A stretch of 23,246 nt of DNA, taken from positions 1 through 23,246 of IMG/VR virus record IMGVR_UViG_3300009149_002794, one strand, 5' to 3'. The position numbers and the translations under genes were made by a program. The notes beneath the pieces were generated by a model. That model searched no databases, was not told where the DNA came from, and saw only the letters and a list, made by a program, of their open reading frames with translations. The DNA comes from a virus. This document shows positions 1 through 23,246 of the stretch, piece after piece (within the stretch, counting starts at the first letter, position 1; each line of letters starts with the position of its first letter).

Positions 1-3000
1 AGACGAAAGGTTGCCGCCGAGAAGTTCTACAAAACATTCTTAGAGAACATCGACCCGAAGATCAAAGCGGACATAGAGGACCAGATGAACAGGAGAATCA
101 ACGGATATGTTCGTCAAGACTACAAAAAAGTACCTCTTGTTGTTGATGGGCTTGATGCTACCTTCGGAGGTAGGGGGCTTAGAATGCCAGACTACAAACT
201 GGATTCAATCGGGTTTCTTTCAAACAAGGGGCTAGGTATCAACGCAAACGGAGTAGGACTAGGCAAAACCATGATGGCTATTATATCGACCGTGCAAGAT
301 GTTCAGCAGGGCCGATACAAGAGACCTTTATTTATCGTACCGAGACAGGTCTATCAGAAATGGATTGATGAGATTATCCAACTATTCCCCGGACAAAAGG
401 TAGTAGGGTTCGGAAACTTAGGCACTAAATACAATGTGGAACGGTCCGAGGATATTTCGGACGCTATTAAGGACGGTGATATTACCGTAATGACCCATGA
501 GGCCATTATGAAGATGGGCTTTAAAGAGGAAACGGTAGATAGATTAAGTTTAAATTTGATGAATGCTTATGATGAATCAGCCGTCCAATACAAAACCGAA
601 AGAGCAAAAGAACTTGATACCGCCAAACGAGCAGAAATGATTGGTAAAGGAAGAGCTAGGGCTGGTATAAAAATAGAGGATTTAGGCTTTGATAATATAA
701 TCGTGGACGAGGCCCACAACTTCAAAAACATCTTTTCAAGGGCTAAGTCTCAGGAAGGAGAGAAGAAATTCAGGGGAAGATGGGGCGGGTTACAGGGGCC
801 AAGCTCATCGAGGGGGGTAAAATTGTGGTTCATGTCACAGTATATTCAGAAATTGAACGGCGGCCGAGGTGTAAAAATGCTCACCGCTACACCGTTTTCT
901 AACAATCCATTGGAGTATTACAACATGCTTTCCTTAATGGCCATGGACGAAATGAAAGCCATGGGCATTGATAACATCAATACCTTCATGGACACCTTCG
1001 TAAAGTCCAAGCACACCTTTGTCGTGAAGGCGGGCGGGAAGTTTGAAATGGGAGAAGTTATCGAGGACTGGCAGAACGGGGAACTCCTGAAAGACTTTAT
1101 CGGACGCTATATTGATTTTAAGGACGGAGAGGACTACGGAGTCGAAAGACCCACTAAACACATCAGAGACCACCGCCTGAATCCCACAGCCGAGCAATTA
1201 CAACTCATCGACGAGGCCCAAGAACTCCTTGAACCGAAATTCAAAGACCAGGGGGGAACACTGGTATACATCGACGAAGCCAAAAAGATTACCCTCAGTC
1301 CTTCACTGAGTCGCTACTACAAAGGACCGGCCATGAATGCCAAGCAGTTTATCGAGACTTCACTGAAACTGATGGCCATGATGAACATGATTAAGGGGAA
1401 CAAAAGAAAGACCGGCCAGCTAATCTACTACCCTTTGGCCGTGGACACAATGCCACTTGTGAAGGATTACCTGATTACCGAGCTAGGCTATAAGCCTTCT
1501 GAGGTTGGAATCGTCTCAGGGGCCACAACAGACGCACAGAGAGAGAAAATTAAGACTGGATTCAATGACGGCTCTATTAAGGTGATTATCGGGTCCGACG
1601 CTGTAAAGGAAGGAATCGACCTACAAGAAAAAGCTACGGATCTTTTCATCACTTCTTACCCATGGAGACCTACTGATATTACTCAGGTAGAGGGAAGAAT
1701 CCACCGACAGGGGAATGAATACCCGAATGTGCGCGTCCACTTCTTATCCGCAAATGACACCATCGATCCTTTCCTTTTCCAGAAAATGGAAACTAAGGCC
1801 CGTAGGCTTGCAAACGCTAGCGCACTGGACCAAGTAATGGACGTAAGCGATATTGATTGGGAGGCGGCCAAAGCTGACCTCATCAGAGATCCAAGGGCAA
1901 GACTTGAGGTACAGAAGGCCCAAAAGAAACAGAACATTGACCTTGAATTGGCGGCTGCCACGGCTGAAAAAGCCATGATTAACGACACCATAAACAAAGA
2001 GAAGAATCTTGTGGAAGAGATTGAATACACTAAAGGGAATATGAAGGATTATCGGGAGGGTCATAATATGCACGATTATTACAAAAAGAAGTTGAAGAAA
2101 GCCGAGCAGAAACTCAAAGACTTTCAGAAGAGAGAAATCGACCTGGACGAATTGGCGGCCCGCGCGGAAGAATTGACGATTGTGGAAAAGGTAAAGTCCG
2201 AAGAAGCCAAAGTTATCGACGCTGAATTTGCGGAGAAGGCCAAGGGGTTACAGGAATACAGACAGATTGAACCGGCACAGAATGACTACACTGTTTTCGA
2301 GAACCAGATTATCGAAGAGAACAAGACCTTTATGCAGAAGAAAGAGAAAAAAACAGTAACCGAAACGGAGAGTAAGGAGATCACACCACAGGAAATGCAA
2401 AAGAGACTCGACAAAGTAAAGGCCGATAAGGAGATAGCGCAGGAAGTCAAAGAGGATATTCAGAAAGTTGAGGAAGAAAAGGCCATCGAGCAGGAAGTAG
2501 AAAAGATGAGAGAGGAAGAAAGCTACTCCGAAATCATCGACCGAATCAAGAAAAACAAAATGCCGGTCGAGGAAGCCAGCGAAACACTGGACTTGTTACA
2601 GGCAATCAAAGCACCTGAGAATATAATAAAACAGGTCGAGGAATACAAGACAGGGCTTGAAAAGGCCATGGTCAAAGATATTGAAAACGAACTCAAAGCC
2701 GTCGAGAATGACTTAGAGGAAATCGAAAAGGCCGCCGTGGAAGGGAAGCTGTCAGGCAAAGAAGTATCAAATCTTATTTCGAACATTTTAAAAAAGAACC
2801 GATTCGCTTTCACGCGTAAGGGAACAACGCTTGAGGACTGGATTGACGCGAACATGTCAGCAAAGGATTGGCCAAGCTTTGTCAAAAACTTCCTTAATCT
2901 TTACAAGGAGGCTATCGAAAAAGGGAACAAATGGCCAGTACGGCCAGAAGTTCAGGACTTTATGAACAAGCTGGAAAGTGGTATAATGGACGATGTACAA

Positions 3001-6000
3001 ATGGAAGAGGTCACTAAATACCTACCAGAACATCTTAAACAACCACTCAATGCAAGAAAAAAGTCCACACCAACAGGAACTAAGACAGTTCAGCCAAGCC
3101 GCGGCCGCACTGAGCCAGATGTCGGAAGAGGAACAGAACTCAGTGATGGAGCAGATAAAGCAGTCAGTGAAAGAGTCTTAGAAGATGTAGAAGCCAGTAC
3201 CAGTGATGATTACGGTCCCGGCCACCCATGGTACTACAAAACTCATGAGCCACCAAAAGCTGATGATATTCTTCCGTTTGGAGACCATTCAACATTCTTA
3301 CCAGCAAAATCAAAATATGCTTCTGAACTTGCGCGATATAAAGAAGAGCTTAAAAAGGATATTGAAACATACAATGATATTGTTGAGCGAGGCGCCGACG
3401 CGCTTAGTGATTATGATAAGAATATTGCACATGGTGGCGATGTAGAGGGGGCTGTGAACATGGCGCTATCTTTGAAGACTTCGCATATATCAAACGATAA
3501 AGGAGTTATCAATATGCTGAGTGAAAAGCTCGGTAAAAAGAAACCATACAAGGAAGATGGAATAAAAACCAAAATAAAAGAAGTCCAGAAGCTTAAAACT
3601 GAGAACGTAGAATTAGACGGTAAACCAGTTGAGGTTGTTGCCACACCACAACTTGATACGAAGGGGTATCGTGACAAAGTTTTGAATGTTCTTGTAGAAC
3701 ATGAGAACGGAATGGACCAGATCGTTGATTCAAAAGATGTTGAGGTAGTTCCTCATTCGGACGAGATAATTGAGCCACCAAGCAAACCACCAGAGCCACC
3801 GGCGCCAAAGGAAAGAAAGGAAAAACCCGAAAGACCCAAACCTCAGAAGATAGACCTTGGTAAGCTAGACCGTGTTCGTGTCGTTATTCAGGACCGCATG
3901 TTACCGGCCGAGAGGTTACAAAAGAAAGCTGGGGCGGTTACAGAGGAAGAGGACATCTATCTTGCCGAGGAACTGTACAGCGGAAGAGTTACCGATGCCA
4001 TCGAGACATTCCAAAAAGAGAAGGAAGACCCGATTCGCAAGAAGATTGACCTACTGACTAAAGGGGAGAATCAAGCCCTATTGAAAGGTTTAATACAAGA
4101 CTACTTACATCTGAAACATGCGCCAGAAAGGAATAAAGCTCACTATGATGGAGCGGCGGGAATAAAGACGAAAGAAGCCAAAGAGAGGATTCAGCTAATA
4201 GAAGCACACCCAAGGTTCCAAGATATAAAACTAGGAGCCAGCTTAATACAAGAACTGGCAAGTTCGCTTCCTCAATTTTTACAGCAAAACGAGTTAATAA
4301 CCGATGAAACCTTCGAGGTTTTGAGTAATACATACAAAGAATATGTTCCTTTAAACAGGATAATGGACGACGAAACGGACTTTGTAAATACCTTGGGAAT
4401 CGGGAAAGGGTTTGATATTCGAGGTAATGAAGTTCAAAGGGCCGTCGGTAGTCGTCGTCAGATTGACGATATTTTCGCCAATGTGGTCTCAAATTGGGAG
4501 CGAGCTATAATGAGAGCCGAGAAGAACAAAGTGGGTCAGAGCGTGTACAGTTTCACAATGAAGTACCCGGAATTGGGAGTTTTCGAAATCATGCCGGCAA
4601 TCCCCGTACACCTCATGGACAAAGACGGAGGGGATTATTGGGTAAGGCAAGCACCAAAGGCTGATAATATCCTCAGTGTTAAACTGGAAGGGAAATCGAA
4701 ATACATTAAGATCAACGACCCGAACCTTGCGGCGGCGCTCAAGAACCTTAATGTAGACAACTCAAATCTGCTTATCAAAATTCTCGCACCGTTCACAAGG
4801 TACATATCAATGATAAATACCTCGCTGAATCCTGAGTTCATTATCAGCAACTTTTTAAGAGACATACAGCAATCGACCCTGAACAATGTAAATGACATGG
4901 GTCTTAATAAAGCCGTGAAGACCTCAACAAGAGTATTTAGCGCTCAGAAGGGAATAATGGACTTTTACCGAGGGAAAGATACGGAAATGTCACTACTGTA
5001 CAAGGAGCTGAAAGCTCAAGGCGGTACAACCGGATTCTTTAACATCAGGAACAAGGAGGACATCGACGCTCTACTAAGGACAGCAGAGAAGGTATGGTCA
5101 GACGGCGCAATCGGTATGCCTATGAAGATGGGTAAGAAAGTAGCCGACGCTATATCCGTGATGAATGACATCATTGAGAACGGCACAAGGCTTGCCACCT
5201 ATCAGGCGGCACTTGAAATGGGCAAGAGTAAGGCTCGCGCGGCACAGATGGCAAAAAATATTACAGTCAACTTCAACAAGAAAGGACAATTAGGGCCCAC
5301 AATCAATGCGCTGTATGCTTTCTCAAATGCTTCCATTCAGGGGTCTTTCAGAGCTTTCAAGGCATTAAAGAACCCAAAGACGGCAATACCGATTATTACT
5401 ACCATTGTTACTTTGTCGCTTGCGCTGAGTGTGTGGAATGACTGGTACGACGAAGAGGACTACGCGCGTATCCCCGAACATGAGAAGGAAGGCAACTGGA
5501 TATTCATGTACGGCGACGGAGACTACGTTAAAATTCCCCTGCCATGGGGATTCAATGTGTTCAAAGTCGCCGCTGATTACAGTTACTCAATGGCTAAAGG
5601 AGACACATCAGGTAAATACGGAATAGGACGCACAGCAGTAGCCCTAATTAACGCTTACAATCCTATTGGGGGGTCTTCTGTTGGTCAGGCACTTACACCG
5701 ACCATGTTGCGCCCAGGCTTCGATATAGCCACCAATACATCGTGGGCAGGGTACAACATCGCACCAGACAACTACACCAACATAAAAGAATCCCTGAATT
5801 ACTTTGAAAGCACCAATGATTTATTCAAATCGGCCGCCGTTATGATGAGCAAGGCCACAGGTGGAGAAGGCGCCAAGCCTGGCATGATTGAAATATCACC
5901 AGAGGACCTTGAGTATATTTGGGCGCAATACACAGGTGGTATTGGCACTTTCCTTTCACGAACTCAAAACTACCTTGGGAATATGTTCACAGGAGAAGAG

Positions 6001-6861
6001 ACTCCGATAAACGAAACTCCTTTCAAGCGTAGGGTTATGGGAGAGGTAAACCTAGAAAAGTTCAACCGCAGTCAGATGTATGACTATCTGGACCGCTCCA
6101 AAGAAGAGATACTGGCCCCCGAAGAGCGACCAAAGCTTTTGGCCGTCGTGAAAGATGAACTCAGCGCTGGACGATTGGATAAGAAAGAAGCCATCAGTAA
6201 GATGAAAGAGTACGACCGATGGCAGGAGGACTTGCAACTGGTGGACGAAAAGGCCAAATACATCAAAGAGAAAGGTCTCACTGGTGAAAAGCTCGGAAGG
6301 TTCTATGAGGCCCTGCAAGACAAGGATTTTATGAAGTCAAGAGGACAGGACACTTTCAACAAGACTCAGATCAAGATTCTAAAATCCTACACAGGAAATG
6401 CACCGGCCAGCGCGGACGCTAAAAAAAAAGCAACTGAGGCCACTACCGAAAAAGGACTGATAAGCGCCGTATTGCAGTACGCTAAGGCTTTCAGTATTGA
6501 CGCTGATTCGGCCTTCGTGACCCTATTCACAGGCGAAAAGCTCAAAGATGTACGCGGAGACTCCGTTATCATGGAGCGCATGAGCTTCGAGAAGTCCACC
6601 GAGGTCAAAAAGAAACTAGCCGATGGTATGGTACTGGACGCTATCAAACTGGACTACACGGTCCCGCTCGAATTGGGCGGCAGTAACTCAGAGGGCAATC
6701 TGAAAGTAGTCACCACTGAGGAATGGGCCAGCTACACACCAGTAGAAAACTACCTGGGCGACAAGCTGAACTCAGGCGACATCGACGAGAAGGAAGCACA
6801 ACGGCTTATTAAAGCATTTAAAGACGGTGAAATAACCGCAGAAGAGATATATAACCAATAA
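1..6861 (+). CDS. Giant polyvalent phage protein: SNF2-type helicase plus LPD38-like region (5' partial)
   Basis: The frame is open from the first base, so the protein begins upstream; 2286 residues are visible and the first ATG (85) is probably internal. Superfamily 2 SNF2-type helicase motifs are seen: motif I GVGLGKT (about 253-273), motif II VDEAHN (703-720), motif III LTATPFSNN (880-906) and motifs V/VI ending EGRIHRQGN (1690-1716). Long charged coiled coils follow (about 1900-2760), then a proline-rich linker (about 3770-3845). The next part resembles the large polyvalent protein-associated region LPD38, with a NTSLNPEFIISNFLRD core (about 4816-4863) and one hydrophobic segment (about 5383-5436). 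The tail reads DYTVPLELGGSN, an HNH-like motif with Tyr where His is usual. By analogy with polyvalent proteins of phages and conjugative elements, it may be carried in the virion, enter with DNA and act on host or phage DNA; that role is inferred. The next gene starts 4 bases downstream. Confidence 0.85.
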   Translation, partial: RRKVAAEKFYKTFLENIDPKIKADIEDQMNRRINGYVRQDYKKVPLVVDGLDATFGGRGLRMPDYKLDSIGFLSNKGLGINANGVGLGKTMMAIISTVQDVQQGRYKRPLFIVPRQVYQKWIDEIIQLFPGQKVVGFGNLGTKYNVERSEDISDAIKDGDITVMTHEAIMKMGFKEETVDRLSLNLMNAYDESAVQYKTERAKELDTAKRAEMIGKGRARAGIKIEDLGFDNIIVDEAHNFKNIFSRAKSQEGEKKFRGRWGGLQGPSSSRGVKLWFMSQYIQKLNGGRGVKMLTATPFSNNPLEYYNMLSLMAMDEMKAMGIDNINTFMDTFVKSKHTFVVKAGGKFEMGEVIEDWQNGELLKDFIGRYIDFKDGEDYGVERPTKHIRDHRLNPTAEQLQLIDEAQELLEPKFKDQGGTLVYIDEAKKITLSPSLSRYYKGPAMNAKQFIETSLKLMAMMNMIKGNKRKTGQLIYYPLAVDTMPLVKDYLITELGYKPSEVGIVSGATTDAQREKIKTGFNDGSIKVIIGSDAVKEGIDLQEKATDLFITSYPWRPTDITQVEGRIHRQGNEYPNVRVHFLSANDTIDPFLFQKMETKARRLANASALDQVMDVSDIDWEAAKADLIRDPRARLEVQKAQKKQNIDLELAAATAEKAMINDTINKEKNLVEEIEYTKGNMKDYREGHNMHDYYKKKLKKAEQKLKDFQKREIDLDELAARAEELTIVEKVKSEEAKVIDAEFAEKAKGLQEYRQIEPAQNDYTVFENQIIEENKTFMQKKEKKTVTETESKEITPQEMQKRLDKVKADKEIAQEVKEDIQKVEEEKAIEQEVEKMREEESYSEIIDRIKKNKMPVEEASETLDLLQAIKAPENIIKQVEEYKTGLEKAMVKDIENELKAVENDLEEIEKAAVEGKLSGKEVSNLISNILKKNRFAFTRKGTTLEDWIDANMSAKDWPSFVKNFLNLYKEAIEKGNKWPVRPEVQDFMNKLESGIMDDVQMEEVTKYLPEHLKQPLNARKKSTPTGTKTVQPSRGRTEPDVGRGTELSDGADKAVSERVLEDVEASTSDDYGPGHPWYYKTHEPPKADDILPFGDHSTFLPAKSKYASELARYKEELKKDIETYNDIVERGADALSDYDKNIAHGGDVEGAVNMALSLKTSHISNDKGVINMLSEKLGKKKPYKEDGIKTKIKEVQKLKTENVELDGKPVEVVATPQLDTKGYRDKVLNVLVEHENGMDQIVDSKDVEVVPHSDEIIEPPSKPPEPPAPKERKEKPERPKPQKIDLGKLDRVRVVIQDRMLPAERLQKKAGAVTEEEDIYLAEELYSGRVTDAIETFQKEKEDPIRKKIDLLTKGENQALLKGLIQDYLHLKHAPERNKAHYDGAAGIKTKEAKERIQLIEAHPRFQDIKLGASLIQELASSLPQFLQQNELITDETFEVLSNTYKEYVPLNRIMDDETDFVNTLGIGKGFDIRGNEVQRAVGSRRQIDDIFANVVSNWERAIMRAEKNKVGQSVYSFTMKYPELGVFEIMPAIPVHLMDKDGGDYWVRQAPKADNILSVKLEGKSKYIKINDPNLAAALKNLNVDNSNLLIKILAPFTRYISMINTSLNPEFIISNFLRDIQQSTLNNVNDMGLNKAVKTSTRVFSAQKGIMDFYRGKDTEMSLLYKELKAQGGTTGFFNIRNKEDIDALLRTAEKVWSDGAIGMPMKMGKKVADAISVMNDIIENGTRLATYQAALEMGKSKARAAQMAKNITVNFNKKGQLGPTINALYAFSNASIQGSFRAFKALKNPKTAIPIITTIVTLSLALSVWNDWYDEEDYARIPEHEKEGNWIFMYGDGDYVKIPLPWGFNVFKVAADYSYSMAKGDTSGKYGIGRTAVALINAYNPIGGSSVGQALTPTMLRPGFDIATNTSWAGYNIAPDNYTNIKESLNYFESTNDLFKSAAVMMSKATGGEGAKPGMIEISPEDLEYIWAQYTGGIGTFLSRTQNYLGNMFTGEETPINETPFKRRVMGEVNLEKFNRSQMYDYLDRSKEEILAPEERPKLLAVVKDELSAGRLDKKEAISKMKEYDRWQEDLQLVDEKAKYIKEKGLTGEKLGRFYEALQDKDFMKSRGQDTFNKTQIKILKSYTGNAPASADAKKKATEATTEKGLISAVLQYAKAFSIDADSAFVTLFTGEKLKDVRGDSVIMERMSFEKSTEVKKKLADGMVLDAIKLDYTVPLELGGSNSEGNLKVVTTEEWASYTPVENYLGDKLNSGDIDEKEAQRLIKAFKDGEITAEEIYNQ

Positions 6862-6865
6862 TTTT

Positions 6866-7384
6866 ATGATACCTCACAGAACTTACAGTCAGAGAGATAT
6901 GCGATGGGCCAGAAAGCGCCTCGGACCAAGTGTAATTACTTGCGGTTCATCGGGTTGTCTTTCCACTTGCATAGCAAATGCTATCGGGATAACACCGGCA
7001 GAACTTATTGACCAGCTTGAGTTCACTAGGGACGACAGTAAATATGGCGGCGGTATGATTCTTTGGAATGATAAGAACAAAGAAACCCTCAGAAAGTTAG
7101 GACTAGAATATATTGACCGATATAGAAGCTGGGGTGTAGATGACTTCCAAAAGATGAAAGAGAAGTGTACTGATGATTCCTATGTTCCTATTCTTGAGAT
7201 CAAAACCCGTACCAATACCAGATTCGACAGGCATTGGGTTCTTCCCTTGGGTCGTAGGTGGTCAATTTGGGGCCTTGGCTGGCTTTCAGTTGACCCATGG
7301 ATAGGAGGTATGCAGAAAAAGACCGTCGGGACAGGAGCGCCTTATATGTGGGAGACAGGCTGGTTATTATTCAAAAGGGTTTGA
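6866..7384 (+). CDS. C39-like papain-fold cysteine peptidase
   Basis: 172 residues. The N-terminus carries the YSQRDMRWARKRLG pattern and a GSSGCLST block typical of phage C39-like peptidase domains. Candidate catalytic residues are Cys31, His123 (in RHWVLPLG) and Asp143 (in SVDPW), in the expected Cys-His-Asp order. No signal peptide or membrane segment is seen. It lies 4 bases after the giant protein with no Shine-Dalgarno sequence, so it is probably translated from the same late transcript. In phages this family occurs as peptidoglycan- or peptide-processing enzymes, so maturation of the upstream polyprotein-like product or a lysis role are both possible; neither is shown here. Its stop codon overlaps the -35 box of the next promoter. 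Confidence 0.72.
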   Translation: MIPHRTYSQRDMRWARKRLGPSVITCGSSGCLSTCIANAIGITPAELIDQLEFTRDDSKYGGGMILWNDKNKETLRKLGLEYIDRYRSWGVDDFQKMKEKCTDDSYVPILEIKTRTNTRFDRHWVLPLGRRWSIWGLGWLSVDPWIGGMQKKTVGTGAPYMWETGWLLFKRV

Positions 7385-7409
7385 CTTTCGTCGGTTTCTC
7401 GATTATAAT
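7381..7409 (+). promoter_or_regulatory. Strong sigma70-type promoter
   Basis: TTGACT at 7381-7386, a 17-base spacer, and a perfect TATAAT at 7404-7409. It sits directly in front of the small regulator gene (ATG 7448), giving a leader of about 32 bases. The -35 overlaps the stop of the C39-like gene, so a new transcription unit begins here. The spacer ends in TCGAT, as in the promoter at 8048. Confidence 0.8.
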
Positions 7410-7447
7410 GTGAAGCACTTGCCAATAGCGCACTAATCTTTATTTTT

Positions 7448-7678
7448 ATGCCAGTAAACACGAAGACGAAGTTTTACAACTTCATGGAGGTAAACAATCT
7501 CCGAACTATTGATATTCGTAATGCGACAATGGGTACCGGTGAAACCATCGGCTACCAAACCATTCAGGATTTCCGCCATGGTTACGGTTCTTTACCGACA
7601 GTGACCACACTTAAAAAGATTGCTAAAGCAGTCTCTTCACTGATTGGCCGTGAGGTCGAGCTTGGAGAATTAGTCTAG
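7448..7678 (+). CDS. Small Cro/C1-type helix-turn-helix regulator
   Basis: 76 residues. The second half fits an XRE (Cro/C1) helix-turn-helix: a TIGYQTIQDFRHG recognition region, then LPTVTTLKKIAKAVSSLIG and the closing VELGELV, which matches the family's last helix. There is no oligomerisation or cleavage domain, so it is Cro-sized rather than LexA/CI-like. It has its own consensus promoter and is followed by about 450 non-coding bases with a 12-base palindrome at 7914-7925 that could be its operator; this link is inference. No Shine-Dalgarno sequence precedes the ATG; the leader is T-rich. Confidence 0.7.
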   Translation: MPVNTKTKFYNFMEVNNLRTIDIRNATMGTGETIGYQTIQDFRHGYGSLPTVTTLKKIAKAVSSLIGREVELGELV

Positions 7679-7689
7679 TAATTAGATTT

Positions 7690-7830
7690 CGGGGTGGTCT
7701 TTTCCCACCTCGGTACCTGATTAACAGGAACACGGCTCACCCGCCAGCGGATAGGTTATAGGGTGAATAAGCCGAGGTCGCAAGACCGGGGATCGTCCGA
7801 AAGCGATAGTCAACGAAAAGACTGTTGTAA
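7690..7830 (+). ncRNA. Structured RNA candidate downstream of the regulator gene
   Basis: No ORF. Several helices can be drawn by eye. They are GGTGG/CCACC (7693-7697 with 7705-7709), CCTG/CAGG (7716-7719 with 7725-7728), and a long arm CGGCT/AGCCG (7733-7737 with 7770-7774) stacked on CACCC/GGGTG (7738-7742 with 7761-7765). Also present are GGTC-GCAA-GACC with a GNRA tetraloop (7776-7787), ATCG/CGAT (7792-7795 with 7804-7807) and AGTC/GACT (7808-7811 with 7820-7823). ACCT (7707-7710) can alternatively pair with AGGT (7775-7778). It should be transcribed from the promoter at 7381. I recognise no known RNA family; it may be a regulatory 3' UTR, a riboswitch-like element or an independent RNA. 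The strand is inferred from that promoter. Confidence 0.5.
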
Positions 7831-8047
7831 GGAATATATTCTGTGCTCATTAACATAAACAAAAAGAACTCCTTCCAAGAAATTCTTCTGAACCAGTTTC
7901 ACTAGTTACTTTCATTGTATACAATTTTCAGAAGAAATCAAGCTTAAACCCAACGGGGACAAAAGCTCCTGTCACCGAAAAGTGACACTTTGAGTGTAGC
8001 TAATGACATTCTTTGTCTTTATTTTCACTTAGAGTATTATTTTCTTC
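7831..8047. other. Non-coding control region with dyads
   Basis: No convincing gene. It holds a 10-base perfect inverted repeat TTCTTCTGAA/TTCAGAAGAA (7883-7892 and 7927-7936). Within the loop is a perfect 12-base palindrome ATTGTATACAAT (7914-7925), which could be a repressor operator. It also holds a hairpin TGTCAC-CGAAAA-GTGACA (7970-7987). A 9-codon ORF at 8003-8032 is too short to support. The T-rich stretch after 8010 lacks a run right behind the hairpin, so I do not call a terminator. Confidence 0.5.
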
Positions 8048-8076
8048 TTGCTTTTCCTCGGATATTCGATTATACT
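8048..8076 (+). promoter_or_regulatory. Sigma70-type promoter of the recombination operon
   Basis: TTGCTT at 8048-8053, a 17-base spacer, and TATACT at 8071-8076. It precedes the run of genes beginning at 8130. The bases just before the -10 (TTCGAT) match those of the promoter at 7381, suggesting a shared sigma factor or regulator contact. Confidence 0.7.
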
Positions 8077-8129
8077 AGAGTCAGGTCAAGAAGTTACCTA
8101 CTTAAAACTTCCTTTTAATTCCACTCATT

Positions 8130-8276
8130 ATGTTCACAAAGACTTGTGGAAAATGCGGTGCCGAGATGTATCGAGACGAAGTTCTCATTAATTCCGCTGT
8201 CAACGACAGGGAAGAGGACAAGTTTGCGACCATCTGGGTCTGTTCAGATGATGAGTGTGACGGTTCGGAATCTTAA
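8130..8276 (+). CDS. Small zinc-ribbon-like protein
   Basis: 48 residues, below the usual ORF size cut-off. It has two Cys pairs, TCGKCG near the N-terminus and VCSDDEC near the C-terminus, spaced as in a single zinc ribbon. It is the first ORF after the promoter at 8048, with ATG about 47 bases past the expected transcription start. No Shine-Dalgarno sequence. The function is unknown; small Zn-ribbon ORFs are common in early phage operons. Confidence 0.55.
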   Translation: MFTKTCGKCGAEMYRDEVLINSAVNDREEDKFATIWVCSDDECDGSES

Positions 8277-8293
8277 TACTTAACAGAAAATTT

Positions 8294-8446
8294 ATGCCAA
8301 AATATTCATATATCGTCGAACTAACTGCATATCCTCAGGAGTTCATTGTTCAAGCTGACAACGATGCAGAAGCAGTCAGTGAAGCCACAAAAAGATTTGG
8401 AAGTAGTGTGTACGAAAGCAGAATAACATCGCAGAGAGAGCTATAA
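8294..8446 (+). CDS. Small hypothetical protein
   Basis: 50 residues, starting MPKYSYIVELTAYPQEF. A beta strand, then a helix rich in Ala and Glu (ADNDAEAVSEATKRF), suggest a small alpha/beta fold like many short phage proteins described as DUF-like. It lies 17 bases after the zinc-ribbon ORF and 18 before recT, in the same direction, so it is probably co-transcribed. I do not recognise a family. Confidence 0.5.
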   Translation: MPKYSYIVELTAYPQEFIVQADNDAEAVSEATKRFGSSVYESRITSQREL

Positions 8447-8464
8447 TATTTAACAAAGAAAGCC

Positions 8465-9181
8465 ATGGCCAAAAGTAATGTACCGGCCGTAGCCCCCGAA
8501 AAGTCCTACAAATTATCACAATTTCTAGGGCCACAGGGCTACACACCAGCAAAGATTGAGCTAATTCGTCAGACTGTCGCAAAGGGGACAACTGATCTTG
8601 AACTTGCTTATTTCCTTTCAGTAGCCAAAGGAGTCAATCTGAATCCTCTTGTGAAAGAAATCTGGTGCTATAAGGACAATAAGAACAACCTTATCATGTT
8701 TGCAGGCCGTGACGGTTTTCGCCGCCTATGCTTACGAGACGAGGGTTTTATTTCCATCAACTCAATGGTGGTACGAGAAGGAGACACCTTTTCTATTTCA
8801 ACAGAAATGGGTCAGACGATAGTTTCTCATTCCTTCTCACCGACCGACAACGAGCGCCACAAAAAGACCATTCTAGGCGCTTACGCTATTTTGAGGTCCA
8901 AAAGGGCGGGGGAAGTTTCTGAAATCGTGGAGTGGGCCGACATGGGCCGATACAACAAAGGCTACAACACATGGAGTACCCACCCGGAAGAAATGATTAA
9001 GAAGGTGGCCGAGGTCCACGCGATGAAGAAGTTCACCAACATCAGTTCGCTTTACACGGAAGCAGAGTTCGAAATCAAAGACGAGGTAGTCCAAAACGGA
9101 CTCGACGAGCCTAAACTTATTGAGGCAGGACAGGAGAAGAAGGCGCATATAAGAAAGAAATTTCATAACAAGAAAAAATAA
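8465..9181 (+). CDS. recT: RecT/Bet-family single-strand annealing protein
   Basis: 238 residues. The family core is visible. LNPLVKEIWCYKD (about 59-71) matches the Bet LNPFTKEIYAF block. FAGRDGFRRLC (about 79-89) matches the VGVDGW region. Near the C-terminus WSTHPEEMIKKVAEVHAMKK corresponds to the WxTHPxRMLRHKAxIQxAR block. The length is close to lambda Bet. Such proteins coat and anneal single-stranded DNA after a nuclease has resected the ends. The nuclease-translocase gene lies just downstream (9324), matching the usual SSAP-exonuclease pairing. The C-terminus is very basic (KKAHIRKKFHNKKK). The start has AAAGAAAG upstream and the context GCCATGG. Confidence 0.88.
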   Translation: MAKSNVPAVAPEKSYKLSQFLGPQGYTPAKIELIRQTVAKGTTDLELAYFLSVAKGVNLNPLVKEIWCYKDNKNNLIMFAGRDGFRRLCLRDEGFISINSMVVREGDTFSISTEMGQTIVSHSFSPTDNERHKKTILGAYAILRSKRAGEVSEIVEWADMGRYNKGYNTWSTHPEEMIKKVAEVHAMKKFTNISSLYTEAEFEIKDEVVQNGLDEPKLIEAGQEKKAHIRKKFHNKKK

Positions 9182-9183
9182 TT

Positions 9184-9321
9184 ATGAGTGAATTTGAAAT
9201 AACCACTTTAAACAATAGTGAAAAGGAAACAGTTTTTGTAAGAGTTGATTTTACTATCGAAAATAGTAGATCAGCTGAATTTATTAAAGAGCTTGAAGAA
9301 TTTCTATTAAAAGTAAAATAA
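9184..9321 (+). CDS. Small acidic hypothetical protein
   Basis: 45 residues, begins MSEFEITTLNNSEKETVFV and ends in a charged helix (AEFIKELEEFLLKVK). It starts 3 bases after the recT stop and ends 3 bases before the next ATG, a perfect fit in the operon. It is more AT-rich than its neighbours. The family is not recognised; its position between the annealing protein and the nuclease-motor makes an accessory role possible. Confidence 0.55.
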   Translation: MSEFEITTLNNSEKETVFVRVDFTIENSRSAEFIKELEEFLLKVK

Positions 9322-9323
9322 CC

Positions 9324-11387
9324 ATGAACCAATACTCCGCACTATCAGAGGCCGACAAAAAAGACCTTTTGGACAATTACCTGATTGAACACTTCTCAAT
9401 CAGTGCCATAAATGAGTTCATCAGCAACGAGAAAGCCTTTGAAAAGAAATACATATTTAAAATCTACGACCAGACTTCCGGATTATCTCAGATTATCGGG
9501 AGCGCCTACCATAAAGCACTTGAGGAATACTTCATCAGCTATAAAGAAGAGGGAATACAGACCACCTTCGATGCGCTCGTTATGATTTGCTACGAGTACA
9601 TCGAATCAATCCCGGCCACAAACTGGAGACCACAGGTAAAAAAGACCATCGAGGAACTGAAAGCCGAAGCAATCAAGCGAGTGAACTTCCTTATTAAGAG
9701 CTTTTTGGCCGAGGTAGATACCTATTTGAGTGACATTCAGGAGATTCTATTCGTGGAGAAGTCATTCACTGAGTTCGTAACGCTGGACGGCATCGACCTT
9801 CCTTTGCCTTTCAAGTTCAAAATGGACATCGGTTACATCGACAAAGAAGGGTATTTGTGTGTCTCAGATCACAAGGCCAAGAAGAACTACACCAAAGAAG
9901 AAGATGTAAACATGGATTGCGCGAACCAATCAATCGGGTATGCAGTCGGACTCAAGTCAGTCTTTGAAAGGGAAGAGTACGCAGGGCTGGTAAAGAAGTA
10001 CCCTAAGATTAAGGAAGGGATCAAGCGCTTCAACTATTACGAGAACAAATACAGCAAGAACATGGACGGCTCAAGTCAGATAAAGCGTATTAGTATTGAT
10101 ATTGGAGACTCTTCACAGATGTACGAAGCCATGCTGTTCGACGGAGTATGGCGGGTACTTAGGGCCGTACAGGACCTGGACTATGTTTACCTGATGAATA
10201 AGAACGATTACTTCCAAGACAAAGGCGAAATGGTAGACTTTTGGGTCAAAACAAGAGTCGAAGGCTTAGAAGGTTTCCCACAACTGAACGCTAAACAGAA
10301 GAGAATCATGGGCCGCCGCCGAAAAGACCTCAGAACCTCAAGTATATCCAAAATCCCAAAGGCGGCGATCACCGCATTCAAAGAGCAAACCAAATTTGTA
10401 TCATATAACACAGAAGACATGAGCGCTTTATCAACACAAGAAAGAATAGTCCAACGGCTGAAAACATTCGGGTACATGGTCAATGTAGCCCATGTAGTAC
10501 ACGGCTACTCCTGCGACACTTACTTACTAGAAATCGGGGCCGGTATGCAGTCCAAGAAGATTTACAACTACCGCATGGACATCGCCCAGGCTGTTGGCAA
10601 GGCCGACGTGCGTATCGCTAAAGGGTTACTGACTTACGATAACTTCCCTTATGTAGCCATCGAAGTAAACAACGACCAAGAATCCCGCAGATTTCTTTCT
10701 ATTGATGAAAGCGGTCTTAGCGGTGATTCCTTGCCTATCGGAAGAGACAACTTCGAAAACCCAATATCATGGGCCCCATCTAATCCATCTACTCCGCACA
10801 TGCTAGTCGCTGGTGCGTCGGGGTCCGGGAAGTCTATCGCACTCAAAACAATGATTGAGGCGGCCATAGCCCAAGGGTACGAGGTTACAATCATCGACCC
10901 GAAGAGAGACGAGCATTTCAAAGCCTTCTCAGGAGTCACAATCTACCACGAAATGGAGGATATTGAATTGTTCCTTGAGATAAAGGTCGAGGAAATGGAC
11001 GCAATCTACAAGTCGGGTTCCAAAACCAAGCAGATCATATTCTTCGACGAAGCTTCTGACTGTTTTACAAGGCAGACCGCAAAGAAGAAAGGAGTCGATG
11101 AGTTCAGAACATTACAGCAGAACACTCTTTTACTGGCTCAAAAGGCCCGTTCCGCAGGGATTCATCTTGTACTGGCTTCTCAAAGATTCTCAGTCAAAGT
11201 CCTTTCTGGTGACGCTAAGGCTAACTTTCCAGCCCGCCTATGCCTCACTGTTACCTCTGGTGTCGATTCTAAGGTCATGCTTGATGAGATAGGGGCCGAA
11301 GCATTGAACGGAAAGGGAGACGCGCTTTACAGGACTCCTGAGTTAAGCGAGCCTGTTCGTATTCAGACTTACATGCTGAAAGATTGA
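9324..11387 (+). CDS. Fusion of RecB/Cas4-type nuclease and FtsK-type DNA translocase
   Basis: 687 residues with two parts. Residues about 20-290 are a PD-(D/E)xK nuclease of the RecB/Cas4 type. His63 lies in IIGSAYHKALEEYF, Glu145 in VEKSF, Asp168 in MDIGYID, Asp182 and Lys184 in SDHKAKK, and Gln202 with Tyr206 in QSIGYA. Residues about 375-687 match the FtsK motor. An alpha-domain-like stretch (LLEIGAGMQSKKIYNYRMDIA; PYVAIEVNN) comes first, then Walker A GASGSGKS (497-504), Walker B IIFFDEASD (571-579), LVLASQR (615-621) and the FtsK-like MLDEIGAEALNGKGDALYR. The gamma DNA-reading domain of FtsK is absent; the protein ends after the motor. Known nucleases beside RecT are lambda Exo, RecE or AddB-type; a dsDNA pump fused to the nuclease resembles HerA-NurA in logic. 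It probably resects phage DNA ends for RecT. Confidence 0.85.
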   Translation: MNQYSALSEADKKDLLDNYLIEHFSISAINEFISNEKAFEKKYIFKIYDQTSGLSQIIGSAYHKALEEYFISYKEEGIQTTFDALVMICYEYIESIPATNWRPQVKKTIEELKAEAIKRVNFLIKSFLAEVDTYLSDIQEILFVEKSFTEFVTLDGIDLPLPFKFKMDIGYIDKEGYLCVSDHKAKKNYTKEEDVNMDCANQSIGYAVGLKSVFEREEYAGLVKKYPKIKEGIKRFNYYENKYSKNMDGSSQIKRISIDIGDSSQMYEAMLFDGVWRVLRAVQDLDYVYLMNKNDYFQDKGEMVDFWVKTRVEGLEGFPQLNAKQKRIMGRRRKDLRTSSISKIPKAAITAFKEQTKFVSYNTEDMSALSTQERIVQRLKTFGYMVNVAHVVHGYSCDTYLLEIGAGMQSKKIYNYRMDIAQAVGKADVRIAKGLLTYDNFPYVAIEVNNDQESRRFLSIDESGLSGDSLPIGRDNFENPISWAPSNPSTPHMLVAGASGSGKSIALKTMIEAAIAQGYEVTIIDPKRDEHFKAFSGVTIYHEMEDIELFLEIKVEEMDAIYKSGSKTKQIIFFDEASDCFTRQTAKKKGVDEFRTLQQNTLLLAQKARSAGIHLVLASQRFSVKVLSGDAKANFPARLCLTVTSGVDSKVMLDEIGAEALNGKGDALYRTPELSEPVRIQTYMLKD

Positions 11388-11428
11388 CTTTATTAATTCG
11401 ATACAATAAAAATACCAACAAAAAACAA

Positions 11429-11581
11429 ATGAAAAAATACTACTCAATCCATTTAAAAATCAGTCAGGCCATATTGATAGGAGCATTCGTACTAGGCATT
11501 ATATATGCGTTACACTGGTCAAGCGAACATCTTACCTCGGTGACTGATCCGATGATTGGAACACACATTACACTTAACTAA
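11429..11581 (+). CDS. Small single-pass membrane protein
   Basis: 50 residues from the ATG at 11429. Basic N-terminus MKKYYSIHLKISQ, then a hydrophobic segment AILIGAFVLGIIYALHW, then a polar tail, so one membrane span with N-in is likely. An in-frame start further up (11384) would add 15 polar residues and overlap the preceding stop; I prefer 11429 because of the A-rich leader and typical MKK start. The function is unknown; small membrane proteins here could be holin-like or superinfection-related, without evidence for either. Confidence 0.5.
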   Translation: MKKYYSIHLKISQAILIGAFVLGIIYALHWSSEHLTSVTDPMIGTHITLN

Positions 11582-11585
11582 TTGC

Positions 11586-11840
11586 GTGGACAATTTCATA
11601 ACAAAAAATTTAACATTGGCCGCCGTATTCAAAATGATGGGTTTTGATTACACAGAAGCAGAAGCGGACCCGAGCGGGATATATATTTTCAGATATAATG
11701 TTTCCGAGAAGGCCCTAAAAGATATGCAGTATTGGGCCGCGCTTTACTACAACAACAATCTATTTGTTCCACCTAAGAAATTCTTAGATACCTACAAGAC
11801 TCTAAAATTTATGATCTACAATGAAAAAACCGATTCCTAA
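11586..11840 (+). CDS. DUF5659-like small phage protein
   Basis: 84 residues from a GTG at 11586; a TTG at 11556 would add 10. The sequence VDNFITKNLTLAAVFKMMGF, a central YIFRYNVSEKALKDM and the ending KTLKFMIYN match the pattern I associate with DUF5659 (ITKDL-LAA-L...GF...F-F-....LK..IY). The biochemical role is unknown. It starts 5 bases after the membrane-protein stop and its 3' end overlaps the ninB-like ORF by 20 bases, implying translational coupling. The identification rests on memory of the family pattern. Confidence 0.6.
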   Translation: MDNFITKNLTLAAVFKMMGFDYTEAEADPSGIYIFRYNVSEKALKDMQYWAALYYNNNLFVPPKKFLDTYKTLKFMIYNEKTDS

Positions 11841-12267
11841 ATTCAAAGGCAGTATCACAATGGGGCTATTTATTCCTTTCAATCAGGAGGAATGGCGCCG
11901 CCATGTAGCCACGCTTGAGGGGAATGAGGTAGAAGTAGTGTGTAAGAAGTACCGGGCCTACAAATCACGGTCCAATGAGCAGAATTCGTATTACTGGTCC
12001 GTAATTGTGCGGATTCTGTCAGACGATCTAGGCTACACCGACGAAGAAGTACACGAGATTCTTAAATTCAAATTCCTTACTGATGTAAGGGAGTATGTAT
12101 TTGAGAGAGAGGGGCAAAAGGAAACAAAGCTATTCAATGTACCACTTACGACGACCAACCTTACAACACAACGCTTTGAGGACTATTTATCAAACATTCG
12201 GACATGGGCCAGTAGAGAGCTTTCAATCTACATTCCCCAGCCGAACGAGACTAACTTCGATTATTGA
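11821..12267 (+). CDS. ninB: NinB-like recombination protein
   Basis: 148 residues. RSNEQNSYYWSVIVRILSDD, DEEVHEILKFKFL and the closing RTWASRELSIYIPQPNE match the NinB family, whose members have R-S-x-EQN-x-YYW and a C-terminal YIPxPNE. Lambda NinB (Orf) binds single-stranded DNA, interacts with SSB and supports the Red pathway, replacing RecFOR. Its position after RecT and a nuclease agrees. It overlaps the preceding ORF by 20 bases and has no Shine-Dalgarno sequence. Confidence 0.78.
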   Translation: MKKPIPKFKGSITMGLFIPFNQEEWRRHVATLEGNEVEVVCKKYRAYKSRSNEQNSYYWSVIVRILSDDLGYTDEEVHEILKFKFLTDVREYVFEREGQKETKLFNVPLTTTNLTTQRFEDYLSNIRTWASRELSIYIPQPNETNFDY

Positions 12268-12288
12268 AGCCGTTAACCAGCTGATCTG

Positions 12289-13314
12289 ATGAGATACTTT
12301 GACACATTCACAGGCTACGGAGGATTTACTTTAGGAATAAATAATGCTTATGGAACCCATAATAATAGACAAATCAATGATAGGGTTCGAGGGGAAACCG
12401 AGAATATACCAGAAGATTTGTCCGACAATAACAGCAAGAATATACAAGGAGCCATACCTACTTGCGTGGGTTTCTCCGAAATCGACAAATATGCAATCCA
12501 AGTCTACCAAAAACACTTCCCTAACCACAAAAACTATGGGGACATCACAAAGCTCGATCCCGGAACTATTCCCGACTTCGACTTACTCACAGGAGGATTT
12601 CCTTGCCAGGCTTTCAGTATTGCTGGAAAAAGAATGGGATTTTCCGACACTAGGGGAACTTTGTTCTATGACCTCGCTAGAATCATCAAGCATAAAAAAC
12701 CTAAACTACTTCTACTTGAAAATGTCAAAGGGTTGCTATCTCACGATAACCAGCGAACATTTGAAACAATCCTGTGTACCCTTTCAGAACTGGGGTATGG
12801 TGTTGAATGGCAAGTGCTTAACAGCAAGAATTTCGGAGTCCCACAAAACAGGGAGAGGGTGTTCATTGTCGGACATCTTGGAGGATTCAGTGGAGGAAAA
12901 GTATTTCCTGTCGGAGAAGCAGATGGAACAATTGACGAGAGATATGGAAAGACTTCCCCCCAGGTCGAAGTTGCATCGACTATAAGGAGTAGATATGGGA
13001 ACGGAACCGGTAGTCACATCCAGCAACTCAACCAACCCACTCACTCAAACGATAGAGTTTATTCCGATGAAGAATTGAGTCCTACCCTAAATACAATGGG
13101 GGGTGGAAATAGGCAGCCGTTTATATCAAATGACACTAGAATCCGAAGACTCACACCAACAGAATGTGAACGCTTACAAGGGCTACCAGATGGCTGGACT
13201 AAAGAAGGAACTGAGGGTGCAATCAGCGACACACAACGCTACAAACTATGCGGAAACGGAGTCACAACTAATGTAGTCCAAGCCATAATGGAAAAAATCC
13301 TAGCCCTTTACTAA
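12289..13314 (+). CDS. dcm: C5 cytosine DNA methyltransferase with odd N-terminal insert
   Basis: 341 residues. Motifs in order: I FTGYGGFTLG (7-16), II/III FSEIDKYA (62-69), IV GGFPCQAFS with catalytic Cys106, VI LLLENVKG (140-148), VIII QNRERVF (186-192), and IX/X RRLTPTECERLQGLP and CGNGVTTNVV. It transfers methyl from SAM to cytosine C5, probably shielding phage DNA from restriction. The target-recognition region (about 195-265) is short. Odd: about 35 residues (23-57; 12355-12459) are inserted between motifs I and II. Read in the +1 frame the same bases give a methyltransferase-like peptide (see findings). No restriction gene is near, so it is an orphan enzyme. Confidence 0.9.
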   Translation: MRYFDTFTGYGGFTLGINNAYGTHNNRQINDRVRGETENIPEDLSDNNSKNIQGAIPTCVGFSEIDKYAIQVYQKHFPNHKNYGDITKLDPGTIPDFDLLTGGFPCQAFSIAGKRMGFSDTRGTLFYDLARIIKHKKPKLLLLENVKGLLSHDNQRTFETILCTLSELGYGVEWQVLNSKNFGVPQNRERVFIVGHLGGFSGGKVFPVGEADGTIDERYGKTSPQVEVASTIRSRYGNGTGSHIQQLNQPTHSNDRVYSDEELSPTLNTMGGGNRQPFISNDTRIRRLTPTECERLQGLPDGWTKEGTEGAISDTQRYKLCGNGVTTNVVQAIMEKILALY

Positions 13315-13364
13315 CTAAGAATTGAGCAAGTCACCTTTCAAATAATGAAAATAATTAAACAACA

Positions 13365-13739
13365 ATGAACCAAAACACAAAAATAATAAAAGACCTGGAC
13401 AATCTGGTAAGCCGTATCGTGAAGGCCCGCGACCCTATGTGCAAACTTGGAGTGAATTGTTACTACACTAGCAGGAGCGTTGACCCAGCCCATGTGTTCG
13501 GGAGGACAAACATGGCGACAAGATGGGAGCTTATGGCCGTGTTCGGGGCTTGTCGGGAGTGCCATTCGTACATCGACACACACCCGGACAAGAAGAGGAA
13601 ACTATTCAGACAGCTAATGGGATTCGTTATGTACGACAAATTCGAGGCACTTTCAAATACCAATGTGAAGTATTTACCAAGTGATCTTAAAGAAATCAAA
13701 AAAACCCTCACTCAAGAGCTAAATTATCTTGATTTCTAA
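13365..13739 (+). CDS. ninG: NinG-like HNH/zinc nuclease
   Basis: 124 residues. It has LDNLVSRIVKARDPMC, a first Cys pair Cys26/Cys32, HVFGR with His43, then CRECHSYID with Cys63, Cys66 and His67. This Cys-Cys-His-Cys-Cys-His arrangement matches NinG (Rap)-like phage recombination endonucleases and HNH proteins; lambda NinG acts on branched recombination intermediates. It is shorter than lambda NinG (about 200). ATGAACCAA start, no Shine-Dalgarno sequence. The promoter at 13729 overlaps its 3' end. Confidence 0.72.
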   Translation: MNQNTKIIKDLDNLVSRIVKARDPMCKLGVNCYYTSRSVDPAHVFGRTNMATRWELMAVFGACRECHSYIDTHPDKKRKLFRQLMGFVMYDKFEALSNTNVKYLPSDLKEIKKTLTQELNYLDF

Positions 13740-13757
13740 GCCAAAATCCTGTACAAT
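13729..13757 (+). promoter_or_regulatory. Sigma70-type promoter for the large structured RNA
   Basis: TTGATT at 13729-13734, a 17-base spacer, and TACAAT at 13752-13757. It lies across the stop codon of the NinG-like gene and points into the 500-base non-coding region, with transcription expected near 13764. Its presence argues that the downstream RNA has its own transcript. Confidence 0.7.
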
Positions 13758-13763
13758 TAAACC

Positions 13764-14090
13764 ACAAAAAAGCTATGCCAAATGCCTACACAATCACAGT
13801 TCGGATTAAGTGGATTCTCAGACGGAAGGCTCATTAACAATTCGGGATTATTTAGCGTTCCTTCTGTATGAATCGCGGAAGGTAAAAGCTGATAGGTCAG
13901 AACATCTAAGCCAACGATGTGCCTACGGCTGGCAATATGGCGCCAGCTAGACCCGTGGAAGGCACCGAAGTGTGCAATTTGTAAACCTAGACATTTCGGA
14001 CCACGGAGGGATATAGGGCATTGATGGGTGTTAAGCCGCCATGCGGTCACAAGTCCCATCTTTACTGGAAGCGAGGAATCCAGAAGGAAC
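13764..14090 (+). ncRNA. Large structured non-coding RNA candidate
   Basis: No ORF over 29 codons. Strong helices: CCGTGG/CCACGG (13953-13958 with 14001-14006) encloses the 9-bp helix CCGAAGTGT/ACATTTCGG (13965-13973 with 13991-13999, one G-U). GCTGGC/GCCAGC spans 13928-13947. GATGGG/CCCATC (14023-14028 with 14055-14060) encloses CCGC-CAT-GCGG (14036-14046). ACATC/GATGT is at 13902-13920 and CTGG/CCAG at 14065-14083. CCTTCT (13860-13865) can pair with either of two GGAAGG copies (13824-13829, 13877-13882). I looked for group I and II intron cores, tmRNA and RNase P signatures and found none convincing. Size and closeness to a tRNA-like element recall large phage RNAs such as GOLLD and ROOL, but I see no specific consensus. 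Confidence 0.6.
13782..13871 (+). CDS. Possible 29-residue leader peptide or gene fragment
   Basis: ATG at 13782 to TGA at 13869-13871, 18 bases after the expected start of the RNA. The peptide begins MPTQSQFGLSGFSDGRL and ends SVPSV. The stop falls in the loop of the CCTTCT/GGAAGG hairpin, so translation would disturb that pairing. It could be a leader peptide, the remnant of a longer gene, or chance. A second ATG (13775) in another frame gives only 20 codons. Confidence 0.25.
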   Translation: MPTQSQFGLSGFSDGRLINNSGLFSVPSV

Positions 14091-14107
14091 TTTGAATAAT
14101 CAATTTC

Positions 14108-14226
14108 GTGTTGTGGAGTAAGTGGCGGAATAGGTAGATGCTAGGCTAACTAGTTTGACCGTAGTGGGACAAACATGCAGGGTGACTAAGCAAATTATGT
14201 GAAATCCCTGCCTTACCCCACAACAC
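14108..14226 (+). tRNA. tRNA-Leu-like element, non-canonical (T-loop insertion, extended acceptor stem)
   Basis: The D-arm TGGCGGAATAGGTAGATGC (14123-14141) differs at only two positions from the D-arm of bacterial tRNA-Leu. The T-stem GCAGGG/CCCTGC (14177-14182 with 14206-14211) has AAAT before its 3' strand, as in a normal T-loop, but the loop is 23 instead of 7 bases. The closing stem runs 14108-14122 with 14212-14226: 15 positions with one A-C mismatch, about twice an acceptor stem. An anticodon arm GGCTA-ACTAGTT-TGACC (14144-14160) would give anticodon UAG (Leu) but has a C-A mismatch and C at position 33 instead of U. A competing hairpin GTTTG.CC/GG.CAAAC (14153-14174) exists. No encoded CCA follows. 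It may be a pseudo-tRNA or a tRNA-mimicking end of the larger RNA. Confidence 0.5.
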
Positions 14227-14246
14227 AAAGTCAATAATTCACTCAA

Positions 14247-14696
14247 ATGAAAGTAGTAATACGACAATACCCTGAGTCGGTAATCAGCCGACCAGTCACA
14301 AATGAGGACCTTCCAAGAGTCCTTGAGACCGTACCGATCATGTACGAAGTCCTAAACAGGAAGACCGGCATGTATAAAGACGGCCACGCTTTGGCCCATG
14401 TTCAGGTGGTCGATAAGGACCCCTTGCGGTTTTATGTACTGAAAGACGGCTCTTATGTTATCAATCCCGTGATAGTGCGCCACACCAGGCACACCGTACA
14501 GAAAATGGAAGGTTGCCTTTCGTACTGTACCAAGAGACCAATTCTGATGGACCGCTACCACAAGTGCGATGTGGAGGTCCAGCTAATCAACGACAATGTT
14601 CTAGGCGAGCCAGTCCGATTCACTCTAGCAGGAATTGACGCTCAGATTGTTCAGCACGAAGTAGATCACATGGACGGAAAAACAATTTATTATTAA
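14247..14696 (+). CDS. def: Peptide deformylase, phage type
   Basis: 149 residues. Three diagnostic motifs are present: motif 1 is degenerate (GHALAHVQ, 46-53, with Gln53), motif 2 EGCLS (88-92, Cys90) and motif 3 QHEVDH (136-141). Cys90, His137 and His141 bind the metal and Glu138 is catalytic. The enzyme removes the formyl group from nascent proteins. Phage deformylases lack the C-terminal helix of bacterial ones; this protein ends soon after motif 3 (MDGKTIYY), as they do. It begins just after the tRNA-like element, so two translation-related functions lie side by side. Confidence 0.88.
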   Translation: MKVVIRQYPESVISRPVTNEDLPRVLETVPIMYEVLNRKTGMYKDGHALAHVQVVDKDPLRFYVLKDGSYVINPVIVRHTRHTVQKMEGCLSYCTKRPILMDRYHKCDVEVQLINDNVLGEPVRFTLAGIDAQIVQHEVDHMDGKTIYY

Positions 14697-14717
14697 CTTC
14701 AATAATCAACAACTCAT

Positions 14718-15053
14718 ATGACAAACAAAACCACCCTATTATTTTATGAGCTCAGGTGCGAACAGCGCCACATTAGACAATTATACCCCGAAGTGGGTGA
14801 AATTCCCCTAAGCGAGCAAACCCCACAGCAACAAAAAGCTTTGACAATTTTACATGCCTGCCGTGGGACAATACAACACCTCTTAGATGGTGGAGAAATC
14901 CCCCTGGAACAGCTTGAGAGCTTGTTAGTGGACATCCAACAGCGTAAGGCTGAATTGATCGCTGAAATCCGCAGGGAAATGGAAGCCCCTGACACTGAAA
15001 GAAATCCGGCACCTGACTGTGATCCTGAGACAGATGAACCACTATTTATTTAA
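14718..15053 (+). CDS. Hypothetical protein with acidic PLFI tail
   Basis: 111 residues, mostly helical by appearance (LESLLVDIQQRKAELIAEIRREMEA), then a Pro- and Asp-rich tail ending DETDEPLFI-like (PETDEPLFI). The same PLFI ending follows an acidic stretch in the unrelated gene at 18258. Such tails resemble the acidic, hydrophobic-tipped C-terminus of SSB, which docks partners. That comparison is inference. The gene starts 21 bases after the deformylase stop. No family recognised. Confidence 0.6.
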   Translation: MTNKTTLLFYELRCEQRHIRQLYPEVGEIPLSEQTPQQQKALTILHACRGTIQHLLDGGEIPLEQLESLLVDIQQRKAELIAEIRREMEAPDTERNPAPDCDPETDEPLFI

Positions 15054-15092
15054 TTTTAACCTATGACCAACACACCTAAAACAACTATAACT

Positions 15093-15521
15093 ATGAACCG
15101 TGAAAATAAATTTAGAGCGTGGGATACAAGAATAGACACAATGTACCCTTTTGTCATACTTACTTGGAATGGTGGGATAGAAGCAAGGCTCGACCCTAAA
15201 GACCCTTATTCCATCAAAGATATAACGATACATCATGCGAATGGTGAGCATGACGATTATTCGGAAAACTATATTAAGGTGATGCAATTCACTGGCTTAC
15301 TAGACAAGAATGGTAAGGATATTTATGAGGGTGATATAGTATTTTGTTTGGTAAATCCAGAAGATGCAGACAGTGGAGGAAATAGAATAATTAAATTTGA
15401 CGGAGAATTTAGATTTTCTGTTTGTGAAAAAGAAAACAATTTTGGTTTACCTATGCTTTGGGGTGGTTATAAATCACTTGAAGTCATCGGAAACATACAT
15501 CAAAACCCAGAACTACTATGA
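15093..15521 (+). CDS. YopX-family protein
   Basis: 142 residues from the ATG at 15093. The start MNRENKFRAWD fits the family, which opens with KFRAWD close to residue 1, and the ATGAACC context matches neighbouring genes; an upstream ATG at 15063 would add 10 residues. Family marks are MQFTGLLDKNGKDIYEGDIV in the middle and EVIGNIHQNPELL at the end. YopX proteins are widespread in phages and prophages; their role is unknown. The stop overlaps the next ATG (ATGA type). Confidence 0.88.
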   Translation: MNRENKFRAWDTRIDTMYPFVILTWNGGIEARLDPKDPYSIKDITIHHANGEHDDYSENYIKVMQFTGLLDKNGKDIYEGDIVFCLVNPEDADSGGNRIIKFDGEFRFSVCEKENNFGLPMLWGGYKSLEVIGNIHQNPELL

Positions 15522-16000
15522 ACCAAACTGCTATCAAATTGAGGGACTTAATACTTGCCAGTGAGGGGAGAACGCTTGAGGATGAGCTAGTGTTTGGGTG
15601 TAGGGTAACAGACAAGCTTCACCAATTCTTTGGAAAAAGTGACCCACACGAAATGACACTAGTAGATGGTTCGCCTGAATATGCTGACTGCGACGGTTAT
15701 TGGTTTACTCACTTCAGAGGCAATCCAACAGTTCATTTCACCTTAAAGGAAATTCTAAATAAAGATAACTTTGAAATCCTCGGTCAGCCAATTACCCTCA
15801 ACAGGTTACTTGTAGCGTTAGGGAAGAAAAAGGGTGTTGGGTATGGGATTAGGGATACAGGAACCTTAATCAAAAGCTCAATGGACTATCGTGGTGTCTA
15901 TGATTCAATTGAGATTACCATCGACCTCACCCACACCAACATACTCGATAATGACGAGCCAACACTCGCCAAGCTGGTTGATTTACTTACTAAGAAATGA
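15518..16000 (+). CDS. Conserved-looking phage hypothetical protein
   Basis: 160 residues, ATGAACCAA start, 4-base overlap with the YopX gene. It contains EILGQPITLNRLLVALGKKK, a pattern I have seen in unnamed phage proteins (LGxPIxLxxVLxA). No catalytic motif stands out. The C-terminus (EPTLAKLVDLLTKK) resembles the end of the same unnamed proteins. The function is unknown. Confidence 0.65.
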   Translation: MNQTAIKLRDLILASEGRTLEDELVFGCRVTDKLHQFFGKSDPHEMTLVDGSPEYADCDGYWFTHFRGNPTVHFTLKEILNKDNFEILGQPITLNRLLVALGKKKGVGYGIRDTGTLIKSSMDYRGVYDSIEITIDLTHTNILDNDEPTLAKLVDLLTKK

Positions 16001-16185
16001 TTATGAAACCACCACTAGGTCTTAAACCAAGATACATACAAGAGGAGCAGAGGCTTGCTGAAATTATCTCCGCAATCGAAAGATATTGTAAAGCAAAGGT
16101 AGAAATCCCCCTTGTTTGGATTGATGAATATAACGATTTAGTAATTAGTCTCGAAGATAATACCCCCTCACCTAAAAGCTTATGA
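15997..16185 (+). CDS. Small conserved phage protein
   Basis: 62 residues: MIMKPPLGLKPRYIQEEQRL, then AIERYCKAKVEIPLVWIDEYNDLV. The GLKPRxIxEExRLxEI ... IPxxWIxEYNxL layout recurs in short phage proteins of unknown function. A second ATG sits two codons in (16003). It ends in PKSL encoded by the 18-base junction repeat and its TGA overlaps the next ATG. Confidence 0.6.
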   Translation: MIMKPPLGLKPRYIQEEQRLAEIISAIERYCKAKVEIPLVWIDEYNDLVISLEDNTPSPKSL

Positions 16186-16189
16186 ACCA
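16172..16189 (+). repeat. Junction repeat copy 1, CTAAAAGCTTATGAACCA
   Basis: 18 bases spanning the stop of the upstream small gene and the start (ATGA) of the next. Identical copies are at 16555-16572 and 16804-16821; a shorter CTAAGCTTATG is at 23065-23075. Confidence 0.85.
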
Positions 16190-16568
16190 TAAACATGTCA
16201 CATCGCTGGAGCTAAGTAAGAAGCTAAAGGAGCTGGGGTTTCCGCAGAGGAGTTTATTCTTTTATGACAGACTTTCTGATTGTCCTGATGGCAGTGAGGA
16301 TTGGCAAATCCATGAAGGGAAAAGATACGGATTCTGTTCGTACAAAGAAAGATATTCAACATTCTTAGCATCAGAGCTAGGAGAGTGGTTGCCTAAATTC
16401 TATGAGACATCATGGGGAGAAGAGGGTGATGAAACTTGGGTTTGTTCGCATCCTGATATTATGTCAGATGATAACCATTGGGAAAAAGCATTAACAATGC
16501 CAAACGCAATGGCCAAAATGCTTATCCACCTAGTAGAGAAAGGAATCATTAATCCTAAAAGCTTATGA
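16182..16568 (+). CDS. Conserved-looking phage hypothetical protein
   Basis: 128 residues, starting MNHKHVTSLELSKKLKELGF. Middle SLFFYDRL and FLASELGEWLP, late NAMAKMLIHLVEKGII. These blocks recur together in unnamed phage proteins (HVCSLELAKxLKELG ... FLASELGExLP ... AxAKMLIYLLE). It starts and ends in copies of the 18-base junction repeat, so it looks like a swappable cassette. The C-terminus is again PKSL. Confidence 0.65.
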   Translation: MNHKHVTSLELSKKLKELGFPQRSLFFYDRLSDCPDGSEDWQIHEGKRYGFCSYKERYSTFLASELGEWLPKFYETSWGEEGDETWVCSHPDIMSDDNHWEKALTMPNAMAKMLIHLVEKGIINPKSL

Positions 16569-16572
16569 ACCA
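16555..16572 (+). repeat. Junction repeat copy 2
   Basis: Identical to copy 1 over 18 bases, again covering the end (PKSL then TGA) of one ORF and the ATGAACC start of the next. Confidence 0.85.
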
Positions 16573-16807
16573 AGTTCTTTGTGAACATTGTGGGTATGAT
16601 ACTGAAATACGAAACCCTAGTGGATTTTGTGACCATCTTTATTACCCAGAAAGCTGTAAAGTTTGTGATGAACGATCAAACGAAGACCCAAAACTTATTC
16701 TCAGACAGCTAAGAAAAATCCTGCAAGTACCTGAAAACGAAAGTATAATTAGACACGCTCACGATATTATTGAAAAGGCGTGGAAGTATGATGATTTATC
16801 TAACTAA
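16565..16807 (+). CDS. Zinc-binding-type hypothetical protein
   Basis: 80 residues. CEHCGYDTE near the N-terminus and CKVCDE about 25 residues on form a four-Cys zinc site; a further Cys (GFCDHLYY) lies between. The C-terminal half is helical. Junction repeats flank it on both sides. No family is recognised. Confidence 0.6.
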   Translation: MNQVLCEHCGYDTEIRNPSGFCDHLYYPESCKVCDERSNEDPKLILRQLRKILQVPENESIIRHAHDIIEKAWKYDDLSN

Positions 16808-16821
16808 AAGCTTATGAACCA
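16804..16821 (+). repeat. Junction repeat copy 3
   Basis: Identical 18 bases, here starting just before the TAA stop of the upstream gene ends, then ATGAACC. Confidence 0.85.
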
Positions 16822-17173
16822 CACACTACAAGAGATATTCGAAATCATCGAAGGACGGGAATGGGATAATTTTAATGAGTCTGATAATAATGGTGATTAT
16901 TATAAAATGAGAGTTAGTGATTATAAGATAATTTTTACTATATTAAACAGGTGTGGAGTAGTTGACACTTATGAACACTACTCCCTCCCCGACCTCCTAG
17001 CGAACCCTAGCTGGTGTAAGGCTGTGTGGGGAGTCAAAAATGTAACAGAATGTTGTGAGGCTCGAAGCACTTGCCCTAAGTGGCGTTTATACAGTAGGCG
17101 AGCCTTCCAAATCCTACAACAAGAAGGCGAACAAGCCTGTCTGAATTATATTTTTAGCTCCATGAAGAAATGA
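16814..17173 (+). CDS. Phage hypothetical protein
   Basis: 119 residues, ATGAACCAC start preceded by the third copy of the junction repeat. LLANPSWCKAVWG, a WRLYSRRAFQILQQEG segment and a final CLNYIFSSM recall unnamed phage proteins with LxxxxFxKAxWG. Six Cys residues. The stop overlaps the next ATG (ATGA type). Confidence 0.6.
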   Translation: MNHTLQEIFEIIEGREWDNFNESDNNGDYYKMRVSDYKIIFTILNRCGVVDTYEHYSLPDLLANPSWCKAVWGVKNVTECCEARSTCPKWRLYSRRAFQILQQEGEQACLNYIFSSMKK

Positions 17174-17469
17174 ACCACCCATTAACCGAAAAGATAATCA
17201 ATGAAGCACTTAACGAGTTTCCGACTGTAGGATTTCACCCCGATAAATTTCTAAGGGGGCTTACTATTGAGGCTATTAAATACGCCATCCAAAGAACGGC
17301 AAATGAATTTAGGGTGGAGGAGATTAAAGAGGATTCAATAAAGGTTGGTAACTCACTACCGCTAAAAATTAGAATACATAAATCTAAAATTTACAACCAA
17401 TGTGCCAAAGAAACTAATGCCAAAGTGGATTCATTTAACCCAAAGACCAATGGACAGGCCAACAATTAA
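17170..17469 (+). CDS. Hypothetical protein
   Basis: 99 residues, ATGAACCAC start with ATGA overlap. Helical N-terminal half (LTEKIINEALNEF; GLTIEAIKYAIQ), polar Asn-rich C-terminus. It shows no recognised motif. Its end overlaps the next small ORF. Confidence 0.5.
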   Translation: MNHPLTEKIINEALNEFPTVGFHPDKFLRGLTIEAIKYAIQRTANEFRVEEIKEDSIKVGNSLPLKIRIHKSKIYNQCAKETNAKVDSFNPKTNGQANN

Positions 17470-17602
17470 AAACCAAGATATTGACGATTCTGATTTTGAA
17501 GACAAGGAATCAGACATGGAGTGCGCCACCTGTGCTGGTGAGTACCCTAATGACTGTACCTGTTATGTTAAGGGCAAAAGACCTGTATGGATTAAAATTT
17601 AA
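17450..17602 (+). CDS. Small Cys-rich hypothetical protein
   Basis: 50 residues from the ATG at 17450; a GTG at 17402 would add 16 but lie deep in the previous gene. Acidic stretch DDSDFEDKESD, then CATCAGEYPNDCTC, a possible zinc knuckle. Start uncertain. Confidence 0.4.
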   Translation: MDRPTIKNQDIDDSDFEDKESDMECATCAGEYPNDCTCYVKGKRPVWIKI

Positions 17603-17616
17603 CCCCCAACAACCAA

Positions 17617-17880
17617 ATGACCGATAAGCCTAAAGAAGCAGGGGGGAATAAAGAAGTGAAAGAACTGATGAAAAATGTATATTGGGAGTGCAATGGAATG
17701 AGTGGAGGCAACCTTGATTTAAAAAACAAGTGTTGCCCTTGCGTTCCACATAAAGCCCCCTGCTCATGTCTATATCATTATGGAGGCACTCCCACCGCCT
17801 CCCAGAAATGCAGACACCACGAGAATATAAATGAGTGTAGGCATATCACCTGTCAAGATGCCGAACAGAAGATACTTTAG
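17617..17880 (+). CDS. Cys/His-rich hypothetical protein
   Basis: 87 residues with ten Cys and five His, including CCPCVPHKAPCSC and CRHHENINECRHITC. This density suggests two or more bound zinc ions. It is the most Cys-rich of a run of such small ORFs between 16565 and 18223. No family is recognised. Confidence 0.5.
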   Translation: MTDKPKEAGGNKEVKELMKNVYWECNGMSGGNLDLKNKCCPCVPHKAPCSCLYHYGGTPTASQKCRHHENINECRHITCQDAEQKIL

Positions 17881-17902
17881 AAACTTTTAACCTAAACCAC
17901 CT

Positions 17903-18223
17903 ATGAAAGAATCAAAATGCTGTATGGACGATTCACCTGCTCAATGCAGAGCGTGTGAAGAACCCTCACTAGAACAGGAGATACTTAAAAAGGAAACATA
18001 CCGAATAATCAGAGAGTGTAAAGCTGTCGGTTTTGACAGGCAAAAAACAGAGCTAATCCTAAAGATATTTTCACTTCCTTTAATCCTCAAGCGTGTAATG
18101 GAAGACGAACGGGAGAAGACAGACAGAATAACTCAAATAATACAAGCTAAGCTTGACCGAAATGACAGCCCCTCTCTGAAAGCAGGACTACTGTATGCAC
18201 TTACAATAATTAAAGGACTATAA
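17903..18223 (+). CDS. Hypothetical protein with N-terminal Cys cluster
   Basis: 106 residues. The N-terminus has CC and CRAC within 20 residues, followed by a helical body (ILKKETYRIIRECKAVGF; KTELILKIFSLPLILKRVM). The remainder looks amphipathic. No recognised family; it belongs to the same small-gene series. Confidence 0.5.
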   Translation: MKESKCCMDDSPAQCRACEEPSLEQEILKKETYRIIRECKAVGFDRQKTELILKIFSLPLILKRVMEDEREKTDRITQIIQAKLDRNDSPSLKAGLLYALTIIKGL

Positions 18224-18257
18224 AAAAGAAACTTAACCAACCCACTGAGGTAAAATT

Positions 18258-18548
18258 ATGAACACAGTAAGAGAACAACTGCTCGAAGCAGAACAAATGA
18301 TTTTAGACATCTTAGCCACTAACCCCTCTGAGGCTGTAGATAAAATCCGTCAATCTATTTTAAACGCCCTTGACGATCTTTCAGAACCAGCAGGGAAAGA
18401 GTACGCAAGATTAGTGTTAGAAGACGCCAATGATACCATTATTGACTCACAGAAGGACTACAGGGCCGAAACTATTTTACCCCCTCCTGATAGTGGTATC
18501 CGAGAAAGAGACACCCTTGTTGATGAGGGACACCCTTTGTTTATATGA
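18258..18548 (+). CDS. Helical hypothetical protein with PLFI tail
   Basis: 96 residues. A rare Shine-Dalgarno-like GAGGT lies about 8 bases before the ATG. The body is helical and acidic; the C-terminus ends LVDEGHPLFI, sharing PLFI after an acidic stretch with the gene at 14718. No known family. Confidence 0.55.
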   Translation: MNTVREQLLEAEQMILDILATNPSEAVDKIRQSILNALDDLSEPAGKEYARLVLEDANDTIIDSQKDYRAETILPPPDSGIRERDTLVDEGHPLFI

Positions 18549-18635
18549 TAGCCCTCCATATAGCCTTACTATAATGCAACCGCCGTAGTGGATTCCAGGG
18601 GGCTACCACTGTAAACAATAGCCCTCAACCAAAAT
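18549..18635. other. Short intergenic gap with repeated ATAGCCCTC
   Basis: 87 bases without a gene. ATAGCCCTC occurs at both ends (18548-18556 and 18620-18628). TATAAT (18570-18575) occurs, but the matching -35 is poor, so I do not call a promoter. Confidence 0.35.
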
Positions 18636-18875
18636 ATGAGTAAAGAACTGCAAACAGAGGTTTTAGGCAAAGGCCACATGATTCAGAGAAGCGCCTACCG
18701 CGCGGGCCAGCGTGATATGCTTATGAAGATCAATAGCATTGTGAATACCTACTGCCTTGGAACTGAAGAAGCAGAGACTTGTCTGAAAGAGATAAAAGAA
18801 TACTGCGAGTTCTATTCCCACGAGGCCGCCCTGGACAAACATATTACTGACGACATTATCAAACGAATCGAATAA
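18636..18875 (+). CDS. Hypothetical protein
   Basis: 79 residues, helical, with RSAYRAGQRDMLMKINSIV near the N-terminus. AT-rich leader (CCAAAAT) with no Shine-Dalgarno sequence. It ends 2 bases before the next ATG. A regular early/packaging border gene without a recognised family. Confidence 0.5.
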   Translation: MSKELQTEVLGKGHMIQRSAYRAGQRDMLMKINSIVNTYCLGTEEAETCLKEIKEYCEFYSHEAALDKHITDDIIKRIE

Positions 18876-18877
18876 CC

Positions 18878-19189
18878 ATGCCAAAACTTAAAAACATCTA
18901 TAGGCTCAAATTTTTTATTCTACTTTCAGCCATGGGGTACAATAGATCTCTGAAATACATGAAATATGTGGAGGGTAAAACGTACGAGGAATTAGAAAAG
19001 ACAATGAAAGAGCTAGAAGGTAAAGATCCGCTTGTTAACGAAATCACAATCATTATACGCGGGGAGAAAGACAACAAAAGGCTTAGTAAGATTCTGAGAG
19101 AAAAGCTAAAAATAGATACATCATTAAAAATGATGATAGAAGGAGAGGAATTTAAAAATATTACCTTTAGCCGTAATGCCGAGACTTAA
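18878..19189 (+). CDS. Basic hypothetical protein
   Basis: 103 residues, Lys-rich, helical (KTYEELEKTMKELEG; KRLSKILREKLKI). It overlaps the terminase small subunit ORF by 14 bases. The N-terminus has a short hydrophobic run (FFILLSAMG) that is too short for a clear membrane span. No family is recognised. Confidence 0.5.
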   Translation: MPKLKNIYRLKFFILLSAMGYNRSLKYMKYVEGKTYEELEKTMKELEGKDPLVNEITIIIRGEKDNKRLSKILREKLKIDTSLKMMIEGEEFKNITFSRNAET

Positions 19190-19763
19190 AAATAAAAATT
19201 GGGAGAAGTTCGTTGTAGCCTATGTTTCGAAAGAGACTTATTTAAGCGGACTCTATTCTTATGCAAAGGCTTATGGCTATAAACTGACAAGCAAAAAGGA
19301 AGTTGACGTATGCAAATCTAATGCTTACCGATTGCTTACTTACCCAGCGATTCAAGATAGAATAAAAGAATTGATGGAGAGGACTGGCTTTGATGATGCC
19401 TCAGTGGACCTTGAGCATCTGAAAATGCTGAGACAGGACATAGACTTCAAATCAAAGATGGCGGCCATTAAGGAGTACAATTCACTCAAGAAGCGAACTA
19501 CTCCAAATGCTCCGACAATAAACCAAAACATAATCTCGTATGAACAGCACATTATTAACAACACCTACGGAACAGCAAGAGTGGTCGAGCCACTTCCAAA
19601 AGATGAGAAGGAACTACAACGAGTACAGGAATCTTTACCTGAAGATCAACACGAAGTCATCGGGGCTAATCAAATTCAAGCGCAATCTGGCTCAGGAGAT
19701 ATTCGAGAGTCTAATAGCGGAGCAGGTGAAGCAGAGGAAGCCTATCCGGGCTTTAGTTCTTAA
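19176..19763 (+). CDS. terS: Terminase small subunit
   Basis: 195 residues. Residues about 8-110 match the phage small-terminase pattern: NWEKFVVAYV, LYSYAKAYGY, SNAYRLLTYPAIQDRIKELM, then DFKSKMAAIKEYNSLKKR. This is the DNA-recognition subunit of the packaging motor. The last 70 residues are acidic and low in complexity (SGSGDIRESNSGAGEAEEAY) and lie over the start of the large subunit in another frame. Confidence 0.75.
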   Translation: MPRLKNKNWEKFVVAYVSKETYLSGLYSYAKAYGYKLTSKKEVDVCKSNAYRLLTYPAIQDRIKELMERTGFDDASVDLEHLKMLRQDIDFKSKMAAIKEYNSLKKRTTPNAPTINQNIISYEQHIINNTYGTARVVEPLPKDEKELQRVQESLPEDQHEVIGANQIQAQSGSGDIRESNSGAGEAEEAYPGFSS

Positions 19764-21240
19764 AGGGAGACAGGAGGGTATCACAACCGATGTAGCGGGG
19801 CTTATCTTTCACAACACCTCATCTAACTGCGGTCGAAAGAGTGTCGTGGTCTCGCATGAGCCCGACTCAACCAAGAGTATCTTCGAAATCTACAAGACTT
19901 ACTACGATAATCTGGACCCGATGGTCCAGCCAATGAAGCGTTACGACAATAAGAACACGCTTACTTTTGCCAATCCGAGCAACGATGAAGAGGAAAAACG
20001 GCTAAATCCCGGACTTGGAAGCTCTATATCTGTCTTTACAGCCAATAAAAGCGGAGGTGGTAGGTCACAGACCATTCATAACTTTCACGGCTCGGAAGTT
20101 GCTTTTTGGCCTACGGAAGCCAAAAGATTAATGCTTAATATTTTACAGTCAGTGCCAGATCGTCTGAATACTATGGTCATTTTGGAGAGTACAGCCAATG
20201 GTACATCGGGGTATTTCCACGACGAATATCAGAAAGCCAAGAAAGGACTCAGTGATTATTTGGCAATCTTTATTCCTTGGTGGGTCCATGAAGAGTATCA
20301 GAGACCAAGACCCGAAGACATGAAGCTGGACGAGTACGAGCAGAACCTTTTGGACAAGATGTTAGCCTGGCGATTCAAAGACTACCGAATCACTCACGAG
20401 CAGGCTCTAATGAAGCTCCAATGGAGGCGCTGGGCTATCCGTAACAAGTGCCACGGCTCCGAGAAACAGTTCATGCAGGAGTACCCAGCCACCGACAAAG
20501 AAGCCTTTCAAAAGAAAACAGGGCTTGTTTATTACGCTTATGACCATGATGTTCACTTCATTGAGCATTATGAACCAAGAATTGAGGACCATATCTTTTT
20601 CGGAGGGTACGACTTTGGAGCCGAGCACCCATGGGCCTATGGACTATTTGCCATCGATCGCTACGGCACCATATACAAATTCAGGGAGATCAAGCTCCAA
20701 GGTTCAACCGCTCAGGAAATGGGAGACCTTATCGCCAAGGCTGAGACCCACCACAACACTGGTCAGAAATTCCCTGTACTCAAAAGGTACAGAGGTCACG
20801 ACTCAGGGGCCAAACAGATAGCTTTAGAATTAAAGCGCCTTAAAAGAAACCCTGTAAAGCTCACCGAGGGGATTGTGAAGCGAGAGCTAGGGATTACTAC
20901 CGTCAATGGGCTATTTCTTGAGAACAAGTATTTCATCTCAAACGAATGCGTGAATACGGACTATGAGCTTCTGAACCATGTTTACAAGAACGAATACACC
21001 CAGAGCGAAGAGTTCAAGGAAATGACAGCCATCGATGGAATACTGAGACTGGAGGGAGAAGAGCATAAGGACGCTGATGTAGTGAAAGAGTTGGACGATT
21101 GCGTAGATGGAGACCGATACGGCATTACTTCAATCATGCACCGCAAACCAAAAGAGAAGCAAACAACAATCGAGCAAGTCCGAAGAATGGCAGAGAAAAG
21201 CTATCAGAAAGAAAAGAAAGGTATTGGTGTGAACTGGTAA
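19540..21240 (+). CDS. terL: Terminase large subunit
   Basis: 566 residues. The ATPase starts with LKGRQEGITT (74-83), a variant Walker A, as in terminases reading KARQLGxST. Then comes HGSEVAFWP and the Walker B-side TMVILESTANG. The nuclease half has GGYDFGAEHPW, RGHDSGAKQ and DDCVDGDRYG, giving Asp residues for the RNase H-like site. It drives headful or cos cutting and DNA translocation into the prohead. ATG at 19540 gives a 224-base overlap with terS in the +1 frame; an ATG at 19603 would shorten it to 161. Even the conserved region (YLKINTKSSGLIKF) begins well inside terS. Confidence 0.9.
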   Translation: MNSTLLTTPTEQQEWSSHFQKMRRNYNEYRNLYLKINTKSSGLIKFKRNLAQEIFESLIAEQVKQRKPIRALVLKGRQEGITTDVAGLIFHNTSSNCGRKSVVVSHEPDSTKSIFEIYKTYYDNLDPMVQPMKRYDNKNTLTFANPSNDEEEKRLNPGLGSSISVFTANKSGGGRSQTIHNFHGSEVAFWPTEAKRLMLNILQSVPDRLNTMVILESTANGTSGYFHDEYQKAKKGLSDYLAIFIPWWVHEEYQRPRPEDMKLDEYEQNLLDKMLAWRFKDYRITHEQALMKLQWRRWAIRNKCHGSEKQFMQEYPATDKEAFQKKTGLVYYAYDHDVHFIEHYEPRIEDHIFFGGYDFGAEHPWAYGLFAIDRYGTIYKFREIKLQGSTAQEMGDLIAKAETHHNTGQKFPVLKRYRGHDSGAKQIALELKRLKRNPVKLTEGIVKRELGITTVNGLFLENKYFISNECVNTDYELLNHVYKNEYTQSEEFKEMTAIDGILRLEGEEHKDADVVKELDDCVDGDRYGITSIMHRKPKEKQTTIEQVRRMAEKSYQKEKKGIGVNW

Positions 21241-21253
21241 CCCCCCACACCCT

Positions 21254-21277
21254 ACTCACTATAAATATATAGTGAGT
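21254..21277. repeat. Perfect 10-bp dyad behind terL
   Basis: ACTCACTATA - AATA - TATAGTGAGT, 13 bases after the terL stop, flanked by CCCAC and GTGGG. No T-run follows, so an operator overlapping the -35 side of the next promoter fits better than a terminator. Confidence 0.6.
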
Positions 21278-21300
21278 TAAGTGGGTGGGTATGGTATAAT
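21272..21300 (+). promoter_or_regulatory. Extended -10 promoter for the structural genes
   Basis: TATAAT at 21295-21300 preceded by TG (21292-21293), an extended -10. The -35 is weak (GTGAGT, 21272-21277) and lies in the right arm of the 10-bp dyad, so a protein bound to the dyad would block or recruit polymerase. Confidence 0.6.
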
Positions 21301-21484
21301 ACAGACACGCTGGAAGAGCGTAGAAAACGGTCGGAGGACCGTCAATAGATATCTTTGTTTGTTTTCTTTCTTTATTTTCATTTTTTGTTTTAATTTGTTT
21401 CTACTTCTACCCTCTTCCAGCTTGCTCTTGCTTTTGTTGACAAAGTATGCAACAGTCAGGTAAATAAAAACTAACTCTAAAGCC
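21301..21484 (+). promoter_or_regulatory. Structured U-rich 5' leader
   Basis: Two hairpins open the leader: ACGCT-GGAAG-AGCGT (21307-21321) and ACGGTC-GGAG-GACCGT (21327-21342). A T-rich tract follows (about 21350-21411). GCTGGAAGAG (21309-21318) is perfectly complementary to CTCTTCCAGC (21412-21421), so the first hairpin can open and close a long arm around the tract. A TTGACA lies at 21437 but its -10 partner is poor. It precedes the ATG at 21485. Confidence 0.5.
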
Positions 21485-21787
21485 ATGGCTAAAAAAGTGA
21501 AAGCCCCTAAAAATGTAGTTAAGAAGGACATCAAAGTCACTCCAATCGCTGGCTCATCTGAGGAATCAGAAGTAAAGGTCGGGAAGTCTTTGACTGTACC
21601 CGCTGATTCAAGGATTGTTTTCGGTGGTCTTGTAATCAAAGGAGTGCCACACCCTTTCGGATTCACGGTTGATAGAAAGCTCACTGAGGACGAAATGGCT
21701 CATTACGGAGTAGGAAACGGAGTCACCTATCACTGCAACGCTGGGCTTGGTGATGATATTAAACACACTTACAAGGTTGTCTATTAA
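21485..21787 (+). CDS. Hypothetical protein, possibly structural
   Basis: 100 residues. Basic N-terminus MAKKVKAPKNVVKKD, then a beta-rich body (SRIVFGGLVIKGVPHPFGFTV). It is the first ORF behind the late-type promoter and leader. Context GCCATGG. A small head or decoration protein is possible by position only. Confidence 0.5.
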   Translation: MAKKVKAPKNVVKKDIKVTPIAGSSEESEVKVGKSLTVPADSRIVFGGLVIKGVPHPFGFTVDRKLTEDEMAHYGVGNGVTYHCNAGLGDDIKHTYKVVY

Positions 21788-22028
21788 GTTTAATCAAATC
21801 GTCGATGTTATTTCTAAAGGCTTTGATAGTGATGAATTAAAGAACTTTGCAATCATAGTCCATTACTACGATGAGGAACGAAATGCTGTAATGACAAACT
21901 ATCAGAGTGACGACGGTATCAGTGATCAGAACATTATCCGCTCAAACATTCAGGTTTCAAGCCACATAATAAACAATCCAAATGGTAAACATAAGTTCGA
22001 TTCCGGCTTTAGCCCGTCCAGGGTCTAA
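21753..22028 (+). CDS. Hypothetical protein
   Basis: 91 residues from the ATG at 21753; other starts (TTG 21747, TTG 21777) are possible. Core IVDVISKGFDSDELKNFAIIVHY. It overlaps the previous gene by 35 bases with the 21753 start. No family is recognised. Confidence 0.4.
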   Translation: MILNTLTRLSIKFNQIVDVISKGFDSDELKNFAIIVHYYDEERNAVMTNYQSDDGISDQNIIRSNIQVSSHIINNPNGKHKFDSGFSPSRV

Positions 22029-22041
22029 ACCAAAATACCCA

Positions 22042-22170
22042 ATGACAGGCCGAAAGAAAGAGGACGAGACCATTATGCAGAAGGCCGAGAAGAAATCAGA
22101 GCAGTTACTTGGAAAGCCCAAGATGGGCATGAAGAAGAAAATTAAAATGCCAACCAGCAGTCAGTATTAG
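22042..22170 (+). CDS. Small basic protein
   Basis: 42 residues from ATG 22042, very Lys-rich (KKEDETIMQKAEKKSEQ; MGMKKKIKM). An upstream ATG at 21982 would add 20 residues but overlap the preceding gene by 47 bases. Basic minor virion proteins have this composition; the assignment is uncertain. Confidence 0.35.
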   Translation: MTGRKKEDETIMQKAEKKSEQLLGKPKMGMKKKIKMPTSSQY

Positions 22171-22209
22171 CTACCGGCTGTCATTTGTTATTTTAATAAG
22201 CAAAACGCT

Positions 22210-22860
22210 ATGTCAGAAGAAACTACCGCGAAAGCGGCCGGCACTCAAGCGCCGTTGGTCATGACTCATGGTCATAAACTTGAGAACAAGTTCGCAATCG
22301 GTGACGAAGTGTGGGCAGTTGTCGCACTAGGGCCGAACCTAAAAGTAGGCAAATATCCGATTCGAGGCATGAACGCTGAGAACCTCGGAGAACAGTTTGT
22401 CTACATGTATCACCTTCCAGTAGCCAATGATGGCCACGCAGACGGTGTGAACATGACCATTGTTCAGGAGGACTTACTATCTTTCAATCGTGAAGAGGTG
22501 GAAGCCAAAGCACAACAAATGGTCGGCAAGCTCTACAAAGAGTACGACAATCACATCGAGGACACCATCAAACAACTGGACGAACAGATCGAGCAGATAA
22601 AGGAACACAAGGACAAAACCGTAGCCAAGCTCATGGAGGAAAAAGAAAAGGTGAACGCTGACGACCTTGTGGTACAGCCAAGAGAAGTATCACCGGAAGA
22701 ACCAATTAACCAACCAGTTGATGAAAAAGCAACCATTGACCAAGAAGAGCCAAGTGAACCAGTTGAAAGCCACGAAGGTGGAGAAACTGACGAATTGCCA
22801 AGTGAAGATAAAGAACAGCCATCTGAACTTCAAGCTAGCCCTAGTTCACCCGCTGTCTAG
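22210..22860 (+). CDS. Coiled-coil protein with acidic tail
   Basis: 216 residues. An N-terminal globular part (EVWAVVALGPNLKVGKYPI) of beta type is followed by a coiled coil (about 95-155). The tail is rich in Glu, Pro and Ser (EEPSEPVESHEGGETDELPSE). A scaffold- or assembly-like role before the portal is possible but unproven. Spaced 39 bases after the previous ORF, with no Shine-Dalgarno sequence. Confidence 0.55.
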   Translation: MSEETTAKAAGTQAPLVMTHGHKLENKFAIGDEVWAVVALGPNLKVGKYPIRGMNAENLGEQFVYMYHLPVANDGHADGVNMTIVQEDLLSFNREEVEAKAQQMVGKLYKEYDNHIEDTIKQLDEQIEQIKEHKDKTVAKLMEEKEKVNADDLVVQPREVSPEEPINQPVDEKATIDQEEPSEPVESHEGGETDELPSEDKEQPSELQASPSSPAV

Positions 22861-23068
22861 TTTTTTCGAGTATGTTCATAAGTGTAGACTTGAGGGAAAG
22901 GACAGACACGGACAGCCTAATTGGCAACAGTTCACTCATTTACCGCTTGTTTCGTTCTCAGATGATGACGACATGGAAGAGATCGTATTCAATTCAAGTG
23001 ACGATTTTCCTACCGAGCCATGTGATCTTGTAACCCAAAGAGGTGAACTAATTGCCCGCCTTACCTAA
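22802..23068 (+). CDS. Hypothetical protein, start uncertain
   Basis: 88 residues from a GTG at 22802, overlapping the previous gene by 59 bases. The part after 22860 (SSFFEYVHKCRLEGKDRHGQ; QQFTHLPLVSF; GELIARL) looks real; the bases before it merely shadow the upstream gene. A later CTG (22851) is another candidate start. Confidence 0.4.
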   Translation: MKIKNSHLNFKLALVHPLSSFFEYVHKCRLEGKDRHGQPNWQQFTHLPLVSFSDDDDMEEIVFNSSDDFPTEPCDLVTQRGELIARLT

Positions 23069-23072
23069 GCTT

Positions 23073-23246
23073 ATGGAAACAAAAACAAATTCAAAATATA
23101 AGTATCCTGTCGTGAAGCAAAACGCTACGCGGCAGGATACTCGTTATCAGGGAATTGCCAGCTATGTACTTGAACAGGTTGAGTACATGAAGCGAGCCCG
23201 TGAATACAAAGAGACTGAGTGGCGCAACGCTAATCAGGTCTATCAG
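23073..23246 (+). CDS. Probable portal protein N-terminus (3' partial)
   Basis: 58 residues before the window ends. EYMKRAREYKETEWRNANQVY resembles the opening helix of phage portal proteins, and the place (downstream of terL in the structural module) fits. Start context CTAAGCTTATG. A hairpin GTATCCTG/CAGGATAC (23102-23109 and 23133-23140) lies in its first codons. The assignment is by position and a short pattern, so it is moderate at best. Confidence 0.45.
   Translation, partial: METKTNSKYKYPVVKQNATRQDTRYQGIASYVLEQVEYMKRAREYKETEWRNANQVYQ

Follow-up and report, generated by a model that had tools for sequence, protein, structure and literature searches.

The window analysed here, the whole of a 23,246-base virus record, encodes a protein (P0001) in which a RecB-type PD-(D/E)xK nuclease and an FtsK-type double-stranded DNA motor are joined in a single chain. 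The gene product is probably the exonuclease half of a phage exonuclease–annealase recombination pair, in the form of a motor-driven, ring-pump enzyme, and the probability of this reading is put at about 0.72. Motor–nuclease machines and exonuclease–annealase pairs are both known kinds of system; the fusion joins the two, and does so in a new way. The gene and its parts are laid out as follows.

9324–11387, + strand: nuclease–FtsK fusion gene, 687 amino acids in one unbroken frame, with homologues in 38 further contigs
9324–10181, + strand: RecB-type PD-(D/E)xK nuclease domain, residues 1–286
9510–9929, + strand: span of the catalytic residues H63 (9510–9512), E145 (9756–9758), D168 (9825–9827), D182 (9867–9869), K184 (9873–9875) and Q202 (9927–9929)
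10191–10406, + strand: linker, residues 290–361
10407–10661, + strand: FtsK alpha domain, residues 362–446
10731–11384, + strand: FtsK beta (RecA-like) motor domain, residues 470–687
10812–10835, + strand: Walker A motif GASGSGKS, residues 497–504
11034–11060, + strand: Walker B motif IIFFDEASD, residues 571–579
11148–11219, + strand: R609 (arginine-finger position) to R621 and K632 of loop II

Architecture of the nuclease–motor protein

The open reading frame lies exactly where an earlier note on this DNA had placed it. Pfam recognises PDDEXK_1 at residues 23–218 (E 4.2e-7, 30.6 bits against a cut-off of 22), FtsK_alpha (PF17854) at residues 362–435 (E 3.1e-6, 27.7 bits against 22.9) and FtsK_SpoIIIE (PF01580) from residue 488 (E 1.8e-12, 47.7 bits against 24), with E-values that exclude a chance match. 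PHROGs divides the protein in the same way (phrog_1218 exonuclease at 24–227, phrog_1358 FtsK-like at 363–687), and all three Pfam families are matched at E <= 0.01 in 21/21 members of the first alignment. The possibility, allowed for in the earlier note, that neither a PD-(D/E)xK nor an FtsK profile would match significantly is refuted by these above-cut-off matches, and its proposal of a nuclease and an FtsK-type dsDNA motor in a single chain is borne out by Pfam, PHROGs, the family profile and the fold matches. In an AlphaFold2 model of the P0001 monomer built with the family alignment, two ordered domains are connected by a stretch (about residues 290–362) that mostly has pLDDT below 50, a linker predicted to be disordered. 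The mean pLDDT of the full-length model is 82.8 and its pTM is 0.50, a value expected of two domains on a flexible tether.

The nuclease half is a PD-(D/E)xK nuclease of the RecB/AdnA/RecE kind, with a predicted active site that is intact and under strong constraint. Both the fold and the PDDEXK_1-type active-site motifs (GxxxH, D, DxK and Q(x)3Y) are present in P0001. H63, D168, D182 and K184, already placed correctly from the sequence, are conserved in the aligned homologues (35/35, 36/36, 37/37 and 37/37, respectively), as are E145 (36/36) and Q202 (36/37), which had been overlooked. Modelled alone by AlphaFold2, the domain reaches a pLDDT of 92.9 and a pTM of 0.88, and the solved folds closest to it in VIA-align are AdnA (Z 16.4), a putative exonuclease of Eubacterium rectale (15.8) and RecE (15.0), followed by ACE1 of the Cas4 family (15.0), Dna2 (14.6) and AddB (14.5), with a weaker match to lambda Exo (9.4). 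Although fold comparison gave relatives, the sequence profile of the nuclease searched against the PDB gave no credible one. The nuclease domain has no conserved Fe-S cysteines, no column holding eight or more cysteines among 35 homologues, and the Fe-S cluster of Cas4/AddB-type enzymes is therefore not expected. Of the former description as a RecB/Cas4-type nuclease, the RecB-type PD-(D/E)xK assignment stands and the Fe-S enzyme of the Cas4/AddB type does not.

Judged by sequence profile and predicted fold, the motor is FtsK proper (alpha–beta), not HerA. The family profile matches the motor chains of Pseudomonas aeruginosa FtsK (2iuu) with an E-value of 8.5e-94 over profile positions 360–678, and the best structural matches of the full P0001 model are likewise FtsK motor chains (Foldseek, 2ius, E 2.3e-23), HerA being far weaker. 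The Walker A and Walker B motifs occupy exactly the positions first read for them, and G497, G502, K503 and S504 of the former, D575 and E576 of the latter and R609 at the arginine-finger position are each conserved in 38/38 sequences. In the structure of P. aeruginosa FtsK with DNA, contacts are made by R632 and K643 of loop II and by K657 and R661 of loop I (PMC7321959). Alignment together with that structure maps the loop II pair to R621 and K632 of P0001, which the family keeps (36/38 and 38/38), while the loop I equivalents, G646 and K650, fall in variable columns; as a detail of one FtsK structure, the loop I contacts are not used as a family-defining feature. Neither FtsK_4TM nor FtsK_gamma is matched by Pfam in P0001, and the C-terminus of every complete homologue is at most four residues from the end of the beta subdomain, implying that the gamma domain, whose absence from P0001 had been noticed before, is absent throughout the family. 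In FtsK this domain serves sequence reading and XerCD activation.

Distribution of the fusion and its genetic neighbourhood

A scan of IMG/VR with FtsK-anchored alignments reveals the same single-chain fusion in 38 further contigs, most of them with the whole chain, and the homologues in the first alignment are about 26–49% identical to P0001. The fusion, presented at first as the trait of one phage, is instead found in a family of dozens of uncultured phages. Artificial joining of two genes, whether by an assembly error, which had been named as a way in which the reading could fail, or by a frameshift, has nothing in its favour and is refuted by the other 38 contigs, which rule out an assembly join. 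The gene is in pieces in L021 alone and is cut at the contig end in L096, L119 and L120. In L021 (7911–9926) it is spread over three frames and its recT also has in-frame TGA stops, a pattern that may stem from errors in sequencing, from decay of this gene copy or from the use of TGA as a sense codon.

With P0001 alone as the query, scans of viral and genome contigs found nothing, since the peptides selected lay outside the conserved stretches. The nuclease half has no tblastn match among isolate phages, and none of 50,697 phage records contains the fusion, as judged from four lineages. Neither four fusion proteins from four lineages, searched by tblastn against 50,697 phage records, nor P0001, searched against 72,556 plasmids, gave a match at 80% coverage, the places listed being in the motor half only in both searches, and the scan of bacterial genome contigs gave only FtsK motors among the best 80 matches listed. 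In ten bacterial genomes, selected on the basis of earlier loci and including several Patescibacteria, the nuclease profile has weak matches in five, four of these in frames of at least 900 residues.

The genes around the fusion in the window include an annealing protein upstream and two recombination-type genes downstream.

8465–9181, + strand: RecT-family single-strand annealing protein, 238 amino acids (Pfam RecT E 3.6e-27, 95.7 bits; phrog_2780 E 1.6e-22)
9184–9321, + strand: small ORF of 45 amino acids between recT and the fusion gene, read from the sequence
11821–12267, + strand: NinB/Orf-like recombination mediator (phrog_72 E 1.4e-13)
13365–13739, + strand: NinG/Rap-like DNA junction endonuclease (phrog_5034 E 2.1e-12)

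In the window, only the 45-residue ORF separates recT from the fusion gene, and the adjacency pointed out in the earlier note, which had also proposed a search for the same arrangement in other phages, proves to be general across the family. In 34 of 39 loci an annealing gene of the RecT/Bet type is no more than 1.8 kb away from the fusion, compared with 1 of 101 FtsK-only loci, a count that is descriptive because the annealing-protein profiles were built from fusion loci. The independent test is the comparison with Pfam RecT, which is matched in 32 of 38 records that carry the fusion, compared with 3 of 50 viral records that have FtsK only (Fisher p 1.3e-14). In the latter three, over 20 kb of contig separates recT from the FtsK gene, and the sole FtsK-only locus with a near annealing gene (L057) is itself another nuclease–FtsK fusion. 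The rarity of recT in FtsK-only viral records indicates that the association belongs to the fusion. The annealing gene often overlaps the start of the fusion, by up to about 95 bases. Five loci have no adjoining annealing gene. Those of L096 and L120 appear to run on across the contig ends, which places recT upstream of the start that is missing; L101 and L119 are truncated by contig ends; and the recT of L013 lies in another part of its contig, on the opposite strand. The partners come from several families (phrog_148, phrog_2780/252, phrog_2449 and phrog_561/4171), and supported branches of the fusion tree force at least seven changes of the main partner class, implying that the fusion accompanies the annealing function and not one particular gene.

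Several other features of the window deserve mention. A C5 cytosine DNA methylase (12289–13314, PF00145 E 3e-81) lies between the NinB- and NinG-like genes in the recombination cluster, and a phage-borne peptide deformylase is encoded at 14247–14696 (PF01327 E 4.3e-15). Positions 85–6861 encode a polyvalent protein of 2,258 amino acids with an N-terminal SNF2-type helicase and LPD38 at 1790–1980, the C-terminal part of which recurs in L014 (34% over 619 columns) and, weakly, in L015. The intergenic stretch at 7676–8140 has a predicted RNA fold more stable than that of shuffled copies (z -3.2), and no Rfam family is matched in the window.

Motor phylogeny and nuclease types

In a tree of 153 motors, the 38 fusion motors together with those of L057, L095 and L127, the last of which is cut by its contig end, lie on one side of a branch with 99% SH-aLRT support, and the remaining 112 viral and bacterial FtsK motors lie on the other. 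The gene of L057 (6553–9083) begins 8 bases beyond the stop codon of a RecT-like gene and encodes a YqaJ domain (PF09588, at the cut-off in one scan and above it in another) fused to an FtsK alpha–beta motor, so that a YqaJ-type domain takes the place of the RecB-type one on a motor of the same branch. L057 represents either a nuclease swap or a second fusion; its exact place is unsure, since the tree is a quick one and its branch is long. L095 (6004–6957) is a standalone motor of this branch that shares 51% identity with the L016 motor over 301 columns; no nuclease gene is recognisable beside it, and its record yielded no recT. The nuclease-free state may be a loss or a relic, and it suggests that the motor may be useful alone. 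A tyrosine-recombinase-like ORF lies directly downstream of the L095 motor.

The nearest relatives of the RecT in the window are those of L007, L009 and L012, each of which encodes a YqaJ-like nuclease next to recT, directly after it in L007 and L009 and some 1.6 kb distant in L012; the Pfam YqaJ score is above the cut-off in L007 and weak, below the cut-off, in L009 and L012. The YqaJ/lambda Exo family PF09588 is matched neither in the window nor in the 38 other fusion records (0/39). A non-exhaustive scan for PDDEXK_1, which missed six fusions including that of the window, found no second gene of this family in the 39 fusion records, only the fusions themselves. The swaps of annealing protein and nuclease around a constant motor suggest that the motor is the core of the module.

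Separate genes for FtsK and for a Cas4/RecB-like nuclease, about 4.7–4.9 kb apart, are present in L133, L134, L142, L146, L149, L152, L155, L157 and L162, and these phages possibly carry the unfused counterpart of the fusion. Reading by eye found a Sak4-like ATPase ORF in L133 and SbcCD-like ORFs in L142. In Mycobacterium phage Thibault (L006), the standalone FtsK-like gp178 lies shortly downstream of the Ku-like end-binding gene gp181, which gives another link between a phage FtsK and DNA ends.

Proposed mechanism and relation to known systems

At the level of sequence, the family has intact predicted ATPase and loop II motifs, no gamma domain and a conserved coupling to an annealing protein of the RecT/Bet type. 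FtsK moves DNA from its beta ring to its alpha ring, through which the DNA exits (PMC7321959), and the nuclease of the fusion is attached N-terminally to the alpha domain, that is, on the DNA-exit side. The alpha–beta domains would form a hexameric ring around duplex DNA, probably at an end or close to one, and the ring would pump dsDNA from its beta face to its alpha face, where the tethered nuclease domains would cut the emerging DNA, leaving or releasing ssDNA that the annealing protein could use. Without the gamma domain, translocation would not depend on sequence. Such an enzyme would be a processive, ATP-driven replacement for the lambda-Exo, YqaJ and RecE nucleases that stand beside recT in related phages. 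This reading draws on the invariance of active-site and motor residues across 35–38 distant homologues, on the confident nuclease model and the FtsK-like motor model, on the RecT enrichment, the partner swaps, the absence of YqaJ or a second PDDEXK_1 gene and the example of L057, and on the alpha-ring exit of DNA and the NinB- and NinG-like genes downstream in the window. Counted against it are the variability of loop I, the distant recT of L013, the lone motor of L095 and the consideration that a pump with a nuclease need not resect. HerA–NurA of Thermococcus kodakarensis, the closest analogue known to work, digests both strands and is reportedly unable to make 3' overhangs (PMC12977600), and HerA–NurA of Deinococcus radiodurans is reported to resect the 5' strand (PMC9960219).

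The behaviour of the T. kodakarensis enzyme would suit a motor-driven double-strand degrader, its pump passing DNA ends to the nuclease, that breaks down the DNA of the host or of competitors or serves nucleotide recycling and lies next to recT only through shared early expression, and six tethered nuclease domains could indeed reach both strands. Such a role is unlikely, however, since the fusion is tightly and repeatedly paired with annealing proteins through several changes of partner, and since YqaJ-type nucleases take its position in sister phages. Because FtsK normally moves chromosomes and standalone FtsK-like genes occur in many phages, the protein might instead act in DNA segregation, concatemer resolution or assistance to packaging, the motor moving genomes and the nuclease trimming or cutting them, with recombination secondary. 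The window has its own candidate terminase genes (19176–21240), though, the domain for sequence reading and XerCD activation is missing and recT is rare in FtsK-only viral records, all of which leave this role quite improbable. Even less probable is a phage-carried anti-phage or anti-plasmid effector of the HerA–nuclease kind: the PADLOC models SspH, mad8 and HerA match P0001, but only over its generic motor half, and the genes stand within a recombination cassette and show no second-component pattern in the loci read.

The best reading is that the protein works like HerA–NurA while belonging to neither family. Both are recombination-linked and pair a dsDNA pump of the ring-forming FtsK–HerA superfamily, a predicted one in the fusion, with a nuclease at the DNA-exit side, and the architecture mimics HerA–NurA because DNA leaves FtsK via the alpha ring, where the nuclease is tethered. 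The label HerA-NurA-like thus holds for the architecture but not for the motor, which is FtsK alpha–beta and not HerA. NurA has an RNase H-like fold, in contrast to the PD-(D/E)xK nuclease of the fusion. HerA and NurA are, moreover, separate chains in a ratio of six to two (PMC12977600), whereas the fusion has one nuclease per motor subunit. With bacterial FtsK and SpoIIIE the fusion shares the alpha and beta domains, the Walker motifs, the arginine-finger position and DNA loop II, and it differs from them in its N-terminal nuclease, its own branch of the tree and the lack of membrane and gamma domains.

AdnAB, AddAB and RecBCD have the same nuclease fold, as the Z-scores of AdnA and AddB indicate, and likewise carry a motor and a nuclease domain on the same chain, but they rely on SF1 helicases, which travel along single strands, whereas the motor of the fusion is predicted to be a ring pump acting on duplex DNA. 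A response to Chi is known for RecBCD and AddAB, and some of these nuclease–helicases carry Fe-S clusters. The lambda Exo–Beta, RecE–RecT and YqaJ–RecT pairs resemble the fusion loci in placing an exonuclease gene directly beside a RecT/Bet-type gene; the lambda-type exonucleases differ in having no ATP motor, whereas the fusion nuclease is joined to a predicted dsDNA pump. The phage exonucleases of phrog_1218 and the phage FtsK-like proteins of phrog_1358 each match one half of P0001, and no matching Pfam, PHROGs, NCBIfam or PADLOC model covers the two-part architecture. No description of a nuclease–FtsK fusion was found in a search of a literature collection with few subscription papers. It seems fairly likely that these proteins constitute an undescribed class of single-chain ring-motor phage recombination nucleases, characterised by a gamma-less FtsK branch of their own, an N-terminal nuclease at the DNA exit, interchangeable annealing proteins and a nuclease that can be exchanged, YqaJ-type for RecB-type, on an unchanged motor.

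The textbook recombination exonucleases of phages, lambda Exo among them, do not depend on ATP, and cells process DNA ends with helicase–nucleases or with the two-protein HerA–NurA. If the proposed reading is true, a dsDNA pump and a nuclease united in one protein, with an annealing protein as its neighbour, would add a third solution for end processing, and the question of pumping versus unwinding would become testable in a single polypeptide. The fusion could also provide a processive, ATP-driven partner for RecT-type recombineering.

Follow-up and report, generated by a model that had tools for sequence, protein, structure and literature searches.

Transfer-messenger RNA (tmRNA) has a tRNA-like domain that lacks an anticodon. 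In part this is covered by PMC8394870, which describes YrlA, a bacterial Y RNA (RF02553), as a non-decoding RNA with tRNA-type D, T and acceptor arms, and PMC12286853 presents GOLLD and ROOL as large or ornate phage RNAs that sometimes lie beside tRNAs. The locus described here lies in a virus record of 23,246 bases, analysed as a whole and referred to below as the window, and holds at 14108-14226 a tRNA-shaped RNA without a true anticodon arm. Judged by its sequence and by a covariance model (R1) built from other members with the window left out, this RNA very probably belongs to a family of phage tRNA-like elements (TLE), and the matches listed place such an unannotated tRNA-shaped RNA in some two hundred phage contigs or more. 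A search of the open-access literature, with subscription papers and preprints largely outside its range, found no description of such an element in titles or opening lines of abstracts; the family is apparently undescribed, a new family of a known kind, the non-decoding tRNA-mimic RNA.

Folded units in the gap of the window

As the original prediction had it, the RNA-bearing region separates recombination genes from peptide deformylase, occupying a gap (13740-14246) that has a NinG/Rap-like gene (13365-13739) on its upstream side and the gene for the deformylase (14247-14696) on its downstream side. Upstream of the gap lie genes for RecT, a nuclease/FtsK fusion, a NinB-like protein and a DNA cytosine methylase, and a TerL-like gene at 19540-21240 is encoded on the same strand as the tRNA-like element, which precedes it by 5.3 kb. 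The fusion (687 aa, 9324-11387) joins a PD-(D/E)XK nuclease to an FtsK/HerA-like ATPase, and 8-residue patterns drawn from it gave no relative in viral contigs; a 2258-aa protein (85-6861) joins an SNF2/helicase region to an LPD38 domain. The proposed lack of any ORF above 29 codons stands for the plus strand to the extent that no ORF of at least 50 aa occurs in 13740-14246, but fails on the minus strand, where a mechanical 100-aa ORF (13757-14059) is present; PHROG (up to E 1) and tblastn against the phage collection (up to E 0.01) both returned nothing for it. Sites resembling the supposedly good sigma70 promoter numbered two in the search against 1.8 expected by chance, and this part of the proposal is not confirmed. 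With blastn, the whole region gave only short matches in the phage collection, in three records.

No family of Rfam reached its gathering score in the gap, and none of GOLLD, ROOL, the group I and II introns or tmRNA did so anywhere in the window; a search of the gap at E up to 10 returned one chance-level match (E 6.5), and ARAGORN called neither a tRNA nor a tmRNA in the window. The view that the RNA matches no recognised family thus survives this comparison with the common ones. Dense folding was likewise confirmed, both for 13757-14229 (z -3.3, with 0 of 100 shuffles equally stable) and for 13846-14101 (folded as 13840-14108), where none of 200 shuffles was as stable. The latter ranked second among 116 stretches of 269 nt from the window (115 tiled, plus the stretch of this domain placed by hand). 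The strongest fold among them, at 7601-7869 (z -5.9), lies in a mostly non-coding gap after an ORF ending at 7678 and is a candidate second RNA of this phage; R1 does not match it, and Rfam gave nothing above cut-off, the best being a sub-gathering SAM-II match (24.3 bits) inside the end of the ORF.

The upstream domain is predicted as a single closed, branched fold, the last arm of which (14023-14060) has a split T-arm architecture like that of the tRNA-like element family; beside it, GGTAAA pairs with TTTACT in the manner of an acceptor, followed by a 4-bp hairpin. The exact pattern of this T-arm gave 0 matches, no relative of the domain was found beside other family members, and the domain was in none of the loci reached through the deformylase (4 loci), the terminase (1) or the FtsK/nuclease fusion (0). 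Since no relative was found, we can only guess that 13846-14101 may be a divergent second tRNA-like element. The gap is best read as holding two folded units (Table 1) and not the single RNA of about 460 nt originally proposed: the tRNA-like part has a family of its own, and no relative of the upstream domain was found beside the other members.

Table 1. Coordinates of features in and around the gap (all positions refer to the window).
Feature	Position	Strand	Basis
Weak sigma70-like promoter match, TTGATT-17-TACAAT	13729..13757	+	9/12 match; not above chance
Separate strongly folded domain, possible TLE-A	13846..14101	+	z -5.1; no relative; no match with R1
T-arm-like stem GATGGG-TG[TTAAGCCGCCATGCGGTCA]CAAGT-CCCATC	14023..14060	+	1 match in the window against 0.017 expected per random window
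tRNA-like element TLE-B, whole, with extended closing helix	14108..14226	+	R1 match; fold z -2.3
Closing helix of 15 bp, 5' strand (acceptor 14116-14122 plus 8-bp extension)	14108..14122	+	sequence; R1 alignment
D-arm GCGGAATAGGTAGATGC, tRNA-Leu type	14125..14141	+	sequence; same D-arm in relatives selected by T-arm
Minimal hairpin at anticodon position, TAG-GCTAA-CTA, without usable anticodon loop	14142..14152	+	sequence
Hypervariable 'variable arm' GTTTG...CAAAC	14153..14174	+	fold; part replaced in relatives
T-arm, 6-bp stem GCAGGG/CCCTGC, split T-loop	14177..14211	+	R1 alignment; class II T-arms
Closing helix, 3' strand (acceptor 14212-14218 plus extension), no CCA	14212..14226	+	sequence; R1 alignment

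A family of tRNA-like elements in phages

Viral contigs contain at least 120 stretches that carry the 17-base core of the window's D-arm. Among the 122 matches listed, 109, the window copy included, were not called tRNA by ARAGORN, run without its intron option; a first loose pass found a complementary acceptor and T-stem in 98, and 78 of those 98 had the T-loop TGCAAAT instead of the TTCAAAT of tRNA. We take the D-arm to be of Leu type from what is generally established for tRNA and from the tRNA-Leu calls that ARAGORN made among these matches. A stricter pass on the listed matches left 85 elements (80 unique), here termed class I, which consist of an acceptor, the D-arm, an arm of 8-192 nt at the anticodon/variable-arm position and a 6-bp T-stem, and which carry a T before the T-stem in all 79 cases with an arm of at least 14 nt. 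The T-loop of class II elements is opened between positions 55 and 56, giving TG-ACTATA-CGAG-arm-CTCG-(T or G)-CAAAT; this and the other tRNA positions mentioned (8, 15, 48, 54-56 and 73) follow the usual numbering of tRNA. The 15-base motif of class II has at least 120 matches in viral contigs, 101 of the 122 listed having an acceptor and T-stem, and nearly all of these 101 also have a D-arm of the same kind, which was no part of the query (a few are without a recognisable D-arm). In two elements (L226 and L086) the insert stems differ from CGAG/CTCG.

Searching for class I without the D-arm recovered both acceptor and D-arm in 100 of the 140 distinct matches listed across all loci, against 5 of 140 in a shuffled-acceptor control, and in 38 of 74 from newly fetched loci. 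Altogether, the altered T-loop (TGCAAAT, or TG..CAAAT with an insert) together with the 6-bp T-stem recurs in about 190 elements. Outside viral contigs the exact class II pattern is rare: it led to an element in 10 of 62 loci of cellular genomes, its matches there being mostly chance, and R1 at E 1e-9 with stricter filters found one in 1 of 200 genomes of a single phylum, that one being the search centre itself. Rfam applied to 19 loci, most of them with relatives, returned only tRNA, and single checks at elements matched no family.

Some contigs hold more than one candidate: two loci (L133 and L143) each pair a class I with a class II element, two (L226 and L179) have two element or class I T-arm matches per contig, and another (L356) has two T-arm pattern matches 379 bases apart. 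One locus (L062) combines the class I layout with the normal TTCAAAT T-loop, scores 50 bits with R1 and is perhaps an intermediate form. A73 occurs in 50 of the 80 class I elements and in 37 of the 98 belonging to class II, there is no CCA, and the 3' flank is not conserved; that position 73 and CCA are unfixed argues against aminoacylation or a charged tRNA and lends no support to 3' processing of the tRNA type. Charging by LeuRS was set aside as A73 is fixed in neither class.

For covariation, 32 of the 92 eligible class II elements were aligned (A5), taken from the 42 shortest after 10 had been dropped by hand as near-duplicates, as having atypical T-inserts or as the tail of the list. In these 32 sequences 99.4% of pair cells are standard, a percentage inflated by the use of acceptor and T-stem pairing in selection, and the unvarying CGAG/CTCG stem is partly an effect of selection by the search pattern. 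Changes on both sides were seen at 11 of the 20 pairs, including all 7 of the acceptor, and such cells numbered 131 against 36 in shuffles. Selection criteria explain this spread of pair types across the acceptor much less readily. In the set of 98 unique class II elements, acceptor positions 1-6 each show all four Watson-Crick pairs, and the D-arm covaries as well (TGGCGG..GACGC, TGGTGG..GACAC). Covariation thus demonstrates the fold of the family, and covariation among homologues, the lack of which would have told against the original prediction, was found for relatives of the tRNA-like part. On 40 loci, R1 scored class II elements at 63-97 bits, most class I at 38-62 (one, L022, at 29.5) and ordinary or near-ordinary tRNA-Leu at 31-43, so that weak class I elements and tRNA-Leu overlap.

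The window copy, at 58.3 bits (14116-14218, E 5.7e-15; next match in the window 10 bits), lies above every tRNA-Leu scored with R1, which upholds the tRNA-Leu-like end first noticed and demonstrates the membership of this copy. Its acceptor forms 6 of 7 pairs directly before the TGGYGG D-arm and continues into 8 perfect extension pairs, leaving one A-C mismatch in the 15 bp; the outer helix stops at 14226, exactly where the RNA had been proposed to end. The hairpin at the anticodon position has a 5-nt loop against the 7-nt loop of a functional tRNA-Leu, and similar short hairpins were read by eye in class I elements. All 6 pairs of the T-stem are formed, and the loop opens with TGACTA as in class II, but it has a 3-bp insert stem and GAAAT for CAAAT. 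Read as TG, ACTAA-GCA-AATTA-TGT-G, AAAT, it is of a degenerate class II type with a minimal insert, in which C56 is not kept and G stands in its place; the exact pattern of this T-arm and loop type had 0 matches in viral contigs.

Exchange of arms and genomic placement

Between phages with 88-100% core identity, entire arms have been replaced. The 179 unique elements fall into 164 arm clusters at 75%, identical elements or flanks being counted once here as in the class II tally and the analyses of arm folding, terminators and tRNA proximity; elements spanning more than 420 nt were excluded from arm analyses, which retained 192 of 195 non-TT elements. In nine pairs chosen by hand, for similar flanks and different arms, from 136 flank-similar pairs, flank identity over 150 bases was 0.58-0.99 and core identity 0.88-1.00 (acceptor and D-arm) and 0.96-1.00 (T-arm and acceptor), with arm identity at 0.38-0.58, where random pairs have a mean of 0.45 and a 95th percentile of 0.60. 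In one comparison (L015 with L094) the downstream flanks were 0.99 identical and the cores 1.00, against 0.58 for the arms. Exchange is frequent and not universal, since some of the 136 pairs have arm as well as flank in common. One 60-nt arm is identical in two different acceptor frames (L002 and L063). Of the upstream-only pairs 10 of 33, and of the downstream-only pairs 17 of 25, lose their similarity within 1 nt of the element edge; with 27 of 58 one-sided pairs ending exactly at the element, the core is also a recombination border. Compared with shuffles, arms have slightly more stable folds (mean z -0.99 and -0.98). Their longest antisense match to their own flanks, sought up to about 15 kb for most contigs, averaged 9.34 against 9.24 in the control (166 elements) and shows no excess. 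T-arm motifs within the arms of 179 elements (3 with a TTC-loop, 0.15 expected; 4 with a TG-loop, 0.6 expected) are too few to use; one arm (L097, 2669-2830) seems to hold most of another tRNA, with a D-arm and a TTC T-arm.

The family tends to sit upstream of the large terminase gene, and the window copy, on the same strand as its TerL-like gene, fits. Among the 60 large ORFs lying up to 5 kb downstream (65 elements), iterated profiles identified 16 as TerL relatives; among the 38 upstream (62 elements) they identified 0. With PHROG, 16 downstream members matched the terminase phrog_2, and upstream, among the top 25 families, primases and helicases led and at least two members matched terminase families. 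These scans used alignments of unrelated proteins made solely for joint scanning: A1 and A2 drew on the first 75 entries in lists of 151 and 149 ORFs and, after removals by hand, held 72 and 71, and A3 and A4 held all 60 and 38 ORFs. Large neighbouring ORFs are mostly co-oriented with the element (31 of 38 upstream, 51 of 60 downstream), and many elements fit tightly between ORFs; a terminator follows 22 of 64 class I and 10 of 73 class II elements. The placement near the replication/packaging border is thereby demonstrated.

Known Lactobacillus phages carry the element as well. The element is flanked in Sha1 and H1-Guo by a RinA or DUF1492 gene and the small terminase; phiJL-1 has it at one end of a linear record, Lenus has a tRNA-Arg gene on either side of it, and in LP65 it lies within a tRNA cluster, where the match overlaps an annotated hypothetical ORF. 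In the other records no feature is annotated under the element, zrk29-2 having no annotation at all. The original suggestion of an RNA of the kind found near tRNAs is not supported for the family: an ARAGORN tRNA lies within 1 kb in 15 of 87 cases for class I and in 6 of 95 for class II.

Possible roles and comparison with known RNAs

We tentatively propose, at slightly less than even confidence, that the window RNA is a non-decoding tRNA mimic from a phage-wide family in which the arms choose the partner, a decoy or inhibitor being its likeliest form. It would be a stable RNA made from a phage transcript, retaining the acceptor/T stack, D-arm and elbow of tRNA-Leu but not the anticodon arm, with one or two variable helical arms projecting from the variable-arm site and, in class II, also from the tip of the T-loop. 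A host factor would recognise the conserved core as tRNA, and the arms rather than the core would decide which partner is caught or blocked. The likeliest role may be to act as a decoy for, or to inhibit by competition, an enzyme directed at tRNA, such as a tRNA-cutting defence or an RNA-decay factor; it is favoured because the body is a tRNA without an anticodon to cut and the arms change as in an arms race, and taken alone it is nonetheless doubtful. In an equally doubtful version, a fixed tRNA chassis with fast-exchanged, structured arms at two mounting points would work in trans, as a decoy or inhibitor of changing specificity in the contest between phage and host or phage and phage, the window copy being paired with a giant-armed second version. 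Against the proposed mimic stand the T-loop of the window copy, which departs from the family at C56, the unfixed position 73 and 3' flank, the presence of terminators after some elements only and the tight gaps that many elements occupy; recombination through the conserved core might also produce arm exchange as a side effect. If the version acting in trans is true, the family would be an RNA counterpart of variable anti-defence proteins shared across many phage lineages. A constant core combined with cassette arms usually points to a molecule under diversifying pressure, and RNAs of this sort are seldom encountered; default tRNA finders and Rfam currently miss a whole class of phage RNA, for which the Lactobacillus phages offer a testable object.

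The strongest rival, a little less probable than the decoy role, is a cis-acting element of the transcript at the late-operon border between replication/recombination and packaging, in which the arms would matter little and which might work by RNase P-type cleavage, by read-through or antitermination, or by stabilizing the long late transcript. The bias of TerL relatives to the downstream side with primases and helicases upstream, the shared strand, the tight fit between ORFs, the position in Sha1 and H1-Guo and the terminators after some class I elements are all consistent with it. It leaves unexplained, however, the block replacement of arms beside constant flanks, and it sits poorly with elements in the tRNA clusters of Lenus and LP65, with two elements on one contig and with the distance between the window copy and TerL. 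Next comes an antisense RNA scaffolded on a stable tRNA core, with arms as guides to phage or host transcripts; wholesale swapping around a constant core would suit such guides, but the arms fold on themselves and show no antisense excess towards their own flanks, and we consider this unlikely.

Recombination bears on a further alternative, in which the core would be a shared patch for the joining of modules and the RNA incidental. The stops of similarity at element edges agree with this reading, but it is very improbable, since compensatory changes at every acceptor pair argue that the RNA (or strand) fold itself is selected, and most phages differ in acceptor sequence. Least credible of all is a decaying or interrupted tRNA-Leu gene: the D-arm does equal that of tRNA-Leu genes, but ARAGORN calls no tRNA here, and the recurrence of the altered T-loop and 6-bp T-stem with covarying stems contradicts decay, for which reason the candidate was rejected.

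Among described RNAs, tmRNA differs in that the window has neither an ARAGORN tmRNA nor an Rfam match, and in that the family is of Leu type, not Ala type, with no tag reading frame identified. Equating the locus with a large RNA like GOLLD or ROOL is unsupported, because neither matches in the window or in the 19 loci, the window has no tRNA, the element has its own family and most members lie away from tRNA genes. YrlA, as described in PMC8394870, shares D, T and acceptor arms and the absence of decoding with the family, the T-loop of which, by contrast, has no U55; RF02553 had no match above cut-off in 8 records, the window record included, and none at elements, and no Rsr gene was among the neighbour-gene families listed (PHROG and first Pfam, top 25 families) or named among the window proteins scanned. 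The family shares with tRNA-Leu the 7-bp acceptor, the D-arm TGGCGGAATAGGTAGACGC, the type II layout with a long variable arm and the A15/U48 positions, but unlike tRNA-Leu it lacks an anticodon arm and CCA, has TG for TT at 54-55 and a 6-bp T-stem, and bears arms that measure 8-192 nt in class I and can reach a few hundred nt in class II.

Follow-up and report, generated by a model that had tools for sequence, protein, structure and literature searches.

The orphan virus record that carries the element studied here is 23,246 bases long and was analysed at its full length (hereafter the window). Its NinG/Rap-like gene (13365-13739) and its peptide deformylase gene (14247-14696) are separated by a gap of 507 nt, part of which the element occupies. 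The same stretch carries NinB, a C5 methylase and, further on, TerS and TerL, while the 2258-aa protein encoded at 85-6861 has an SNF2-like helicase domain at its N-terminus and an LPD38 domain at its C-terminus. Of the window gene starts examined, 24 out of 26 lack a Shine-Dalgarno motif, suggesting that the host is not one of the Firmicutes and perhaps belongs to the Bacteroidota. The lineage of the window itself remains orphan: when the flanking proteins were used as a route to relatives, NinG and the FtsK/nuclease protein gave none, the deformylase led to four distant loci and the terminase to one. The gap contains the following features:

13846-14101, + strand: second structured domain, branched and closed by an inverted repeat of 31 nt, immediately 5' of the element
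14108-14115, + strand: acceptor extension, 5' strand (GTGTTGTG), 8 bp past the 7-bp acceptor and the perfect complement of 14219-14226
14116-14122, + strand: acceptor stem, 5' strand (GAGTAAG), the homologous helix of which covaries
14123-14124, + strand: positions 8-9 (T, G); T8 is tRNA-like, is set by the family search pattern and is seen in the blast-found LpeD element
14125-14141, + strand: Leu-type D-arm GCG-GAATAGGTAGA-TGC with A14, A15, G18 and G19, common to phage LpeD
14142-14152, + strand: linker TAGGCTAACTA at the place of the anticodon arm (LpeD counterpart CTAG-TGA-CTAG)
14153-14174, + strand: variable-domain hairpin GTTTG-ACCGTAGTGGGA-CAAAC (stem 14153-14157/14170-14174), 2 nt 5' of the T-stem, as in homologues
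14175-14176, + strand: AT linker, with T48 in a possible Levitt pair with A15; most family middles end in AT
14177-14182, + strand: T-stem, 5' strand (GCAGGG), 6 bp, from the drawn stem and the homologue alignment
14183-14205, + strand: T-loop of 23 nt, TG-(17-nt insert ACTAAGCAAATTATGTG)-AAAT, of which the family form is TG-C-AAAT
14206-14211, + strand: T-stem, 3' strand (CCCTGC), pairing with GCAGGG
14212-14218, + strand: acceptor stem, 3' strand (CTTACCC), pairing with GAGTAAG
14219-14226, + strand: acceptor extension, 3' strand (CACAACAC); CCA is not encoded, and is also absent in the family

The coordinates given in the first-pass annotation (14108-14226) proved exact, and the 15-bp closing stem, the 23-nt T-loop and the near-identity of the D-arm to that of bacterial tRNA-Leu, all noted there, are present. 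The closing helix (GTGTTGTG-GAGTAAG, 14108-14122, against CTTACCC-CACAACAC, 14212-14226, i.e. 8 + 7 bp) forms 14 of its 15 pairs, A14117-C14217 being the sole mismatch. The T-stem, which had been taken as normal, is with 6 bp one pair longer than in a tRNA, and the C reported at anticodon position 33 has no meaning there, since a proper anticodon arm cannot be drawn in the element; its third helix (GTTTG/CAAAC) stops 2 nt before the T-stem. Of the traits of a canonical tRNA-Leu, the Leu-type D-arm with A14 and G18-G19 is found, and the 5-bp anticodon stem with a 7-nt loop and T33, the canonical T-arm (a 7-nt TTCRANY loop on a 5-bp stem) and the A73 with CCA end are not, N73 being a C.

The fold of the element is better than that of most shuffled sequences (z = -2.75, with 2 of 200 shuffles equally good), and with 8-nt flanks included z becomes -3.6. 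ARAGORN did not find a tRNA at the element, also not with its intron options at the normal threshold, and with the -m option at a lowered threshold it returned only permuted low-score candidates ('Tag not identified'), without a tmRNA tag frame. An Rfam scan of the window gave no match to tRNA (RF00005), tmRNA (RF00023), GOLLD, ROOL, phi29 pRNA or a self-splicing intron. The branched domain at 13846-14101 folds considerably better than its shuffles (z = -5.31, reached by 0 of 200) and may belong to the same RNA as the element; a search for homologues of this domain found none.

A blastn search with the window matched Lactobacillus phage LpeD over the D-arm. This phage has the same D-arm, and CTAG-TGA-CTAG stands where an anticodon arm would follow; ARAGORN misses this element too. 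The LpeD element in turn matched 72 phage records (from Lactobacillus, Enterococcus, Leuconostoc, Listeria, Weissella, Paenibacillus and others), in which the ends are conserved and the middle is variable. A pattern of D-arm plus T-arm, for which the number of chance matches in these collections was estimated at far below one, was found in at least 120 stretches of viral contigs and in 81 of genomes. In total, the family comprises at least about 200 phage or prophage elements, mainly from Firmicutes, including SPP1, phi3T, SPbeta relatives and Listeria B025. The pattern was present in 10 of 151 sampled Lactobacillaceae genomes (a reversed control pattern in none) and, in a phylum-wide sample, in 1 of 398 genomes, this being the query genome itself.

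A covariance model built from 45 members, with the window left out, recovered 14116-14219 (E = 2.2e-10, 43.9 bits) and gave no second match anywhere in the window. Blast-found members, for which the pattern had not been used, scored 46-79 bits with the model, whereas the best ordinary tRNA-Leu reached 35.7 bits in one Lactiplantibacillus genome and 29.4 bits in phage EFDG1. Among the well-known phages, SPP1 carries an unannotated member between gene 9 and the scaffold gene (76.8 bits), phi3T scores 63.6 bits (the record used has no annotation), and SPbetaL6 (55.8 bits) and Listeria B025 (53.5 bits) contain unannotated members as well. None of the records examined carries an RNA annotation for the family, no Rfam 15 family matches it, and a literature search, which covered few subscription papers and excluded preprints, found no description of it; the paper that re-annotated SPP1 in 2018 (PMC6316719) never uses the word tRNA. 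The sequence comparisons thus establish the element as a member of a widespread, hitherto unannotated phage RNA family derived from tRNA-Leu.

The core of the family consists of the 7-bp acceptor, the Leu-type D-arm, a 6-bp T-stem and the T-loop TGCAAAT (with G55), and keeps the letters of the tRNA elbow, i.e. T8, A14, A15-T48, G18, G19, T54, C56 and A58. The family statistics refer to 180 distinct sequences, in which the letters of the D-arm and T-loop are fixed by construction of the pattern; members found independently of it by blast have the same loops, and their D-stem variants stay paired (GAG/CTC in phage LN34). The acceptor is paired in 91-99% of the 180 sequences at each position, using all pair types, compared to the 40-57% expected at positions 1-6 if the strands were independent. 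In a 45-row alignment, 97.9% of the acceptor and T-stem cells are paired versus 73.7% after shuffling, with 188 versus 50 double-change cells and a covariation score of 0.685 versus 0.179, while slid controls reach at most 42.5% pairing. The acceptor/T-stem stack is therefore a covarying one of 7 + 6 bp. N73 varies (A in 60%, T in 24%), and CCA is not encoded.

Between D-arm and T-stem lies a middle of 21-78 nt within the range of the pattern, and of up to ~170 nt among the blast finds (phage ATCC 8014-B2), for which neither a common sequence nor a common fold was found. A helix that ends exactly 2 nt before the T-stem (score of at least 12) is nevertheless seen in 53% of the 180 homologues versus 8% of shuffled middles, and the window shares this trait, its GTTTG/CAAAC helix abutting the T-stem via the AT linker. 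A uniform pseudoknot in the middle domain was considered and rejected, the enrichment being modest only and clear in the Paenibacillus/Lentibacillus group. Since the variable domain stands in place of the anticodon arm, members of the family are unable to decode.

These results bear directly on the suggestion that the locus is a tRNA-Leu gene in decay, or else a tRNA fragment remaining as an integration site. The close match of the D-arm to that of tRNA-Leu, the mismatch in the acceptor and the lack of a tRNA call by ARAGORN would all fit with decay, but compensatory changes occur family-wide in acceptor and T-stem, both halves of the tRNA-like fold are present, the point of T-loop insertion recurs in six other contigs, and homologues occur in strictly lytic phages such as SPP1. 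For the family, the covariation leads us to reject decay, and for the element it seems extremely unlikely. A tRNA with an unusual intron, the second option raised, fits neither with the result of the ARAGORN intron options nor with a family that lacks the anticodon arm. The homologues contained no intact canonical tRNA at this place, nor did both arms drift randomly. Together, the covariation in the family, the recurrent T-loop insertion and the match of a model blind to the window point to a selected RNA rather than to decay or an intron, and of the options in the first-pass annotation it is the mimic, here derived from tRNA-Leu, that gains support.

The window does not have the typical T-loop TGCAAAT, which is not required in the branch with an insert after TG. 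A second pattern yielded six further independent contigs with such an insert, namely L228, L229 (= L235), L230, L233, L234 and L236, which score 47-62 bits with the covariance model and keep the pairing of acceptor and T-stem despite different sequences. Their inserts, of ~9-33 nt, are located at the same point as in the window and always start with TGA and end with CAAAT. Three other matches (L105, L231 and L232) were dropped as chance matches of the pattern, in which an ordinary T-loop is followed by another AAATCC. When leader and trailer were examined for pairing past the acceptor, the window, L234 and L236 gave significant values (p <= 0.0005) and L229 a suggestive one (p = 0.02), whereas L228, L233 and, despite 12 contiguous bp, L230 did not reach significance. 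Structure upstream, comparable in place to the 13846-14101 domain, is not marked in the other insert members. Given the same insertion point in six contigs and the extended helix in some of them, the enlarged T-loop marks a branch of the family, to which the window belongs, and the longer closing helix is a trait of part of that branch. As a trait of the whole family, the longer acceptor helix was rejected, since the flanks of the 180 members pair no more than expected.

The acceptor sequence follows the host. Among loci of known host genus, the agreement between acceptors is 4.77 of 7 positions for loci that share the genus and 2.63 of 7 for loci of different genera, also where the middles are unlike each other; none of 1000 label permutations reached this effect. 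The acceptor is GTGCTTG in all six Lactiplantibacillus elements, which come from quite different phages. In other words, the middle domains reassort against the acceptors, while the acceptors follow the host genus, which could reflect either host-specific selection or exchange of elements among phages of one host. That the acceptor is copied from a host tRNA was rejected for the one Lactiplantibacillus genome concerned, as none of the tRNAs examined matched.

Such a pattern would be in line with a decoy or anti-defence RNA, the tRNA-like fold of which titrates a host tRNA-acting enzyme, or a toxin lethal to infected cells; an arms race would then be the reason why the anticodon arm is missing and the middle domain changes. 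Besides the highly diverse, reassorting middle and the host-following acceptor, this is favoured by the occurrence of elements in unrelated phage types and by a Tad2-like anti-defence gene that recurs near the element, downstream, at 14 of the 180 loci (cluster 5, e.g. in L019). However, the Tad2-like genes may merely share the region, the acceptors of host tRNAs (in one genome) do not match that of the element, and we regard this explanation as rather doubtful.

The location of the elements points in another direction. At the 180 loci the commonest neighbours are TerS (downstream, at 30 loci), two late-regulator-like clusters (upstream), HNH and TerL, where the label late-regulator-like rests on position and on RinA in phage Sha1, one of the clusters being DUF722 and the other without a Pfam match. 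In Sha1 the order is RinA, element, HNH, TerS, TerL, and elements are co-oriented with the neighbouring late or packaging genes. A terminator-like hairpin is found within 200 nt downstream in 26% of cases, compared to 7-9% of distant controls, and the flanks of the elements are more structured than controls. A -10-like motif at a set distance upstream of family members was not seen. In SPP1, a T-arm-like minihelix with a T-run end lies 3' of the element (L237, about 3113-3160); it is terminator-like and contains a TTCAATT T-loop.

The element could thus be a cis-acting leader of the late or packaging transcript, which controls read-through of a terminator or provides an mRNA end set by RNase P for the terminase and head genes, as its position between late-regulator-like genes and HNH-TerS-TerL, its orientation, the enriched hairpins and the structured flanks would suggest. 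On the other hand, members are also found inside tRNA clusters and elsewhere, the terminator-like site is present in about a quarter only, with none evident in the 20 nt between the element and the next gene of the window, and a cis role does not need the diversity of the variable domain. Taken together, a leader function is unlikely. Still less can be said for an RNA that is part of the DNA-packaging motor, with a role comparable to that of phi29 pRNA: elements do often lie near terminase, portal or record ends (for instance in a gap between TerL-like and portal-like genes, which were named from sequence reading), but the terminases are many and unrelated, some elements are far from any, the window has no Rfam match and the middle domain is hypervariable, which makes a packaging RNA very unlikely.

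The family has conserved what makes a tRNA L-shaped and has lost what decodes. What is left could be a stable scaffold that would look tRNA-like to host enzymes, with the variable domain doing the acting. In the mechanism proposed, the RNA would be made from late or packaging-region transcripts, its tRNA-like core would be matured or protected by host tRNA-processing enzymes (with RNase P acting on members that have single-stranded leaders), and the exchangeable effector domain displayed on the scaffold would act on a host component. In the branch of the window, the longer helix would close the ends, so that the module probably stays within, or caps, a longer transcript and would not be cut at +1. 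Aminoacylation as the conserved role is disfavoured, and synthetase binding looks weak as well, since N73 varies, CCA is not encoded and the acceptor appears free to vary. Counted against the best explanation are the C at N73 and the A-C mismatch in the acceptor of the window, and no target of the variable domain was found.

As a whole, an anticodon-less family derived from tRNA-Leu that serves as a scaffold for an effector domain seems to us a reasonably probable explanation. Its functional half, i.e. a stable tRNA-like scaffold that is matured or protected by host enzymes and displays an exchangeable effector, is put forward tentatively on the basis of the pattern of conservation. More speculative, and somewhat improbable, is the wider proposal that a host-adapted scaffold with interchangeable effectors, spread over many unrelated phages, acts on a host RNA-binding or tRNA-acting factor (i.e. 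takeover or anti-defence by RNA). In any case, the family has gone unannotated although it occurs in at least about 200 sequences of phages and prophages, among them SPP1 and phi3T, which serve as laboratory models. It combines a conserved, non-decoding tRNA core with one part that is swapped between phages of one host and another that follows the host, as would be expected of a system that interacts with the host, and SPP1 in B. subtilis offers a setting in which this is directly testable.

Of the known systems, bacterial tRNA-Leu is the obvious relative: the D-arm and D-loop are nearly identical (host GGCGGAATTGGCAGACGC, family GGCGGAATAGGTAGACGC), and the 7-bp acceptor and elbow positions are shared. 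The family differs from it in the absence of the anticodon arm, the 6-bp T-stem, the G55 of TGCAAAT (usually T), the variable N73 and the absent CCA; in the window, the T-loop is further enlarged by 17 nt and the acceptor lengthened by 8 bp. In phage phiJL-1, a tRNA-like RNA of 60 nt (L011 1895-1954) precedes the family member by ~50 nt; it has an acceptor, a D-arm and a T-arm, lacks the anticodon arm and matches the Rfam tRNA model with 42 bits.

The GOLLD and ROOL RNAs are likewise phage-borne, structured and found near tRNA clusters, and phage ATCC 8014-B2 has a ROOL RNA (L015 946-1518) ~500 nt upstream of its family member. They differ in that the core of the family is far smaller and tRNA-derived, and neither has a covariance match in the window. 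The Listeria sRNAs rliG and rli62, both reported to belong to prophage A118 (PMC3556495), are found immediately upstream of the B025 member, at the place taken by the 13846-14101 domain in the window; unlike the family, they are separate RNAs that are not tRNA-like, and they have no similarity to the window. The matches in B025 (L240 2752-2989, 3275-3325) comprise rliG and rli62 upstream, just below the gathering scores, and an mcrA RNA downstream, and related upstream sequence also occurs in Staphylococcus and Lactobacillus phages.

A further parallel is tmRNA (RF00023), where a tRNA-like domain likewise encloses another domain standing in for the anticodon arm and pseudoknot-like pairings sometimes occur. 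In contrast to tmRNA, family members are only ~70-210 nt long, keep a Leu-type D-stem and have no recognised tag frame; RF00023 does not match in the window, and SPP1 gave a stray match of 13.8 bits, the only one. In fact, Enterococcus phage EFDG1 carries a full tmRNA (L016 1488-1838, 140.6 bits) that ends where its family element begins, and with a real tmRNA directly beside a family member the two are distinct RNAs.
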